Shown here one piece after another: positions 1-64,000 of a stretch of 64,000 nucleotides of DNA (position 1 is the stretch's first letter; every line of letters starts with the position of its first letter). A program made the position numbers and the translations under genes. The stretch is taken from NCBI RefSeq assembly GCF_002286735.1, contig NZ_NRTA01000001.1, positions 1 to 64,000 on the forward strand, in the 5' to 3' direction. The DNA comes from Leptolyngbya sp. BC1307. Its GTDB lineage: Bacteria; Cyanobacteriota; Cyanobacteriia; Phormidesmidales; Phormidesmidaceae. Below the pieces are notes generated by a model. The model searched no databases and was not told the DNA's origin. It saw only the letters and a program-made list of their open reading frames with translations.

Positions 1-486
1 TGTTTTACCTTCTGCTGCCGAATTCCCCGCTTTGGCAAGCTGCGTTTAGTGATTAGCTTTGAAACTGCACAGCTCACCGGGACTTACGCTGTGCTGCTGA
101 CCAATCGCGCTGACTGGTCAGCCAAACAGGTGCTCGCCAAATATTTACAAAGATGGCCGATAGAAACCTTTTATCGAGATGGAAAGCAATATCTCGGGCT
201 TGATGAGTATCGGATGCGAACCTTTGAATCCATTCAAACCCATTGGACGTTGGTGTTCGTGGCTTACTCAATCTTGCACTTGGCTTGCTTGCCACCCCCG
301 ACAAAGGCTCCGGGCAAGCGCCCTACCCAGCTCACACAATCCATCGGGCAGGTCTGTCGCCAGCAATCGCAAGCGCTGATAGAAAAGCTAATCCTCTTTG
401 CTCATGACTGTCTTGAACAGGGTGAATCGGCGTCGCAGGTGTTTGCCAAATTGTTTGACAAGCAGAATAAGGGGGTGCCTGCATGA
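1..486 (+). CDS. IS4/IS701-type DDE transposase, C-terminal part (cut by window edge)
   Basis: The reading frame is open from the first base, so the gene starts outside the window; the GTG at 49 is only an internal codon. The protein carries the IS4-group signature Y-(2)-R-(3)-E-(6)-K, seen as YLQRWPIETFYRDGK, which contains the third catalytic acidic residue of the DDE triad. The following 'LGLDEYRMRTFESIQTH' stretch is typical of cyanobacterial IS701-like transposases. The first two catalytic aspartates lie upstream, out of view. It ends normally, so the insertion sequence's right end should lie just after 486; without the left end I cannot define the terminal repeats. Confidence 0.85.
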   Translation, partial: CFTFCCRIPRFGKLRLVISFETAQLTGTYAVLLTNRADWSAKQVLAKYLQRWPIETFYRDGKQYLGLDEYRMRTFESIQTHWTLVFVAYSILHLACLPPPTKAPGKRPTQLTQSIGQVCRQQSQALIEKLILFAHDCLEQGESASQVFAKLFDKQNKGVPA

Positions 487-686
487 CTCGCTAGATAACG
501 CCTCAATTATTTTTCTACCGTCAGAGCACAACACTCAAGTAGTTACATCCAATATTGACATTTGACATCAACCTTAGAATTGGAAGTTAGGATCTCGATC
601 CCTGTAAATTGCTCAGCCCAATTTTCCCCTTCAGTGTCACAATGGAGTGTTGAAAAAACTTGTCCCCAACACCACTGCCCCTTACC
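487..686. other. Intergenic region, presumed right end of the insertion sequence plus miaB leader
   Basis: This 200-base stretch lies between the transposase stop and miaB. It should hold the terminal inverted repeat of the insertion sequence and the promoter of miaB. No repeat can be confirmed because the partner end is outside the window. I see no other gene here. Confidence 0.4.
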
Positions 687-2066
687 ATGAGCGAATCGCG
701 CCGCTACCACGTCACCACCTTCGGCTGCCAGATGAATAAGGCAGACTCTGAGCGCATGGCAGGCATCCTCGAAAATATGGGCATGTCTTGGGAAGAAGAC
801 CCCCTAGCGGCAGACGTAGTGCTATACAACACCTGCACCATTCGCGATAGCGCCGAACAAAAGGTGTATTCGTACTTGGGCAAACAGGCCAAACGCAAGC
901 GCAAAAATCCGAATCTGACGCTAGTGGTCGCAGGCTGTGTCGCTCAGCAGGAGGGCGAAAATTTACTACGACGGGTGCCCGAGCTAGATCTGGTGATGGG
1001 GCCGCAGCATGCTAACCAGCTAGAGAGTTTGCTGGCACAGGTAGACCAGGGCAATCAGGTGGTGGCGACTGAGCCGGTGCATATCATGGAAGACATTACC
1101 AAGCCGCGCCGCGATAGTCAGGTGACGGCTTGGGTAAATGTCATCTACGGCTGTAATGAGCGCTGCACTTACTGTGTGGTGCCTGGTGTGCGGGGAGTGG
1201 AGCAGTCGCGAACGCCAGCAGCCATTCGCGCTGAAATGGTAGAGCTAGGGCAGCAGGGCTACAAAGAAGTGACGCTGCTTGGCCAGAATATTGACGCCTA
1301 TGGCCGCGATCTGCCAGGGATTACGCCCGAGGGCAGAAGAGAAAATACGCTGACTGATCTGCTGTACTTTGTTCACGATGTGCCAGGCATTGAGCGGATT
1401 CGCTTTGCGACGAGCCACCCGCGCTACTTTACCGAGCGATTGGTAAAAGCTTGCGCCGAGTTGCCCAAGGTGTGTGAGCATTTTCACATTCCCTTTCAGT
1501 CGGGCGATAATGAGGTGCTCAAGGCGATGGGCCGGGGCTATACCCACGAAAAATACCGGCGGATTATCGACACGGTGCGCCGCTACGTGCCCGATGCTTC
1601 GATTAGCGCGGATGCGATCGCTGCCTTCCCCGGCGAAACCGATGCCCAGTTTCAAAGCACCCTCAAGCTGATGGAAGACATCGTCTTCGACATGGTGAAC
1701 ACGGCAGCTTATTCCCCCCGGCCTGGGACGCCAGCGGCTGAGTGGGCCAATCAGCTCAATGAAGCGACCAAGCAGGACAGGTTGCAGCAGCTCAATCATT
1801 TAGTGTCACAGCAGGCGGAGGTGCGATCGCAGCGCTACTTAGGCCGCACCGAAACCGTCCTGGTAGAAGCCGTCAACCCTAGAGATCCAGCGCAGGTCAT
1901 GGGCCGCACCCGAGGCAACCGGCTCACCTTCTTTCCCGGCGATATCAGCGCGCTCAAAGGGCAGATCGTTCCGGTTAGAATTACCGAAACACGGGCGTTT
2001 AGCTTAACAGGCGCTGTGCTAGAACAGGCAGCGATAAAAGAGCGTATCGGCGTCTCAGCCTGTTAA
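687..2066 (+). CDS. miaB: tRNA-2-methylthio-N6-dimethylallyladenosine synthase MiaB
   Basis: Radical-SAM methylthiotransferase that adds a methylthio group to i6A37 in tRNAs reading UNN codons. The N-terminal UPF0004 domain has the three auxiliary-cluster cysteines at about C14 ([11 protein letters not shown]), C50 (YNTCTIRD) and C84 (VAGCVAQ). The radical-SAM cluster CxxxCxxC is at C156/C160/C163 ([10 protein letters not shown]). A TRAM domain occupies roughly the last 65 residues. I chose ATG 687 because the family usually starts a few residues before '[11 protein letters not shown]'; an upstream TTG at 660 would add nine residues. Length 459 aa is normal. It stands alone between the insertion sequence and an intergenic repeat. 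Confidence 0.95.
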
Positions 2067-2512
2067 GCGGTGCGACTTATAGCGTTACCCAGATGCATTC
2101 GGGTAACGCGAGTCACTTGGTCTGTTGTTATGCAAAGGTTTTGCCTGCGTTGCTGTATTCAAGCCAAGTGACCAACGCTATAGATAAGAGATTCAGACGC
2201 TTCGAGAATTATTTTTAATAATCTTTCTGAAAGAAAGTTACTGGCCAGTATATCTAGTTGGACAGCAGGCTACTGAGCTAAGAGTTCATGAGCTAGCTAA
2301 AAGCAATCTGAGGTAGCTGCTCAGTCAGTAAACCTCTGATCACCTAAAAAATATTGAGAATTAGTCTCACTGGCAGGCACACAAACTGATTGCCAAAAAT
2401 CGTATTGAAAGAAGGTTTCCTGCTTCAGGTTGCCACCTTGATCATAAGTTGAGTTCCTGGTTGAAAGTCACGCCTTTGTTAATGACCCAACCCTACAAGA
2501 GAGAACCTTCTG
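2067..2512. other. 446-base intergenic region with an inverted-repeat element
   Basis: No convincing reading frame. The first third holds the nested inverted repeat at 2078-2182, listed separately. The remainder is AT-richer and presumably contains the promoter of the pentapeptide gene at 2513, but I see no clear -35/-10 pair. Confidence 0.5.
2078..2182. repeat. Nested inverted-repeat element (MITE-like)
   Basis: Three pairings are exact. TATAGCGTT at 2078-2086 matches AACGCTATA at 2174-2182. GTCACTTGG at 2112-2120 matches CCAAGTGAC at 2164-2172. GCGTTACCC at 2082-2090 matches GGGTAACGC at 2101-2109. The third stem shares bases with the first, so two alternative folds compete. The total of 105 bases with TA-bearing termini resembles a small IS630-type MITE, but a structured RNA or a terminator after miaB is also possible. 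Confidence 0.55.
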
Positions 2513-3292
2513 ATGGATCGCTTGACCCTATTAAAAAACGGTATAGAAACTTGGAATAAGTGGCGATCACTTCATCCTAATGAGCCGTGCAATTTGGCCG
2601 GTCAAGACCTGAGCTATGGCTACTTTTTTGGTGGGAATTTTTGCCAGGTCGATTTAAGCGGCGCTAACCTGCGGCAGGCTTGTCTGATCAGCGCAGATTT
2701 TCGGGGCGCAGACCTAACAGGCGCAGACTTAACGGGGGCCTATCTGGCTGATGCGGTCTTTTACGGCGCTGACCTCAGCCATGCCAACCTGGGCGGCGCT
2801 AACCTGGATCGAGCTGATTTGCGGCGAGCCAACTTACTGGGCGTCCAACTTGCCAGAGCCGATATTCGCCTGGCTTATCTGCCCAACCCTAATATCGATC
2901 CCTTGGCTGATGAGGTGGTGCATTTGCTGGCACAGCGCAATCTATCAGCTCAGAGCGCCCCGACGCCCGAGCAAAAGACCTTTATAGAAGCCGTCCACAG
3001 GCGTCTACAAGTCTGGTTAAATTGGCGTGACCAGGAGGCGACTGACGAAGGCGATGTCAAGCAGGGAGAGCAGCCGGTTGATCTGCCTGCCTCATCTACA
3101 GATTCGCCTGTACCTATCCCTGACATGAGCCCGGCGATGAGAGTGCAAAAAAACAACGACGGCGAGGATGAAACCGATGCGATGCTGTACTCAAGCGCCA
3201 AGGGCGGGCTTTATCAAATGAACACGACGGGCTCAGCATGGATGAACGCCGCTGCAAACGGTTACTATCTCAGCCGTGGCTTGCGGCAGTAG
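2513..3292 (+). CDS. Pentapeptide repeat-containing protein
   Basis: A 259-residue protein. Residues about 28-115 hold tandem A(D/N)LXX pentapeptides (GADLTGADLTGAYLADAVF, GADLSHANLGGANLDRADL) that fold as a right-handed quadrilateral beta-helix. The remaining 140 residues are non-repetitive, acidic and Ser/Pro-rich in the middle (VDLPASSTDSPVPIPDMSP), with no domain I recognise. There is no signal peptide, so it is probably cytoplasmic. Pentapeptide proteins are abundant in cyanobacteria, mostly without known function. It is a single gene, 126 bases ahead of the flavoprotein gene. Confidence 0.85.
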   Translation: MDRLTLLKNGIETWNKWRSLHPNEPCNLAGQDLSYGYFFGGNFCQVDLSGANLRQACLISADFRGADLTGADLTGAYLADAVFYGADLSHANLGGANLDRADLRRANLLGVQLARADIRLAYLPNPNIDPLADEVVHLLAQRNLSAQSAPTPEQKTFIEAVHRRLQVWLNWRDQEATDEGDVKQGEQPVDLPASSTDSPVPIPDMSPAMRVQKNNDGEDETDAMLYSSAKGGLYQMNTTGSAWMNAAANGYYLSRGLRQ

Positions 3293-3418
3293 CGATGCCC
3301 CTCATTAGACAGATTTTACTTTCCTCAGCAAATTCTATAGTTTTGTGAGCGAGCTCTAAGCAAAGATTCAGCTAGACGGCATACGCTTCAATCCAGAGCT
3401 TGCAAAAGAGGGAATGTA

Positions 3419-4846
3419 ATGTCAGTAGACTATGATTTGGTCGTGATTGGTGGCGGTTCAGCCGGTTTAGTCGCGGCCAGTGCCGGAGCCCAAATTAACG
3501 CCAAAGTCGCCCTGATCGAAAAAGATCGGCTAGGGGGAGACTGTCTGCACTATGGCTGCGTGCCTAGTAAGTCGATAATCCACGCAGCGCAGATTGCCTA
3601 CAATGTGAAAACGGCTTCGCGCTTTGGCATTTACACCAGCGAGCCTACCATCAAGTTTGAGGAAGCCTTGGGTCACGTCCATTCAGTCATTGACACCATT
3701 CAAGAACATGACTCGACTGAGCGCTTTGAGCAGCTCGGGGTAGAGGTCATTTATGGAGAGGGTCAGTTTGTTGACGAAAAGACATTTGCAGTCAATGGGC
3801 GTAAGCTCAAGTCGCGAGCTTTTTTAATCGCGACCGGATCACACCCGGCAGTACCGCCTATAGAAGGGTTAAAAGAGGCTGGCTTTTTGACTAATGAACA
3901 GATTTTTAGCATTAAATCGCGGCCCGAGGCGTTAGCGGTAATTGGCGCAGGGCCAATTGGCTGCGAGCTGAGTCAATCTTTCTCTCGGCTGGGCTCTCAG
4001 GTGACGCTAATCTCTAGCCGGGAAGTGATCATGCCCAAAGAAGATCCCGAAGCGGCCAAGGTCGTCCAGCGGCAAATAGCGTCGGAGGGCGTACGCATTA
4101 TCTCTAACGCTCGGGCCGAAAAGGTAGAGACAATCGGCGACAAAAAACACGTTACCGCTGGCGACGAAAAGATTGTTGTCGATGAGATTTTGGTGGCGAC
4201 CGGGCGATCGCCTAATGTCGGCTCGCTCAATCTGGAGGCCGCTGGCGTGGACTATGACAAAAAAGGGATCAAGGTCGATGAAAAGCTACGCACGACTAAC
4301 AAGCGAATCTACGCAGCGGGCGATGTGATTGGCGGCTATCAGTTTACGCATGTGGCGGGCTATGAAGCGGGCGTGGCGATGCAAAATGCGCTGGTGTTCC
4401 CGACTAAAAAGGCCGATTACCGGGTGATTCCCTGGGCGACCTTTACTCAGCCGGAGCTGGCGCGGGTGGGTTTAACTGAAAAGCAGGCGCGCGATCGCTA
4501 TGGCGATGATGTATACGTGCTCAAGCAAGGCTTTGACGGTGTAGACCGGGCGCTGGCAGAGGCAGCAGGCTATGGCTTTGCCAAATTTATCACCAAGGGC
4601 AATGGCGAAATCCTCGGGGCGCATATTGTCGGTATTCATGCGGGCGAACTGATTCACGAAGCGGTGCTAGCGATGAGCCAAAATCTCAACGTGAGCGCTC
4701 TACAGTGCATTCACGTATACCCCACCCTGAGCGAAATCAGCTCCAAAGCAGCGCTACAGCTCACCAAGCAAAAGTACGTCAAAAACACCTTCCTACAAAA
4801 TCTATTGAAAAAGTTCTTTAACTGGCGGCGGTCGATTGCAGGGTAG
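3419..4846 (+). CDS. FAD-dependent NAD(P)-disulfide oxidoreductase, mercuric reductase/lipoamide dehydrogenase-like
   Basis: A class I pyridine-nucleotide disulfide oxidoreductase of 475 aa. The N-terminal FAD-binding motif is GGGSAGL. The redox-active disulfide is GGDCLHYGCVPSK (CxxxxC). A central NAD(P)H-binding GxGxxG (VIGAGPIGCEL), the second FAD motif (IYAAGDV) and the C-terminal dimerisation domain ending in HVYPTLSEI with the catalytic His follow in order. It lacks the N-terminal heavy-metal-associated domain and the C-terminal vicinal cysteines of true MerA, so mercury reduction is unlikely. Cyanobacterial relatives are annotated as mercuric reductase or dihydrolipoamide dehydrogenase, and the physiological disulfide substrate is unknown. 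Its stop codon directly abuts the convergent gene ending at 4847. Confidence 0.85.
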   Translation: MSVDYDLVVIGGGSAGLVAASAGAQINAKVALIEKDRLGGDCLHYGCVPSKSIIHAAQIAYNVKTASRFGIYTSEPTIKFEEALGHVHSVIDTIQEHDSTERFEQLGVEVIYGEGQFVDEKTFAVNGRKLKSRAFLIATGSHPAVPPIEGLKEAGFLTNEQIFSIKSRPEALAVIGAGPIGCELSQSFSRLGSQVTLISSREVIMPKEDPEAAKVVQRQIASEGVRIISNARAEKVETIGDKKHVTAGDEKIVVDEILVATGRSPNVGSLNLEAAGVDYDKKGIKVDEKLRTTNKRIYAAGDVIGGYQFTHVAGYEAGVAMQNALVFPTKKADYRVIPWATFTQPELARVGLTEKQARDRYGDDVYVLKQGFDGVDRALAEAAGYGFAKFITKGNGEILGAHIVGIHAGELIHEAVLAMSQNLNVSALQCIHVYPTLSEISSKAALQLTKQKYVKNTFLQNLLKKFFNWRRSIAG

Positions 4847-5671
4847 CTAGTAGTCTCTCCCAATGGTGCGATCAAGCTGATCGAGCAGGGTATCTATGCG
4901 CCGTGCTTTCTTGGCGAGCTTGTCCATATCGGGCGGTTCTTCGGTAGCGCTTTGAGCAAGTTCAACGCTGGCCCGTACTAGGCTGAAAATGGGGCTGTAG
5001 AGAGCGGGTTGGCCGCTGCCGCCGCGCAGTTTTTTGGCGATACTGGTCATCTCATCGAGTAAGAGCGTCCAGTCCTGAGCTGCTTTGGCAGGTGCTTTTT
5101 TCGCCTTGGCAGAGTCGAATGAAGGATCGAGGGTTTCGATGATGGCATCGTTATCTTTGGCAATGAGATAAATCTCTTTGAGAGAGGACCGAATGCCGCT
5201 ACCGAAAGAAACGTTGTAAAAGCCCAAAAGACCGTCGTGAACAATTCTGCCTTTAAACGGGAGTAGAACAGCTTGTGCGCACAAGGGTAGGTTGCGCCTG
5301 TCAATCATGTCAGATAGTTCGTCGCTCAGCCCTGAGATGCCGTAAACGTTTTCTTTGCTGTCTATGAAAATGCCGTGCTTTTTGAGCAGTCGCTCGACGT
5401 AGAATTTATCTTTAACAAAGGTTTTCCAGCCGCTGACAATCGCTAATTCTTCCTGAGTGAAGTCGGCTGGGTTCTCTTGAATAAACTGATCGATTAGCTC
5501 AGAGTGGTTAAAAAGGTAGTCTCTCACCTCTACTTTTTCTCTCATAGAGGTGGTGGTATAGGCAGCAAAGCTTTTGACTTTGGGCAAAACCTGACCCTGC
5601 TTCTGGGCATACCACTGGAGTTGCAGCGTCAGTTTCATGAACAGATCGACATCGGCGGGGCTAAGCTTCAT
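4847..5671 (-). CDS. Uncharacterised protein, last gene of the restriction/Septu-like operon
   Basis: A 274-aa protein I cannot assign to a characterised family. The N-terminal 100 residues look helical and charged. A conserved-looking core follows around residues 110-180 (NVYGISGLSDELSDM, LLPFKGRIVHDGLLGFYN, SGIRSSLKEIYL). The C-terminus is a helical, Lys/Ala-rich tail. There is no signal peptide or membrane segment. It overlaps the end of hsdR by 11 bases, so it is almost certainly translated from the same transcript. Position suggests an accessory role in the defence island, but there is no direct functional evidence. The gene ends flush against the convergent flavoprotein gene. Confidence 0.8.
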   Translation of the reverse strand: MKLSPADVDLFMKLTLQLQWYAQKQGQVLPKVKSFAAYTTTSMREKVEVRDYLFNHSELIDQFIQENPADFTQEELAIVSGWKTFVKDKFYVERLLKKHGIFIDSKENVYGISGLSDELSDMIDRRNLPLCAQAVLLPFKGRIVHDGLLGFYNVSFGSGIRSSLKEIYLIAKDNDAIIETLDPSFDSAKAKKAPAKAAQDWTLLLDEMTSIAKKLRGGSGQPALYSPIFSLVRASVELAQSATEEPPDMDKLAKKARRIDTLLDQLDRTIGRDY

Positions 5672-8600
5672 GAGCGGATGGGGAGGTTTCGGTTGAGAGA
5701 CGTTTGTAAACTTCTGAACTTAAATAGTCGGAGACGAGTTTTTGAAAGGCATTGTCGTTCATATACTGGGCAAAAATTGCTTCGTTTTGATCGACTCGCT
5801 CGACAAATAGAGATTGTAATACTTGCTTGAATAATAGGCCAAAGCTGTCTTGTGAATTGGCTTTGGCAGCTTGCTGCAGTTCTTCAGAATTTGTAGCGGT
5901 TTCTATGAGCTGGTCGAAGAAGAGCTGATCGGCCTGGTTGAAGTCAGCGCCGAAGCGGTCGTTGATGAGGTCTATGAGCTGGGAGAGCTGGACGGCGTTT
6001 TCTTTGACCATCGCGCTGCCGACTGCCTTGGGGCCATCCAGAGCATCGGCATAGCCTTGATTGAGGTCGATGGAGCCTTCGCTGATTTTTTGGAGGCGGT
6101 AGTACTCTAGCTGAACGTCGTCATCAAAGTTGTATTGGGGGGCGCTTGAGCGCTTGGGCAACTTAGCACTCAAGTGCCGCAAAAAGACATACTGTTTTTC
6201 TAAGTCAGAGTCTTGATAGGGAATGACCTGACTGAGGAAGGCATAGAGATTGCGAAAGGCGGTGAGCTGACCGCGCCAGAGAGTAGCTTCTGCTTCGTTT
6301 TCAGTTTGAAAGTCCACGAAGCGCTCTACCGCCGGATCTAGGGCCGCGTTCATGGCCTGATGGTCGGTAGGGCTTTGCTTTTGCTTGGGCTTAAAGTAGG
6401 TGATGCAAAAGCGTTCGATTTCTTCGGGGAGATGGATGCCTGCCTGGGTTAAGTCGGCGGCGAGCTGGTAGAGCTGATCGGGGCTAGCTTCTTCACCGAT
6501 TTCAGCGCCTTCATAAAACTGTTTGAAAGCTTCGCGAATTTCTTCTCTATCATTTACAAAGTCAAGAACGAAGGTGTCTTCTTTGAGCGGGTGGGTGCGA
6601 TTGAGCCGGGAGAGGGTTTGAACGGCTTGAATTCCGGCCAGGCGGCGATCAATATACATGCTGTGTAGCAGGGGCTGATCGAATCCGGTTTGATATTTTT
6701 CGGCGACGAGGAGTACCTGATAGCCGTCGGTGGCGAACTGGTCGGGGAGTTCTTTTTCACGAATGCCGTTGTTCATGGCGGTTTCGCTGTAGGTGACGCT
6801 GGAGAGTTTGTCGTCTTCGACGATGCCAGAGAAGGCGACCAGGGTTTTGATGGGATAGCCTTTTTCGCGGATGTATTTGTCGAAGCCTTGTTTGTAGCGG
6901 ACGGCTTCCAGGCGGGAGCCCGTGACGACCATGGCTTTGGCTCTGCCGCCGATTTTGTGGCGGGTGACGGTGTTGAAGTGCTCGACGATGACTTCGGTCT
7001 TTTGGGCGATGTTGTGGGGGTGCAGGCGCATGAAGTTGACCAGGGCGCGGGCGGCGGCTTTGCGCTCTACGTTGGGGTCTTCGGCAGAGTTTTGCAGGAG
7101 TTTGTAGTAGGTTTTGTAGGTAACGTAGTTGCGAAGTACGTCCATGATGAAGCCTTCTTCGATGGCTTGGCGCATGGTGTATTGATAACGGTTTGTGCTG
7201 CCAAAGACTTTGAGGGTTTTGTGTTTGGGGGTGGCGGTGAAGGCGAAGAAACTGAGGTTGGCTTGATGCGACCGGGCTGCCATACTCCGAAAGAGTTCTT
7301 CCATATTTTCCTGCCCTTCTTCAGCGGCCTGCTGCTGCGCTTGGGCCTGAAGCTGTTCGCCGCCGAGGACGCTTTTTAGCTCGGTGGCGGTTTCGCCGGA
7401 TTGGGAGCTGTGGGCTTCGTCGATGATGACGGCGCAGCGGCGGGTAGGCAGGAGACCGCTGCCCTGCTGCTGGCGTTCTTCGGCGAGCTGGAGGAGTTGG
7501 CGGGTGACGAAGGGAAATTTTTGTAGGGTAGTGATGATGATGGGGGTGGCGTTTTCGAGGGCTTGGGCGAGCTGTTTAGAGTCTTTGTCAATTTTTTGGA
7601 CGACGCCCTGGGTATGGTCGAACTGGTAGATGGTGTTTTGCAGTTGCTGATCGAGGACGCGGCGGTCAGTGATAACGATGACGCTATCGAAGATGCGTTC
7701 GTCCTGGTCGGTGTGGAGGGAGGCGAGGCGGTGGGTGAGCCAGCCGATGGTGTTGCTTTTGCCGCTGCCTGCGGAGTGTTCGATCAGGTAGTTGTGGCCG
7801 GGGCCTTCGGCTTTAGCGGCTTGCTCCAGGGCGCGGACGGTTTGGAGCTGATGGTAGCGGGGGAAGATCAGGGTTTCTTTTTTGAATTTGCGGCCTGTGT
7901 CGTCGTGTTTTTCGTCGATTTGCAGATGCAGGAAGCGGGCGAGCAGGTCTAGGAAGCTGTCTCGCTGGAGGATGGTTTCCCAAAGGTAGGCGGTGCGGTA
8001 GGTGCGGCCTGCTGGGTCGGGCGGGTTACCGGCTCCACCGTCGTGGCCTTTGTTAAGCGGCAGAAAGTGGGTGGCGGGGCCTGCGAGGCGGGTGGTCATC
8101 CAGACGGTTTCGGTATCGGCGGCGAAATGGACGAGAGTGCGGTGTTTGAAGGTGAAGAGGGGGTCTCGGGGGTCGCGATCGTGCCTATACTGCTCAATCG
8201 CATCCTGCGCGGTAGATCCGGTCTGAGGATTCTTGAGTTCCAGGGTGACAAGCGGAATCCCGTTGAGACTGAGGGTAAGGTCGATGATGCCGTTTTTGGC
8301 CTGTGATCCTGCGTCGTAAGTGGCTTTTTTCGATTTTTTGGGGGCTTTGCGGTAGTGGAGCTGGCGGGTGACGGTGACCTGATTGGCCTGGTAGCTGGTT
8401 TCGAGATCCGCGTTGAGGCTATGGGCGGCTTTGAAGGTGGCGATCCGGAGGGTGCGGCCATAGCATTTGAAGCCGTGACGTAGGACGGTGAGACACCCGT
8501 AGGTGTCGAGCCATTTGCACAGGTCGGCGAGGATTTGGCTGGCGGTGTTGTTGCCAAGGAGGTTGTGCAGGCGTTCCCATTCTTTGGGTTGGGTTTGCTG

Positions 8601-8741
8601 AATGAAGCGGATGGCGGTGTCTGGGAAGAGGGATTTTTCGGGGTCGTATTGTTTGCTGGGTAGGGCGCTGTAGCCGTTGGCGAGCAGGTGAGCTTCGATG
8701 ACGGATTCAAAGGCAGCTTCGGTATGGGAGGCTGCTTTCAT
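5661..8741 (-). CDS. hsdR: Type I restriction enzyme, R subunit (HsdR)
   Basis: The 1026-aa motor and nuclease subunit of a type I restriction-modification complex. It translocates and cleaves DNA lacking the HsdMS methyl mark. The N-terminal nuclease domain has a PD-(D/E)xK core (NGIIDLTLSLNG followed by LVTLELKN). The SF2 helicase motifs are intact: Walker A EHSAGSGKSNT, motif II IIDEAHSSQ, motif III FAFTATPK and motif VI QTLSRLNRTHP. The C-terminal helical domain is present and the length is normal, so the enzyme looks functional. It overlaps the upstream HNH gene by 4 bases and the downstream unknown gene by 11, indicating translational coupling. Confidence 0.95.
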   Translation of the reverse strand: MKAASHTEAAFESVIEAHLLANGYSALPSKQYDPEKSLFPDTAIRFIQQTQPKEWERLHNLLGNNTASQILADLCKWLDTYGCLTVLRHGFKCYGRTLRIATFKAAHSLNADLETSYQANQVTVTRQLHYRKAPKKSKKATYDAGSQAKNGIIDLTLSLNGIPLVTLELKNPQTGSTAQDAIEQYRHDRDPRDPLFTFKHRTLVHFAADTETVWMTTRLAGPATHFLPLNKGHDGGAGNPPDPAGRTYRTAYLWETILQRDSFLDLLARFLHLQIDEKHDDTGRKFKKETLIFPRYHQLQTVRALEQAAKAEGPGHNYLIEHSAGSGKSNTIGWLTHRLASLHTDQDERIFDSVIVITDRRVLDQQLQNTIYQFDHTQGVVQKIDKDSKQLAQALENATPIIITTLQKFPFVTRQLLQLAEERQQQGSGLLPTRRCAVIIDEAHSSQSGETATELKSVLGGEQLQAQAQQQAAEEGQENMEELFRSMAARSHQANLSFFAFTATPKHKTLKVFGSTNRYQYTMRQAIEEGFIMDVLRNYVTYKTYYKLLQNSAEDPNVERKAAARALVNFMRLHPHNIAQKTEVIVEHFNTVTRHKIGGRAKAMVVTGSRLEAVRYKQGFDKYIREKGYPIKTLVAFSGIVEDDKLSSVTYSETAMNNGIREKELPDQFATDGYQVLLVAEKYQTGFDQPLLHSMYIDRRLAGIQAVQTLSRLNRTHPLKEDTFVLDFVNDREEIREAFKQFYEGAEIGEEASPDQLYQLAADLTQAGIHLPEEIERFCITYFKPKQKQSPTDHQAMNAALDPAVERFVDFQTENEAEATLWRGQLTAFRNLYAFLSQVIPYQDSDLEKQYVFLRHLSAKLPKRSSAPQYNFDDDVQLEYYRLQKISEGSIDLNQGYADALDGPKAVGSAMVKENAVQLSQLIDLINDRFGADFNQADQLFFDQLIETATNSEELQQAAKANSQDSFGLLFKQVLQSLFVERVDQNEAIFAQYMNDNAFQKLVSDYLSSEVYKRLSTETSPSAHEA

Positions 8742-9460
8742 TTTTCAGACCGCTTCGATTTTGATTGGTTCTTAGCTTTAGAGTCTCTAATATTTTCCAG
8801 CTTATCTACTCGCCGTTCTAAAACTTGCTTTAGTACAAAACAAAAGGGTTCTAGTCGGTTCCCTTCCTCGACTTTCAGCGATTTTAGTCGTTTTCGAGCC
8901 TCTTTCAGGGTAATTGTATTATTTCTACCAAGCGTTCCTTGAATACGAGCTTTACGTTCGCCTTTTAGATACCGATGATTGAGCCCTAATTGTTCGATAG
9001 TGGTTTCAGCCGCAAAATCATTTTTGTCAATAGCTCTCACTTCACCTGTCGCTCTATATTGAAAGCGAGTTTCGCTAGTTCGGTCTAGTGGTGAAACAAA
9101 CAAAGGACTTTCCTCTTTACTAGGCCAGTGGTCTTTTTGCTCTGCGCCATAAGGTGTTTTACGTTTTGGGTTGGGTGCTGGGTAGCAGGCGACGACATTC
9201 CCGTAGGATACGGTTTCGTCTGGAGTGCAGTGTTTCTGAGGTTTGACGTGTTCGATATGGCATTTATTTTCATCAATACCAATGCCAGTATAAGCACAGA
9301 GCCAGCCTTGTTCTTTTAACAAGAGAACGACCAATGCAGTTATCACAGTTGAATCTTGGCGCAGAAGATCATAACCAAAGTTGATATCAGTGTTATATTT
9401 CGAGCGCCATTCAGTCAATTCACGAGGTTCACTCGTCTTCTGTATCCATCTCATCTGCAA
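8738..9460 (-). CDS. HNH endonuclease of the TIGR02646/PtuB type (Septu- or retron-associated)
   Basis: A 240-aa protein with an HNH-type core, WLCAYTGIGIDENKCHIEHV, followed by the family's further conserved stretches (YGNVVACYP, SPLD, LGLNHRYL, R-rich). In Septu systems and in some retrons the PtuB-type HNH nuclease works with a PtuA-type ATPase. Here the ATPase gene lies directly upstream and overlaps it by 32 bases. An alternative start at M3 (9454) shortens this slightly. The 3' end overlaps hsdR by 4 bases. No retron reverse transcriptase or msr/msd RNA is visible nearby, so Septu is the better analogy. The nuclease assignment is by motif; activity is inferred. Confidence 0.85.
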   Translation of the reverse strand: MQMRWIQKTSEPRELTEWRSKYNTDINFGYDLLRQDSTVITALVVLLLKEQGWLCAYTGIGIDENKCHIEHVKPQKHCTPDETVSYGNVVACYPAPNPKRKTPYGAEQKDHWPSKEESPLFVSPLDRTSETRFQYRATGEVRAIDKNDFAAETTIEQLGLNHRYLKGERKARIQGTLGRNNTITLKEARKRLKSLKVEEGNRLEPFCFVLKQVLERRVDKLENIRDSKAKNQSKSKRSEK

Positions 9461-10802
9461 GTGCCTCCATGTTGTTAATACTGGCTTCTAGCCGTATGGC
9501 TTCATCATCGTCACCGCGAATGGTATTGCGGTATGTCGCAAGATACTCTCGGGCAAGATCTAGTTCGCCGTCTTCAAGAGCGTCCTCAATATTATCAATT
9601 TGATCTTGTGCCTCAGGATTGCGTGAATCCGTGTCCATTATGTGCTCTAGGATCCAGCTAGAGTCAAGCCCAAATCCTTGTAGACCTTCTTGAACAACGT
9701 TGACATGTCCGTTTTTTCGATTCAACAAAATAATTCCGTTGGGATCCACTTCTCCAATTACCAATGGGGAATGAGTTGTCGCGATGAACTGACAATTCGG
9801 GAAAGTGTCGGTTAATCTTTTGACAATAGTGCGCTGCCAGCGAGGATGGAGATGTAACCCAATCTCATCAATTAGAACGACAGCTTCCCCCTCAAGTGGA
9901 TTATCCAGTTCTGGATTGGCCTGTGATAGCCGACGTGCAAGGTCTAACACCAGCGCTAGCATACCGCGCTCGCCATCGGATAATTGGCGAACATCAAGCG
10001 TGATACCATCTTTGTTAATTAGCAGCGTAGTGTTTTCTATCGTTCTTTTACGACCTTCTTTGTCCTCAGAGACATAAGATTCTTTGTCTACTCTGACATC
10101 TGTACAGGTATCCAAAATAAGGGCAGTAGCTTCGCTTAAAACTTGCAAATGCCGTTTTGCAGTTTCGCTCTCTTCAGAAAGGCTTTTTTGGACAAGCCAC
10201 CAGCTCGAAAACTCTGTAAGCATAAGGCTACGATGCTCTAAGGAATCTGCGAAGGCATTAGTTGGCTTACCTTTGCTGGTATTGGCTAATGAGCGGTAAG
10301 GTGAAAAATAGACGGCTAGCGGTTGCCGTTTTAGCCTTCTAGTGTTGGTTTTTAAGCTGCTAAGGCTGGGCGTTAGCTTTTGAATATCCTCGGCCTCGTA
10401 GCTATATCCAGACTCTCGCAGTCTTCTTTCTTCTATGCGCCTTTCCCTGCTCATATTTTGAATGTCTTTTTCGATATTTTCTTTAGATTCACTAACAGAC
10501 CCAAACTTTGCTCTCGACTGTTGTACTAAGTAGCGAAAGTCAGTATCAAAGGCTTCAAATCTCAGCTCAGCAGACAACGTATTTTGGCTGACACTTATAT
10601 CACTAGGTTCAAAGGTCAGCTTGCTTTTTCTAGCAGCGGTTATCTTCGGGAGGCATTGAGCTAGTAGAAACCTTAGCGTATCTAAAATTGTCGATTTGCC
10701 GACTCCGTTTACGCCTACGATCAGGTTAACGCCAGGTTGGAAGGCTAATTCGGCTTGTTCAAAAGCTCTTACGTGAGTGAGGATGAGGCGTTTGAGTTGC
10801 AT
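9429..10802 (-). CDS. PtuA-like AAA/ABC-class ATPase (Septu-like)
   Basis: A 457-aa SMC/RecF-like ATPase. Walker A is at residues about 30-38 (GVNGVGKST). The ABC signature-like motif is QLSDGERG. Walker B is VVLIDEIGLHLHP, with the switch His in ATTHSPL. A charged coiled-coil segment (about 105-150, rich in Glu and Arg) sits between Walker A and the signature, as in overcoming-lysogeny-defect/Septu ATPases. The C-terminus is strongly acidic. It starts two bases after hsdS ends and runs into the HNH gene by 32 bases. This pairing is the hallmark of PtuA-PtuB. In known systems the ATPase senses infection or nucleotide state and controls the HNH partner. Confidence 0.85.
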   Translation of the reverse strand: MQLKRLILTHVRAFEQAELAFQPGVNLIVGVNGVGKSTILDTLRFLLAQCLPKITAARKSKLTFEPSDISVSQNTLSAELRFEAFDTDFRYLVQQSRAKFGSVSESKENIEKDIQNMSRERRIEERRLRESGYSYEAEDIQKLTPSLSSLKTNTRRLKRQPLAVYFSPYRSLANTSKGKPTNAFADSLEHRSLMLTEFSSWWLVQKSLSEESETAKRHLQVLSEATALILDTCTDVRVDKESYVSEDKEGRKRTIENTTLLINKDGITLDVRQLSDGERGMLALVLDLARRLSQANPELDNPLEGEAVVLIDEIGLHLHPRWQRTIVKRLTDTFPNCQFIATTHSPLVIGEVDPNGIILLNRKNGHVNVVQEGLQGFGLDSSWILEHIMDTDSRNPEAQDQIDNIEDALEDGELDLAREYLATYRNTIRGDDDEAIRLEASINNMEALADEMDTEDE

Positions 10803-10804
10803 AG

Positions 10805-12106
10805 CTAAGCGGCGATTTGAAGTTGGCCAGTGACAGCGGCAGAGATAAGGGATGTACGGCGTTCTTGGAGAAGGCCGATAGCACTCTCGGTAATCGAAAG
10901 AAGGCTATCCAATCGAGTCAAGGAGCTTTGTAGATATTGCAGTATCTCCATCTGAGTTTCATTAGAAGGTAGTATGACAGGCAATTCTTTGAGATTAGTG
11001 CCTGAGATTGAAGCAAGATTAGTACTTTGCTTTGCACGGGATTCAAAATAGGCTTTTGCAAAATTGGAGCTAGTGAAAGTTGTTAACCAATAGGGAGAAA
11101 CACTATGGCACCTTACGGCAAAAACGTGGTTTTGATGTAGGCAGGGCTCAATCGAGCTATCCCAGACTGCCCCACGTCCTAGCTTGTCAGCATCGCCTCC
11201 CTCATTCATCAGAACGTCTTCTTTTTGTAAACTAAATGACTCTACCTCTTCAGGCAATACTTCTATGCTGGTTACACGCTTCAAGTCTAAATAACCGTCT
11301 TGAACATTGGCAACACGAAGGTATGGCACCTTTATGGTTTCCCGATTTCCTAGATTTCGACCTTTTGTAATACCTGTTTTTACTTCTGCAAGAAAATTCA
11401 GGCTCACAATTTCCCAATCTCTAGGAATTTCCCCTAACCACTCGATGCCCGAATCCTTCATGGGCACATCCCCCCTCACCCCACGGGTCACCGCCTGGGT
11501 AATCATCGCCCGCCGCTTTTCAGCCAGAAGGGTTAGCAAGCGTTGTTTGGCAGCAATGAGCGCATCCAGTTTAGCCGTCTCGCGATCAAGGTAATCAGCA
11601 ATTTTGCGCTGCTGAGCTATTCCGGGTACAGAGACAAATTGAGACAGATATTCTTTAGCATCTAGATTTTGAATTCCGGTTGTTTGCTTGATATAGGGTA
11701 TAACAGCTCTACTCGCCCATAAAGAATAGAACAGATAAGTTCCGAACCGCGAATATAAAGAGGCTTGACGCGGACGCAAAGCCTCTAGAAAATTTGAGCA
11801 GAGTGCAGGTTCGTTAAGATCAAACGATATTACGCGACCTACTGGCTGTTTTTCACCTCCCCCAGATCTCTCTAGAATAAGATCTCCCTTTTTTAACTGT
11901 CTTGAGTTGATTTCTTGCTCGCTATACTTCCGCCTAGTTAGGTTATTGACTTTATGACGTAGCTCGTGCGTCACAAAGTCAGCAGCCCGTATACATACGA
12001 TACCCTCGTCATCATCCGCTTCTTCTCCCCATGCGCCGAGGGCTCTTTCAGAAAATAGAAACTTCAGCGGGATTTCATTCCAAGATGAGTTCTTTGCAAT
12101 AATCAT
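10805..12106 (-). CDS. hsdS: Type I restriction-modification specificity subunit (HsdS)
   Basis: The 433-aa DNA-recognition subunit that directs both methylation and cleavage. It has the usual two target-recognition domains, residues about 1-150 and 215-380. Each is followed by a coiled-coil conserved region: IADYLDRETAKLDALIAAK then MEILQYLQSSLTRLDSLL. The repeated 'LL.EKRR..I..AVT.G' ends of the two halves (EKRRAMITQAVTRG and ERRTSLISAAVTG) show the internal duplication. A bipartite recognition sequence is expected but cannot be predicted from sequence. The start overlaps the hsdM stop by 4 bases (ATGA). Confidence 0.93.
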   Translation of the reverse strand: MIIAKNSSWNEIPLKFLFSERALGAWGEEADDDEGIVCIRAADFVTHELRHKVNNLTRRKYSEQEINSRQLKKGDLILERSGGGEKQPVGRVISFDLNEPALCSNFLEALRPRQASLYSRFGTYLFYSLWASRAVIPYIKQTTGIQNLDAKEYLSQFVSVPGIAQQRKIADYLDRETAKLDALIAAKQRLLTLLAEKRRAMITQAVTRGVRGDVPMKDSGIEWLGEIPRDWEIVSLNFLAEVKTGITKGRNLGNRETIKVPYLRVANVQDGYLDLKRVTSIEVLPEEVESFSLQKEDVLMNEGGDADKLGRGAVWDSSIEPCLHQNHVFAVRCHSVSPYWLTTFTSSNFAKAYFESRAKQSTNLASISGTNLKELPVILPSNETQMEILQYLQSSLTRLDSLLSITESAIGLLQERRTSLISAAVTGQLQIAA

Positions 12107-14187
12107 CCAATCACCTCCCGCAGCAAATGAATAATCTTTTCTTCTACCTCCCGCAAGTCCGCATCAATCTCCTCTAACGGACGGGGCGGCGTATACTCAT
12201 AAAAATACCGATTAAAGTTAATCTCGTAGGCACTGCGAATCTTCTGCCCATCCGCCCAGGCATCCCCCACATGCGGCTCTACCTCCTCACAAAAATACCG
12301 CACCACCTCATCTTTAAGCTGCACATTCTCAAAATCTCGCAGCTTCGTATCCGGCTCATACATCCGCTCTAGCTTTCCATCCGCCGCCAGAAACCAGCCC
12401 CACACCCGCGCATCCGGCTCCCGCTTCGCCTTCCGCTCCTTTGCAATTACCGCCGCCGCCTCCGGCTCCTTCTCGGTAAACACATCCCGAAACAGCTTTT
12501 GCTCACTCTTTTTCCACTTACTTTCCCGCTGCTTCAACAGCCGCTGCATCAGCGCATCAAACTCATTCCAATCGGTTCTAGGCGACCTGCCCAACTGCTT
12601 ATCTATCGCCTGCACATCGTCTAGCAAATGCGGCGCAGCATCTAAAAAATCGCTCTTACGCTCCAAAGACATTTCATACAGCAGCCGCAAAGGCCGCTCA
12701 ATCGGCACCCGGTTATAGCCAAAGTCTTCATTGTCAAAGAGCTTACTTGTCTCCGTCTCCACAAACTTGCCATACTCCCGCACCGTAATCGCAATATCTT
12801 CTGCACCCATTTTGCGCCGCTTATCGCCCAAGCTACGCCGCATCGCCTGCCACCGCTCCCGCGCATCAATTAACTGAATCTTCCCTTTGCGATGCTTCTG
12901 CTTGCGGTTCGTCACTACCCACACATAGGTGCCAATCCCCGTGTTATAAAACATCTGCTCCGGCATCGCTACAATCGCCTCTAGCCAGTCATTCTCAATC
13001 ACCCACTTACGAATCTCACTCTCACCGCTGCCCGCCCCGCCAGTAAACAATGGCGACCCATTAAACACAATCGCCAGCCGCGACCCATTCTTTTTTTGCT
13101 CCGGCGCATAGGGCTCAAACTTGCTAATCATATGCTGCAAAAACAACAGCGAGCCATCATTCACACGTGGCAACCCCGCCCCAAACCGCCCCGCAAACCC
13201 GCGCCGGTTATGCTCTAGCTTTACATCCTTATTCTGCTTTTTCCAATCCACCCCAAACGGCGGATTCGCAATCAAATAGTCAAAGCGGCCATTCGTCAGC
13301 GGGTCATCTGAGGGAAACTGATCGTCAGTCAGCGTATCGCCATAGCGGATGTCGCTCTTTTCGTTGCCCTTCATCAGCAGGTCGGAGGCCGCGATCGCAT
13401 AAGCTCTCGGGTTAAAATCCTGCCCAAACACATAAAGATTCGCCTGCTTCTTGTCGCCATTGGGCCGACGCAAATAATTTTGAGCCTCTGCCAGCATCCC
13501 ACCCGTACCACAGGCCGGATCTAGCATTTTACGAATCACCGGCTGGGTGAGAATATCGTCATCCGGGTCAAATAAAATATCTACCATCAGCTCAATCACT
13601 TCACGCGGGGTAAAGTGATCGCCTGCCGTCTCATTCGCTGCCTCGTTGAAGCGTCGAATGAGATTTTCAAACAGCGACCCCATTTGACCGTTGCCTACCG
13701 CATTAGGGTGCAGGTCAATATCACAAAACTTAGAGACCACCAAATAGAGAATATTGGCCTCTCGCATTTTCTCGATTTCAGCGGTGAACTCAAACCGCTC
13801 AAAAATCTCTCTAACATTCTGAGAAAAGCCGTTGATATAGTCCGTCAGATGCCGATCAATATTATTCGGGTCGCCCTTTAACCCGCCCTTGCGTTTCCCA
13901 GCGCTGCCATCTTCACTCCCTTCAAAACTAAAAGGCGAATGATTGTGAAATCGCTGACCCGCAATGCTATTCAGCACCGGATCTAAAATAGACTCAGCGG
14001 TTTGCTTGTTTTTACGCCTTTCGTATTCTGCCAGCACCTGCGCCTTAGTCGGAGCCAGCACACAGTCAAACCGGCGCAGCACCGTCATCGGCAGCATCAC
14101 CCGCTCATACTGCGGAGGACGATACGGCCCGCGCAGCAGGTCGGCAATTTGCCAAATAAAATTTTCGAGCTGCTGCTGATCGGCCAT
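12103..14187 (-). CDS. hsdM: Type I restriction-modification N6-adenine methylase subunit (HsdM)
   Basis: A 694-aa methyltransferase subunit. Residues about 10-150 form the HsdM N-terminal helical domain. The AdoMet-binding motif I is DPACGTGGML and the catalytic motif IV is NPPFG (YLIANPPFGVDW), defining an N6-adenine methylase. The C-terminal 150 residues are charged and likely contact HsdS or HsdR. It is the first core gene of the defence operon; hsdS follows with a 4-base overlap. The start ATG at 14187 lies 102 bases below a small unknown gene in the same direction. Confidence 0.95.
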   Translation of the reverse strand: MADQQQLENFIWQIADLLRGPYRPPQYERVMLPMTVLRRFDCVLAPTKAQVLAEYERRKNKQTAESILDPVLNSIAGQRFHNHSPFSFEGSEDGSAGKRKGGLKGDPNNIDRHLTDYINGFSQNVREIFERFEFTAEIEKMREANILYLVVSKFCDIDLHPNAVGNGQMGSLFENLIRRFNEAANETAGDHFTPREVIELMVDILFDPDDDILTQPVIRKMLDPACGTGGMLAEAQNYLRRPNGDKKQANLYVFGQDFNPRAYAIAASDLLMKGNEKSDIRYGDTLTDDQFPSDDPLTNGRFDYLIANPPFGVDWKKQNKDVKLEHNRRGFAGRFGAGLPRVNDGSLLFLQHMISKFEPYAPEQKKNGSRLAIVFNGSPLFTGGAGSGESEIRKWVIENDWLEAIVAMPEQMFYNTGIGTYVWVVTNRKQKHRKGKIQLIDARERWQAMRRSLGDKRRKMGAEDIAITVREYGKFVETETSKLFDNEDFGYNRVPIERPLRLLYEMSLERKSDFLDAAPHLLDDVQAIDKQLGRSPRTDWNEFDALMQRLLKQRESKWKKSEQKLFRDVFTEKEPEAAAVIAKERKAKREPDARVWGWFLAADGKLERMYEPDTKLRDFENVQLKDEVVRYFCEEVEPHVGDAWADGQKIRSAYEINFNRYFYEYTPPRPLEEIDADLREVEEKIIHLLREVIG

Positions 14188-14262
14188 AAATGTCTCTATA
14201 AGCCCTTTGGCAAATTTACATTTTACAGAATAAAGGTGCCTCTTAATGTAGAGCAGTTGACC

Positions 14263-14274
14263 ATTCCATGGAAT
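14263..14274. promoter_or_regulatory. 12-base perfect palindrome upstream of hsdM
   Basis: ATTCCATGGAAT is perfectly self-complementary and sits 76 bases upstream of the hsdM start, in the gap after the 131-aa gene. It could be an operator for the defence operon, but no controller-protein gene is visible and a 12-mer palindrome can arise by chance. Confidence 0.25.
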
Positions 14275-14289
14275 ATTCCGTTCACAATC

Positions 14290-14685
14290 TTAATCGTCCC
14301 ATTGCTTTGCCAGCGGCTCGATCTGAGCATCTGCATCAATTTCAATGATAGCGATGTCCGCATTCTCGACCACCGTATTGCCCATGATGGTATTCTGCAA
14401 CGCTTCAAACTTTGAAATTTCCTCAGCTCGCCGCTCGTAGTGCAATATCACGTGGTAGTGCTTAGCGATCGCCTCCCCCGCTGCCGACTGCTCCACTGCA
14501 TCCCAGTCTAAATTTTGCTGCGCTTCGGCTGCCTGGCGGTAATGGCTAGCTAGCTGTTCTAGGGCGATGGCGATCGCATGTTTCTCTGTTTGCCCTTCAC
14601 AGCGAATCGCCTCCTGAGCGAGATCATCCAGCGTCAGTCGCAGCTCGCAAACGTGCCGCCCGTCGCGATTCGTCGATGTATTCAC
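14290..14685 (-). CDS. Conserved small hypothetical protein
   Basis: A 131-aa acidic protein that I do not recognise. It begins with a strand-like segment (HVCELRLTLDDLAQEAI), continues with a helical alanine-rich middle (HAIAIALEQLASHYRQAAEAQ), and ends with a very acidic tail (IAIIEIDADAQIEPLAKQWDD). There is no signal peptide or membrane segment. It is on the same strand as hsdM and 102 bases upstream, so it may share a transcript with the defence genes or simply neighbour them. The HIP1 octamer occurs in the gene, consistent with a resident cyanobacterial gene. Confidence 0.6.
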   Translation of the reverse strand: MNTSTNRDGRHVCELRLTLDDLAQEAIRCEGQTEKHAIAIALEQLASHYRQAAEAQQNLDWDAVEQSAAGEAIAKHYHVILHYERRAEEISKFEALQNTIMGNTVVENADIAIIEIDADAQIEPLAKQWDD

Positions 14686-14802
14686 TGAGATGTTTCCGGT
14701 GCTTGGATTAGGACGCCATTTAAATTATTTGTTACACGTCGACTCAAAACCCGTATGAGTCTTACACTTTGATCCTATAGCGGGTCGGCGGGCGCTGTCT
14801 AT

Positions 14803-15385
14803 ATGGCTGCAATTATCCCTCACTTGATGGCGATCGCTGAGCAACTCCGCTTAGCGATCGTGAGTACTGCTCACCTGTGGATACCGATTGTTATGGCGCT
14901 GATCGGCCTAAAGCTGACTGGCCAGCGCTGCTTTCGTCAGCGTTGGGGACGGCGGATTAAGTGGTTGCCTCATCCCAAAAATCGCATTGGCACGCTGCTC
15001 TACTTTCACGGCGCGGATCTCAATATTGGCTTTAATGTCGCTCAGGCTTTTTGGCTCAGACAGCTGGGCTTTAGCGTTTTGCTAGCGGAGTATCGGGGCT
15101 ATGGCCTGAGTTGAAGGCGGCTTTTCCTCAGAAGCCTCGCTGTATGGAGATGCTGAGGCAAGGCTGACTTACCTCACGCAGGAGCGCGGTATCCAGCCAG
15201 AGGAGATTTTTGTGTATGGGCATTCGCTTGGGGGAGCGATCGCCATCGATCTGGCTGCCCCCCCAACCTGGCCGGAATCATCGTCCAGAATTCGTTTACC
15301 TCAATGGCAGACAGGGTAAGCTGAAGCACTAAAACACCGCTATCTGCAGAGCTATCGGTTAATCCAGGTAACCAACCTAATCTAG
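14803..15385 (+). pseudogene. Broken alpha/beta hydrolase gene
   Basis: The first 103 codons encode an N-terminal membrane anchor and the start of an alpha/beta hydrolase (IGTLLYFHGADLNIG, LLAEYRGYGLS). An extra T near 15111 creates a stop. The next frame continues the fold with GGFSSEASLYGDAEARLTYL and the nucleophile elbow VYGHSLGGA. A seven-C run near 15261 shifts the frame again, after which LAGIIVQNSFTSMAD is readable, followed by a TGA and further stops. At least three lesions argue for real decay rather than one sequencing error. The intact gene would be a membrane-anchored serine hydrolase of about 280 aa. Confidence 0.8.
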
Positions 15386-15505
15386 TTCAGCGTTGGGCGA
15401 TTTATCAACAAATGCAATATCCACAGTGCCGTCAATACGTGCCGCCAATACAGAGATGAACGGTTTTATCTGTACAGAGTGCGCGTTCGCTAGCCTTTCT
15501 GGCAT

Positions 15506-16330
15506 CTACCAAGGTTTTTGTAGAAAATTAGAAACTATCTGAGAGTAGGTGTTTGGCGCTTCTCTATGAATGTTATGACCGCACTCGCAGGCTTTAAGAA
15601 CAGCCTGTGTTGCTCTATTTCGTTGGTAGTGAGCAAGCATACTACGGTTGATAATGGCAAACTTATGATCTAGTGTGCCGACCAGCAGCAAAAGGGGGCT
15701 ACTGATATGGGAGAGCTGGTGCCAAAGTGAGGGCTGTCGTCCGGTGCTGAAACCACGTAGCGCATAAGATAGTTCGATAGGATCATTGGCTTGACGGCAT
15801 CGGAGCATAACCTCGTAGTGCTCTGGAAAATTTTTGAGACTTAGGAAGAGAGGGTTGGTGTACCACTGCGTTAAGAAGTCAGAGAGAGACATCGTTTCTA
15901 GCTGGTGGGCGATCGCCTCGTCCTTCTTCACTCGCTGTCGGCGTTCTGCAGCCGTTTTCAGCCCCGGCGAAGCTGATTCTAAAACCACCCGCCTGAAGCG
16001 CTCGGGAAAATGACAGACCAGGTACAGTGCCAACCGTCCCCCCATCGAATAGCCCAACAAATGGGTTCGAGTAATACTGAGGTGATCGAGTAGGCTCAAG
16101 AGAGTTTTAGTCGTTGTCGGAAAGGTATAGCTGCCAGGGGCTGTCAGCGTTTGGCCGTGGCCGGGTAGATCGGGTGTGATGCAATAGAAGTGTTCGGAGA
16201 GCGCGGGTAAAGTCGCAGCGAAATCCAGGTGGCTACCGAGAAATCCATGCAGGATTAAAAGGGGCGGATCTGTGGCCTTTCCGGCAGTCGTATAATAGAG
16301 GGTATGGTTTTCAGTCGTGAGACGGGGCAT
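15506..16330 (-). CDS. menH: 2-succinyl-6-hydroxy-2,4-cyclohexadiene-1-carboxylate synthase MenH
   Basis: A 274-aa alpha/beta hydrolase fold enzyme that eliminates pyruvate from the MenD product in phylloquinone synthesis. Features are the oxyanion region LHGFLGSHLDF, the nucleophile elbow LLGYSMGGRLAL, an Asp in the LVGTLDHKF loop and the catalytic His in CGHNIHRE. Sequence alone cannot separate MenH from other small hydrolases, but it lies three bases after menD and behind menF in one operon, which makes the assignment strong. Phylloquinone is the A1 cofactor of photosystem I. Confidence 0.9.
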   Translation of the reverse strand: MPRLTTENHTLYYTTAGKATDPPLLILHGFLGSHLDFAATLPALSEHFYCITPDLPGHGQTLTAPGSYTFPTTTKTLLSLLDHLSITRTHLLGYSMGGRLALYLVCHFPERFRRVVLESASPGLKTAAERRQRVKKDEAIAHQLETMSLSDFLTQWYTNPLFLSLKNFPEHYEVMLRCRQANDPIELSYALRGFSTGRQPSLWHQLSHISSPLLLLVGTLDHKFAIINRSMLAHYQRNRATQAVLKACECGHNIHREAPNTYSQIVSNFLQKPW

Positions 16331-16333
16331 GAC

Positions 16334-18097
16334 TTAGAGTGAATTTAGGAGTGAATTTAGCAGCGACTTTCTCTGATGGGCGCTTTGCTTGCGATCGCAC
16401 CTAACTTCAATAACTCGAATGCCCTGTTTGGGTAAAATCCGAATGCAGTCTACAAAGTCTTCGGCCTGGCTAACGAGCCGATATGCGATGCCATATGTTT
16501 GACACAGGAGAGAGAAATCTACCGGCTGCGGCGTGACAAAGTATTTCTCAAACTCGGGCTCAAACTGCGAAATTGGCAGCGTTTCAAAGATGCCGCCGCC
16601 CTGATTGTTGATCAATACAATGGTCAGGTGGCTCTCTAACTGAGCGGCATTGAGAAAACCATTGGTATCGTGAAGCAGAGCCAGATCGCCGGTGAGCAGG
16701 ACTGCCGGGCCGTTACGATGGGCGAATCCCATCGCGGTAGACAGCGTTCCGTCGATACCGTTTGCGCCCCGGCTGAAGACAGGTTGAATGTGGCGATCGC
16801 CCGGACGCCAGAAGTATTCAATATCACGCACGGGCATACTGTTCGCAATCACGAGCGGGGTATAGGCAGGCAGGTATTGTGAGAGCAGCCAAACAACATT
16901 GCTTTCAACTAAGGCCGGTTCACTGGCTAGCCGGTTATCAAGTGTCTCGCGGATAGTCTTTTCGTAGGCTAGCCAGCGCTCACAGTAAGGATTGAGAGAC
17001 TCGGGCTGAGGCCGATTGCGCGCTAGGGTAGACAGCGTCTCGATATCTGTTGTCCAGAAGTGCGTAGGGCCATGAAGTGGGTCGAGGTTGCGCTGTGAAC
17101 CGATGACCCAGCGCTGAGGCTGTGTTGCCTGTAGCCACCGACGTAGCACAGCGCTAGTTGGTAAAGGCCCGAGCTGAATCACCTGTTGAGGCACTAAAGC
17201 CTCTGCCCGCGCTGGATTTCTAAGGATGATGTCGTAAGTGGAGATCAGAGCAGCATTCAGACTGCTGTAGTTGCGTAAAGGAGAGAGCCCTTCTGCTAAA
17301 ACCGGCCAGCCTAATAGGTTAGAGAGATCGTTAACGGCTTCGCAATATTCCTGCGGATTTTTAGGGGTAGCTGGGCCAGCAATAATAATTCCTTGCGAGT
17401 CTTGTTGCCAGCCCAGCAAAGAGAGATAGGGCGTTTGTTCAATGGCGGCGGTCGGCGGCGTCACGGATGCAAAGAACCGAGCTGAATCAAAGGTGTTGAC
17501 AAGGTCGGTTGTTTTGCCATCGGGTAGCGGGGCGAGTGGGTCGCGAAAGGGGCAGTTAAAGTGAATCGGGCCTGCTGGGGATGCGATCGCCTGTCCCCAA
17601 GCACTGACTAACGTCTGCCGCAGGTAGGCCAGCATCCTTTCATCGGCAGCGGGCACGGCTAGCTCACTGTAGCGCTTTGTAAAGCTGCCAAAGAGCTTCT
17701 GCTGATCAATTGTCTGCCCGGAGGCGCAGTCTCTCATCTCGGGCGGGCGGTCGGCGGTAAATATCAGCAGGGGGACGCTGCTTTCGTAGGCTTCAATAAT
17801 GGCGGGATAGAAATTGGCGGCGGCACTGCCGGAGGTGCAAACCAGCGCCACCGGGCAAAACTGACGCTTAGCACAGCCCAACGCAAAAAAGGCGGCAGAG
17901 CGCTCATCTAAAATGGGCAGCGTTTCGATAGCCGGGTGACGGGCCAGGGCAAACGTCAGCGGCGTAGACCGAGAGCCGGGGCAGACGATGGCGGTTTGCA
18001 GGCCCAACCGGGCCAGCGTTTCAGCGGCGACCGAGGCCCACAGGCTGTTGGTATTGCGAAAATCGATCTGAGAGTTAGGCTGAGAACCTGTTGACAT
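16334..18097 (-). CDS. menD: SEPHCHC synthase MenD
   Basis: A 587-aa thiamine-diphosphate enzyme that joins isochorismate and 2-oxoglutarate in the phylloquinone pathway. The N-terminal pyrimidine-binding domain carries the family motif CPGSRSTPLTFA and the conserved DERSAAFFALG containing the catalytic glutamate. The C-terminal pyrophosphate domain has the GDLALLHDTNGFL motif that binds Mg-ThDP. Length matches the family. The gene starts five bases after menF ends, and menH follows three bases later, so the three steps are co-transcribed. Confidence 0.97.
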   Translation of the reverse strand: MSTGSQPNSQIDFRNTNSLWASVAAETLARLGLQTAIVCPGSRSTPLTFALARHPAIETLPILDERSAAFFALGCAKRQFCPVALVCTSGSAAANFYPAIIEAYESSVPLLIFTADRPPEMRDCASGQTIDQQKLFGSFTKRYSELAVPAADERMLAYLRQTLVSAWGQAIASPAGPIHFNCPFRDPLAPLPDGKTTDLVNTFDSARFFASVTPPTAAIEQTPYLSLLGWQQDSQGIIIAGPATPKNPQEYCEAVNDLSNLLGWPVLAEGLSPLRNYSSLNAALISTYDIILRNPARAEALVPQQVIQLGPLPTSAVLRRWLQATQPQRWVIGSQRNLDPLHGPTHFWTTDIETLSTLARNRPQPESLNPYCERWLAYEKTIRETLDNRLASEPALVESNVVWLLSQYLPAYTPLVIANSMPVRDIEYFWRPGDRHIQPVFSRGANGIDGTLSTAMGFAHRNGPAVLLTGDLALLHDTNGFLNAAQLESHLTIVLINNQGGGIFETLPISQFEPEFEKYFVTPQPVDFSLLCQTYGIAYRLVSQAEDFVDCIRILPKQGIRVIEVRCDRKQSAHQRKSLLNSLLNSL

Positions 18098-18102
18098 TGC
18101 CT

Positions 18103-19524
18103 CTAAACCAGTGCGCTGAGCAGCGTCTGCAATTTTAGCTTGATTTCTGCTAGCTCTTTGGCCGGTTCTGAGCCCGCGACAATGCCAGCGCCGGCGTAAA
18201 GTCTGGCCTGGCAGCCGTTGATTAAGGCGGAGCGAATGCCGACGACAAATTCGCTGTTGCCCTGGGTGTCGATCCAGCCGATGGGCGCGGCGTAGAGGCT
18301 GCGGTCGAAGGTTTCATGATGGCGGATGAACTGGCAGGCAGCCTGACGCGGCACACCGGCTACGGCGGGCGTGGGGTGCAGCTTGGCTAGAATATCTAAG
18401 GGGGGGACGGTCTGCGGACTTAAGACGGCGCTGATTTGCGTGTGCAGGTGCTGAATGTGACGGAGCTGCAGCAGCTTGGGGGTTGCCGTATAGTGTGGAT
18501 TAAGGCCGAGCGATCGCAACTGCTGCACAATAAATTCAACCACTACCTGGTGCTCATAGCGTTCTTTTTCGCTATTTAAAAGGGTCTGAGCCAGCTGGAT
18601 ATCGATTCCGGGAGTTTGGCTGCGAGAGGCCGAGCCTGCTAGCGCGTCGGTTGTGAGTTGCCCATTGGCAATGCTGAGCAGCCGTTCGGGGCTCGCACCG
18701 ATGAAGGACTGGCCGCGACCATTCCCAACTGAGAACACAGTGCAGTCAGGGTGGTTTTGCCGAAGGGCTTGGAGCGATCGCCCCACATTCACCGGCTGCG
18801 GCGCGACCACATCCATCACATCGGCTAGCACGACCTTGTGTAGCTTGCCGCTATGCACCTGCTGCAAAGCTGCCGTCACCGCCCGCTCAAAATCGGCAAC
18901 GCCTTTAGTCACACACTGGTTGACCGGATGAGGAATACTGTCCTGCTTGGAATCAGCAGCCGTTAGCTGCTGTAGCTGCCGGTAAATCTGCGCCGTTGTC
19001 CTATCCAAGTCAGTCGCTGCCATCATCAGACAGTTAAACGTCACTGTAGAGCCGTCTGCCCGCGTCGTCACCTGTACCTCAGGCACAAAGACATAAGCGG
19101 GTTCAAAATGAGCCGAATCTGCATTTGGCTCAGCCATCTCTGTTGCCGCTTTTGCAAAGAAGGTGGCGCTACAGAAAAAGCGGCCTTTGGGCGACTGAAC
19201 TGAGTCAGCATAGATAAACCGACGCTGCCAGAGATGCACAAACGCCTGCGCCTGCTCAAACCGCAGCGGGCCAGATGACACGCAGTCTACCGCTGCGCCT
19301 AACCCCACCGTTGCGGGTGCCTTAGGCGAATCATAATAAAAGTAACGGGGGTGCGCCGCGCCCAATATTGCCAGCACAGCCCAGGGGACAACCGCTGCGA
19401 TCTCAAACGTCAGGCTAGCAATCTTAGCGTGATCTGCCTGGACAGCTTGCCGCTGGCAGTGCTTTAAGAATCTCAGAGTCTCTGTCGTGGTGAATAGGTC
19501 AGATTCGTGCTGAAGAGCTGGCAT
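18103..19524 (-). CDS. menF: Isochorismate synthase MenF
   Basis: A 473-aa chorismate-binding enzyme converting chorismate to isochorismate, the entry step of phylloquinone synthesis. The C-terminal chorismate-binding domain (about 200-470) has the expected stretches KLHKVVLADVMDV, SFIGASPERLL, DALAGSASRS, LHPTPAVAGVPR and YAGAGIVAGSEPAKEL. The lysine in the first and the glutamates in the second and last fit the catalytic and Mg-binding set. The first 190 residues form the usual variable N-terminal domain. It leads the menF-menD-menH operon, so its promoter should lie in 19525-19634. Confidence 0.95.
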   Translation of the reverse strand: MPALQHESDLFTTTETLRFLKHCQRQAVQADHAKIASLTFEIAAVVPWAVLAILGAAHPRYFYYDSPKAPATVGLGAAVDCVSSGPLRFEQAQAFVHLWQRRFIYADSVQSPKGRFFCSATFFAKAATEMAEPNADSAHFEPAYVFVPEVQVTTRADGSTVTFNCLMMAATDLDRTTAQIYRQLQQLTAADSKQDSIPHPVNQCVTKGVADFERAVTAALQQVHSGKLHKVVLADVMDVVAPQPVNVGRSLQALRQNHPDCTVFSVGNGRGQSFIGASPERLLSIANGQLTTDALAGSASRSQTPGIDIQLAQTLLNSEKERYEHQVVVEFIVQQLRSLGLNPHYTATPKLLQLRHIQHLHTQISAVLSPQTVPPLDILAKLHPTPAVAGVPRQAACQFIRHHETFDRSLYAAPIGWIDTQGNSEFVVGIRSALINGCQARLYAGAGIVAGSEPAKELAEIKLKLQTLLSALV

Positions 19525-19833
19525 GAAGATGGTGATGACAGGCGATCGCTCAATTTTCCCATGCTAGTTACCGATGTCAAACTGATCGGTTTCCCACAAA
19601 AAGGCTTGACTGCTACAGTGCTTTGCTTTGATCCCTATTCTACGGTGGCGCGTTCTTGCACCCAGCGTTTTATCAGGGGAATGTCAAACCCGTAGCGACT
19701 GTTGCCAGCTCTTAGCATATGGTAACCGGTGCAGGGCTGCTTTTATGAGTTCGTAAGGGGGGCGATCGCGGGGGGATAAGTCTGCGGTTTGACTCTCGTA
19801 CAGCAGTTCGATATCTCCTTGGGGAAGCGTACT
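19525..19833. other. 309-base gap between menF and the Uma2 gene
   Basis: The part nearest menF should contain the promoter for the men operon on the minus strand. The part nearest the Uma2 stop holds a probable gene remnant (19635-19830). No complete gene is seen. A 62-codon plus-strand frame starting at 19507 looks like chance. Confidence 0.4.
19635..19830 (-). pseudogene. Remnant of an unidentified gene
   Basis: Two adjacent minus-strand frames give protein-like sequence that would join after one frameshift near 19690: RPPYELIKAALHRLPYAKSW followed by YGFDIPLIKRWVQERATVE and a stop. The composition and the clean junction suggest the C-terminus of a decayed gene. I do not recognise the family, and chance cannot be excluded. 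Confidence 0.35.
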
Positions 19834-20454
19834 CTACAGATCTTCTTCAGAGAATATTTTTTTGGCTGTCAGCGTTGCCTTCGGGAATGCCGCCGACTGA
19901 ATAGCCGTGTCGCCCTGATAGCAAGCTTCCACATAGTAATCGCCTGCCAAAGTTAGGACAGTCACTTGCTGCCGGTGGCGATCAACAATCCAATACTCAG
20001 GGATCTTTCTTGCTTCGTACTGTGCCCTTTTATCGATATAATCTTCATCAGCATTGGACTCACTGACGCATTCAACTACCAAAACCGGATTGTGATGGTC
20101 TAGAGAGAGTGCATTGTAGTCGTTATAAATTTGCGCTCTCCCCTCAGGCGTCAGCACCATTAGATCGGGTATTCGGCTTTGTCTGCGCACTGGCTTCTCT
20201 TGACCATTCGCAAGCGTCACGGCCATCGGCGTCACCTGAATAGCGGTAGAATTGAGCCTCAATAAGCGCCAATACACGAACTGCTTTAGGTATTCGAATA
20301 GTGCCAGCGCCAGCTCAATATTAAGATTGTTCTCACCAGGCAACTCAATCAACTCTCCAGTATCCAACAGTTCATAGCGTCGCCCTGACCCATCATCGTA
20401 GGCCAAGTATTCCTCAAAGGTGAGGGGTTTAGCTGGTGTATAGACCGAAGACAT
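19834..20454 (-). CDS. Uma2 family endonuclease-like protein (DUF820)
   Basis: A 206-aa member of the Uma2/DUF820 family, greatly expanded in cyanobacteria and structurally a PD-(D/E)xK nuclease fold. Seen are the typical N-terminal LTFEEYLAYDDGSGRRYELL with the first acidic residues, PDLMVLTPEG, the core strand NPVLVVECVSESN with the Asp/Glu pair and DEDYIDKRAQYEARKIPEYW with the conserved Lys/Tyr. Biological roles are mostly unknown; some may derive from mobile elements. It is a single gene behind the flv pair. Confidence 0.9.
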   Translation of the reverse strand: MSSVYTPAKPLTFEEYLAYDDGSGRRYELLDTGELIELPGENNLNIELALALFEYLKQFVYWRLLRLNSTAIQVTPMAVTLANGQEKPVRRQSRIPDLMVLTPEGRAQIYNDYNALSLDHHNPVLVVECVSESNADEDYIDKRAQYEARKIPEYWIVDRHRQQVTVLTLAGDYYVEACYQGDTAIQSAAFPKATLTAKKIFSEEDL

Positions 20455-20497
20455 CTTTTCACCTCACTCAACGGCACGCTTTGCACGATTATAGCGG

Positions 20498-22255
20498 TTA
20501 GTAGTGGGTGCCGGTTTTGCGATGGTGGACGGCGGTTTTGGCGCTGTTGTCGATGACTTCGCCGCCGCTGACGGTAGCGTATATGACCCAGTGGTCGCCG
20601 CAGTCCATACGGTTTTTGACTTCGCATTCGAGGTAGGCGATCGCCCCTTCCAAGACAATCTGCCCATCTTCCGTTTCTCTCGTCTCAACGCCTTTAAACC
20701 GATCTTCTCCCGGTGCAAAAGGCTTCAAGAAGTGCTTCATTGGCCCTAAGTGCTTGCCTTCTGCCAGGATATTTAGCGCAAAGTGAGAGCCCGAATACAT
20801 GAGTCCTTCAATGGCGCGATCTTTGGCAACGGCCACCGTAAAGCCTGGGGGCGTAAAGGTTGCTTGGGCCACCCAGGAAGCCAGCATTGCCCCGCTGATC
20901 TCACCCTGTTTTGCGGTGACAATGCACATGGAGCCGACTAGCCGCCCGATCGCTTTCTCCACTGACGAGGCCGCAACGCGCGGAGCCCTGGTCTTTTTAG
21001 CTTTCTTGAGCTGCTGGGCAAAGTCCGTCCCGGCCTGCTCACATTCCTGCAAGGTGCGGGCATCGGGGGTGAATTTTACCCGAATGGGGTCGAAGCCAAA
21101 GCTGTAGCCCGCGTCTGTAAATTTGCTTTCTAGCAGGTCAATGGCTTCGCCGCTCCAGCCAAAGGAGCCAAAAACGCCTGCCAGCTTGGTTTTACTGGCG
21201 GCGGAGAGAACCACGCCTAGCGCCGTTTGAATTTGGGTGGGGGCATGGCCGCCGAGCGTGGGTGAGCCCATGATGAAACCGGCAGATTTTTCAGCGGCAG
21301 CTTGGATTTCGGCAGTGTCGCTTTGCTCAGCGTTGATTGAGTGGACGCCGACGCCTGCTTTGGTGATGCCACGGGCGATCGCCTGCGCAATCGTCGCCGT
21401 ATTTCCGTAGGCCGAGGCGTAAATCAGCGCAACTGAGAGATCTTTGCCTTTCTGCTGAGCTGCCCACTGGTGATACTTCTTCGTAAGGTCAGTCACCCCG
21501 TAGCGCACTAAAGGGCCGTGACCTGTCGCATACAGCCGGGGCACATACTCACCGAGCTTTTCCAAGGCAGTTTCTACCTGGCGGGCGCTAGGGGCCATCA
21601 GGCAGTCGAAGTAATAGCGCTGGTCTTCTAGCAGGGTTTCGCGGTGGAGATCGTAGGCATCTTCACTGCAAAGGTGTGCGCCGAAAAATTTGTCGCTGTA
21701 TAGAACCTCAGTCGCGCTGTCGTAGGTGCACATGCCATCCGGCCAGCGCGGAGTCGGGGTGAGAATGAATTGCAGGTGGTGGCGCTGCCCTAAGTCCAGG
21801 TCGGCTTCAGTTCCGCCTTTGACTGGCTGGGTGGGGTGGTCGATATTGGCGGATTGGAGGGCGATCGCCGCTGGGTTAGAACAGACAATCACCGCCTGCG
21901 GCGTCAGGGGCAGCAGAGCTTTGAGCGTTTCTATCCGGTTGGAATTGGTGTGGCCCAAAACGATGTAGTCGATTTCTGCCGGATCGATTTCTGCCTTGAG
22001 CGCTGCTAGAAATGCTTCGGTAAAGGAGCCGCCGGGCGGATCTAGCAGGGCAACGCGGTTGCCGCGAATCAGGTAGGTATTGGCAGTGGTACCTTTTTCC
22101 AGGGCGTATTCGATTTCAAAGCGCAGGCGATCCCAGGAGCGCGATCGCAGTGCCGTCGTATCCGCCGCAATGGGCAGTACTTGCACATCTCTACGGCCCG
22201 AGTCAGCAGGCTTTTGCTCAGCAGAGGACTGAGTGGCTGGGGTTTGAGCAGTCAT
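20498..22255 (-). CDS. flv1: Flavodiiron protein Flv1-like (non-canonical diiron site)
   Basis: A 585-aa three-domain flavodiiron protein: beta-lactamase-like (about 20-260), flavodoxin-like (about 275-410, LIYASAYGNTATIAQAI) and C-terminal flavin-reductase-like (about 430-580). It works with Flv3 to reduce O2 to water downstream of photosystem I, protecting against fluctuating light. The diiron ligand set is degenerate: GHTNSNR replaces the canonical HxExDH, TPRWPDG has Arg where the partner has His, and YSDKFFGAH replaces YTCDAFGAH. This is the known pattern of the Flv1 class. It follows the canonical partner gene by 20 bases. Flv2 is the alternative, but the Flv2/4 operon normally has an extra gene between. 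Confidence 0.9.
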   Translation of the reverse strand: MTAQTPATQSSAEQKPADSGRRDVQVLPIAADTTALRSRSWDRLRFEIEYALEKGTTANTYLIRGNRVALLDPPGGSFTEAFLAALKAEIDPAEIDYIVLGHTNSNRIETLKALLPLTPQAVIVCSNPAAIALQSANIDHPTQPVKGGTEADLDLGQRHHLQFILTPTPRWPDGMCTYDSATEVLYSDKFFGAHLCSEDAYDLHRETLLEDQRYYFDCLMAPSARQVETALEKLGEYVPRLYATGHGPLVRYGVTDLTKKYHQWAAQQKGKDLSVALIYASAYGNTATIAQAIARGITKAGVGVHSINAEQSDTAEIQAAAEKSAGFIMGSPTLGGHAPTQIQTALGVVLSAASKTKLAGVFGSFGWSGEAIDLLESKFTDAGYSFGFDPIRVKFTPDARTLQECEQAGTDFAQQLKKAKKTRAPRVAASSVEKAIGRLVGSMCIVTAKQGEISGAMLASWVAQATFTPPGFTVAVAKDRAIEGLMYSGSHFALNILAEGKHLGPMKHFLKPFAPGEDRFKGVETRETEDGQIVLEGAIAYLECEVKNRMDCGDHWVIYATVSGGEVIDNSAKTAVHHRKTGTHY

Positions 22256-22275
22256 TGTTGTGTCCTCTCTTTTGC

Positions 22276-24030
22276 TTAGTAGTAGTTGCCAACTTTGCGA
22301 TGGTGAACCGCCGTTTGCGCGTCTTCTTTGGCGACTTTGCCATTGTCTACAGTGCAGTACACCAGCCAGTGATCGCTTAGCTCCATGCGGCTGGCGACTT
22401 CACACTCCAGATAGGCCAGAGAATCTGCCAGAATGGGCGATTTGTTGTTTGCTGGACGAGTGCGCACGCCCGCAAATCTGTCCGCACCGGGCGGAAAGCG
22501 CTTGAGGAAATGCTTCATCAGCGGCAGGTGATTGCCTTCTTCTAAAATGTTCAGCACAAAAGTATCGCCGACCTGCATCAGCGATTCGATCGCCCGGTCT
22601 TTGGCGACGGCGATGGTAAAGCCCAGTGGTTCAAAGCTCGCCTGCGTAATCCAGGAGGCTAACATTGCTGACTGTACGTCGCCCTTGGTCGCGGTGATAA
22701 TGTATAGCCCGCTGCTGATGCGGCCCAGTGCCTTTTGCAGGTCAGCGTCGAGCGCCTTGATTTTCTTGATTTTTTTGGTCTGCGCCAGCTCTTGGCCTAA
22801 GTCAGTGCCGGTTTCTTCGCAAAGCTGATAAGTCGCTTCACTGGGCGTGTCTTTAATCCGAATCGGATCGAAGGCGACTTTTAGCTCCAGGTCTTGCAGC
22901 TTGGTATGCAGCGGGTCAATCGGCTCGTCGTCACCGCCGTAGGATTCAAACAGACCAAATGTCTTTTTACTGCCGACGCCTGCCAGGATTGTGCCCAGAG
23001 CAGCGCGGGTTTCTTCGGAGGCTCTGCCGGTGGAAGGCGGCATACCGATGATGACGCCAGTTGAGCGGCTGACAATCTCGTTCACGTCTTGAGTGTCCGC
23101 AGAGCGCATGTCTACCATTTCCACACCGACGCCGGTTTTGGTGATGCCTCGGGCGATCGCTTGAGAAATGCGATCGCTATACCCATAGTCAGACACATAA
23201 AACACCGCTATCTGCGTTTCGGCGTCACTCTTTTGCTGGCTCCACTCGCGGTAGCGCCCGGTCAGCTCAGCGACGTTGTGGCGCAGCAGCGGGCCGTGAC
23301 CGGTGGCGATGGTCTCAATCTCGCCATCGATCTTATCCATCCGCTTCATGGCAGAAATCACCGAGCGGGCGTTGGGGGCCATCAGGCATTCGTAATAAAA
23401 GCGAAAGTCAGGGGAGAGCGCCTCTAAGTCTTCGTCAAAAAGATCGTCTTTGCAGAAGTGTGCGCCAAAGGCATCGCAGGTGTAGAGAATGCCGGTTTTG
23501 TGGTCGTAGGTGAAAATGGTGTCGGGCCAGTGCAGGTTGGGCGCGTTGGTAAATTCGAGGACGTGACCGTTGCCCAAGTCCAAAGTTTCGCCGCTTTTGA
23601 TGACCTGACGCTCAAAGGGAGTGTGGAGGAGGTCTTCGAGGAAGGCGATCGCTACTTTCGCACCGACCACTACCGCATTAGGAGCCAGCGCCAGCACGTC
23701 TTTAATCAGGCCGCTGTGGTCGGGCTCGGTGTGGCTAACCACAATGTAGTCAATCGTCGCCGGGTCGATTTCACCTTTGAGCGTATCCATGTACAGCTCA
23801 CGAAATTTGGCGTGGGAGGTGTCTACCAGCGCCGTTTTTTCGCCGTGAATGATGAAGGAATTGTAGGTGGTGCCGTTTTGCAAGCCAAATTCGATGTCGA
23901 AGCGATCGCGATCCCAGTCGAGCGAACGAATCGCTGTCGTCTCTTCTGCAATGGTGGCAACCTGCATAGACAGGCGCTTTTGGCTGGGTTCTTGACCAGA
24001 TGTTTTGGTTTGGGTAGCGGCGGCAACCAT
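22276..24030 (-). CDS. flv3: Flavodiiron protein Flv3-like (canonical diiron site)
   Basis: A 584-aa partner of the downstream gene with the same three domains. The diiron motif is intact (VVSHTEPDHSGLI, NLHWPDT, YTCDAFGAHFC, ATGHGPLLRH). The flavodoxin FMN loop is VSDYGYSDRISQ, and the flavin-reductase-like domain occupies the C-terminal third. The N-terminal AIRSLDWDRDRFDIEFGLQN is typical of Flv3. It accepts electrons after photosystem I and reduces O2 without forming reactive oxygen, as a heteromer with Flv1. It is first in the operon, and its promoter should lie in 24031-24198. Confidence 0.92.
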   Translation of the reverse strand: MVAAATQTKTSGQEPSQKRLSMQVATIAEETTAIRSLDWDRDRFDIEFGLQNGTTYNSFIIHGEKTALVDTSHAKFRELYMDTLKGEIDPATIDYIVVSHTEPDHSGLIKDVLALAPNAVVVGAKVAIAFLEDLLHTPFERQVIKSGETLDLGNGHVLEFTNAPNLHWPDTIFTYDHKTGILYTCDAFGAHFCKDDLFDEDLEALSPDFRFYYECLMAPNARSVISAMKRMDKIDGEIETIATGHGPLLRHNVAELTGRYREWSQQKSDAETQIAVFYVSDYGYSDRISQAIARGITKTGVGVEMVDMRSADTQDVNEIVSRSTGVIIGMPPSTGRASEETRAALGTILAGVGSKKTFGLFESYGGDDEPIDPLHTKLQDLELKVAFDPIRIKDTPSEATYQLCEETGTDLGQELAQTKKIKKIKALDADLQKALGRISSGLYIITATKGDVQSAMLASWITQASFEPLGFTIAVAKDRAIESLMQVGDTFVLNILEEGNHLPLMKHFLKRFPPGADRFAGVRTRPANNKSPILADSLAYLECEVASRMELSDHWLVYCTVDNGKVAKEDAQTAVHHRKVGNYY

Positions 24031-24198
24031 GGCGAATCTCCTATTTCTGTGGCCCGCATGGCCTACCAGATCCCTGGCCAGCTAACACGAGCAGTCTTTA
24101 AAGTGAGTTTAGCAACAAAAGTGTTGCTTTATTCATATTGTGCCGCAACTTAGCGATTTCAGCCGCCTTTTATTAGTTACAAATACTTATCGAACCGA

Positions 24199-24747
24199 TT
24201 AAGCCACCCGCCGCAAGAACACTAGAGAAGTGCTGCCGTAGCGTTTTTCTTTAACGATTTCTAAGTTCTCAGGCAGATTGCGAGGTTGCCAGTGGGCTGC
24301 GCTGTATTCAATGGCGGCTTCTGCGCGATCGCTCAAACAGTCTGCTAGCTGAGCAATTACTGGCCCATACAGCTCGCCTGCATAAGGCGGATCAAAGTAG
24401 ACGCAGTCAAATAGCGAGCCTGTTTCTGCAAGCTGCTTCATCTGCCGGACAACATCGCCCTGTATAACCTGCAAGCGCTGCTCCGGCTTTGCTACCTTCT
24501 GCCAGTTTTGGCGCACTATCTGGCAGGCCGCACCGGACTTCTCGATACCGACCACTTCTGCCGCGCCCCGGCACAGCGCCTCAGCGCCCATCGCCCCGCT
24601 GCCCGCACACAAGTCCAGCCAGCGACAGCCCGAAACCCGCCCCTGCCAAATATTAAACAGCGCTTCTCTCACCCGTGATGAGGTGGGCCGAGTAGCCTCG
24701 CCAGGCAGCGTCTTAATTTCTCGGTTGCCATAAATGCGGACGGGCAT
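24199..24747 (-). CDS. rsmD: 16S rRNA (guanine(966)-N2)-methyltransferase RsmD
   Basis: A 182-aa Rossmann-fold methyltransferase acting on G966 of 16S rRNA in the small subunit. Seen are the N-terminal RIYGNREIKTLPG and RPTSSRVREALFNI typical of RsmD, the AdoMet motif LDLCAGSGAMGAEAL and the catalytic motif YFDPPYAGELY. Length is normal. It lies 26 bases downstream of the sulfurtransferase gene on the same strand and may share its transcript. Confidence 0.95.
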   Translation of the reverse strand: MPVRIYGNREIKTLPGEATRPTSSRVREALFNIWQGRVSGCRWLDLCAGSGAMGAEALCRGAAEVVGIEKSGAACQIVRQNWQKVAKPEQRLQVIQGDVVRQMKQLAETGSLFDCVYFDPPYAGELYGPVIAQLADCLSDRAEAAIEYSAAHWQPRNLPENLEIVKEKRYGSTSLVFLRRVA

Positions 24748-24773
24748 AAGTCACTAAAATCCTCGTATAAACC

Positions 24774-25610
24774 TCAATCAGAATCGGAGCACCAGTCGCT
24801 CCAGCCACCGGGATAGAGTTTGTGCATGGGGTGGCCTGCCATGACCAGCGCAAATAAGTTGACGCAGGCTGTGACGCCAGAACCGCAGTAAACAATGATT
24901 TCGTCATTGGGGTTGAGCCCTGCCCAGTGAGCGGAGAGTGCGGCGGAACTTTTGAGCTGACCTGAGTCTGTCGTGATCTCCTGCCAGAATGAGTTGACTG
25001 CGCCGGGGATGCTGCCTGCAATCGGGTCGATGGGTTCTACTTCGCCGCGAAAGCGTTCGGGCGATCGCGAATCCACCACCACCACCCCAGGCAAGTCTTT
25101 CCGCTGCCGCACCGTTTCAATATCTACCGTCCACCCCAACTGAGGATTTGGTTCAAAGCCACCAGTTTTTGCAGGTGGAATATCCTGGCTCAGCGGCAAT
25201 CCAGCCACCTGCCACGCCCCAATTCCACCATCCAAAATCGCCACCCGATCATGACCGAGATAGCGCAGCATCCACCACAGCCGGGCCGCAAAGGCAAAGC
25301 GAGAGTCGTCATAGATAACAACCTGAGTCGGGCCAGCGGGAGGTTCAGAATGAATGCCGATTGAGTTGAGTTGGCTTGCGAACTGCTTCCAGTTGGGTAA
25401 GGGATGACGACCGCCGTGCGATTGAACAGGGCTGGAGAGATCCTGATTGAGATCGAGATAGTAAGCGCCGGGGATGTGGCCTGACTGGTACTGATTGCGG
25501 CCTTGCTCAGGCTCGCTCAGGGAAAAGCGAGTATCGACGATCACGACTTTTGGATCGTCCAAATGCTGCGATAGCCACTGAACGTCTGTTAGATAAGGAG
25601 ACTCTGCCAT
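24774..25610 (-). CDS. Thiosulfate/3-mercaptopyruvate sulfurtransferase (two rhodanese domains)
   Basis: A 278-aa tandem rhodanese protein that transfers sulfane sulfur to cyanide or thiol acceptors. The N-terminal domain (about 10-130, VIVDTRFSLSEP, HIPGAYYLDL) lacks the active cysteine, as is normal. The C-terminal domain has the active loop YCGSGVTACVN. I placed the start at 25610 (MAESPYLTDVQWL), the usual family start. A longer frame from 25718 would add 36 Ser/Pro-rich residues and overlap mnmD by 34 bases. The loop CGSGVT resembles 3-mercaptopyruvate sulfurtransferases, but substrate choice is uncertain. Confidence 0.9.
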   Translation of the reverse strand: MAESPYLTDVQWLSQHLDDPKVVIVDTRFSLSEPEQGRNQYQSGHIPGAYYLDLNQDLSSPVQSHGGRHPLPNWKQFASQLNSIGIHSEPPAGPTQVVIYDDSRFAFAARLWWMLRYLGHDRVAILDGGIGAWQVAGLPLSQDIPPAKTGGFEPNPQLGWTVDIETVRQRKDLPGVVVVDSRSPERFRGEVEPIDPIAGSIPGAVNSFWQEITTDSGQLKSSAALSAHWAGLNPNDEIIVYCGSGVTACVNLFALVMAGHPMHKLYPGGWSDWCSDSD

Positions 25611-25684
25611 AGTAAGGGCGAAAATGGGCGACGCTTCATTATCCGCTGGGCTCGGCGACCTGTGAAGGTTTGAGCGTAGTGTGG

Positions 25685-26560
25685 TCATCGACTGGCAGCC
25701 GCCCATCGCTGTCGCCAAGAACCAGCCGGGGGCAAGGGGGAGCGCGCCTGCTCTTGAGTGCGTCGCACCAGTATCTCTTCAGTCGTAGACTGTAAAGTTG
25801 GGTCGCGGTAGGGTACAGCCGCGCGCGTTTGAAGATGCTCCTGCTCCTGCTGAGACAGCGCGGATGACCCACCTGACGAATAGCTCGCGAGGGTGCCCGG
25901 CCATTTCCGTCCGCCTGCTGGAATAGATCCAATCGAGAGACCAGCCAGTTTTAGCGCTGAGCGCACAGCCGCCGCGCAGGAGTAGGTTACAAGCTGGCCG
26001 CCCTCGGGACACAAACATTGGGCGACTAGCTGTAAAAATTCTACTGTCCATAGCTGGGGGCAGTGAGGCGGCGAGAAGGGGTCGAGAAAAATAACGTCGG
26101 CTTGCCACCCCTGCTCGACCAGCGGCTGAATCTGCTGGCGGGCATCGCCCAAGAGAATATGAGCAGTTAGAGGGTCGCGTTCGGCTGTGCAGGTCTTGGC
26201 AAGGTCGTTCAGTATTTGCTGTACGGCTGGCTCGTAGCGCTGGGTGAGTTGGTGAGCGATCGCACTTCGCCCCACTTCAATATCAATTTCCAGTGCCTTA
26301 ATTTCCACATGGCAACGGTCATTCGCCTGCCAAATAGTCTCCAGCGCCGCTGCTGTGTTATAGCCCAAGCCGTAGCAGACATCTAATATTTTGAGCGGTG
26401 AATCAGCGGGTTGTTGCTGCGATCGCTGTGCCAGTCGAGTTGTCTCGACGTAAGTCTGCTGCGCTTCATGATGAGCCCCTTCGCGGCTGTGAAACCACTC
26501 GCCAAACACCGCTGAGTAAAATGTGCTCGACCCGTCACCAGTCTTAACAGGCGTAAACAT
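25685..26560 (-). CDS. mnmD: tRNA 5-methylaminomethyl-2-thiouridine methyltransferase MnmD-like
   Basis: A 291-aa AdoMet methyltransferase of the MnmC N-terminal (MnmD) type, finishing the wobble-uridine modification of certain tRNAs. Recognisable are SAVFGEWFHSREGAHHEA, the AdoMet motif ILDVCYGLGYNTAAAL, LEIDIEVG, VIFLDPFSPPHCPQLW with the DPFSP signature, and the LVTYSCAAAVRSALK region. It lacks the FAD oxidase half of proteobacterial MnmC, as is usual in cyanobacteria. The last 30 residues are low-complexity. The sulfurtransferase gene follows 74 bases later on the same strand. Confidence 0.88.
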   Translation of the reverse strand: MFTPVKTGDGSSTFYSAVFGEWFHSREGAHHEAQQTYVETTRLAQRSQQQPADSPLKILDVCYGLGYNTAAALETIWQANDRCHVEIKALEIDIEVGRSAIAHQLTQRYEPAVQQILNDLAKTCTAERDPLTAHILLGDARQQIQPLVEQGWQADVIFLDPFSPPHCPQLWTVEFLQLVAQCLCPEGGQLVTYSCAAAVRSALKLAGLSIGSIPAGGRKWPGTLASYSSGGSSALSQQEQEHLQTRAAVPYRDPTLQSTTEEILVRRTQEQARSPLPPAGSWRQRWAAASR

Positions 26561-26565
26561 TGCGC

Positions 26566-27054
26566 TTAGTCAGTGAACGAAATCTCCACATTTAGCAGTT
26601 TCGACTTTAGATAAGGCAACAGCGCATCTATAAAAATGACAGTGCCGAGCATTTCCAACTCTTCATAGGTCAATGCCAGGCTGTCCGCCATGGGATACAT
26701 CATTCTGGGCAACTAACTGCATACTCGATATCTTACCGCAACCATTTCCATTCCCAGCGCGCCGCCGACAAACGTGCTCCCTGCTATCAAAAACAGGCGT
26801 CGCATCCTTTTGAGCAGAGCCAAGATGAACCTGACATACCCTAGTAAAAAGACCACCACCAGAAAGGCCGCAGGAATAACCCAAGCGAAGTGTAAAAAGC
26901 CTTCCGTATTCAGCAGACTTTGCAGTACCAATCGGACGCTCATGAAAAGAAAGCGCCTCGTCAAACGATAGATATAGAAATATTTAGAGACAATAGCTGC
27001 CAATGCCGTACAAATTTCCCACGGCTGATCTTTGTTGGGTGAGCAATGGCGCAC
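26566..27054 (-). pseudogene. Decayed gene for a small multi-span membrane protein
   Basis: The frame encodes hydrophobic helices (FAWVIPAAFLVVVFLLGYV, then RLFLIAGSTFVGGALGMEM). It hits an in-frame TAG at 26715 and continues in the same frame as LALTYEELEMLGTVIFIDAL to a stop at 26566. The segments on both sides resemble one conserved cyanobacterial membrane-protein family I know only as hypothetical. The stop, a garbled stretch beside it and a doubtful N-terminus suggest decay. Confidence 0.6.
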
Positions 27055-27097
27055 AGAAGCAGCGATAGGGCCTGTAAATAGATCAAAGTGTCTTCAG

Positions 27098-27377
27098 TCA
27101 GATCGCCCTTATGTTTTGAGCGACGAGGGTAACCGTCTTTTCGATCCGCTGCTGCCGGGTTTGCTCGCGCCTAGCCATTTTGATCCACTGCAAAATGCCT
27201 TTTTTAGCAGAAGGGCTCAACTCTTCGAAATACTCTGCTGCTGTAGGAGAGATAGCGATCGCCCGTATGTTTTTTGTAGGTGACCAGCCAGATACTCTCC
27301 GGCTGCTGATGGTGAGCCGCTAGCCAGTTTCGCCAGGCGGCTCGACTGGTAACTTCAACTTGCTCAAAGTCTTTCAT
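27098..27377 (-). pseudogene. YdeI/OmpD-associated-type protein gene with a large internal deletion
   Basis: The N-terminus is well preserved: MKDFEQVEVTSRAAWRNWL and ESIWLVTYKKHTGDRYL. The frame then breaks. In another frame the typical C-terminus appears, AEYFEELSPSAKKGILQWI with IEKTVTLVAQNIRA and a stop at 27098. Intact members of this family are about 190 aa; here roughly 100 central residues are missing. I recognise the family (YdeI/OmpD-associated, formerly bacteriocin-protection) from these ends. The gene is next to another decayed gene, so 26566-27377 is a decaying block. Confidence 0.75.
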
Positions 27378-27383
27378 TGCGCT

Positions 27384-27830
27384 TTACTGCTGATGTTTTG
27401 CCAAAAATCGGTCTAGCTGATTGGCGAAGTTGGCTTTGTCCCGATTGTTTAAAGGGGGCGGGCCGCCGCCAACGGGTTCTGCGCCGCCGCGAAAAGATTC
27501 CATCAGGTTGCGGACAGAGAGGCGATCGCCAATATTTCGGCTCGTATACTCATCGCCCCGGGGGTCAAAGGCATAGCCGCCTTTCTCCAATACCTTAGCT
27601 GCTAGGGGAATGTCTGCTGTCACCACCAGATCACCCGGTACCAGCAGTTCTACAATCCGATTGTCAGCCCCATCGAAGCCCGCTGGCACAACTAGCATTT
27701 CTACATAGGCAGGCACCTGCACTGGCTGATTGGCGACTAGCGTCAGCGGGCACCCCGTCCGTTTTGCCGCCCGAAACAAAATCTCCTTAATCGGATTGGG
27801 ACAGGCGTCAGCATCTACCCATATTTGCAT
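27384..27830 (-). CDS. YaiI/YqxD family protein (DUF188)
   Basis: A 148-aa protein of the YaiI/YqxD family with a PIN-like nuclease fold. The N-terminal signature [19 protein letters not shown] with its aspartates, [20 protein letters not shown] and [19 protein letters not shown] are all present. The family is widespread in bacteria, and its cellular role is unproven. It ends six bases from the decayed YdeI-type gene on the same strand, hinting that both once formed an operon. Confidence 0.92.
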
Positions 27831-28009
27831 CGGTTCGCTCCTGGTTCGCAGCCCGGTGAATTCACTTAAGCGCTAGCGCTCAGCCCAGTTTACAACAATA
27901 GAAGTTGGTCGATTTCACCCATGATTTCGCGAGTAAAAGGCCTTAGGCTATCGGGCAGTCTGGCTATTCCGACTGCCTTAGCACCTATACACAGCCGCTG
28001 CTATTTACT

Positions 28010-28573
28010 ATGCTGCCGTCTTTTTTTGCGCCATTGCGCTGCTCTCTGCGTCAAGTTTTTCCGCTGGTGATGACGGTAATCGCAGTGGCGAATCCGGCGA
28101 TCGCTCAGCCCCTCACTGCTCCTTTTGTCAGGTCGGCAGAAAGCTGGCCTATCAGCCAAACCAAACAAGCCCTGACCTTTGACCAGTTGATGAACGTGGG
28201 CTACGCCGCCTCTCGCCAGGGCGACTTTAATACGGCCCTGATCAACTTCCGACGGGCGTTAGCGCTGCAGCCCAATCAGCCCTACGCGCAGGCCGCCGCT
28301 GACAACATGATTTACTACATTCACTACGAGCGCACCGCGCCGCGCCGCCGGGCCATCAGTCAGCTAGAAGCGCGCCTGGCCACGGCCACCAGCCAAAAAG
28401 ATTGGGTTTGCGCCGCCACCACACTCGACCAGCTAGCCACCTACGCCGAACCTAACTCCCTCAACCAGGAGCGCCTCATCGGTCAGCGGGGAGAAATCAG
28501 CGGCTTGCTCGATGCCCGTATAGACTACGAGCGCTGGTCCACGGTTTGTACGGCTGCTGGCCCCGTTTATTAA
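28010..28573 (+). CDS. Secreted TPR-like protein
   Basis: A 187-aa protein with a likely signal peptide (residues 1-32, hydrophobic VFPLVMTVIAVANPAIAQ, cleavage after AIA/Q). At least one tetratricopeptide unit covers about 47-95 (LMNVGYAASRQGDFNTALIN, FRRALALQPNQPYAQAAADN). The rest is helical (ISQLEARLATATSQKDWVCA), perhaps further degenerate TPRs. It probably acts in the periplasm or thylakoid lumen as a binding scaffold; I know no partner. The preceding gene is divergent, so the promoter lies in 27831-28009. Confidence 0.75.
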   Translation: MLPSFFAPLRCSLRQVFPLVMTVIAVANPAIAQPLTAPFVRSAESWPISQTKQALTFDQLMNVGYAASRQGDFNTALINFRRALALQPNQPYAQAAADNMIYYIHYERTAPRRRAISQLEARLATATSQKDWVCAATTLDQLATYAEPNSLNQERLIGQRGEISGLLDARIDYERWSTVCTAAGPVY

Positions 28574-28763
28574 AGACAACCAGGCTCCATTGCTACCAGT
28601 TTTTACGACCCAAAGTCTTGTCACCGTCGTTACATTTTGTTACATTAATGGCAGTTAATGTAGCTTCACAATTTTCCCTCGAAGGGGTCGGGCCTTGCCA
28701 GATGAGGTCATTGCCCTTTTTTGGAGAATTTTGTCAGCGACAGGTAATTAGACAGTAGGTAGA

Positions 28764-29387
28764 ATGGACGCTTATCTCAGCCCTGCCCAACTTTTAAAGC
28801 ACTACGTCGCAGGTCAGCGCAGTTTTGAGCGGGCCGACCTGCGAGAGTGTAATTTGTCATCCTTTCAGCTACCTGGCGTACAGCTATGCCGGGCCGATTT
28901 CACTAGCGCTAACCTCAGTCAGGCAAACCTGGACGACGCTAATTTGACGGGAGCTATGATGTGGCGGGCCAATTTGCAGCGAGCCAGCCTACGGTGGGTC
29001 AATCTACATCAGGCTGTGATGGTGCGCAGTGATGCCGGCGGCGGTGATTTCAGCGGGGCGAGTTTGCAGCTCACCGATTTGCGCCTGGCTAATCTGCAGG
29101 ATGCCTGTTTTGCAGGGGCGGATCTGCGTGGGGCTAAGCTCTGCTATAGCGATCTGCGCAGCGCTGACTTTACGGGCGCAGACCTGACGGGCGCAGACCT
29201 GACGGGCGCAGACCTGCTCGGCGCTCGGATGGAGGCTGTTTGTTGGCGATCAACGACGCTGCACCAGGCCCAGTTTGATCAATCCCAATTTAATACCGGC
29301 CTGACGCTGGCGGCTGAGTTTAGCAATGCGGCTTTACCGCGCCGACACCGTCTCTTGTCGGGAGAGTCACCCCTGACTATGGTCTAA
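28764..29387 (+). CDS. Pentapeptide repeat-containing protein
   Basis: A 207-aa protein made almost entirely of A(D/N)LXX repeats between residues 20 and 160 (LRECNLSSFQL, SANLSQANLDDANLTGAM, GADLTGADLTGADLLGA). There is no signal peptide, and the last 40 residues are non-repetitive. Three identical 15-base units at 29172-29216 encode the last repeats, showing recent internal expansion. The function is unknown, as for most cyanobacterial members. Confidence 0.88.
   Translation: MDAYLSPAQLLKHYVAGQRSFERADLRECNLSSFQLPGVQLCRADFTSANLSQANLDDANLTGAMMWRANLQRASLRWVNLHQAVMVRSDAGGGDFSGASLQLTDLRLANLQDACFAGADLRGAKLCYSDLRSADFTGADLTGADLTGADLLGARMEAVCWRSTTLHQAQFDQSQFNTGLTLAAEFSNAALPRRHRLLSGESPLTMV
29172..29216 (+). 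repeat. Perfect 15-base triplicate inside the pentapeptide gene
   Basis: ACGGGCGCAGACCTG occurs three times in exact tandem and encodes successive pentapeptides. Identity at every third base means the copies are recent or homogenised, so the repeat number may vary between strains without breaking the frame. Confidence 0.9.
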
Positions 29388-29462
29388 GCTTGAGGCTCTA
29401 TTAAGTCTAGATAAGTCTAGAAATTAGAGCTTGGAATTTTAGGGTGCGGCTAAGGGAAGTTT

Positions 29463-30365
29463 ATGGAATTTTATAGCTGGCAAAACTATCGCTGTGCCTT
29501 TGAGCGGGTGCCCGGACAGCGTCAGCCCGCACTGCTGCTGATTCACCCAATTGGGGTCGGCCTTTCTCAGCGATTTTGGCAGCCCTTTGTGCAGCAGTGG
29601 ATGCAGGGTGACGAGTCGGCTCGCAATATGATCTACAGCCCTGATCTGCTGGGCTGCGGTGAGAGTGATATGCCAGCGCGAGCCTATGCCCCTGAAGTCT
29701 GGGCCGAGCAGCTTGATTACTTTATCGAACATGTGGTGCAGGGGCCGGTGATCTTGGTTGTGCAAGGGGCACTGCTGCCGGTGGCGGTGCGACTGATGGC
29801 GCTGCCTGCTGCTACCAAGGTAAAAGGGTTGGTGCTTTCTGGCCCACCGGCTTGGCGGCTGATGACGACGCCTTCGGCTACCTGGAAGCAACGGCTGAGC
29901 TGGCAGTTGTTTGAGTCACCCTTGGGCAATTTGTTTTACCGCTATGCGCGGCGCGCGTCGTTTCTGCGGTCGTTTTCTCAGCGGCAGCTGTTTGAGCACG
30001 CAGAAGATGTGACTGACGACTGGCTGGCGATGCTCAAGGCCGGATCGCAGGAGATGGCCAGTCGCTACGCGGTATTTTCGTTCTTGGCGGGTTTCTGGCG
30101 GCAGGACTATGCCGATGCGATCGCCCACATCCAGCAGCCCACGCTGATCGTTATGGGTGAAACCGCTTCTAGCATTGATCGCACGACTGCCAAACAGACC
30201 GATGCCGATGCTGAAATCGCCAGTCAGCAGCGCCTGCAAACCTATCTTGAGCACTTTCCTCATGCTCAGGGTGTGCAAGTGACCGGACGCAATGTGATGC
30301 CCTATGAGTCAGCGCCTGAGTTTGTGCAGGCGATCGCGCCTTTCATAGCCGATTTGACCGAATAA
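29463..30365 (+). CDS. Alpha/beta hydrolase-fold protein, nucleophile serine apparently absent
   Basis: A 300-aa alpha/beta hydrolase-fold protein. The oxyanion region LLLIHPIGVGLSQRFWQPF, the loop LLGCGESDMP and the late strand PTLIVMGE are clear. At the nucleophile elbow the sequence reads VILVVQGALLPVAVRL, so the serine of GxSxG is replaced by Ala/Leu. This points to a non-hydrolytic role or a shifted catalytic site. It is on its own between the pentapeptide gene and a convergent kinase gene (13 bases apart). Substrate unknown. Confidence 0.8.
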   Translation: MEFYSWQNYRCAFERVPGQRQPALLLIHPIGVGLSQRFWQPFVQQWMQGDESARNMIYSPDLLGCGESDMPARAYAPEVWAEQLDYFIEHVVQGPVILVVQGALLPVAVRLMALPAATKVKGLVLSGPPAWRLMTTPSATWKQRLSWQLFESPLGNLFYRYARRASFLRSFSQRQLFEHAEDVTDDWLAMLKAGSQEMASRYAVFSFLAGFWRQDYADAIAHIQQPTLIVMGETASSIDRTTAKQTDADAEIASQQRLQTYLEHFPHAQGVQVTGRNVMPYESAPEFVQAIAPFIADLTE

Positions 30366-30378
30366 GAAGCCAAAAGGA

Positions 30379-32559
30379 TTACGGCGTGCCGGTTTCGTCT
30401 GGCTCTTCGATAAAGGGTTCAGTAGTCTCGTCGGGTGTCTCGGTACTGCCCTCTGGGTCTTCTGCCGGGTCTTCCTCGGGTTCGGCGGGCGGTGTGGTCG
30501 TGACATTATCGACAGCGATCGCTAGCTGATAGGTAATCGGTTCGGCAGAGCGATTGACCGCGACGACCTCGTAGTAGCCGGTTTGGGTGACCGCCCCTGA
30601 CCAGGTGGTATCTTCCGAATCGGCCAAAACAAACGGACTTTCGTCTGTGGGCTGAGGGAGATAGATAGAGAGCAGCGTGCTTTCGGCTGGGGCCGACAGG
30701 CTGAGTCGCAGCAGCTGACCGGTGGTTAGCTGCATGGTATAAACTCTGCCTTCTCCCGGCTTAAGGGTACCGCTGACATCCTGCCTAAAAGCGCCAGAGG
30801 CGAACTGTACTTCTTCTCTGAGTGCGCCAGATTCGATTGAGCGCGCGCGGTCGTCAGCCAGGGCGTAGTAAACCTGACCGACGGGCTGATTGAGAAAGTC
30901 GCTGCCCGACTGGCGAGGAAATAGCTGGAAAAACTTAGTATCGACCAGGTCGTAGAGCGATCGGGTGCCGACATTGACTGCCGCAATCTGCGACTCCCAG
31001 CGGCTGCGGCTATCTTCGCTATAGCTGCCCATGGCGCTGAGGCTGCGCTGACTGAGGTTGGTTTCTAAGGTATCGAGCAGATCGAGGGCGATATTGTCCC
31101 ACCGGATTCGCAGCGGTTCATCTTCTGGGGCAGTGGTTAATGCTTTGGGGCCGCCGTCTACGCCGCTATTGCGCAGCGCTGGATATTCCTGGTAAAAAAG
31201 CTGGTTGACCAAGCGGGTAAAATAGTCTTGATCGATGCCTAACCCTTCCCGGCGGCGCTGAATTTCTTGCTTACGGGCGGCTTCTGCGGGCGAATACTCT
31301 GTTTGCGACTGCTCTGTGGGGTCAGTCCTCTCGGCTCCCTCGCCTGAGGGTCGATTCCAAAACCGTACTAGCGCAAACAGCAGTAAAGTAGTGACGATGC
31401 CTATGACTACTAGCAAGCCAATCAGTGCCTGCTTAGGGTCGGGCCGACCAAACGTCTGGGACTCAGGTTCAACCTCGGGCTCATATACATCTGCCGATTT
31501 TTCTAGCTCTCTTTCTGCTGCCGACTCGTCTGCACCGGGCGATGCCATGAGCGTGGCGGCGTCTTCGTCATCAAGCGGCTCTAAGCCCATAGGCACGATT
31601 GGCTGGGTGCCTGGCGAGGGCGCGGCATCAACGGGCGGATAAATTGCGCCAGCGACAACGTTCAGATCGTCTACAGGCGCACGCCGGGTGGAAGTGTCTA
31701 CGCTTCTCAGGGCTGTCAGGACGGCTTCAGCGCTGGGAAATCGCGCTGCTGGGTCTGATGACAGCATTTTTGAAAGAATTTTGCCCAGCTTAGGGCTAAT
31801 GGCGTCGTAACCGGTCCAGGTACCGTGGTAGGGGTCGTTGAGCACCTGCGGCTCTTTGCCATTGGCCAGTACCAGCATGGTGGCAGCTAGGCTGTAGAGG
31901 TCGCTGGTTGGGTCAGCGTCGCCGCTGCTCATTTGCTCGGGGGGCACGTAACCCACTTTGCCGATGCGAGTAGCGGCTGGCCCTGCGCCCTCAATGGCAA
32001 GCTGGCTGCGTACTGCTGCGGCAATCTCCTTAACACTGCCGAAGTCAATCAGTACAGGCAATCCGTCTGACTGGCGCAAAATCAGATTGTCAGGGGAGAT
32101 ATCGCGATGTATCAGACCTAAGCTGTGGATGTATGAAAGGACAGGCAGCAGCTGGTAGAGCAGCTGAGTGATTTCAGTTTCGGTAAACTGACCGCCAAAC
32201 TGCTGACGCTCTTGCAGTAAAGTTTGATAGGTTGGGCCTTCGACATAGTCTTGTACTAAAAACAGCTGGCCGCTAGTGTCTGAGTTGACTTCTAGCAGCT
32301 GCCGAAATTCGGGAATTTGCTTGTGGCCTAGCTGATAGAGCACGTTGGCTTCGCGCTCAAATAGCTCTTTGGCTTTATCGAGTGTGGCTTTATCCTCTAC
32401 TTGCGGGAGAAATTCTTTGATGACGCAAAGCTCGTTGTAGCGGTGCAGGTCTTTGGCCAGGTAGGTTTGGCCAAATCCGCCGCGCCCTAGCTCGCGGATA
32501 ACTTCGTAGCGATCGCCCAAAGGCGACGTTGACGAGCCTAGCCCACCACCTGCATTCAT
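30379..32559 (-). CDS. Membrane-anchored Ser/Thr protein kinase with extracytoplasmic PPC-like domain
   Basis: A 726-aa Hanks-type kinase. The cytoplasmic kinase domain (about 20-285) has all key motifs: glycine loop LGRGGFGQTYLAKD, ATP-binding Lys in CVIKEF, catalytic HRDISPDNL, DFG (LIDFGSVKE) and the PPEQ equivalent of APE. A Pro/acidic linker, one membrane helix (ALIGLLVVIGIVTTLLLFAL) and an external region follow. The external region ends in a beta-rich PPC-like domain (SGTLKPGEGRVYTMQLTTG) and an acidic Pro/Glu/Thr tail. I chose ATG 32559 because AGGAG lies eight bases upstream; a frame from 32682 has no such site. It probably senses an envelope signal. Confidence 0.88.
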   Translation of the reverse strand: MNAGGGLGSSTSPLGDRYEVIRELGRGGFGQTYLAKDLHRYNELCVIKEFLPQVEDKATLDKAKELFEREANVLYQLGHKQIPEFRQLLEVNSDTSGQLFLVQDYVEGPTYQTLLQERQQFGGQFTETEITQLLYQLLPVLSYIHSLGLIHRDISPDNLILRQSDGLPVLIDFGSVKEIAAAVRSQLAIEGAGPAATRIGKVGYVPPEQMSSGDADPTSDLYSLAATMLVLANGKEPQVLNDPYHGTWTGYDAISPKLGKILSKMLSSDPAARFPSAEAVLTALRSVDTSTRRAPVDDLNVVAGAIYPPVDAAPSPGTQPIVPMGLEPLDDEDAATLMASPGADESAAERELEKSADVYEPEVEPESQTFGRPDPKQALIGLLVVIGIVTTLLLFALVRFWNRPSGEGAERTDPTEQSQTEYSPAEAARKQEIQRRREGLGIDQDYFTRLVNQLFYQEYPALRNSGVDGGPKALTTAPEDEPLRIRWDNIALDLLDTLETNLSQRSLSAMGSYSEDSRSRWESQIAAVNVGTRSLYDLVDTKFFQLFPRQSGSDFLNQPVGQVYYALADDRARSIESGALREEVQFASGAFRQDVSGTLKPGEGRVYTMQLTTGQLLRLSLSAPAESTLLSIYLPQPTDESPFVLADSEDTTWSGAVTQTGYYEVVAVNRSAEPITYQLAIAVDNVTTTPPAEPEEDPAEDPEGSTETPDETTEPFIEEPDETGTP

Positions 32560-32567
32560 GAACGATT

Positions 32568-32572
32568 CTCCT
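32568..32572 (-). promoter_or_regulatory. Ribosome binding site deciding the kinase start
   Basis: On the minus strand AGGAG precedes the ATG at 32559 with eight bases between. This places the kinase start 41 codons inside the longest open frame. Confidence 0.6.
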
Positions 32573-32867
32573 GAGAGTAAATGAGAGGACTCTATAACTT
32601 TGGCCAGATCGCTGAAGACACTCGCTAGACCTACAATCTTTGCGTAGAAGCGGCGACCTAGCTGGTGATCGTCCTCAGGCATAGCATATTTGCTTTCAAT
32701 AGACTAGCGGGTTTTGCCCAAGCCAAGGCTTACCGGCTGGAGCTATAGCCGGTTTCTACAGTATTTTTAGACTGACCTGGCCCTGCTACTTGTCTCTGTC
32801 ATTTGTCTGTCATTTGCCTTACCTCGCCCACAACCTATCTAGAAAAGCATCTGCTTTGTGTTTGCTT

Positions 32868-34175
32868 ATGAAGTCTCTCGGTCGCCATATTTTAGTCGAA
32901 TTCCACGGCTGCTCCGCCGAAATTTTGAACGACGTGCCCCGGATTGAACATGACATGCTGGCGGCAGCGACTCAGTCAGGCGCGACGATTATCAACTCGG
33001 TATTTCACCATTTTTCACCCTTTGGCGTTTCGGGGGTGATTGTCATTCAGGAGAGCCATCTGGCAATTCATACCTGGCCTGAGTATCGCTATGCGGCGGT
33101 CGATCTATTTACCTGTGGGGACTCGGTCAATCCGTGGGTGTCTTATGAAAGCCTCAAGCTGGCGTTTCAGGCTGAGCATGGGTCAGCCATTGAGCTAAAT
33201 CGCGGTCAGCTAGAGCTGCTGGAGAAGACGGATATTGACTTAGGTGAGATGCGCGATACGGCGACTCAAAAGATTATGCCGCCTAAGCACAGCCGCAGCG
33301 TTTGGTTTACCGATAAGGACGAAAATATTGCGCTGTCGATTCGGCATAAGGGCGATCGCATTTTTCAAGAGCGATCGCCCTATCAGCTCGTCGAAATTTT
33401 TGACACCTTCAAGTACGGCAAAATGCTCACCGTTGACAAAATGGTGATGTGCAGCGAAAAGGACGAAACTGCCTATCATGAGATGATCATCCACGTGCCG
33501 ATGCTGGTGAACCCGCAGGTGAAAAACGTGCTGGTAATCGGCGGCGGCGACGGCGGCAGCGTTCGCGAAATTTTACGTCATCCGCAGGTAGAGCGCGTCA
33601 CGATGGTGGAGATTGACGAAGCGGTGGTGCGGGCTTCGCGTGAGTTTTTGCCCTCGCTGTCATCTTCGCTAGACGACCCTAAGCTCAATTTAATCATTGG
33701 CGACGGCATTGAGTACCTGAGAAATGCCGAATCTGAAAGCTTCGACTTTATCGTGGTCGATTCTTCTGATCCGGTGGGGCCGTCGGTGGGGCTCTTTAGC
33801 GCTGAATTCTACAAAAATGTCCACCGCTGCTTGACTCCCGACGGCATGATGGCCGCTCAGAGCGAATCGCCCCGGTTCAACCAGGCCGCTTTTATCGATT
33901 TGAGTCACTGCCTGCGGAGTATCTTTGAGCCGCAAAATGTCCATGTCTATCTAGCCTTCATCCAAACTTATCCGACGGGCATGTGGAGCTTTACCTACTG
34001 CACCAAAAACGGCGTTCATCCGGTGGCAGCGCTCGATACTGACAGCGCGGCGCAGTTTGCCGCTGACCACGATTTGCAGTACTACAACCCCGAAGTTCAC
34101 CAGGCGGCTTTTTGTCTGCCAACGTTTATTAAAAAGATGCTGGCTCGCCCATCTGTGGCCGAGGCGTCTCGCTAA
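32868..34175 (+). CDS. speDE: Fused S-adenosylmethionine decarboxylase (SpeD) and polyamine aminopropyltransferase (SpeE)
   Basis: A 435-aa fusion. Residues about 1-120 are a class 1b AdoMet decarboxylase ([16 protein letters not shown]). The self-cleavage Glu-Ser is in [15 protein letters not shown], generating the pyruvoyl cofactor, and the conserved Cys is in DLFTCGDSV. Residues about 140-430 are spermidine synthase: [38 protein letters not shown] and [11 protein letters not shown] with the catalytic Asp. One polypeptide thus makes decarboxylated AdoMet and uses it. ATG 32868 is the normal SpeD start; an in-frame extension reaches 32790. An agmatinase-family gene follows 27 bases later. 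Confidence 0.92.
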
Positions 34176-34202
34176 ATTTTGGGCTAATGCTGAGCGGGTG
34201 CG

Positions 34203-35264
34203 ATGTTAGATAAATCAAATAAACAGCAGATTATTGCCGGGTTTGACCCCAGCGGTGTCGGCTTGAATAACGGCAATATCTTTGGCTTTCCCTTTGCCTA
34301 TGACACTGCCAACATCATCATCTTAGGAGTGCCCTGGGAGGTGACGGTCTCTTTTCATAGCGGCACAGCGAAAGGGCCACAGGCGACCCTAGCGGCCTCT
34401 CCCCAGCTCGATTTTTATGACTATGACAATCCGAACGGCTGGCAGCAGGGAATCTATATGCCGCCGATTCCTGAGTGGATTGGGGCGCAGAATAGGGCGC
34501 TGCGATCGCCCGCCCAAAAGATCGTCCAGGCCACCGAGCAGGGAATTTCAATTTCAGCGCCTGACTTAGCCGCTGACCTAGCTTCTGACTTAGCGCAGGT
34601 GAACGCAGGCTGCGAGCAGCTGAACCAGTGGCTCTTGGCCGAAGTGCGTAAAGCGCTGGCGGCAGGCAAAAAAGTCGGCGTTGTGGGCGGCGATCACAGC
34701 GTTCCTCTGGGGGCAATGCAGGCGCTAGCTGAAAAATATCCGAGCTTTGGCATTCTCCATATCGACGCTCACTGCGATCTGCGCGATGCCTATCAGGGTT
34801 TCCGCTATTCTCACGCTTCGATTATGCGGAACGCGCTGGCACTGCCTCAAGTGTCCAGGCTGGTGCAGGTGGGCGTGCGCGACGTTTCTCCTCGGGAGAT
34901 TGAGTTTGTTCAGGCTTCGCAAGGGCGAATTGTGCTGCATCACGATACGGCATTGAAGCGATCGCGTTACGACGGCACCCCCTGGCGCGACCTCTGCCGT
35001 CAGATCATTGCCGATTTGCCTCAGCAGGTTTATGTCAGCTTTGATATTGACGGGCTCGATCCCAAGCTGTGCCCAGCGACAGGCACCCCCGTTCCTGGCG
35101 GGCTGGAGCTAGATGAAGCGTTTTGCCTGCTGCGAGAAGTGGCCGACAGCCGCGAAATTATCGGGTTTGACCTGTGTGAAGTTGGCCCTGATGAGTGGGA
35201 TGGCAATGTCGCCGCTCGGATTGTTTACAAACTGTGCAATCTGATGGGTCTCACCAGCACCTAG
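34203..35264 (+). CDS. speB: Agmatinase-family ureohydrolase
   Basis: A 353-aa arginase/agmatinase-fold enzyme with a complete binuclear Mn site: GGDHSVPLG, DAHCDLRDAY and SFDIDGLDP. The classical reaction is agmatine to putrescine plus urea. It sits 27 bases behind the SpeD-SpeE fusion, so a polyamine role is very likely. Related cyanobacterial proteins can hydrolyse other guanidino compounds, and next to SpeE the substrate could be N1-aminopropylagmatine, giving spermidine directly. The residues that would separate these options cannot be read reliably by eye. Confidence 0.82.
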   Translation: MLDKSNKQQIIAGFDPSGVGLNNGNIFGFPFAYDTANIIILGVPWEVTVSFHSGTAKGPQATLAASPQLDFYDYDNPNGWQQGIYMPPIPEWIGAQNRALRSPAQKIVQATEQGISISAPDLAADLASDLAQVNAGCEQLNQWLLAEVRKALAAGKKVGVVGGDHSVPLGAMQALAEKYPSFGILHIDAHCDLRDAYQGFRYSHASIMRNALALPQVSRLVQVGVRDVSPREIEFVQASQGRIVLHHDTALKRSRYDGTPWRDLCRQIIADLPQQVYVSFDIDGLDPKLCPATGTPVPGGLELDEAFCLLREVADSREIIGFDLCEVGPDEWDGNVAARIVYKLCNLMGLTST

Positions 35265-35312
35265 CCAGCGCGATACACTAGAAACCGACAAAAGACGAAC
35301 TCTCAGCTATTC

Positions 35313-35912
35313 ATGACTTTGGAACCAGGGCAGTCTCCCGCCTCCACCCCAGATCCCGCCACTCCCGATGCTTTACGCCGCGCCCTCAACAAGCTCGATC
35401 AGGACGAAAAAAAAGCCCTAGCGACTGAAGCCTTCAACCTGGGTCAGTCAGCGTTTGAACGGGGCCGTTACCGGCGGGCGATCGCCCATTTTCAAACCGC
35501 TCGTACCCTGACTAACCCCATTGGTGCCCGAGGCGGCGAAATTCAGCTCTGGCTGGTGAATGCCTACATCGCCACTGGTGAGCAAGCCGAAGGACTGGTC
35601 CTGTGCCGTAAGCTCGTCGTTCACCCCGATCTAGAGACCAGCCGCCAGAGCAAACGCTTGCTCTACATTTTAGAAGCCCCTGAGCTGGAGCTAAAGCCAG
35701 AATGGGTTACGCAAATCCCCGACCTGGCAGACCTGGACGACGACCAGACCCGCCGCTATGCTCAAACGCCTAAGCGCCAGCGTCGGCCTAAACCCAAACC
35801 CGAACCCGAACCGCTAGACCTCAGCCAGGTCAATACCGCCGACAATCAGTTTGTCTGGATTACGCTCATCGGCATTTTGCTCACCCTGGGAGGGCTTGTT
35901 TGGTTCAGCTAA
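35313..35912 (+). CDS. TPR-containing protein with C-terminal membrane anchor
   Basis: A 199-aa protein. Residues about 38-115 are TPR-like (EAFNLGQSAFERGRYRRAIA, QLWLVNAYIATGEQAEGLVL). A basic, Pro-rich linker (KRQRRPKPKPEPEP) leads to one C-terminal membrane helix (FVWITLIGILLTLGGLVWF). With no N-terminal signal, the TPR part should face the cytoplasm with a tail anchor. Its 3' end overlaps the DUF3153 gene by 13 bases. The function is not known to me. Confidence 0.75.
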   Translation: MTLEPGQSPASTPDPATPDALRRALNKLDQDEKKALATEAFNLGQSAFERGRYRRAIAHFQTARTLTNPIGARGGEIQLWLVNAYIATGEQAEGLVLCRKLVVHPDLETSRQSKRLLYILEAPELELKPEWVTQIPDLADLDDDQTRRYAQTPKRQRRPKPKPEPEPLDLSQVNTADNQFVWITLIGILLTLGGLVWFS

Positions 35913-36661
35913 AGACCGTTCGGCGCTCTGCCACGGTGATTTGTCTGCTGCTTTGCACCTTGCTGAGCGGCTGTGTCGATTATGACCTGGGCATCCGCTT
36001 CGACAGTCAGAACCACGGCACTCTCACCCAGACTGTTCATTTAAGCGATCGCCTACTCACCCTCAGCGATACCAGCTCCCGGCAGATTTTTCAGCAGTTC
36101 ACTGACCAGGCCCAAGCCCTCTCTGGTCAGGCCCATCAGATAGACCCAGAGACCCTGGCGGTCACCCTGCCCTTCTACAGCGGCGCGCAGCTCGTCGAAC
36201 GTTTCAACACTTTTTACGGTAGCGACGATAGTCCGACCAACTTTTCTACCCGCCTGCTCGATCTACCCGGCGCACCCACTGTCAGCGCCCACTTAGACTT
36301 GCAGCAGCGTAACTATGTCTTCGCGCTCCGCAATCACCTCACCTACGACCTGCAAATTGACAGCGCTGCAACCCTGCCAGCTAACAGCCGGTGGCGCGTT
36401 GGCAAAGCCACTCCTAGGGAGTCTCGCAGCTGGCTAAACCTCGACTTTCACCTCACCACCCCCTGGGGCCTAACCCCAACCGATCCCCCACCCGGCAGCG
36501 TTCAAAGCCATACTGCCACCTGGCATCTAGAACCCAATCAACCGCAGCACATCGAAGCGATCTTTTGGGTACCCAGTCCGATTGGCATTGGCGGCGGGGC
36601 GATCGCCCTCCTCTGCCTGGTCGGCTACATTCTTCGATACAAACTCCTCCCGCTCAAATAA
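35900..36661 (+). CDS. DUF3153 family lipoprotein
   Basis: A 253-aa cyanobacterial DUF3153-type protein. The N-terminal signal has basic residues (KTVRR), a hydrophobic core and a lipobox LLSGC, predicting lipid attachment at that Cys. The middle is beta-rich (LGIRFDSQNHGTLTQTVHL is characteristic). A second membrane helix near the end (IGGGAIALLCLVGYILRY) leaves a short basic tail in the cytoplasm. The start is TTG at 35900, overlapping the previous gene by 13 bases; a GTG at 35936 would remove the basic n-region and is less likely. Function unknown. Confidence 0.8.
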   Translation: MVQLKTVRRSATVICLLLCTLLSGCVDYDLGIRFDSQNHGTLTQTVHLSDRLLTLSDTSSRQIFQQFTDQAQALSGQAHQIDPETLAVTLPFYSGAQLVERFNTFYGSDDSPTNFSTRLLDLPGAPTVSAHLDLQQRNYVFALRNHLTYDLQIDSAATLPANSRWRVGKATPRESRSWLNLDFHLTTPWGLTPTDPPPGSVQSHTATWHLEPNQPQHIEAIFWVPSPIGIGGGAIALLCLVGYILRYKLLPLK

Positions 36662-36743
36662 TCAGCACCCCCTCTTTCCCTTCCCTCTTCCCCCACCCGC
36701 AGCCACAGCAGTATGATGATTTGAACCCCACCCCCACCGCTTC

Positions 36744-37394
36744 ATGGCCCTACAACTGCGCGTTTACGTTCCGCCCCATCCGCTAATTAAGCATTGGCTA
36801 GGCGTCGTCCGCAGCGTCAACACACCCTCTCCAGTTTTTCGCAGCGCTATGACCGAGCTAGGCCGCTGGCTCGCCTACGAAGCCGGACGCGACTGGTTGC
36901 CCACCGTCGATATGACCATTGAGACCCCGCTCACAACCTGCCCGGCTACCTTCGTCGATCCAGAAGCTCCGATTGCGATCATCCCGATTCTACGGGCAGG
37001 TCTGGCGCTGATTGAGGGTATCCAAAGCGCAGTTCCTACTGGTAGCACGTATCATATTGGCCTGGCCCGTGACGAAGAAACGTTAGCGCCCACCTGGTAT
37101 CTCAATAAGCTGCCTGAGCAGTTCACGCCTGACACCCGCGTGATTATCTCTGAGCCGATGCTGGCAACAGGCGGTACGATCATGGCAACGATGGAAGAAC
37201 TTACCCGGCGCGGCGTTGATCCGGCCCTGGTGAGAATTATCTCAGTAGTGACCGCGCCGCAAGCGCTGCAAAAGCTAGCCGAAGCCTATCCGACACTGGC
37301 TGTCTATGCCGCCATCATTGACGAAGGGCTAGATGAAAATGGATTTATCGTACCGGGTCTGGGCGATGCGGGCGATCGCACCTTCGATACCTAA
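36744..37394 (+). CDS. upp: Uracil phosphoribosyltransferase
   Basis: A 216-aa salvage enzyme making UMP from uracil and PRPP in the cytoplasm. Seen are the N-terminal HPLIKHWLGVVR typical of Upp, the family stretch IPILRAGLALIEG, the PRPP-binding loop region EPMLATGGTIMATMEEL and the C-terminal uracil-binding LGDAGDRTF. Length is normal. It starts 82 bases after the DUF3153 gene. Confidence 0.96.
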   Translation: MALQLRVYVPPHPLIKHWLGVVRSVNTPSPVFRSAMTELGRWLAYEAGRDWLPTVDMTIETPLTTCPATFVDPEAPIAIIPILRAGLALIEGIQSAVPTGSTYHIGLARDEETLAPTWYLNKLPEQFTPDTRVIISEPMLATGGTIMATMEELTRRGVDPALVRIISVVTAPQALQKLAEAYPTLAVYAAIIDEGLDENGFIVPGLGDAGDRTFDT

Positions 37395-37453
37395 ACGACG
37401 GCTGACCATGTTGGCCAAAAACTAAACTTATATAGACCTATCTAACTAGAACG

Positions 37454-37460
37454 AAGGAGG
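37454..37460 (+). promoter_or_regulatory. Strong Shine-Dalgarno of the glycine-zipper protein gene
   Basis: AAGGAGG lies four bases before ATG 37465. It is the best match to the anti-Shine-Dalgarno in this part of the window, so high translation of the small protein is likely. Confidence 0.6.
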
Positions 37461-37464
37461 TTCC

Positions 37465-37794
37465 ATGAGTCAAAACAACTTTGCCGGGGGATTTGTCGCA
37501 GGCGCACTGGTCGGCGGTGTGATCGGCGGCATTGTCGGCGTATTGGCCAGCAATCGGCTGCGTCGGGGAGCGCCGGACGATTTTACTCAGCTCTCAGAAG
37601 AAGAGCGCCGCCAGCTAGAAAACGCCACCGCTGAAGAACGCATGGAAATTGCCCGGCGTGGTCTAGAAGACAAAATTGCTCAGCTCAACCTGGCGATTGA
37701 AGATGTCAGAGAGCAAATGGGCAACGTTCACAACGGTCATCCACCCACTGATTTTGCGGCTTACCCAACTGCGCGTCCGGCAGAGCCAGAATAA
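37465..37794 (+). CDS. Small membrane-associated protein with N-terminal glycine-zipper helix
   Basis: A 109-aa protein with a Gly/Val/Ala membrane helix at residues 8-28 (GGFVAGALVGGVIGGIVGVL), resembling YtxH or glycine-zipper proteins. A charged helical segment that may form a coiled coil follows (LSEEERRQLENATAEERMEI, LEDKIAQLNLAIEDVREQ), then a short Pro-rich tail. It probably sits in a membrane with its helical tail in the cytoplasm. The function is not known. A strong ribosome binding site and isolation from upp by 70 bases suggest independent expression. Confidence 0.75.
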   Translation: MSQNNFAGGFVAGALVGGVIGGIVGVLASNRLRRGAPDDFTQLSEEERRQLENATAEERMEIARRGLEDKIAQLNLAIEDVREQMGNVHNGHPPTDFAAYPTARPAEPE

Positions 37795-37926
37795 TATAAA
37801 GGTAAGTAGTGGCTGATTGGCGGTAAACCGTTCCGCAGCCAACTCCTCAAGAAGAGTCGCATCAGGTAAAATACAAAGCAAAGATAGTATTCTCTCGTTC
37901 ATCTAAATCCTCAAAGACGCAAACCT

Positions 37927-38232
37927 ATGAGCGTAGTCGCTGCCACCCTAATCACAGCCATCTCTAAATTTCTGCAAATTTACTTTGTGCTGCTGATTGT
38001 TCGTATTCTGCTGAGCTGGTTCCCTAATATCGACTGGTCAAATCCGATCTTCTCGACCATCTCTCAGCTAACCGATCCTTATCTCAACCTCTTCCGCTCG
38101 ATCATTCCGCCCATCGGTGGCTTAGATCTTTCGGCGATTCTAGCTATTCTGGCTTTGCAGCTGGTGTCTGGACTGGTGACTGCTGCTGGTAGTAGCGTTG
38201 TTGCCATGACTTACGGCTACGGCGGATTCTAA
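37927..38232 (+). CDS. YggT family membrane protein (Ycf19-like)
   Basis: A 101-aa protein with two hydrophobic segments (FLQIYFVLLIVRILLSWF and LSAILAILALQLVSGLV) and the family signature PNIDWSNPIFSTISQLTDPY followed by LNLFRSIIPPIGGLDLS. YggT/Ycf19 proteins occur in bacteria and plastids, where they are linked to membrane-protein or cytochrome b6f biogenesis and nucleoid organisation. The precise role here is not evident. A strong terminator follows. Confidence 0.9.
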   Translation: MSVVAATLITAISKFLQIYFVLLIVRILLSWFPNIDWSNPIFSTISQLTDPYLNLFRSIIPPIGGLDLSAILAILALQLVSGLVTAAGSSVVAMTYGYGGF

Positions 38233-38284
38233 CAAGACGCTTTAACAGCAGTTCTGCTGCCATTGAGCCGGTATTTCGATATAA

Positions 38285-38316
38285 AAAACCACGCCAGGTA
38301 TGATTGGCGTGGTTTT
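38285..38316. terminator. Bidirectional intrinsic terminator between convergent genes
   Basis: AAAACCACGCCA (38285-38296) and TGGCGTGGTTTT (38305-38316) form a perfect 12-base stem with an eight-base loop. The plus strand ends in TTTT; the minus strand ends in six T. It lies between the YggT gene (plus, ending 38232) and the minus gene ending at 38347, so it can stop transcription from both sides. Confidence 0.9.
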
Positions 38317-38346
38317 GTCGTGCTTGGAAGGGTTCTCTGGCACTAG

Positions 38347-38814
38347 CTATTCATCTATAGATTGATCCCAAGCCTGAAAACGTCTGACCTTGCTAGAAAA
38401 TCCTGAGGCTTTAAACTTCTCAAGCGTCAGGGGAGCACGCTGCACTGAGGGGACTGAGATTCTGAAGGAAAAGTCGCTCTCACCTGCGGGTACATATTCG
38501 ATGCCGCCTAAGCGAAAGCGGTTTTTCATCACCGGGCTGTTGTCAGCATCGTAGATCCGGCCAAAGATATCCGCATCGACAATATCTTTACCTGACTTGT
38601 TTACCGCTGTGCCGTAAACCATGTAGCAGGTTGCCTCCATAGATGAGCCGCTGGTGGTCAGTCCTTCGGCATAGGCGGCATCAGCAGGGCACTCTTTAGC
38701 GACTAGGTCTTTGAGTTCGATCTGGGTGAGCGCATGGGCCGCTGGCGTCCAGATCAGAAAGCAAACGCAGGCGACTAGTAAAACAGTGAAAAATTTGGAG
38801 CGTGAGAAGGTCAT
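38347..38814 (-). CDS. Secreted protein of unknown function
   Basis: A 155-aa protein with a clear signal peptide (FFTVLLVACVCFLIWTPAAHA, cut after AHA). The mature part is a small beta-rich domain (CYMVYGTAVNKSGKDIVDAD, GRIYDADNSPV, PAGESDFSFRI). This resembles the immunoglobulin-like FxLYD type, in which a short peptide strand is followed by 'IVDADIFGRIYDADN'. Two cysteines in the mature part (KECPADAA and ATCYM) could form a disulfide. It probably lies in the periplasm or thylakoid lumen. I do not recognise a named family. Confidence 0.7.
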   Translation of the reverse strand: MTFSRSKFFTVLLVACVCFLIWTPAAHALTQIELKDLVAKECPADAAYAEGLTTSGSSMEATCYMVYGTAVNKSGKDIVDADIFGRIYDADNSPVMKNRFRLGGIEYVPAGESDFSFRISVPSVQRAPLTLEKFKASGFSSKVRRFQAWDQSIDE

Positions 38815-38929
38815 AGCGCGGTAACTGAGCGTTTATTCTCTCAAGCTTACCGTGAATTTAGGGCGGCCTTTTCATCCTGCTCACCTGCTCTCTAGAAACG
38901 GTTTATTTACGCCTGGCTATTAAATATAG

Positions 38930-39817
38930 CTATGGCTGCTGGCCTGCCAAATGATCGAGCAGCGCCTGACGCATGATGGCGACTGGTACAGGTTGCTTCA
39001 GCCAGATTTCTAGCGCCGCTGAGCCCTGCTGCACAAGCATTTCTAGTCCGTCTATGGCAGTGAGTCCGGCAGCGCTAGCCTGCTGTAAAAACTGCGTAGG
39101 TCGGGGGGTGTAGATCAAGTCGTAAGCGAGGGCGTCCTGAGGTATTAGTCCGATTTCAGCCTCGCTCAGGGGCGAAGCGGTTACCTTTGGATGCATTCCA
39201 ATCGGCGTCGCATTCACGACTAGCCCAGCTTTTGGCAAATAGTCACCGAGCTGCTCCCAGTCTAAAGTTGATAGCTTTGATGCGATGTCTGCTGACCAGC
39301 TCTGAGCAAAGTGCTTGAGTTTGTCTGGCGATCGCCCCATCACCCAAATCTGCGAACATCCCAACTGATAGCAGGCTGCCACTACTGCCCGCGCCGCGCC
39401 ACCATTGCCCAAAATGACCACGGGCGTACTTGACCACTCTCGATTCAGCGCCTTCAGTGGTGCTAAAAAACCGGCGGCGTCTGTATTAGTGCCGTGCCAA
39501 CCGGTTTCACTGCGCCACACCGTATTGACTGCGCCAATGGCCTGTGCCACCTCACTCACGTCGTCAAGCAGCGGTATGATGCTTTGCTTGTGAGGAATAG
39601 TGATATTAAATCCCTGCACGCCGATGGCGCTAAAGCCTGCGATCGCTGCCTTTAAATCCGCCGGACGAATGGGAAAAGGTAAATAAGCGTAGTCGGCAGC
39701 GAGGTAAGCGATCGCCGCATTGTGCATCAGCGGCGAAAAAGAATGCTCTACCGGGTAGCCAATCACGCCGAGCAGTTGAGTTGTTCCCTTGATGATCATG
39801 ATTGTCGGAAGCGTCAT
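38930..39817 (-). CDS. aroE: Shikimate dehydrogenase AroE
   Basis: A 295-aa NADPH-dependent enzyme reducing 3-dehydroshikimate in aromatic amino-acid and chorismate synthesis, which also feeds the menaquinone-type pathway encoded at 15506-19524. Motifs are the shikimate-binding EHSFSPLMHN and NITIPHKQS with the catalytic Lys, NTDAAGF, the dinucleotide-binding GNGGAARAVV and NATPIGM. The usual start would be near MIIKGTTQLLGVIGYP; the ATG at 39817 adds six residues. It starts 15 bases after the DUF3370 gene ends. Confidence 0.95.
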   Translation of the reverse strand: MTLPTIMIIKGTTQLLGVIGYPVEHSFSPLMHNAAIAYLAADYAYLPFPIRPADLKAAIAGFSAIGVQGFNITIPHKQSIIPLLDDVSEVAQAIGAVNTVWRSETGWHGTNTDAAGFLAPLKALNREWSSTPVVILGNGGAARAVVAACYQLGCSQIWVMGRSPDKLKHFAQSWSADIASKLSTLDWEQLGDYLPKAGLVVNATPIGMHPKVTASPLSEAEIGLIPQDALAYDLIYTPRPTQFLQQASAAGLTAIDGLEMLVQQGSAALEIWLKQPVPVAIMRQALLDHLAGQQP

Positions 39818-39832
39818 TGACCTGATAGCACT

Positions 39833-41245
39833 CTAGCGCGGCGATGCCTCACCAGGTAGTGCTGCCGTTTTCACAGTGAGCACCTGCGGCGGCGTGGCAT
39901 CAGGCGGGTAGAGCAAATCTATGCTCACCGTGCGAGTAGACAGAGGGGCGATCATAACTGTTGCTAGCGGTTCTGCCTGCTGCCCCCGACGCTGTACAAG
40001 GTGAATATTTCCCACCTGGGGCAAACCGCTGTCGCTGCGATAGCGCACCTGCACCGGCCCGCGAAAAAAGGTCTGCGCGGCGGGTGGCTCTAAAAAGCGC
40101 AGACCATCCTGGCTGAGCTGATCTTCTTTGAGAGCGGTCTGCAAAGCGACGCTCACCGTTTGCGCGGTATCTGCCGGGTTGTATAGCGGCAGGGTCAGGC
40201 TGTATCGCACACCGTAGTTACCGTGAGCCTGATAAGCCGTGTCTAGGTAGCGGACTAGCATCGGGGCAGACTGTACCTGATCGGTGCCCATCGTGCCGCC
40301 ATAGAGCAAGCTCACACCGTAGGAAAAAGCCTCTCCCGCTGCTGGAATCGTCAATCGGGGGTCAGCTGTAATCTCAGCATTGCCTGAGTCGGTAAGCGTC
40401 GCTTGCCACTGCGAGCCTTCGGAAACGCCCGCTACTCGGCCATAGATTAGCTGTTCGCCGTTGGTGATGGGTAAGGGAGTGGGGATGCGATCGCGCGGCC
40501 CAGCCAAACCACCGCCGCGTAAAAGCGACTGCCAAGAGGCCAAATCAGGCGGCGCTTCATTGCCTGCCAGGTCAGTCGTCGCCATCTGAGCCAAACTCGC
40601 GACATATACCGGCCCACTGCTCTCTAGCTGCACTAGCGTAGAGCGACCGTTAATCGGCGGCTCCAGTTCACGCACCGGAATCGGCTGATTCAAAAGCAAT
40701 TCGCTTTTACCGGGTGCAACGGTCAGCACTGCCGGAAAAATCTCCTGTCGCCGACCCTGCAAAATATCGCCCATCACCCGACTACCCGGCCCCGCAAAGA
40801 CAGGATTACGCGGGCCGAAAGCAACAAAATCAGGCAGCTGAATAAAAGGCGCGTCTGGTTGACTGAGATAGCTAGCGCCCGTCAGCACCCGCACGGTTAC
40901 CGGCTCGGCGCTGGGGTTGTGGATCAAGACGCCTAAATACAGACTATCCAGCGCTTCAGAAGCTTCCACCTTATAGACATGGTGCGCAAACACATCAAAC
41001 CGCCCCTCTAGCGGAAAATTAAGATGGGCCTCCGGCACAGCCATCCCCTCAGGTGGAAATGTGGAAAGCAAAATACCCGGCTCTCCGACCAGTTCAGGGC
41101 TGTTGCTATTCAAGACTGGCACGCTGTCGAGTTGCCCAGGCAGCGGTCTGACCTGCTGCCCTACGATTTTTTCTACAGATTGCGGGGGCATCTCCGCTGG
41201 TGTCAGCGTTTGTGCCAGTAACGTTGCAGTCAGCCAGGCGAGCAT
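39833..41245 (-). CDS. DUF3370 domain-containing exported protein
   Basis: A 470-aa cyanobacterial DUF3370 protein. A short N-terminal hydrophobic segment (MLAWLTATLLAQTL) probably serves as a signal. The typical opening VRPLPGQLDSVPVLNSNSPE, FPLEGRFDVFAHHVYK and a long beta-rich body (LYLGVLIHNPSAEPVTVRVL) follow. Members are believed to be cell-surface or periplasmic; no activity is known. It lies 47 bases after the C15 peptidase gene ends and is followed by aroE at 15 bases, all on the minus strand. Confidence 0.88.
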   Translation of the reverse strand: MLAWLTATLLAQTLTPAEMPPQSVEKIVGQQVRPLPGQLDSVPVLNSNSPELVGEPGILLSTFPPEGMAVPEAHLNFPLEGRFDVFAHHVYKVEASEALDSLYLGVLIHNPSAEPVTVRVLTGASYLSQPDAPFIQLPDFVAFGPRNPVFAGPGSRVMGDILQGRRQEIFPAVLTVAPGKSELLLNQPIPVRELEPPINGRSTLVQLESSGPVYVASLAQMATTDLAGNEAPPDLASWQSLLRGGGLAGPRDRIPTPLPITNGEQLIYGRVAGVSEGSQWQATLTDSGNAEITADPRLTIPAAGEAFSYGVSLLYGGTMGTDQVQSAPMLVRYLDTAYQAHGNYGVRYSLTLPLYNPADTAQTVSVALQTALKEDQLSQDGLRFLEPPAAQTFFRGPVQVRYRSDSGLPQVGNIHLVQRRGQQAEPLATVMIAPLSTRTVSIDLLYPPDATPPQVLTVKTAALPGEASPR

Positions 41246-41292
41246 AGATTGCTTCCAAATTAACGTGTGCTTAATGTGTAAATACTCTATTG

Positions 41293-41802
41293 CTATTGAG
41301 ATAGCCGCGCCGCGATATGAACAAAATCGTTCAAAATCAAGGCTTTGCTGGGTGGGCTCAAAGCTGGGATATGGACAAACAGCCCCTGAGTCTCCAGATT
41401 CAGCTTCTCAATGAACTCCAGAACGCTGTAGTAGAGATGATTGCAGACATACCAGCCCGCATCGTCGCTGACCTCGCTTAGCATTGTTCCCGTCAGGAGT
41501 TCTGGCAGGTTGACAGAAGTTTGTAGCACCCGAGGGCCTTTTGCCTGCTGCTCTAAAGATAAACAGCTACGCCCTTCAGCCATGCCGCAGCAAATGACGG
41601 CGCGAGGACGCAGGCGATAAATTTCACTCATCACCCGCAGCGGCGCAAGCGGAAAGCTGACCGGTACTCGCCGCAGCCAGATCGCATCGGCAGGCAGCCG
41701 CTCTTGACTATGCAGATCGGCAATCAAATCGTCGGACGAGTTGGATCGCTGATGGGCACGCCACGGCTGAAAGGAGGTGATCAGCAGCGGGCCTGTTTTC
41801 AT
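41293..41802 (-). CDS. Pyroglutamyl-peptidase I family protein (peptidase C15)
   Basis: A 169-aa protein of the C15 cysteine-peptidase fold, which removes N-terminal pyroglutamate. Visible are the start LLITSFQPW, AVICCGMAEGRSCLSLEQ (position of the catalytic Glu), AGWYVCNHLYYSVLE with the catalytic Cys and LFVHIPAL with the catalytic His. It is shorter than typical members (about 200-215 aa), so one loop region is reduced. All three catalytic positions look filled, so it may be active. Confidence 0.82.
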   Translation of the reverse strand: MKTGPLLITSFQPWRAHQRSNSSDDLIADLHSQERLPADAIWLRRVPVSFPLAPLRVMSEIYRLRPRAVICCGMAEGRSCLSLEQQAKGPRVLQTSVNLPELLTGTMLSEVSDDAGWYVCNHLYYSVLEFIEKLNLETQGLFVHIPALSPPSKALILNDFVHIAARLSQ

Positions 41803-41921
41803 ATCGTTGGCTGTACGTGAGACAAGGTAAGCAATGGACTAGCGCTAGAGTTTCACAGTAGAGTAGTAAGGATTCTATCTCTAATGGATGCCTGCTCTAA
41901 AAAGTTCGCTGGAGGCTCGCT

Positions 41922-42563
41922 ATGACCACCATTGCTGTAATTGACTACGACATGGGCAATTTGCACTCTGCCTGTAAAGGGCTGCAAGCTGCCGGAGCGA
42001 AGACCCTAATTACCGATTCGGTGGCTGAGATTGAGCAGGCAGACGGCGTCGTTTTACCCGGTGTAGGGGCCTTTGACCCGGCTATGGAGCATTTGCGATC
42101 GCGCCACCTGACGGGTCCCCTGCGCCGAATTGCCCGTAGTGGCAAGCCCTTTCTTGGCATTTGTGTGGGTTTGCAAGTCTTGTTTGAAGGCAGTGAAGAA
42201 GGCACTGAACCTGGCTTGGGCATTTTCCCCGGCATCGTTCGCCGGTTTCAGCGTGAGCCCGGCCTGACCATTCCGCACACGGGCTGGAACCAGCTAGCGC
42301 TTACGCAGCCCGACTGCCCGCTCTGGCGAGATGTTCCCGCCGAGGCCTGGGTGTACTTTGTGCATTCTTTTTACGCAGCCCCGAGCGACCCGGCCATCAA
42401 CGCGGCGACCGTCACCCACGGTAGCCAAATTGTCACCGCTGCCGTTGCTCAGGGCAACCTGATGGCTTTACAATTCCACCCCGAAAAGTCATCGACGGCG
42501 GGTCTGCAAATTCTCAGCAATTTTGTCACCTACGTCCGTCAGACTCAGCCCGTCGCGGCCTAG
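41922..42563 (+). CDS. hisH: Imidazole glycerol phosphate synthase glutaminase subunit HisH
   Basis: A 213-aa class I glutamine amidotransferase that supplies ammonia to HisF in histidine synthesis. The N-terminus IAVIDYDMGNLHSACKGL is typical. The catalytic Cys is in FLGICVGLQVLFEGSEEG and the His-Glu pair is in LQFHPEKSST. The oxyanion-side VLPGVGAF is present. Length is normal. No other his gene is adjacent; the next gene, 18 bases later, is an unrelated dipeptidase. Confidence 0.97.
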   Translation: MTTIAVIDYDMGNLHSACKGLQAAGAKTLITDSVAEIEQADGVVLPGVGAFDPAMEHLRSRHLTGPLRRIARSGKPFLGICVGLQVLFEGSEEGTEPGLGIFPGIVRRFQREPGLTIPHTGWNQLALTQPDCPLWRDVPAEAWVYFVHSFYAAPSDPAINAATVTHGSQIVTAAVAQGNLMALQFHPEKSSTAGLQILSNFVTYVRQTQPVAA

Positions 42564-42580
42564 CGCTAACGGCTTGCACT

Positions 42581-43288
42581 GTGAAACCCTACCAAAGAGT
42601 GCCTATTCAGGAATGCGGCGAGCCGCTGATGCCCATTCCCCTGACGCAGTTTGCTGTTGTCACGCCTCATCCCTATGCCGTCCTTGGCGCTCCCTATGGG
42701 AATCTGTCTCCCTACTTTTTGCGTCAGGGGGTGTTGCAAAAGCTCATACAGGCTCAGACTCACTTGCAGGCTCAGTGTCCCGGCTGGCATCTGCAAATTT
42801 TTGATGCCTACCGACCTGTAGCGGTGCAGCAGTTTATGGTGACTTATACTTTTGAGCAGTTAGCTCAGGCAGAAGGGCTCGATGTAACCGCTTTAAGTCA
42901 GACTGATCGCGACCGAATTAATGCGCAAGTTCTAAAGTTTTGGGCACTTCCTAGCCTTAATCCGGCTATGCCGCCGCCGCATAGCACCGGGGCAGCGGTC
43001 GATCTCACTGTGGTCAATGCCCAGGGAAAAAGCCTCGATATGGGTTCGGACATTGACGAAATCTCGCTGCGCTCTTACCCTGATCACTTTGCTAATAGCC
43101 CAGACTCCGATCAGCAGCGCTACCATCAGCATCGCCATTTGCTGACAGCAGCGATGGCAACCGCTGGTTTCCGTCAGCATCCTAACGAGTGGTGGCACTT
43201 CTCTTGGGGCGATCAGCTGTGGGCCTGGCAGATGGGAGAAGTCGCTCGGTACGGCAGCGCTCAGGATCTCAATATCAAACCGGCGTAA
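42581..43288 (+). CDS. D-alanyl-D-alanine dipeptidase (VanX-like, peptidase M15D)
   Basis: A 235-aa zinc dipeptidase. Motifs are IFDAYRPVAVQQF with the catalytic-site Arg, HSTGAAVDLTV (first His and Asp ligands) and NEWWHFSWGD (Glu base and third His ligand), the M15D set. It likely hydrolyses D-Ala-D-Ala or related peptides during cell-wall recycling; no resistance genes are near, so a vancomycin role is not suggested. It starts with GTG at 42581, 18 bases behind hisH, and overlaps the convergent anti-sigma gene by 14 bases. Confidence 0.9.
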   Translation: MKPYQRVPIQECGEPLMPIPLTQFAVVTPHPYAVLGAPYGNLSPYFLRQGVLQKLIQAQTHLQAQCPGWHLQIFDAYRPVAVQQFMVTYTFEQLAQAEGLDVTALSQTDRDRINAQVLKFWALPSLNPAMPPPHSTGAAVDLTVVNAQGKSLDMGSDIDEISLRSYPDHFANSPDSDQQRYHQHRHLLTAAMATAGFRQHPNEWWHFSWGDQLWAWQMGEVARYGSAQDLNIKPA

Positions 43289-43706
43289 TCGCCAAGTCTT
43301 TGACCAGCTTTAGACAGTTGCGATCGCCGCCCACCCGCAGCTTATACTCCACCCGATCCATAATCCGGTGCAAGATCAGCCAGCCATAGCCCCCTTCTTG
43401 AAAGTCACCCGGCGCAGGCGCAGCATATTGGTCTAGCTGAAAGCCCTCCCCCTGATCCCATACTTCCAGCGAGAGATGGTGACCCTCTAGCTCAATACGA
43501 ATCAGCACCGGTAGCTCAGGCTGCTCATGATGCGCATGGCGGACAACATTGGAGTAAACCTCCACCATTACCAGCCGCAGCCGACTTTCTACCCCGCTCC
43601 AGTCAATATCTTGATCAACGACTAGCTGCAAAGATTCCAGTAGCCAATATTCTACTACCTTCAAAAACCTTAGATCGCTGGGGACCACTAATTCGGTTTT
43701 CAACAT
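43275..43706 (-). CDS. RsbW/SpoIIAB-like ATP-binding anti-sigma factor kinase
   Basis: A 143-aa GHKL-type ATPase. The N-box is VEVYSNVVRHAHHE, the G1 box is VWDQGEGFQLD and the G2 region is GGYGWLILHRIMDRV. Such proteins bind a sigma factor or phosphorylate a STAS anti-anti-sigma in partner-switching systems. The gene overlaps the 3' end of the REC-GAF-phosphatase gene by seven bases, so the two form a coupled module. No STAS protein is encoded nearby, so its target is elsewhere. Confidence 0.85.
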   Translation of the reverse strand: MLKTELVVPSDLRFLKVVEYWLLESLQLVVDQDIDWSGVESRLRLVMVEVYSNVVRHAHHEQPELPVLIRIELEGHHLSLEVWDQGEGFQLDQYAAPAPGDFQEGGYGWLILHRIMDRVEYKLRVGGDRNCLKLVKDLAITPV

Positions 43707-45388
43707 GGCATCACCTCCAGTGACAATAGCGTTTGATCGTCTTCCTGATCGGCTTCAGGCATTTGAATATAGGCGAGTAAATCATCCACGTCTAGCTCAG
43801 CAGGCTGCTGCTGTAAAAAATGCCACAGTCCCTCCTGATTTAACATAGAGCAGCTACCGCTCCCCCGATAGCTGGGCACAGTCGCTTCGGTAATGCCATC
43901 GCTAGTCAGTAAAACGATATCGCCTACTGCTAGCTCTAGTTCACCAGCCGCCGCCTGCCAGTCTGGCAAAATACCCAGGGGGACACCTCTTTCATCCAGG
44001 TACGTGGGCTGTACGGGCTCAGCTCGCCCCTGACGGCTGGCCACTAGCTGGGAGTGAGACCACACTATGGGGTAGACATGTCCGGCATTGGCATAGACTA
44101 GCCGCTTGGTCGCTTCGCTATAGCGAAGCAGCGCCATCGTGATAAAACAGTTGTTGCTCACCAAGTCAGCAGACAGGATGCGGTTGAGATTGCGCATCAC
44201 CCGATCTGGATCGGGCGATTTTTCTTGAGCTAGCTCGCGGCGCAAAACCGAAATAGCGCTGGCCATAAACAGCGCAGCAGGAACGCCCTTGCCCGACACA
44301 TCGCCTACTGCTAACCAGATGTCTCCTTGAGGATGCATGAAGACTTCAAAAAAATCACCGCCTACTTCTCTAGCAGGCTGACAGCGCGCCTGAATCTTAA
44401 TGCCTGGAATTTCGGGCCAGCTTTGGTGCAGCAGGTTGCTTTGAACTTTTCTGGCGACCTCAAGCTCAGCTCGCATCTGCATCGACTGACGATGGATTTT
44501 TTGATAGAGCTTAGCCTGAAAAATAGCTAAAGCAACTTGCTCGGAGACGTTGTTGAGTAGCGATGTGGCACTGTCTGCCCAGGTTTGATCTGCTGCCGCT
44601 TTGTAAAGGCAGATGGTCGCAATCGGCGTGCCTTTGTCTAAAAAAGGAACAACGATTCTAGTGACGAGTTTACCCGCTATCTCTACTAATTCTGAGAAAA
44701 TAGCTGAAGTCGATAGCAGCGGCGGTAGGGATTCTAGATCTAGGGTAAAGCCCTCTTCAGGCTTGCCTTCAGACTGAGCGCCATCTTGTAGAGGTCGGTA
44801 GATCAACAGAGCTTGGGGGTCGCTTTCTCCTAGCGAAGTTTCGACTGGATAGAGAATGGCTAGATCGGTATTAAAGGCTTTTCCCAGGGTAGTTACGACG
44901 GCTTGCAGGGTACTGCCATAGTCAAGAGAGCCCCGCACCGCCGTCATGATATCGTTGATTAACGACTTCTGTTGAAGGGCACGATTTAGCTCATCAGTGC
45001 GACGCTTGATGACTCTGTAAGTTTCGGCAGCTTGGGCAACAATCTCCTTGAGCTTTTTAGGTTGCCACGGCTTGGTGATGTACTTAAATACTTTGCCTGA
45101 GTTGATGGCTGAGACGAGATCTTCTACGTCGGTATATCCAGTGAGTACCATCCGAATGGTATCGGGGAAGCGCTCTACCGTCCGACTCAGAAACTCAGTG
45201 CCATTCATCTGTGGCATGCGCTGGTCGGAGATGATAATCGCCATTTCCCCCACTTCGTTGAGCAGATCCAGGGCTGCTTTGCCGCTGTCAGCTTTAAATA
45301 CCTGAAAGTCTCGGCGAAAGGTCCGATACAGCAAATCTAAATTGTCAAGCTCATCGTCAACGACAAGCAGCTTCAGGTTCTCTTCCAT
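43700..45388 (-). CDS. Response regulator with GAF and SpoIIE-type PP2C phosphatase domains
   Basis: A 562-aa regulator. The N-terminal receiver domain (1-120) has the phospho-acceptor Asp in IIISDQRMPQ, the Thr of VLTGY and the Lys of YITKPWQP. A GAF domain covers about 150-290. The C-terminal RsbU/SpoIIE phosphatase (about 320-555) shows REVGGDFFEV, AVGDVSGKGVPAALFM and LLTSDGITEA with metal-binding Asps. It probably dephosphorylates a STAS protein under two-component control, opposing the kinase encoded next. Divergent from the gene at 45583. Confidence 0.92.
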   Translation of the reverse strand: MEENLKLLVVDDELDNLDLLYRTFRRDFQVFKADSGKAALDLLNEVGEMAIIISDQRMPQMNGTEFLSRTVERFPDTIRMVLTGYTDVEDLVSAINSGKVFKYITKPWQPKKLKEIVAQAAETYRVIKRRTDELNRALQQKSLINDIMTAVRGSLDYGSTLQAVVTTLGKAFNTDLAILYPVETSLGESDPQALLIYRPLQDGAQSEGKPEEGFTLDLESLPPLLSTSAIFSELVEIAGKLVTRIVVPFLDKGTPIATICLYKAAADQTWADSATSLLNNVSEQVALAIFQAKLYQKIHRQSMQMRAELEVARKVQSNLLHQSWPEIPGIKIQARCQPAREVGGDFFEVFMHPQGDIWLAVGDVSGKGVPAALFMASAISVLRRELAQEKSPDPDRVMRNLNRILSADLVSNNCFITMALLRYSEATKRLVYANAGHVYPIVWSHSQLVASRQGRAEPVQPTYLDERGVPLGILPDWQAAAGELELAVGDIVLLTSDGITEATVPSYRGSGSCSMLNQEGLWHFLQQQPAELDVDDLLAYIQMPEADQEDDQTLLSLEVMPC

Positions 45389-45570
45389 TCTAAGCCTGTC
45401 TGCGGTTGTCTAGATAAAGTGTCCGGGGCATACTAAATTCGCTATCTCAATCAGGTTAGTCGGTGCTAGCTGCAGCCAGCGGTTCTAATGTGCCCGGCTG
45501 ATGGGTTTTGCTAGCGTAAACCCAAAGTTTACATCAACCAAATTTGTACAAATATCTATTTATTCAAACC

Positions 45571-45578
45571 AAAGGAGA
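45571..45578 (+). promoter_or_regulatory. Ribosome binding site deciding the start of the PPC protein
   Basis: AAAGGAGA lies four bases upstream of ATG 45583. It favours that start over the ATG at 45544, which would put 13 extra residues before the signal peptide. Confidence 0.6.
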
Positions 45579-45582
45579 AAAT

Positions 45583-46488
45583 ATGGTGAACCGATTCTGG
45601 GTTGCCTGTCGATCTAATTGGCGATTCTGCTGGCCACCGTCAGCGCTCATGCTTGTCCTTAGTGCGTTTGCAGCTTCTGGTTTACCTGCTTATGCCCAGA
45701 GGACGACTATATTTGATCTAGATCAGGCGATTTGCGCGAATGACTGGTATGAAGCGGTCAATATCGTTGGGATGCTGGTTGCTGATGACCAGACAACTGA
45801 CGGTAATCGCCGTGCGCTTTTGGATCTGCGCCGACAGTTAGAGCGCTTTCGAGCAGAGAATATTATCGTGACTGATGAGCAGGCTTGCGATCGCGCCAAT
45901 CCATACCTGCTAGAAGCAACCTTGCCGCCGACTGTCCAAACTGGTGAGCCGCTCGGGTGGAACAGGGCCGTTGCCGCTACGACGAACAACCGCTACTCCG
46001 CTCAGGTCGTCACCGAAACCGAAGCCTTTGCGCTGCCAGTAGCCATGAGCAATCCGGTAGGGCTGACCCCGGCTGAACCGATTGATTTGAGCCGGGGTCT
46101 AAACGTCATTGCAGGCCATGTAGGGCCGGGCCATCAGGTGTATGGCTTTGTCGCGGGTTTGGGCGATCGCCTCACCATCAATCTAGAAGTCACGCAGGTG
46201 ATGACGGGCAGCCTCTACACAAGTGACGATTCGCAGCTATTCATTTTTGATCGCAGCGGCGCGCTAATCGCGGCAGCCGATGATACCGATGGCGGGCAGC
46301 AGTCTCGCATTAGTGACCTGATGGTGCCTAAAACCGACTTATATTTTGCGGTCGTCACGAGCTATAACAACGACCCCATTTTTGACTCAGCAGGCCGACT
46401 CACTGGCTGGCAGGACAATGGCGGCGGTCGGTTTGACTATACGCTTTCAGTCTTGGGGGCAACGCCGACTGGTCGGTTGGTTCGATAG
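45583..46488 (+). CDS. Secreted protein with PPC-like C-terminal domain
   Basis: A 301-aa exported protein. A basic start and hydrophobic core (PPSALMLVLSAFAASGLPAYA) give a likely cleavage after AYA. Residues about 38-110 are helical (FDLDQAICANDWYEAVNIVG). The C-terminal 150 residues resemble bacterial pre-peptidase C-terminal domains, with GHVGPGHQVYGFVAGLGDRL, TSDDSQLFIFDRSGALIAAA, DDTDGG and RFDYTLSVLG. PPC domains are found in secreted proteases and surface proteins; here no catalytic domain is attached. A remnant of what may be a related PEP-CTERM gene lies 230 bases downstream. Confidence 0.78.
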   Translation: MVNRFWVACRSNWRFCWPPSALMLVLSAFAASGLPAYAQRTTIFDLDQAICANDWYEAVNIVGMLVADDQTTDGNRRALLDLRRQLERFRAENIIVTDEQACDRANPYLLEATLPPTVQTGEPLGWNRAVAATTNNRYSAQVVTETEAFALPVAMSNPVGLTPAEPIDLSRGLNVIAGHVGPGHQVYGFVAGLGDRLTINLEVTQVMTGSLYTSDDSQLFIFDRSGALIAAADDTDGGQQSRISDLMVPKTDLYFAVVTSYNNDPIFDSAGRLTGWQDNGGGRFDYTLSVLGATPTGRLVR

Positions 46489-46899
46489 GGGAGCAGAGCG
46501 TCAGACGGTGACATATTCAGCAGGGCGATCGCTGGCTAGCATAGCTTGTGCCTTTGATGAGGAGAGGCTGAGCGTAGCCTGTGAGCAATTCACTGTGACT
46601 ACTCAGCCAGATTCAGCAGCCCTTAATGAAGACTCAGATGGCAGCTCCTTGGCGATGGCATTCTTAAATCACTGAAGCAAACACACTGCTTTCTCAAGAA
46701 AACCAAACTAGGAATTCCATCATGAAACGATTCTTCACGCGAAGACGGCGTATCTCACTCAGGGAACTACGAGTTTTTCATTGCCGACCCGATGGATGCT
46801 AAGTCTGTCCCTGAACCGGCTAGTGTACTGGGTTTAGTGGCTTTAGGCGGGTGGATAGTAGCCGGTAAGCGCAAGGCTGTGGCGTAAAGGCGGGCACGG
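46489..46899. other. 411-base gap with a PEP-CTERM gene remnant
   Basis: The first 230 bases contain only chance frames. The remainder holds the orphan PEP-CTERM tail described at 46726-46887. The downstream DUF296 gene is convergent. Confidence 0.5.
46726..46887 (+). pseudogene. Orphan PEP-CTERM tail of a deleted surface-protein gene
   Basis: The frame reads HSGNYEFFIADPMDAK then SVPEPASVLGLVALGGWIVA and a basic end KRKAVA, then TAA. This is a complete PEP-CTERM sorting signal (VPEP, hydrophobic helix, basic tail), used with exosortase in exopolysaccharide-making bacteria. The frame has a stop just upstream. An ATG with a secretion-like basic start (MKRFFTRRRR) at 46722 lies in another frame, as if an internal deletion joined the two ends of a gene. 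Confidence 0.75.
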
Positions 46900-47370
46900 T
46901 CACGACTGGTTGGGGGAGACAGTCAGCTCTTTGGCCCCTGTCGTTTCATCAAATATGCGGCGAAACCTGACTTCGGGAATAGAGACGATTACCAGCTCAA
47001 GCGTAGTGTATACCTGGCATCCGTAGACAACATGGCCGCCGATACACTCCCCTTGCGAGTTGGCAACGGTCATATGCAAATGGACGCCGTCTGCCCCTAG
47101 CGTGCCAGACAGGGTTAAGACTTCGTGTTTACCTTCTAGCTCAGTGAGGGTGTCGCTATTGGCAAAGCGTAGACATACTTCAGATAGGCTGCCCACCGCA
47201 CTGAGAACCACGCCTGCACTGATCCTTTCTCTAATGGCAAGAGATTCTAGTTCCTGGCGAACATCCTCACCGGGCTTAAGTCTTAGAGAGATGGTTGTCG
47301 GTGTGATGGGTTCACTGGGTGCTTCAGAGGATGAATTTTGCAGTGGTTCAGGGACTGATTCGTCGGTCAT
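46900..47370 (-). CDS. DUF296/PPC (plant and prokaryote conserved) domain protein
   Basis: A 156-aa protein. After a Pro/Ser-rich N-terminus, residues about 25-140 form a DUF296 domain: ISLRLKPGEDVRQELESLA, ISAGVVLSAVGSLSEVCLRF, HLHMTVANSQGECIGGHVV and CQVYTTLELVI. In plants this domain occurs with AT-hook motifs; bacterial members are free-standing trimers of unknown function. No AT hook is seen. It lies 43 bases after the YdcF-family gene on the same strand. Confidence 0.88.
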   Translation of the reverse strand: MTDESVPEPLQNSSSEAPSEPITPTTISLRLKPGEDVRQELESLAIRERISAGVVLSAVGSLSEVCLRFANSDTLTELEGKHEVLTLSGTLGADGVHLHMTVANSQGECIGGHVVYGCQVYTTLELVIVSIPEVRFRRIFDETTGAKELTVSPNQS

Positions 47371-47413
47371 GGCAAGTGACTGCGGTAGGAGGGGCTCTGG
47401 CGATTTTATCAGC

Positions 47414-48256
47414 TTAGAGATGGCCAGCGATATTTTCTGGCTCTATGGAAGCGCGGTTCGGCTGTTGCGCGGGTAAGTGCCTGCTGTCTGCATAGATGAC
47501 AGATACTGGCGGTACCTTACGGGCAGAGTAGCGACCGAGAAGACCATAGCTAACCAGGCCGAGGCTTTCTCTAAAGACTAAAAACTGCCTTTGAATGCGC
47601 TGGGTATTTTCGGCGACTGGACTGATGTGGGGAATGACCTCGAATCCGAAGCTCTCAAAAGTAAGGAGCGATCGCATCATGTGCAGCGGATCGGTGACTA
47701 AGATAATTTTATCTATGCCCTGGGGCCGCAAAATCGCAGCGGTAAATTCGGCGTTTTGGTCAGTAGTGAGTGAGCAGGGTTCTCCGGCGATCGCTTCTGA
47801 CGGCACCTGCTGCTGCTGTAATAAATCGGCGATTCGCGGAGCATCACCGCGTCCGCTGGCAAAAATTAGCGGAGCCCGCTGGTTATTCCACAGCTTAGCC
47901 GCTTCTCTGACGCGCATCGGATTTTGCTCTGACCCTCGGCCCAGCACGACGATGGCCGCTGCTTTTTCACCAGAATCGGGCGGGACAAAACCCACCAGCA
48001 GTTTATTGCCTAACCCCATCAGAATAGGTGAGGCAGCTGTCAGGTAAATGACTAGCAGACTACCGCTGAGCATGAGCGCTGGCTTTTGCCAACGGGCCTG
48101 CCGGACTATCCAGGGTAGGCCAGCGATCGCGACTAGAGCCAGCACCACTAGCAGTGGGTGAGAGAATACGAAAGAAAATACATGAGTCACTCTCCAGGTC
48201 AGCATTGACCAGAGGCGTGTGGACGATGCCTGCTGGCACAGAGCAGAATCTAGCAT
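47414..48256 (-). CDS. YdcF family membrane protein (DUF218)
   Basis: A 280-aa protein with two N-terminal membrane helices (VFSHPLLVVLALVAIAGLPW and LMLSGSLLVIYLTAASPIL). A DUF218 domain follows, with AAIVVLGRGSEQNP, RVREAAKLWNNQRAPLIFAS, SLTTDQNAEFTAAIL, KIILVTDPLHMMRSLLTFE and IPHISPV. The family includes the E. coli SanA/ElyC proteins involved in envelope barrier function. The conserved Asp/His residues are present. It is minus strand, with the DUF296 gene behind it. Confidence 0.9.
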   Translation of the reverse strand: MLDSALCQQASSTRLWSMLTWRVTHVFSFVFSHPLLVVLALVAIAGLPWIVRQARWQKPALMLSGSLLVIYLTAASPILMGLGNKLLVGFVPPDSGEKAAAIVVLGRGSEQNPMRVREAAKLWNNQRAPLIFASGRGDAPRIADLLQQQQVPSEAIAGEPCSLTTDQNAEFTAAILRPQGIDKIILVTDPLHMMRSLLTFESFGFEVIPHISPVAENTQRIQRQFLVFRESLGLVSYGLLGRYSARKVPPVSVIYADSRHLPAQQPNRASIEPENIAGHL

Positions 48257-48383
48257 GTGAGAGCATCTCTCAAGGCTGAAACAACGGAGGAGCGATCGCT
48301 CCCCCCATTAGTTTTGACACACAACTTAATATCTGTCAGTAGCCAGCCTTGCAAACTGTACCTTTTGGATCTGTATTGCAGAA

Positions 48384-49457
<1,074 letters not shown>

Positions 49458-49519
49458 CTAAGTTGCTAGCAGCTTTTCTAAGGAGACGGGGAGCAGGGGA
49501 GATGAGCTTTGGCGCTGCA

Positions 49520-50377
49520 TTAGTCTGTCAGCAGCGGTGCAACTTGGGAAGCAAACCAGTGGGTGGTTGTTAGCGCGCCGGTTTCTAGCTTTTCTGCCAG
49601 TCGGGCTCCCAGGTCTGTCAGCAAGTTTTCTCGGGTCTGCGCTTCGAGGGCGATGTAGCCGGAGAGCGTGCTTAGCAACGCCAGGTATTTTTCAATGCTG
49701 TAGATAGACTGACAGCTTTGTATTGCCACGCTGCTGGGCTGAAAAAAGCCGGAGGTGTTCAGCATCTTGGCGAAGGTTTCAAAGTTGCCCTGGTAGTAAG
49801 CCTCGCTGCGACCATGTTCTTGCCCCATGTCCGAAAGCTTGTAGCGATCGTAAACGGGCTGTAGATACTGGCAAAGTTCTGCGCTGGGTTGAGGCGGCGT
49901 GGCCCAGAGCAAAATCAACGATCCGCCTGGGTTGAGCGCGGCGGCTGACTTTGTGCAGGCAACGCCGGGCGATATCCAATGAAAGCAGGTGGCGGCGAGT
50001 ACCGCGTCGTATTTTTGGTTGAGCGGATAGTTTTCAAAGGTGCTGTTGTGAATGCTGACGCTGGGGTAGGCTTTGCAGGCTTGACGAGCTAAAGCACAGG
50101 CCGTTGCACTCGGTTCTATACCGGTAATGGTTAGCCCTTTTTTGGCAAAGTCAGCCGTGGCAATCCCTGGCCCGCAGCCTATTTCTAGCAGGGTGCTTTG
50201 TGCGTTGAGCCCTGCTCGCGCTATCACCTGCTCAATGATCGCCTCTGGATAGCGAGGTCTGGCCCATCGGTAGGCTTGAGCGGCCTGGCTATACCACTGC
50301 TGGCGCTCTTCCGGGCTATGGGTTTCATCAAACGCGGCGTACCAGGCGTACCAGGGGTTGTCTTGGGTTGCGTCCAT
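49520..50377 (-). CDS. Class I SAM-dependent methyltransferase
   Basis: A 285-aa Rossmann-fold methyltransferase. The AdoMet-binding motif is LLEIGCGPGIATADFAKKG, followed by ITGIEPSATA, and the FHWISPGVACTKSAAALNPG segment is typical of small-molecule methyltransferases. Substrate unknown. It starts 26 bases after the cytochrome P450 gene ends on the same strand, so the two are probably co-expressed and may act on the same metabolite. Confidence 0.85.
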   Translation of the reverse strand: MDATQDNPWYAWYAAFDETHSPEERQQWYSQAAQAYRWARPRYPEAIIEQVIARAGLNAQSTLLEIGCGPGIATADFAKKGLTITGIEPSATACALARQACKAYPSVSIHNSTFENYPLNQKYDAVLAATCFHWISPGVACTKSAAALNPGGSLILLWATPPQPSAELCQYLQPVYDRYKLSDMGQEHGRSEAYYQGNFETFAKMLNTSGFFQPSSVAIQSCQSIYSIEKYLALLSTLSGYIALEAQTRENLLTDLGARLAEKLETGALTTTHWFASQVAPLLTD

Positions 50378-50403
50378 TGCCGTTCTCAGTATGGATTGAG
50401 GCG

Positions 50404-51738
50404 CTATCGACTTTTTAATACTAAAGGGATACCGCTACTCGCCGCGACCAATACCCCACGACGACGAGGGGTGACTGGCTGCTCGTCAGCGAGCCTGAGA
50501 GAGCAGTGCTTTAATATTGTTGCCAGCACCAGATTAATCTCTAGCTTTGCCAGGGCGTATCCTAAGCAGCGCCGATTGCCGCCGCCAAACGGCATGAACT
50601 CTGAGGGAGAGAACTGTCTTTCTAAAAATCTTTCGGGTTTGAACTGTTTGGGTTCAGGGTAGAGATCTTCGCGGTGGTGAAGCGCATACATGGAGGGCGC
50701 TAGGACGGTCTCAGGAGGGAAAGCGTGATCTATGATGGTGACTTTCTGGGTGGCGATTCGAGGTGAGGTGATGGGGGCAATGGGATAGATGCGCAGCGTT
50801 TCTGAAGCGACGGCGGTTAGGTAGGGTAAGTGAGCTGCTGCCATACAGTCGGTCCCTTCTTCGAATCCTGCTAATTCTGTCAGCAATTTATCTTTCACCT
50901 CGGGCAGTTTGTGAATCCAATACAGGGCCCAGGTCAGTACGGAGGCGGTGGTTTCATGCCCGGCGACGAGCAAGGTCATCAGCTCGTCTTTTAGCTCTAT
51001 ATCCGTCATTGCCTGCCCGTCTTCATCTCGCGCCGATAGCATCAGGCTCAAGATATCGTCGCCCGCCGTTTCAGGCTGGCCTCTTCGTTCTTCAATTTCC
51101 TGCTGCAACAAGTTGTAAATCTGTCGTCGCTGGCGCATGATTTTGCCCCATGGACTCCAACTGCCCCAATCTTTTTGTAGCCAGGGAAAAAACAGCATAC
51201 TGGCGCTGAGCGGCGTCCCGGTTGCATCTAGCAGCGCAATCAGTAGGGACTTGAGCTGCTGATAGCGATCGCCTTCTCGCAGTCCAAACACCGTTTGCAG
51301 AATGACTTCTAAAGTGATCTCGGCCATGGCTTCGCTGGCCAGAAAGGGCTGCTGCGGTTGCCAGGTGTTGCTCACTTCGCGGGTAATCTGGCAGATGGTG
51401 TCCCCGTAGGCTTTGACCTTGGCACCGTGGAAAGGGGGCATGAGCAGTTTGCGATCGCGTTTGTGGCGATCGCCATCCAGCAAAATTAGAGAATTCTCTC
51501 CCAGCAGCGGCTTGAGTATTTGTTGCCCTCTGCCTGCGTCAAACTGTTTGGCATCGACCGCAAAAATCTCCTTAATCGCCTGCGGATTGCTAATAATCAC
51601 CATCGGCGGAAAGCCAAAAAGCTGAGCGATAAAGATATCTCCGTACTTTTCTGCGCACTCATCTAAAAAATCGTAGGGGCGAGCGATCCATTGAAAGAGC
51701 TGCTGAAGACGAGAGAGGTTGACCGAGGGTAGCTGCAT
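50404..51738 (-). CDS. Cytochrome P450 (CYP110-like)
   Basis: A 444-aa P450. The oxygen-binding I-helix motif is LLVAGHETTASVL, the K-helix ExxR is SETLRIYP and the haem-Cys loop is FMPFGGGNRRCLGYALA. The N-terminal RLQQLFQWIARPYDFLDECA and YGDIFIAQLFG fit the cyanobacterial CYP110 group, which hydroxylates fatty acids, alkanes or terpenes in tested members. There is no membrane anchor. Redox partners are not encoded nearby. It is followed by a methyltransferase gene at 26 bases. Confidence 0.93.
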   Translation of the reverse strand: MQLPSVNLSRLQQLFQWIARPYDFLDECAEKYGDIFIAQLFGFPPMVIISNPQAIKEIFAVDAKQFDAGRGQQILKPLLGENSLILLDGDRHKRDRKLLMPPFHGAKVKAYGDTICQITREVSNTWQPQQPFLASEAMAEITLEVILQTVFGLREGDRYQQLKSLLIALLDATGTPLSASMLFFPWLQKDWGSWSPWGKIMRQRRQIYNLLQQEIEERRGQPETAGDDILSLMLSARDEDGQAMTDIELKDELMTLLVAGHETTASVLTWALYWIHKLPEVKDKLLTELAGFEEGTDCMAAAHLPYLTAVASETLRIYPIAPITSPRIATQKVTIIDHAFPPETVLAPSMYALHHREDLYPEPKQFKPERFLERQFSPSEFMPFGGGNRRCLGYALAKLEINLVLATILKHCSLRLADEQPVTPRRRGVLVAASSGIPLVLKSR

Positions 51739-52360
51739 GGGGATATGCCTGGTGAGAGGCGATCGCGAGATTTGATCTGGGGGCTTTGCCGATTGCGCTG
51801 ATGAGTGCAGACAGTCTCAATTTTAGCGACCTGCCGATAGAGCGTGGCAGCGGAATCAGGGCTCACTTACCTTCTGACCTCATGGTTCGCTCAAATTAAT
51901 TGGAGTTTCAGAAATGCTACGAAAGCAATAGGGTTTCAGTCTATTGACAAAAAAGCAAGTCTATGGTCTGTCGCTCACCATATGGGTGCTCAAGCAATCA
52001 CAAGGAAAATCCGAGTAATTCTAGGCTGCATTACGCTACATATAGCGTTTCCAGTTTTTGTGGAACCACTAGAATAAATGAGCGAACCGTGAGTAATCAA
52101 TCTGTCTGGAGATATACAGCGTGGATCTTTAGAAGACGCTAAAGCCGGTGTAAGGTTTGGTTAAAAGCGAATTTGGCAACAACTGTCACAGTTGGCAGAG
52201 CAACCGATAGCACGCTCTGCTTTACTGACGAAGAGTTTAAGCAAACGCTTTGCGCTAGGCTGATTTGAGCCGGGAGCTGAGGGGTCACGCACCTCAGCAG
52301 GTCTTGTTGTCTGCCAAAGCATTTGCGCGTTGAGCGGTTAAAGAGGGGTCTACTGACACT
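51739..52360. other. 622-base divergent intergenic region with an inverted-repeat-bounded segment
   Basis: This region separates the minus-strand P450 gene from the plus-strand SLBB export gene and should hold both promoters. A segment with 15-base inverted ends lies at 51879-52093. The 77-codon plus-strand frame at 51844-52077 spans it but gives no family I recognise. The last 270 bases show nothing clear. Confidence 0.5.
51879..52093. repeat. 215-base element with 15-base terminal inverted repeats
   Basis: CTCATGGTTCGCTCA at 51879-51893 is matched in reverse by TGAGCGAACCGTGAG at 52079-52093, with one mismatch in 15. Size and ends suit a MITE or a deleted insertion sequence. No matching target duplication is obvious. 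TATAGCGTT, the terminal 9-mer of the element at 2078, also occurs inside at 52041-52049. Confidence 0.55.
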
Positions 52361-53464
52361 ATGCAAAAACAAATCAGAAACCAACCGGTTCTCAACTCAA
52401 AATTGCTTTGGTTGCCTCTAGCGATGCTCGGGGCGATCGCCCAACCCAGCTTTGCTCAATCAGAGAACCCAGCAGACTTGCCCCAACTGTCACCCCCCCC
52501 CTCACCAAGCCCCCCACTGCCAGCCTCAGAGCCCGTACCAGAGAGCGATCTGGGCGAGAGCGATCGCTACCTTCTAGGCGGGGGTGACCTGATTCAGCTC
52601 GAAGTCTTTAACCTGCCAGACTACAGCAAGCAGTACCAAATTCTTTCCGATGGCAGACTCAGCCTGCCGCTAGTTGGCCCCGTACAGGTGCGCGGCCTGA
52701 CGATTGAGCAAGCGGCAGCAGCGATTGAAGCGGCCTACGCGCAGTACATTCGCTCGCCTGTGATCACCCTCAACCTGGTGACGACGCGGCCAGTGCAGGT
52801 AGCGATCGCTGGCGAAGTCAACCGCCCCGGGGCTTACACCGTCCCCGCCGAACTCAATGCAATCACCGTCACTCAGGCGCTACAGCTCGCAGGCGGGATC
52901 ACCCAGTCAGCAGACGTTCGTCAGGTACAGGTGCTAAGACCTCAGCCCAATGGCGCTAGCCCCCAAATCTATACCGTCAGCCTGTGGCAGCTACTAAAAG
53001 ATGGCGACCTGAGTCAAGATCTGAAGCTGACTGATGGCGATCGCGTTTTAGTCCCTGAAGCGATCGCGCTGAATTCAGAAGAGATCACCCAGTTAGCCAC
53101 CGCTAGTTTTTCACCAGAGACGATTACCGTATACGTAGTCGGCGAAGTAGAGACGCCCGGAGCAGTAGAGCTAGCGCCGAATACGCCCTTAAACCAGGGA
53201 CTGCTAGCCGCCGGTGGGTTTACCAATCGGGCCGCTAGAGGAGAAGTTAGCCTGGTGCGCCTGAACCCCAATGGCACCGTCGCCCAAGAAGCCGTCGAAA
53301 TTGACTTCAGCGAGAATCTTGACAGCACGGTCAATCCGCCTTTGAGAGAAGGCGACACCATCGTAGTTCAGCGTTCAGGCTTGGCGCAAACCTCAGACTT
53401 TGCAGGGCTTTTACTCTCACCGCTCAGAGGCGTTCTCGGGTTGTTTAATTCCATATTTGACTAG
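52361..53464 (+). CDS. Polysaccharide export protein with SLBB domain (Wza-like)
   Basis: A 367-aa envelope protein for exopolysaccharide export. A signal peptide (LLWLPLAMLGAIAQPSFAQ) is followed by a Pro-rich stretch (about 45-65) and a Poly_export domain (about 75-150: YLLGGGDLIQLEVFNLPDY, SDGRLSLPLVGPVQVRGLTI, PVITLNLVTTRPVQV). Two SLBB domains follow (VAIAGEVNRPGAYTVPAELN and VYVVGEVETPGAVELAPNTP). There is no lipobox Cys, unlike E. coli Wza, which is common in cyanobacteria. It opens the polysaccharide cluster. Confidence 0.93.
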   Translation: MQKQIRNQPVLNSKLLWLPLAMLGAIAQPSFAQSENPADLPQLSPPPSPSPPLPASEPVPESDLGESDRYLLGGGDLIQLEVFNLPDYSKQYQILSDGRLSLPLVGPVQVRGLTIEQAAAAIEAAYAQYIRSPVITLNLVTTRPVQVAIAGEVNRPGAYTVPAELNAITVTQALQLAGGITQSADVRQVQVLRPQPNGASPQIYTVSLWQLLKDGDLSQDLKLTDGDRVLVPEAIALNSEEITQLATASFSPETITVYVVGEVETPGAVELAPNTPLNQGLLAAGGFTNRAARGEVSLVRLNPNGTVAQEAVEIDFSENLDSTVNPPLREGDTIVVQRSGLAQTSDFAGLLLSPLRGVLGLFNSIFD

Positions 53465-53480
53465 GCTGATGCTTAGCTGC

Positions 53481-54374
53481 TCAAGAGAGATCGACGCTGC
53501 TACCGTCAACAAGCTTCAGCTTCGACTTCTTTAACGCCGCCCGACTGACCTTAAGAGGACGCGAATAGGCCGTCGCTAAAACTAGCTGCAAGGCAAACGC
53601 TAAGTTTCCGGCCAGGTAACGCTTGGCCAGTCGCTTAGGCTCCCGTATCAGCCGATACAGCCATTCTAGACCCACGTCAGATATCCAATAGGGACAGTTG
53701 GGCACAGCGCCTGCCAGACGGTCAATAATAGCACCGCAGGGAATAATCACCCTGACATCGAGATTATCCATATTATGAGCGATCCACTGCTCTTGAGTTG
53801 GCATACCCATACCGACGATCAAGATATCGGGATTCGCCTGGTTAATTTTTTGAACAATACTGGCATTTTGCTGAGCATCGTCACGATCAAAGTAGCCGTG
53901 GTGGCCAGCGATATTTAGTCTTGGATAGTCCTTTCTTATCTTTTGAAGAGCCGTCTGTAAGTGTTCAGGCTTAGCGCCCAACAAAAAGAATGAGAGATCT
54001 AGATCACTGCCACATCGGAGCAGTTCGGGTACAAACACCGTACCCGGTGTACGATACTCCAGTGGCAAGCGCAACCCCAGAAACTTGATTGCCTTAAGAA
54101 TGCCGGAGCCATCGCAGGGCACGATATCCGCCCGCCGCATAAAGGTGTCAAACCACGGAAGATGTAGCGCCAGATTAAAGCTGTAAACGTTGAAAAACGC
54201 GATCACAAGCCGCTGACGATTTTGACAGGCTTGTTCTACCTCTCGTAAAAGTTCTGGGATGGTAATGAAGCTGATTTGTCGCCCTAGCAGGCTAACGTTA
54301 ATCCTCGGAAAGCCTGTAGGCTTGTCGCTTAACTGAGGCTGCGACAAGTCCTCTTCATGTGATATTGAATGCAT
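53481..54374 (-). CDS. WecB/TagA/CpsF family glycosyltransferase (GT26)
   Basis: A 297-aa GT26 enzyme that transfers a sugar such as ManNAc or glucuronate onto a lipid-linked acceptor at the cytoplasmic membrane. Motifs are ADIVPCDGSGILKAIKFLG (catalytic-Asp region), EYRTPGTVFVPEL, FFLLGAKPEHL, NPDILIVGMGMPTQEQWIAH and WISDVGLEWLYRLIREPKRL with the C-terminal membrane-binding basic segment. It is convergent with the export gene (16 bases apart) and is the only minus-strand gene of the cluster, so it probably has its own promoter. Confidence 0.92.
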   Translation of the reverse strand: MHSISHEEDLSQPQLSDKPTGFPRINVSLLGRQISFITIPELLREVEQACQNRQRLVIAFFNVYSFNLALHLPWFDTFMRRADIVPCDGSGILKAIKFLGLRLPLEYRTPGTVFVPELLRCGSDLDLSFFLLGAKPEHLQTALQKIRKDYPRLNIAGHHGYFDRDDAQQNASIVQKINQANPDILIVGMGMPTQEQWIAHNMDNLDVRVIIPCGAIIDRLAGAVPNCPYWISDVGLEWLYRLIREPKRLAKRYLAGNLAFALQLVLATAYSRPLKVSRAALKKSKLKLVDGSSVDLS

Positions 54375-55437
54375 AGTTGTCCCCTGAGTCTTTTGGAATA
54401 CGAAGCCTCGCCCCTAGGCGATACGGAATTAACCAATGAAAATGCCGTACTTTAGAGCTAAGAATACCGAGCTATCAGGAACATATACGCTCAACCCTAA
54501 CGTGCAGCATTCACATGAAGAAATTAGAAAAAGACAGTTTAGAAACTGGCTGAAACTATCTCCGTTGATAATACAAGCTCATTCAGAATCCTAAAGCCTA
54601 GATTAGTTCACCTAATCAAATGCCGATTCTTACTGCAGGCAGAGTCCAACCACTACCTTACACAACCGCCTTACACAACCGCCTTACACATAGGATGCTT
54701 GGCTTTCATTGGGCCTTGCCTTCTAAGAAAAGATTTCTGACTTCGTCACTAGCTTCGTTGCCATTACTAACCTACCACTGCTGTCAGCTGATTACTGTCG
54801 CTAATTCATCACATCGATCTAAAGACTGAAGCCCCACCATAGCTGCGTTTGTGTGTCTATAAAGCACGGAAAGAGCATTTAACATTATCAGAGATAAAAA
54901 AGCAGTGATCTCAATCAAGGACGAAGACCTAACCCCTTAAAGCAGACGTAAAAATTAAGAGCGAATCTGCCAAAAGCATTGTCTTTGTTAAGTCTGCAGA
55001 GCTTCTGACTATCTCGATCTGCTCTTAAAACATCACTGCTTTGACAGGACAAGTGACTGGTTTTCTCCAGTACACGGCGCTGTTTTTAAGGTAGAGTTCT
55101 CGTGAGCCTTTCTGAAGCTCCGATGCAGAGTTGCTGTGAGCCTCTCTGTAGGACGGCTACTTTGGTCGAATCTACTATTTGCAGGGAGGGAAATTTTCAA
55201 GGAGAAAAATATACACCTTAGATAGACTCCAACCTGAGTAAAGCTGTGCTCAATTAGATGCAGCCTGCTAATGGGGGACGACCCTTTTGAAGCTGCTAAT
55301 ACGGGCGTTTTTCTAAATTTAACTATCAATCAGCATATAAATATAAAACGAAATCGAATATTTACTGAACATTTTTATCAGGAAATGTATCAATTAGAAC
55401 GCAGTATTGTTGCCAATAAAGTATCTAAAGTGTCAAT
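54375..55437. other. 1063-base AT-rich intergenic region inside the polysaccharide cluster
   Basis: No convincing gene. The frames at 54620-54829 (plus) and 55033-55329 (minus) lack recognisable domains and a plausible ribosome binding site. A 13-base tandem repeat lies at 54656-54690. The region must carry divergent promoters for the GT26 gene and the GT2 operon, and its length leaves room for a regulatory RNA or a deleted gene. Confidence 0.5.
54656..54690 (+). repeat. 13-base tandem repeat, 2.7 copies
   Basis: CCTTACACAACCG occurs at 54656-54668 and 54669-54681, followed by a partial third copy CCTTACACA to 54690. It is non-coding as far as I can tell. Confidence 0.85.
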
Positions 55438-56475
55438 TTGAGCCGAGTATTTATTTGGCCAGCAATCCGCTTTGTAAAATTGTCTGGGAAGGGACTAAGA
55501 TTGAAGCAATTATCTAATGAAGTCAGCTCTGAAGTTAGTGTAGTCATTCCTGCCTACAATATCCGTTCTTATCTCATGCCCGCCTTGCTTTCTCTGCAAC
55601 AGCAAACGCTATCGTCTTTTGAGGCGCTGATTGTAGATGATGGCTCCACCGATGGCACTGCTGAAGCAGCAATCGCCTTTGCCAAAGGTGACCAGCGCTT
55701 TAGAGTGCTGAGAAAGAAAAATGGTGGACTCTCTTCTGCGCGTAACCACGGTATTCGCCACGCCAGGTCAGACTATATCGCGCTTTTAGATGGTGACGAT
55801 CTCTATAGTCCTGATAAGCTAGCGAGACACGTTGCTGTTTTACAGCAAAAGCCTGAAGTTGGGGTTGTTTATAGCGCTTCTCAAGCGATTCGAGATGACG
55901 GCAGACCGACACCGATTCGGCTTAGCGGTAAACCAGTCTACGCTGATCCCCTGATAGCGCTGCTGTGCAAAAACTTTATTGGCCACGGCTCTAACGCCGT
56001 TTTTAGAAAGCGCATTTTTGAAGAAGTAGGTGAATTTGACGAATCGCTGCGTAGCTGCGAGGATATTGATTTTTGGCTAAGAATTGCCGCTGTCCGGCAC
56101 TGGCAGTTTTACCGAGACCCTCAGGTTTTGTGCAAGTATCGGGTACGGCCCTCCGGACTCTCTTTTAATGTAGAACGAATGCACTTTTGCCAGATGCAGG
56201 TACTCGAATCGGCTCGTCAGCGCTCTCCTGAAACAGTGGAGCCGATGCTGCCTACGGCGCGAGCCTATGCCTACCGGCTGCTGGCCCGGCTCTCATTGAG
56301 TGCGGGCGATCGCGACCAAGCTGAGCATTACATTGGTCAAGCCTGGGCTGAAGATGCCACTATCTTTTATCGCGATCCGCGCTCTCTGATTACGCTGGTC
56401 TCTGTTAAGCTGATGCCGGTTGCCAATGTGATTATCGGTAGATTGCTGGGCCGGGCCTCATCCGTTCACAAGTAG
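55438..56475 (+). CDS. Family 2 glycosyltransferase
   Basis: A GT-A fold glycosyltransferase of up to 345 aa. Motifs are VSVVIPAYNIRSYL, ALIVDDGSTDGTAE (nucleotide-binding Asps), SARNHGIRHARSDYIALLDGDD (DxD), NAVFRKRIFEEVGEFDESL and the catalytic SCEDIDFWLRIA. It probably adds a sugar to the growing polysaccharide repeat unit at the cytoplasmic membrane. No ATG is available upstream: the frame opens with TTG at 55438, and a second TTG at 55501 would give MKQLSNEVSSEVSVVIPAYN, an equally good start. It is the first gene of a plus-strand run to the window edge. Confidence 0.9.
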   Translation: MSRVFIWPAIRFVKLSGKGLRLKQLSNEVSSEVSVVIPAYNIRSYLMPALLSLQQQTLSSFEALIVDDGSTDGTAEAAIAFAKGDQRFRVLRKKNGGLSSARNHGIRHARSDYIALLDGDDLYSPDKLARHVAVLQQKPEVGVVYSASQAIRDDGRPTPIRLSGKPVYADPLIALLCKNFIGHGSNAVFRKRIFEEVGEFDESLRSCEDIDFWLRIAAVRHWQFYRDPQVLCKYRVRPSGLSFNVERMHFCQMQVLESARQRSPETVEPMLPTARAYAYRLLARLSLSAGDRDQAEHYIGQAWAEDATIFYRDPRSLITLVSVKLMPVANVIIGRLLGRASSVHK

Positions 56476-56540
56476 CTCCCAAATGACTGCTCTCTGCTCT
56501 CGTTTACAGCGCACATGAAACAGAATGTCTACTGTCGGGC

Positions 56541-57155
56541 ATGAATTTAATCTTTGCTATGAAAGTATTTAATATAGGACTGCCCAAAACAGGGACTTCT
56601 AGCCTGAACGAGGCGCTGATAATATTGGGCTATCGGTCGTTGCACAATCCGCTAGATCTGCGTATGGCCTCCTACCGGCAAGGCGTGTATAGATATGCTC
56701 GCGATGACTGGGATGCGATTACCAATTTTGGCGAACATTTTTATCCTCAGCTCGACCAGAACTATCCGGGCAGTAAGTTTATTTTGACAGTGCGCGATCG
56801 CGATGCCTGGCTAAAGTCAACAGAGAAATGGTACAGCCAGCCACCGATGTATCCACCGCGCGACAACCAGTCCCGGCTAGAGACATTTGGCTGCATTACC
56901 TTTAGCTATGAGCGCTTTGCCTATCTCTATGAGCATCATACCGAGGGGGTAAAGCGCTACTTTGAGCATCGCCCGGATGATCTGCTGATTAGCGAGGTCG
57001 GTCAAGACGAGCCCTGGCTTGATATCTGTCAGTTTTTAGACAAGCCGGTTCCTAATCAGCCTTATCCCCATAGCAACAACCGCGCTGGTAAATTTCACAG
57101 AGCCGCTAGGCTGAGGCGGCAGCTCGCTACCTGGGTGAGATATGGTGGCCGATAA
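56541..57155 (+). CDS. Sulfotransferase family protein
   Basis: A 204-aa protein with the PAPS 5'-phosphosulfate loop GLPKTGTSSLNEALIIL, the later SKFILTVRDRDAWLKSTEKW (3'-phosphate binding region with conserved Arg and Ser) and a short C-terminal basic tail. Members transfer sulfate from PAPS to hydroxyls of carbohydrates. Its place between a glycosyltransferase and a Wzx flippase strongly suggests that the exported polymer is sulfated. ATG 56559 (MKVFNIGLPKTG) is an alternative start that removes six residues. Confidence 0.88.
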   Translation: MNLIFAMKVFNIGLPKTGTSSLNEALIILGYRSLHNPLDLRMASYRQGVYRYARDDWDAITNFGEHFYPQLDQNYPGSKFILTVRDRDAWLKSTEKWYSQPPMYPPRDNQSRLETFGCITFSYERFAYLYEHHTEGVKRYFEHRPDDLLISEVGQDEPWLDICQFLDKPVPNQPYPHSNNRAGKFHRAARLRRQLATWVRYGGR

Positions 57156-57220
57156 GCTAATCAGCTAAGGCGCAAAGCAATCTGAAGTGTCTCCTGTCCT
57201 CTTTTTATGCCGGGTGCCCG

Positions 57221-58669
57221 ATGTCTTCTAGCTCTCTACTTAAAAGCGGTCTTTGGATTACAGCCAGCAATTTCTCGCGGCGCTTCTTTGCGCTGCTGAG
57301 CAACTTAGTTCTGGCGCGGCTGCTGCTCCCGGCAGATTTTGGCGTGATTAGCATTGCCTATATTTTTTGGTCTCTGTTTACGCTGTTTATCCAAAACTCG
57401 ACGGGTCTTTTTATTCTCTATAAAGGCACGAGCGAAAAGCGCTATCTGGATACGACCTACTCTGTGAGCTTGGCGATTGGGGCGGTGATTGGGGTGGCGC
57501 TAGCGGCGATCGCCCCGCTAGTTGCCCGGTTCTTTGACGAGCCTGTACTCACCTGGCTGCTACTGGCCTACTCGGTCAATTTGTTTTTGTCGTCTGGGTA
57601 TTACGTCTATGCTGCCATTCTGATGCGGCAAAAGCAGTATGGCGTTCTTGCAAAAGATACCTTTATCGCCTCGATGGTGCGCCTTTTGTTTACCATCGGC
57701 TCGGCTTTTTTGGGGCTGAGCTACTGGTCGTTTGCCATTGGCGACGCTGCCTTTTGGATCTTGAGCTACGTGCTGGTGCGCTATCAGTCTCACTTGCGGC
57801 TCTCGCTGCGAATAGATCCGCAGATTTGGCGAGAAGTGACCAGCTATTGTCTGAGCGCGGTCGGGTCGAGCTTTGGGTTTTATGCCAACTCCAATTTGGA
57901 CAACTTTGCCGTGGGCAAGCTGCTGGGTAAGGCCAGCCTGGGCTATTACAATCTCGCTTATCAGCTAGCAATGGCGCTATCAACCATTCTCAACCCGGTG
58001 ATGAATGAGTTGGGCATGCCCGTCTTTGCCGAGATCAAAGATCTTCATTTGCAAGAAAAAGCGCTCTCTGGCGTTGTCAAACAGATTGCCTATTTAGCGA
58101 CACCGCTCTACGCGCTGATCTTTTTGATTGTTGATCAGCGATTTATTGTCTTTGTGTTTGGTGAAAACTGGGCACCGGTTGCCAATATTCTGCCGTGGCT
58201 GCTGCTTTCGACTTATTCAAGGGTACTCAATGGCCCGCTTAAGGTGATGCTCTCGGCTAAAGGCATGCCCAATATCAATGCAAAGGTCAATCTGGCGATC
58301 GCCCCAGTGGCCGTAGGCAGCTTTTTTCTGGGCGCTCATCTGGGCGGGGTGATTGGGCTGGCGATCGCCGCAGCCATCATTCTAGGGCTGGTGTGGACTC
58401 TCTTTTGGTGGTGGGTTGGCTGTCGCGCTGTGGGCTGGTCAATGGCCCGAATCTTGCTACCAGTGATCAAACCCTTTGTGCTGACGCTGGCGGCGCTCGT
58501 CGTTGCTGTGCCGCTGCCATCCATTGTCAGAGCCGTGGCGTTTACCCTTCTCTATCTTGGTTTGCTCAGGCTGTTTGACTCGCAGCAGCTGTTCTCTTAT
58601 ATGGCGATCGCTAAGCAAAGCCTCTCTAAAGTAATCCGCCGCATTCGACAAGCGAGCGCCCAGTCATAA
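57221..58669 (+). CDS. Wzx-type oligosaccharide flippase
   Basis: A 482-aa polytopic membrane protein with about 12-14 helices of the MATE/MOP superfamily polysaccharide transporters. The N-terminal GLWITASNFSRRFFALLSNLVLARLLLPADFGV is typical (only partly quoted elsewhere). The repeated SYVLVRYQSHLRLSL, SNLDNFAVGKLLG and MLSAKGMPNINAKVNLAI regions fit the family. It flips undecaprenyl-linked repeat units across the inner membrane. The first residues are amphipathic and there is no cleavable signal. It lies between the sulfotransferase and a GT4 gene. Confidence 0.93.
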   Translation: MSSSSLLKSGLWITASNFSRRFFALLSNLVLARLLLPADFGVISIAYIFWSLFTLFIQNSTGLFILYKGTSEKRYLDTTYSVSLAIGAVIGVALAAIAPLVARFFDEPVLTWLLLAYSVNLFLSSGYYVYAAILMRQKQYGVLAKDTFIASMVRLLFTIGSAFLGLSYWSFAIGDAAFWILSYVLVRYQSHLRLSLRIDPQIWREVTSYCLSAVGSSFGFYANSNLDNFAVGKLLGKASLGYYNLAYQLAMALSTILNPVMNELGMPVFAEIKDLHLQEKALSGVVKQIAYLATPLYALIFLIVDQRFIVFVFGENWAPVANILPWLLLSTYSRVLNGPLKVMLSAKGMPNINAKVNLAIAPVAVGSFFLGAHLGGVIGLAIAAAIILGLVWTLFWWWVGCRAVGWSMARILLPVIKPFVLTLAALVVAVPLPSIVRAVAFTLLYLGLLRLFDSQQLFSYMAIAKQSLSKVIRRIRQASAQS

Positions 58670-58733
58670 GCGCTATCAGGCTTTCCTCGCTTTCACCAGT
58701 GCCCCACCTCTATTAAATGCTGCCCGTAACCCT

Positions 58734-59876
58734 ATGAAAGTCAAAAACGTTTTAGTAACCGGAGAAGCCTTATTCCTGCAGCGACACCGCTTTTTGTTTG
58801 AAGAACTCGCGCAGCACGTTCAGACGATGGGCTTTCTAGAGCGCGAACCAGCGTGGTATGAGGCTTCTCCTATTCGCAAAGGCATCAAAGCCTGGTACGG
58901 CTTACGGCTCGGCTCATTACAGCAGGCCCACGCCGCCTTTCAAAAACATCCGGCAGGCTTTCGCGATCGCTCACAGCGACTAGAGAACCGCATCTACCAG
59001 CTCCCAGCTATCCCCGATTTGATATTTCACGTTTTTGCTACCTACCGACCTTTCTGGTATCCGGCAGAGATTCCTTACGTCTTGTTTTTAGACTTTACAT
59101 CTGCCCTCTCTGGCCACATGTGGCAACCCTGGGCAGCGGCGATAAGTCCGGCTAGCCGGCAAGGGTGGCTTGAGTGCGAGGGCGCTACCTACACAGCCGC
59201 CCATCATATTTTTTGCACGAGCACTGTAGTCAAGCAGTCTCTCATCGAAGATTATGGCCAGCCCGACCCAAAAGTTACGGTAGTCGGAGCCGCTGGTAAC
59301 TTCGTCAATCAGCCTTATACGGGTGAGAAAAATTTTGGTAGCCAGGTACTGTTGTTTAACGGTTCAGATTTTGAGCGAAAGGGCGGTGATATTGTCTTAG
59401 CTGCCTTTGAAAAAGTAAGGCAGGCGCTGCCCAATGCCAGGTTGGTTATTATTGGTAAAAAGCTAGACATCGCTATCGACGGGGTCGAAAATCCTGGCAG
59501 TATTACAGACGCTGATCGACTAATTTCTCTCTTTCTCAATGCAGATTTAGTGCTGGCCCCCGCCAGGTGTGACCCGTTCGCCATTTTCATACTTGATGCG
59601 ATGAACTACGGGGTGCCCTGTGTCATTGCCAAAAACCCGGCCTGCGGCACGGCTGATTTTGTTCAAGATGGGGTGAATGGCTTTGTGATTGATCAAGATC
59701 CGCTAGATCCTGATACGCTGGCGCGGCGAGTGATTCAACTGCTCAAATCTCCTGAGCAGCTAGCAGAAGTCTCGCAGGCCGCCAGAGAAACGATGAAAAA
59801 GACACTGAGCTGGCAGGCGATCGCCGCTCAGATGATGCAAGTTCTCGCGGCGCTACCCGAAAAAGCCGAGATTTAG
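58734..59876 (+). CDS. Family 4 glycosyltransferase
   Basis: A 380-aa GT-B fold enzyme. The C-terminal nucleotide-sugar domain is clear: LLFNGSDFERKGGDIVLAAF, LVIIGKKL, ADLVLAPARCDPFAIFILDA (E-like/DPF motif region) and MNYGVPCVIAKNPACGTADF. The N-terminal half is divergent (VTGEALFLQRHRFLFEELAQ). It probably adds a sugar during repeat-unit assembly; the sugar cannot be predicted. It starts 64 bases after wzx. Confidence 0.87.
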   Translation: MKVKNVLVTGEALFLQRHRFLFEELAQHVQTMGFLEREPAWYEASPIRKGIKAWYGLRLGSLQQAHAAFQKHPAGFRDRSQRLENRIYQLPAIPDLIFHVFATYRPFWYPAEIPYVLFLDFTSALSGHMWQPWAAAISPASRQGWLECEGATYTAAHHIFCTSTVVKQSLIEDYGQPDPKVTVVGAAGNFVNQPYTGEKNFGSQVLLFNGSDFERKGGDIVLAAFEKVRQALPNARLVIIGKKLDIAIDGVENPGSITDADRLISLFLNADLVLAPARCDPFAIFILDAMNYGVPCVIAKNPACGTADFVQDGVNGFVIDQDPLDPDTLARRVIQLLKSPEQLAEVSQAARETMKKTLSWQAIAAQMMQVLAALPEKAEI

Positions 59877-59942
59877 ACCGAGATTTAGTTCAGGGGTCAG
59901 TTTAACTATTGTCACAACAGCTACAGCCATCTTAAATCGGAT

Positions 59943-61067
59943 TTGTCCATGCAGTCTACAGCGTCTCGGTCTACTCCAGATATTGCCCTATTCATTCGCA
60001 GTCTGCATGGCGGCGGGGCAGAGCGGGTTTTCTTACACCTGGCCCGTGGCTTTGTCGAACGCGGCCTCTCTGTAGACTTAATTCTGCCGCGTAAAACCGG
60101 CGCTTACCTGGCCCAGGTACCACCTGAGGTGCGCATTGTCGATCTAGAATCACCACAGGTTTTGCGCAGCCTGCCCAAACTGGTGAACTATCTGAAGCAG
60201 CAGCAGCCCCGCGCCCTGCTAGCCGCTCTGCACTATCCCGCTGAGATTGCCCTGTGGGCGAAGCGCATGGCCGGCAGCTCCACTCGGGTTGTCGTCTCTG
60301 AGCGCAATACGCTCTCGGTACAGGCTCGCCATACCCAGCAGCTCTCTGTGCGGCTGACGCCACTCGCCGCCCGGCTGTTTTACCCCTGGGCAGATGATAT
60401 TGTTGCAGTCTCTCAAGGGGTTGCCGATGATCTAGCTAGCACTACCCGCCTCCCGCCCAACGCCATTAAAGTGATTTACAACCCGACGGTCACCCCCGAG
60501 CTGATAGAAAAATCAAAATCGGCGATCGCCCATCCCTGGTTCGCCGACGGGCAGCCTCCCGTTATCTTAGGCGTGGGTCGGCTGCATCCTCAAAAAGACT
60601 TTTCTACCCTCATCCGCGCCTTTGCCAGCGTCCGACAGCGGCGGCCCGCTAAGCTGATCATTCTGGGCGTTGGGCCAGAAGAAGCCGCGCTCCGAGACCT
60701 GATTGAGACACTGCAGCTCTCTGCCGATGTCGATTTGGCTGGCTTTGCCCAAAACCCCTATGCCTATATGAGACAAGCCGCCCTCTTAGCCCTATCTTCG
60801 GCCTGGGAGGGCTTTGGCAACGTCTTGATAGAAGCGCTGGCGGTCGGCACCCCGGTCGTCTCGACAGATTGTCCTAGCGGCCCGGCTGAAGTCTTAAACC
60901 ACGGCCAGTATGGGTTGCTCGTGCCGGTAGGTGACAGCGAGCAGATGGCCAAGGCCATTCTCAAAACGTTGGGAACTGAAGCTAAACCCGCCGATGACGC
61001 CTGGCTAGCCCAGTTTACGCCCGAAATTTGCGTTCAAAAATATCTTCATGTACTAGGATTCTCCTGA
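59943..61067 (+). CDS. Family 4 glycosyltransferase
   Basis: A 374-aa GT4 enzyme. The N-terminal acceptor domain opens with IALFIRSLHGGGAERVFLHL. The C-terminal donor domain has ILGVGRLHPQKDFSTLIRAF, LIILGVGPEEAAL, LALSSAWEGFGNVLIEALAV with the E-x7-E pair, and GTPVVSTDCPSGPAEVL. The family covers many cytoplasmic sugar transferases working on lipid-linked intermediates. It is 66 bases after the preceding glycosyltransferase and 19 bases before the polymerase gene. Confidence 0.92.
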   Translation: MSMQSTASRSTPDIALFIRSLHGGGAERVFLHLARGFVERGLSVDLILPRKTGAYLAQVPPEVRIVDLESPQVLRSLPKLVNYLKQQQPRALLAALHYPAEIALWAKRMAGSSTRVVVSERNTLSVQARHTQQLSVRLTPLAARLFYPWADDIVAVSQGVADDLASTTRLPPNAIKVIYNPTVTPELIEKSKSAIAHPWFADGQPPVILGVGRLHPQKDFSTLIRAFASVRQRRPAKLIILGVGPEEAALRDLIETLQLSADVDLAGFAQNPYAYMRQAALLALSSAWEGFGNVLIEALAVGTPVVSTDCPSGPAEVLNHGQYGLLVPVGDSEQMAKAILKTLGTEAKPADDAWLAQFTPEICVQKYLHVLGFS

Positions 61068-61086
61068 GCGTAGTATTCGACCTCTT

Positions 61087-62439
61087 ATGCCAAATTTTCT
61101 AGAACCTCTTATAAATCCTGCACGGTTAGTCTCATCGCCGCTTTCGCTGGCGGAAAAGATTTTGTATTGGACGGCTGTACTCACGCCGGTATGGTGGCTA
61201 TCGGGTATTCAGACGCTGTTTTATCCGGCGGTCGTGATTTTTTTGTTGCTTTACTACTTCAGGTTTGATACTGTCTTGCGGCGGCGGCTGCCCCTTTGCG
61301 TATGGGCCTGGCTGATCATGACGGTTTTTATGCTGTGGACCACGATTTTAGGGCTTGAAGATATGTCGGCTGGTCTGACGACGGTGGCAGCGGCGATGGT
61401 GACTTTCTTTAAAAGCTACCTGCTGATTTTTGCAGCGATCGCGCTCCCTTTCTTCAGTCGCATTCGTCTTCCTATTTTGACACGCGGCATCGTTTTAATG
61501 ACCCTCGGCATGTTGGTCAACCTCATCGTTCAGATGGGGCTTCTGGTAGCCGGAATGTCTCAACAGGTGCTAACACCACCGCTGGCCCGGTTAATTCCTG
61601 GCGATGTCTCTAGCAGTCTGCTGGTTAAGACAGCAAGCTTTGAGTTTTTTGCGGGTTTACCTGTTCCTAGAACCATCCTACATACTGCTGATCCGCCGAT
61701 TTTGGGCGTCTGTAGCCTGCTGTGCTTTTTAATCTGCCTGAACGAAACAAACCGCCCGCTGCGCAACTGGGCGCTGTTCAGCACGATTTGCACGCTGATT
61801 ATCAGCTTCAGCCGCACCGCCTGGATTGGCTTTATCGCCAGCTTGATTTTGCTGGCCTGTCTGCGCTACGCCACTGTCCGTCAGCTACCGCTCTGGCTGA
61901 CGGCGATCACGCTGTCTATTCTCAGCTGGTTTGAGCTGACTGTAGGAGCGCTTTTGCAAAAACCACAGGAGATTTTCGATAGTGCTCGGGCCTCTTCTTC
62001 CTCTACCCGTGCCTTAGTCGTCAAAGAGACATTAGAAGCCTGGCAAGAAAAGCTCTGGCTAGGGTGGGGAGTGATTCGCGGCAGGGCCTGGATCTATGAC
62101 GATAACTACATTACCTTAGGGTCTTTTTCTACCTATGCCGCTGTCCTCTATCTCAATGGCGTCATTGGGTTTGTTGTTTTTATACTGGCATTAGGGCTAA
62201 CGGTTGCCGACTTTTACTCAGGTGCTATTCGTAATCATTTTGCCTGTCAGATTGCGCTGGTTGGCTTTTTGATACTGTGTATTTTAATTCAGGCAACGCC
62301 ACTGAGCTGGATGGCGATCTACCTTTGGTTTTTCTTTGTCTGGATAGGCGCTGTTTTGCAAGAGTACAGACAAGAGACGCAACAGGCCGACCGACTGAGC
62401 TGGGAGCAGCTAGTTCACAACCACGCCAGCAGCAGCTAG
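61087..62439 (+). CDS. O-antigen ligase/polymerase-like membrane protein (Wzy)
   Basis: A 450-aa polytopic protein with about 10-12 hydrophobic segments and a large periplasmic loop near residues 280-330 (KPQEIFDSARASSSSTRALV, WQEKLWLGWGVIRG), the O-antigen ligase/Wzy_C arrangement with Arg residues in the loop. SFSRTAWIGFIASLILLACL is a well-conserved type segment. In a cluster with Wzx and Wzz it is most likely the Wzy polymerase that joins repeat units in the periplasm. Confidence 0.85.
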   Translation: MPNFLEPLINPARLVSSPLSLAEKILYWTAVLTPVWWLSGIQTLFYPAVVIFLLLYYFRFDTVLRRRLPLCVWAWLIMTVFMLWTTILGLEDMSAGLTTVAAAMVTFFKSYLLIFAAIALPFFSRIRLPILTRGIVLMTLGMLVNLIVQMGLLVAGMSQQVLTPPLARLIPGDVSSSLLVKTASFEFFAGLPVPRTILHTADPPILGVCSLLCFLICLNETNRPLRNWALFSTICTLIISFSRTAWIGFIASLILLACLRYATVRQLPLWLTAITLSILSWFELTVGALLQKPQEIFDSARASSSSTRALVVKETLEAWQEKLWLGWGVIRGRAWIYDDNYITLGSFSTYAAVLYLNGVIGFVVFILALGLTVADFYSGAIRNHFACQIALVGFLILCILIQATPLSWMAIYLWFFFVWIGAVLQEYRQETQQADRLSWEQLVHNHASSS

Positions 62440-62489
62440 CGGCCAATTGGCAGGCAGTACGGCATAGATCGTAGGCTATAGACTATACA

Positions 62490-62540
62490 CTTTAGACCGC
62501 ACACTTTAGACCGCACCCTTTAGACCGCACGCTTTAGACA
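62490..62540 (+). repeat. 14-base tandem repeat, about 3.5 copies
   Basis: Units CTTTAGACCGCAC plus one varying base (A, C, G) follow each other at 62490, 62504 and 62518, with a partial fourth copy at 62532. The array lies in the gap between the polymerase gene and the Wzz/Wzc gene. Confidence 0.85.
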
Positions 62541-62610
62541 CTGCCTGCCCAATCTGCTAATACGCGCTGATACGCTTTGAACCCTTACTTGGTCTTCGAC
62601 CAATCTCATA

Positions 62611-64000
62611 ATGGCCAGACTGCTATCTCTGCTGATTAGACACTGGAAGCCTCTCCTGGGCCTAAATATTCTTATTTTTGTCGGCATTATTGCCGGTAAA
62701 CTGCTGACCTACGAGCCGGTTTGGCAGGCCGATGCCAAGCTAGTCGTTCCCGATACGACCAGTGACCTCGATGCCGACCTGGGTCCGCTGGGCTCACTGA
62801 GCACGAACAATCCTGAATTTTCTAATCAAGTCAATCCACTGAAGCTGCAAATATCGATTCTCACCAGCGACATTGTGATCGAGCAAGTCCTAGCTCAAGA
62901 TCCGCAAAAGGAAAAATTTCTATCGCTGACCAGCTACAAAAAACTGTTTGACATCTCACCTGAGGAGCAATCTACCACTATTGAGATTGTCGCGACCAGC
63001 CCCGATCCGACCCTGGCGCAGCAGAGAGTCCAATGGCTGCTACAGGCGTATCAGGCCCGGCTAAACCAGCTAAGAACCTCTGAAAGTAGCGCCCGAGGAG
63101 ACTTCAACCAAGATAAAGTTAGCCAGGCCAAAGCCGATTTAGAAGCCGTACAGTCAGAGCTAGCGCAGTTTCAACAAGCGTCAGGATTAGTCAATGCCGA
63201 TGTGCAAACCGCCGAACTCGTCAAGCTAATCAACTCATTAGAAGCGCAGTTCATTGATACCCAGGCCACCGCTCAGATCAATGCCGATCAGGTTGAAGCG
63301 CTGAGCGCCCGGCTAGTGCTGACGCCCGATCAAGCGGTGCAGGCACTAGGACTGAATGAAAATGAAAACTATCAGCTGGTGCGCACGCAGCTAGCAACGC
63401 TATCAGTAGCGCTGGCCGAAGCCGAAGCCGAGTTTACCCCAGCCTCTCCACAAGTACAGCTAGCACAGCGTCGTCGAGATGAGGTTGCTGCCGAGCTGCA
63501 GCGATACTTAAACCAGGTCAATATTCCTTCGTCGCTAGATCTGTCTTTAACCAGCGGGGCAGAGGGCCGCTCAGAGCTGATTCAGCAGATGGTTTTGGCC
63601 GATAGCCTAGCGGCAGCTCAGCTCAACCAGGCCGCACAGCTCCAGACCAAAATCGGTCAGCTCAACAACACGCTCAGCTCGGTACCGGAGGCTCAAGCTC
63701 GTCTGCTCGAATTGCAGCAGCGCTACGATGTAGCAGAGGGCATTTACAAGGGGCTGGTAGCCCAGAGTCAGCAGTCGAATATCAGTGCGTTCAGCGCTTA
63801 CCCGAGTATTCAGGTTTTAGATCCGCCCCGGGTTGACCCAGAGCCGATTGGCCCCAATTTGAAGCTGGCAATTGTCAACGCGCTGCTAGCGGCCATTGTC
63901 TTTAGCGCGGCCCTGCTGCTGCTGCTAGAAGGGCGCGATCCGCTACTCTCTCCTAAAGATTTGGAGACGATGAAGTTTGACTTTATTTCGCGCATTCCCC
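62611..64000 (+). CDS. Wzz/Wzc (GumC-type) polysaccharide chain-length protein, 3' end beyond the window
   Basis: The reading frame is open from ATG 62611 to the window edge (463 codons). An N-terminal membrane helix (LNILIFVGIIAGKLL) leads into the Wzz domain (YEPVWQADAKLVVPDT, SILTSDIVIEQVLA). Long periplasmic coiled-coil helices follow (QAKADLEAVQSELAQFQQA, ELLQQRYDVAEGIYKGLVAQ-like region). Then come the Pro-rich second-helix entry (RVDPEPIGPNLKLAIVNALL) and a second membrane helix. The end visible here is the start of the cytoplasmic part, which may be a BY-kinase as in Wzc. It controls polymer length with Wzy and Wza. Confidence 0.9.
   Translation, partial: MARLLSLLIRHWKPLLGLNILIFVGIIAGKLLTYEPVWQADAKLVVPDTTSDLDADLGPLGSLSTNNPEFSNQVNPLKLQISILTSDIVIEQVLAQDPQKEKFLSLTSYKKLFDISPEEQSTTIEIVATSPDPTLAQQRVQWLLQAYQARLNQLRTSESSARGDFNQDKVSQAKADLEAVQSELAQFQQASGLVNADVQTAELVKLINSLEAQFIDTQATAQINADQVEALSARLVLTPDQAVQALGLNENENYQLVRTQLATLSVALAEAEAEFTPASPQVQLAQRRRDEVAAELQRYLNQVNIPSSLDLSLTSGAEGRSELIQQMVLADSLAAAQLNQAAQLQTKIGQLNNTLSSVPEAQARLLELQQRYDVAEGIYKGLVAQSQQSNISAFSAYPSIQVLDPPRVDPEPIGPNLKLAIVNALLAAIVFSAALLLLLEGRDPLLSPKDLETMKFDFISRIP

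Follow-up and report, generated by a model that had tools for sequence, protein, structure and literature searches.

The gene prrC of the EcoprrI system (prrABCD) lies between hsdS and hsdR. The gene is part of a type I operon, and the type I complex holds its product until the T4 protein Stp sets it free (PMC3874165, PMC2610378). TgvAB, found on VPI-2 of V. cholerae, is also embedded between hsdR and hsdS, and protects independently of HsdR activity (PMC11411939). Modules embedded in this slot are hence known in both Hsd-dependent (PrrC) and HsdR-activity-independent (TgvAB) forms. DarTG2 is located between hsdS and hsdR in the DarTG2-RptR island of EPEC, and defence modules are recognised occupants of the hsdS-hsdR slot (PMC12255303). 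Septu consists of an ABC-type ATPase, PtuA, and an HNH nuclease, PtuB. The stand-alone Septu EcB88 is abortive, cleaves tRNA-Tyr and requires its Walker and HNH residues (PMC13096335), and the PtuAB of a retron also degrades tRNA-Tyr (PMC11555353). Septu inside Hma has already been published (PMC8565338, PMC12255303), and one of our loci (L086) holds a Septu cassette embedded in Hma. For Septu inside a type I restriction-modification operon our literature search found no published case, although Payne et al. 2024 (doi 10.1101/2024.01.29.577857), on embedded defences, may contain an earlier mention. Embedding between hsdS and hsdR is therefore already known from PrrC, DarTG2 and TgvAB, while the presence of Septu there is apparently undescribed. 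A sequence-only reading of the locus considered here rightly picked out the embedded pair, and in treating it as an oddity understated what was known of the slot.

The locus lies in a window of 64,000 nucleotides (the whole stretch of DNA analysed; positions 1 to 64,000 of contig NZ_NRTA01000001.1) from the cyanobacterium Leptolyngbya sp. BC1307. Six genes run on one strand:

12103-14187, minus strand: hsdM, type I N6-adenine methyltransferase subunit, 694 aa (HsdM_N 1.1e-22, N6_Mtase 2.6e-57, PADLOC MTase_I 5.6e-256)
10805-12106, minus strand: hsdS, specificity subunit, 433 aa (Methylase_S 9.1e-15, PADLOC Specificity_I 1.7e-95)
9429-10802, minus strand: ptuA-like gene, ABC-type ATPase of Septu, 457 aa (AAA_21; PADLOC PtuA1 1.5e-116)
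8738-9454 (or 9460 if the start is TTG), minus strand: ptuB-like gene, HNH nuclease of Septu (PADLOC PtuB1 3.6e-65)
5661-8741, minus strand: hsdR, restriction and translocation subunit, 1026 aa (HSDR_N 3.8e-13, SWI2_SNF2 4.5e-23)
4847-5671, minus strand: sixth gene, 274 aa, with an 11-base overlap with hsdR

These genes and their junctions agree with the sequence-only reading, with the start of ptuB as the sole correction. The ATG at 9454 is a more likely start than the TTG at 9460, because it has GGAG upstream and because the homologues all start M-R-x-I or M-K-x-I/L. With this start ptuA and ptuB overlap by 26 bases, equal to the overlap in a cyanobacterial relative (L053). The junctions are thus -4 (hsdM/hsdS), +2 (hsdS/ptuA), -26 (ptuA/ptuB; -32 with the TTG), -4 (ptuB/hsdR) and -11 (hsdR/sixth gene), and the gene overlaps suggest translational coupling across the operon. 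As in a type I restriction-modification system, hsdM, hsdS and hsdR stand in one operon and the catalytic motifs are undamaged, both in HsdM (DPACGTGG at 223, NPPF at 308) and in the nuclease (ELKNP at 168) and helicase (GSGKS at 325, DEAH at 441) of HsdR. Against TIGR00348 the HsdR scores 199 bits, under the model's own cut-off of 284 bits, and is thus a divergent HsdR. The type I restriction-modification operon looks active, and it carries a complete ptuA-ptuB cassette between hsdS and hsdR.

The PtuA1 and PtuB1 models are matched across almost the whole lengths of the two proteins, which bears out their earlier description as a Septu-like pair. Window PtuA has an undamaged Walker A (GVNGVGKS, 30-37), signature (LSDGE, 274), Walker B (VVLIDE, 308) and H-loop (343), and its nearest sequences in the PDB are PtuA chains from solved retron I-A and Septu structures (1.8e-38 to 1.4e-27). 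Window PtuB has HIEH at 68-71 and N88, with H71 and N88 invariant in an alignment of nine PtuB sequences, and matches TIGR02646 at 54.7 bits (cut-off 52.15); searches of PtuB against PDB sequences and of viral contigs for PtuB gave no match. A PtuA-family ATPase, a PtuB/TIGR02646 HNH protein with catalytic H and N, and adjacent same-strand genes without a reverse transcriptase are what defines Septu type I. The window pair resembles that type in both proteins, in their motifs and in its adjacent overlapping genes, but differs in its place inside an hsd operon and in its PtuA clade of hsd-linked members only. Retron I-A (Ec78/Eco7, Septu type II) shares the PtuA/PtuB effectors and has a reverse transcriptase adjoining ptuAB, whereas the window, as had been noted earlier, has none (the genome's only RVT_1 match is on another contig, contig 20), and the pair scores under the cut-offs of the NCBIfam retron PtuA and PtuB equivalogs. 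With no reverse transcriptase nearby, a retron effector reading of ptuAB was ruled out.

The closest likeness in architecture is to EcoprrI-PrrC, which also has an ABC-ATPase nuclease module embedded in a type I operon, and the window ptuAB occupies the same position as its effector gene. PrrC, however, is a single polypeptide with AAA_13 and its own C-terminal anticodon-nuclease domain, and its latency is Hsd-dependent, whereas the window has two genes with the nuclease as a separate HNH protein; a Pfam search gave no PF13166 (AAA_13) match in PtuA at 0.001. DarTG2-RptR and TgvAB are alike in placing a defence pair between hsdS and hsdR but belong to other effector families, and no RptR-like gene was noted in the window operon. 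Septu in Hma is the same type of cassette in a different host system, one that is not type I restriction-modification.

The sixth gene stands apart from this arrangement. It has no Pfam, PADLOC or NCBIfam match, its AlphaFold model from a single sequence is poor (pLDDT 53), and it is missing from the other operons with the order hsdM-hsdS-ptuA-ptuB-hsdR, while its homologues occur alone or adjoining VapBC-like genes. Its reading as a sixth component was rejected on these grounds, and the gene is a neighbour outside the conserved module. The five-gene part of the six-gene run proposed from the sequence is therefore what stands.

The five-gene order recurs in at least the following loci of a partial taxonomic census: a cyanobacterium of another family (L053), a conjugative plasmid from Ketogulonicigenium vulgare, an alphaproteobacterium (L078; junctions -4, -4, -14 and -1), and two IMG/VR contigs (L136 and L137). 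Identity to the window across these four is 64-76% for HsdM, 67-73% for HsdR, 41-55% for PtuA, 31-55% for PtuB and 31-35% for HsdS. The same order is found in Candidatus Thiomargarita, an Enterobacter plasmid has hsdS-hsdM-hsdS-ptuA-ptuB-hsdR followed by a SprT-like gene, and Aeromonas australiensis has hsdM-hsdS-ptuA-ptuB. The HsdM and HsdR of Enterobacter and Thiomargarita are from another family (for Enterobacter, identity to the window proteins is 30% and 26%), and these unrelated type I families show the order independently. A search of E. coli genomes with the Enterobacter version gave a match limited to the hsdR part. The order is thus conserved well beyond close relatives and is not a peculiarity of this strain, so that the first of the two refuting conditions set by the sequence-only reading fails. 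Kinship of close relatives was rejected as the cause of this conservation, as 94 relatives, genus and family included, had no PtuA closer than ~44% to that of the window. The operon therefore looks acquired, which fits horizontal acquisition. No plasmid matched the window operon in a search for near-identical copies, and the menD neighbours vary among relatives of the genus, so that an empty insertion site could not be defined.

In a tree of 57 PtuAs, the five window-type sequences form one clade with 100/100 support and only hsd-embedded members, while those of Enterobacter, Thiomargarita and Aeromonas are dispersed among PtuAs without hsd linkage. The well-supported branches require the hsd label to change six times or more, with a label set that took in two looser cases, L040 (with other genes between hsdS and ptuA) and L097, whose placement is uncertain owing to long branches. 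The majority of the cyanobacterial Septu pairs examined have no hsd linkage, and hsd embedding is therefore a minority arrangement.

Within the conserved operons, the cassette has a history of its own. The plasmid operon of K. vulgare and contig L137 are 85% identical in HsdM, 83% in HsdS and 90% in HsdR, but only 39% in PtuA and 31% in PtuB, and at the nucleotide level identity drops from 0.71-0.84 outside to 0.36-0.58 inside a segment that runs exactly from the ATGA of hsdS/ptuA to the ATG of hsdR. Across the five operons, pairwise identities of HsdM and HsdR are correlated (r 0.91), as are those of PtuA and PtuB (0.78), while PtuA and HsdR are not (-0.29). HsdM and HsdR together favour the topology ((window,L053),L136,(L078,L137)) and reject that of PtuA and PtuB (AU p 5e-43), and PtuA and PtuB together favour ((window,L053),L078,(L136,L137)) and reject the hsd topology (AU p 6e-4). 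In the window, GC3 is 60% in hsdM and 67% in hsdR, against 40% in hsdS, 41% in ptuA and 35% in ptuB. Identity breakpoints at gene borders, conflicting topologies and contrasting GC3 together indicate that the two Septu genes move as a unit, and are replaced within a conserved hsd frame apart from the hsd genes. An otherwise intact type I operon is hence interrupted precisely at the hsdS-hsdR junction by a whole defence module, one that is found there repeatedly and can be exchanged. The functional coupling of PtuAB to HsdR put forward in the sequence-only reading finds no support here, and the cassette has been exchanged independently of the hsd genes.

What the slot holds was compared in ~31 operons of the window HsdR family. 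They were drawn from cyanobacteria, plasmids and viral contigs and include some near-duplicates. Where HsdR is at least 66% identical to the window, Septu lies between hsdS and hsdR in six of six operons, the window counted; where it is at most 56% identical, Septu is found in none of ~25. One of the six (L097) has a Septu of another PtuA/PtuB lineage (PDLC00278 1.1e-111, PDLC00315 5e-82), followed in the same slot by a HigB toxin gene. In the ~25 more distant operons the slot is empty or holds unknown genes or defence and candidate genes, such as DarTG with an IrrE-like peptidase domain (L151), the TIR candidate PDC-S35 (L152), PIN genes (L098 and L101) and the PADLOC candidates PDC-S14 with PDC-S11 (L110) and PDC-S18 (L111). 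A second type I operon of the window genome (contig 8) carries in the same slot a Uma2-like gene, HEC-01 (an ATPase/DUF4276 pair) and a PIN gene. The best reading of the slot is as a cassette site that exchanges Septu alleles and other defence modules.

With modest confidence, we favour a role for the Septu pair as an embedded and modular second line of defence, two layers that would be expressed from one transcript. HsdMS would mark self DNA and HsdR would cut unmarked invading DNA, while PtuAB, kept inactive by its own controls and independent of the Hsd proteins, would act later as a nuclease, on tRNA or DNA, that stops the infected cell once restriction has failed. Embedding would bring co-expression, fixed dosage and joint transfer. 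The independence of TgvAB from HsdR activity supports such a modular reading of the window cassette. The pair is probably a second defensive layer built into the operon, and not a new type of system. Against two separate layers stands the presence of Septu in all six operons of the subfamily (HsdR identity of 66% or more), even though alleles are swapped, since one would expect a wholly independent passenger to be absent in some of them or replaced by something else; a slot that holds only Septu in this subfamily speaks for some functional link. The Hsd complex keeps PrrC, the closest architectural precedent and one with the same location, in a latent state, an observation that also runs against two layers.

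Such a link could resemble that of PrrC, with HsdRMS binding PtuAB and keeping it latent until a phage anti-restriction protein (of the Ocr, Stp or ArdA type) disables the complex and so releases it. This is the main rival reading, possible though on the whole unlikely. PtuAB shares its slot with prrC, whose product is sequestered and released in this manner (PMC3874165, PMC2610378), and both combine an ABC ATPase with a nuclease able to cleave tRNA (PMC11555353, PMC13096335); the Septu-only slot of the subfamily, the confinement of the PtuA clade to hsd operons and the recurrence of the arrangement in unrelated hsd families point the same way. However, Hsd proteins that are 83-90% identical accompany PtuA and PtuB of 39% and 31% identity, and this exchange argues against contacts finely co-evolved with one Hsd enzyme. 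The want of a PrrC-type AAA_13 match in PtuA and the majority of Septu pairs outside hsd operons count against it also. In a more elaborate form, which we consider speculative and rather doubtful, a dedicated Septu branch would guard one HsdR subfamily: PtuAB would sense, in the manner of PrrC, that the type I enzyme is inhibited or at work, and would be kept in the slot across phyla while its alleles change, perhaps as a way round phage proteins that inhibit Septu.

It is improbable that the cassette is a mere passenger, a Septu that inserted recently or neutrally where the site allowed it and does nothing there except hitch-hike. In favour of a passenger, the slot is permissive among related operons and the GC of the cassette is unlike that of hsdM and hsdR, but all parts have undamaged motifs, the arrangement recurs across phyla, the slot is occupied in every one of the six operons, and the label changes on the PtuA tree suggest repeated independent associations. 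Sequential action, in which translocation or cutting of unmodified DNA by HsdR would leave ends, nicks or a lower local ATP that switch PtuAB on, draws on the undamaged motifs of HsdR as an ATP-driven motor and on the association of Septu with other DNA-acting defences (BREX, Hma and GmrSD). Li et al. reportedly found in 2024 that ATP inhibits PtuAB in vitro, which would favour it too. An E. coli Septu PtuAB is also reported to target nicked DNA (cited in PMC11555353), but sequential action is likewise improbable, given that stand-alone Septu works without any HsdR and that embedded TgvAB had no need of HsdR activity.

With this locus, Septu joins the few modules seen to be integrated in type I restriction operons, and one HsdR subfamily retains it in the hsdS-hsdR slot across phyla. 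The locus and its relatives also offer a rare clean example of exchange in which the ends of a defence cassette coincide with gene borders. The choice between a second layer embedded for convenience and one embedded as a guard of the restriction enzyme is testable, and the K. vulgare plasmid operon and contig L137, whose Hsd proteins are almost the same but whose PtuAB differ greatly, form a natural pair.

The place between hsdS and hsdR, in which the PtuA ATPase and PtuB HNH nuclease of Septu sit in the window, carries other genes elsewhere. The genome of Leptolyngbya sp. BC1307 itself has a second type I restriction-modification operon, on contig 8 (L175:4839-14031), with the following content:

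Slot content of the second type I operon
L175, hsdS-hsdR slot: Uma2-like gene; ATPase/DUF4276 pair; PIN gene

PADLOC identifies the ATPase and DUF4276 pair as HEC-01 (1.3e-199 and 1.6e-63). In an IMG/VR locus whose HsdR belongs to the same family as that of the window (L151:5537-8989), the slot is occupied by DarT-DarG and a gene with an IrrE-like peptidase domain, an arrangement related to that of DarTG2 in EPEC. At two further loci (L138 and L139, 4989-10779), the M and S genes are followed by a chimeric ATPase, the N-terminal ~90 residues of which are a 52% match to the window-type PtuA, and by an ORF of 1472 aa that carries a ResIII domain; both PtuB and an HsdR of the window's family are absent.

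On the minus strand beside hsdR, window 4847-5671 encodes a rare 274-aa protein, homologues of which, ~30% identical, adjoin a UPF0175-PIN pair on haloarchaeal plasmids and an IS66 transposase in Ruminococcus. Upstream of the operon, 14803-15520 holds what, on inspection of the sequence by eye, appears to be an alpha/beta-hydrolase-like gene remnant, with a 103-aa ORF closed by a stop and then more frame fragments; the remnant may be a scar of the insertion.

Among cyanobacterial Septu loci, a calcineurin-like phosphoesterase gene (~305 aa) lies directly upstream of ptuA at L114 and L055, the two loci covered by the Pfam check; at L062, L064, L071, L116 and L118, ORFs of about that size precede ptuA.

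Septu pairs are also housed in or beside other defence systems. One is embedded in a BREX operon (L067; G018 contig 52), between PglZ-BrxL and a PglX-like methylase region that contains a 1096-aa reverse-transcriptase ORF. On Rhizobium rhizogenes pC6.5e (L086), the order helicase-ptuA-ptuB-DUF1156 methylase-ATPase places Septu within an Hma-like system. At L112:8146-11764 (G076), a type IV restriction gene of the GmrSD kind comes after ptuA-ptuB with a 36-base overlap, and at L113 (G093) the pair precedes a putative GmrSD gene, an ORF of similar size; this arrangement joins Septu with a modification-dependent nuclease, putatively so at L113.
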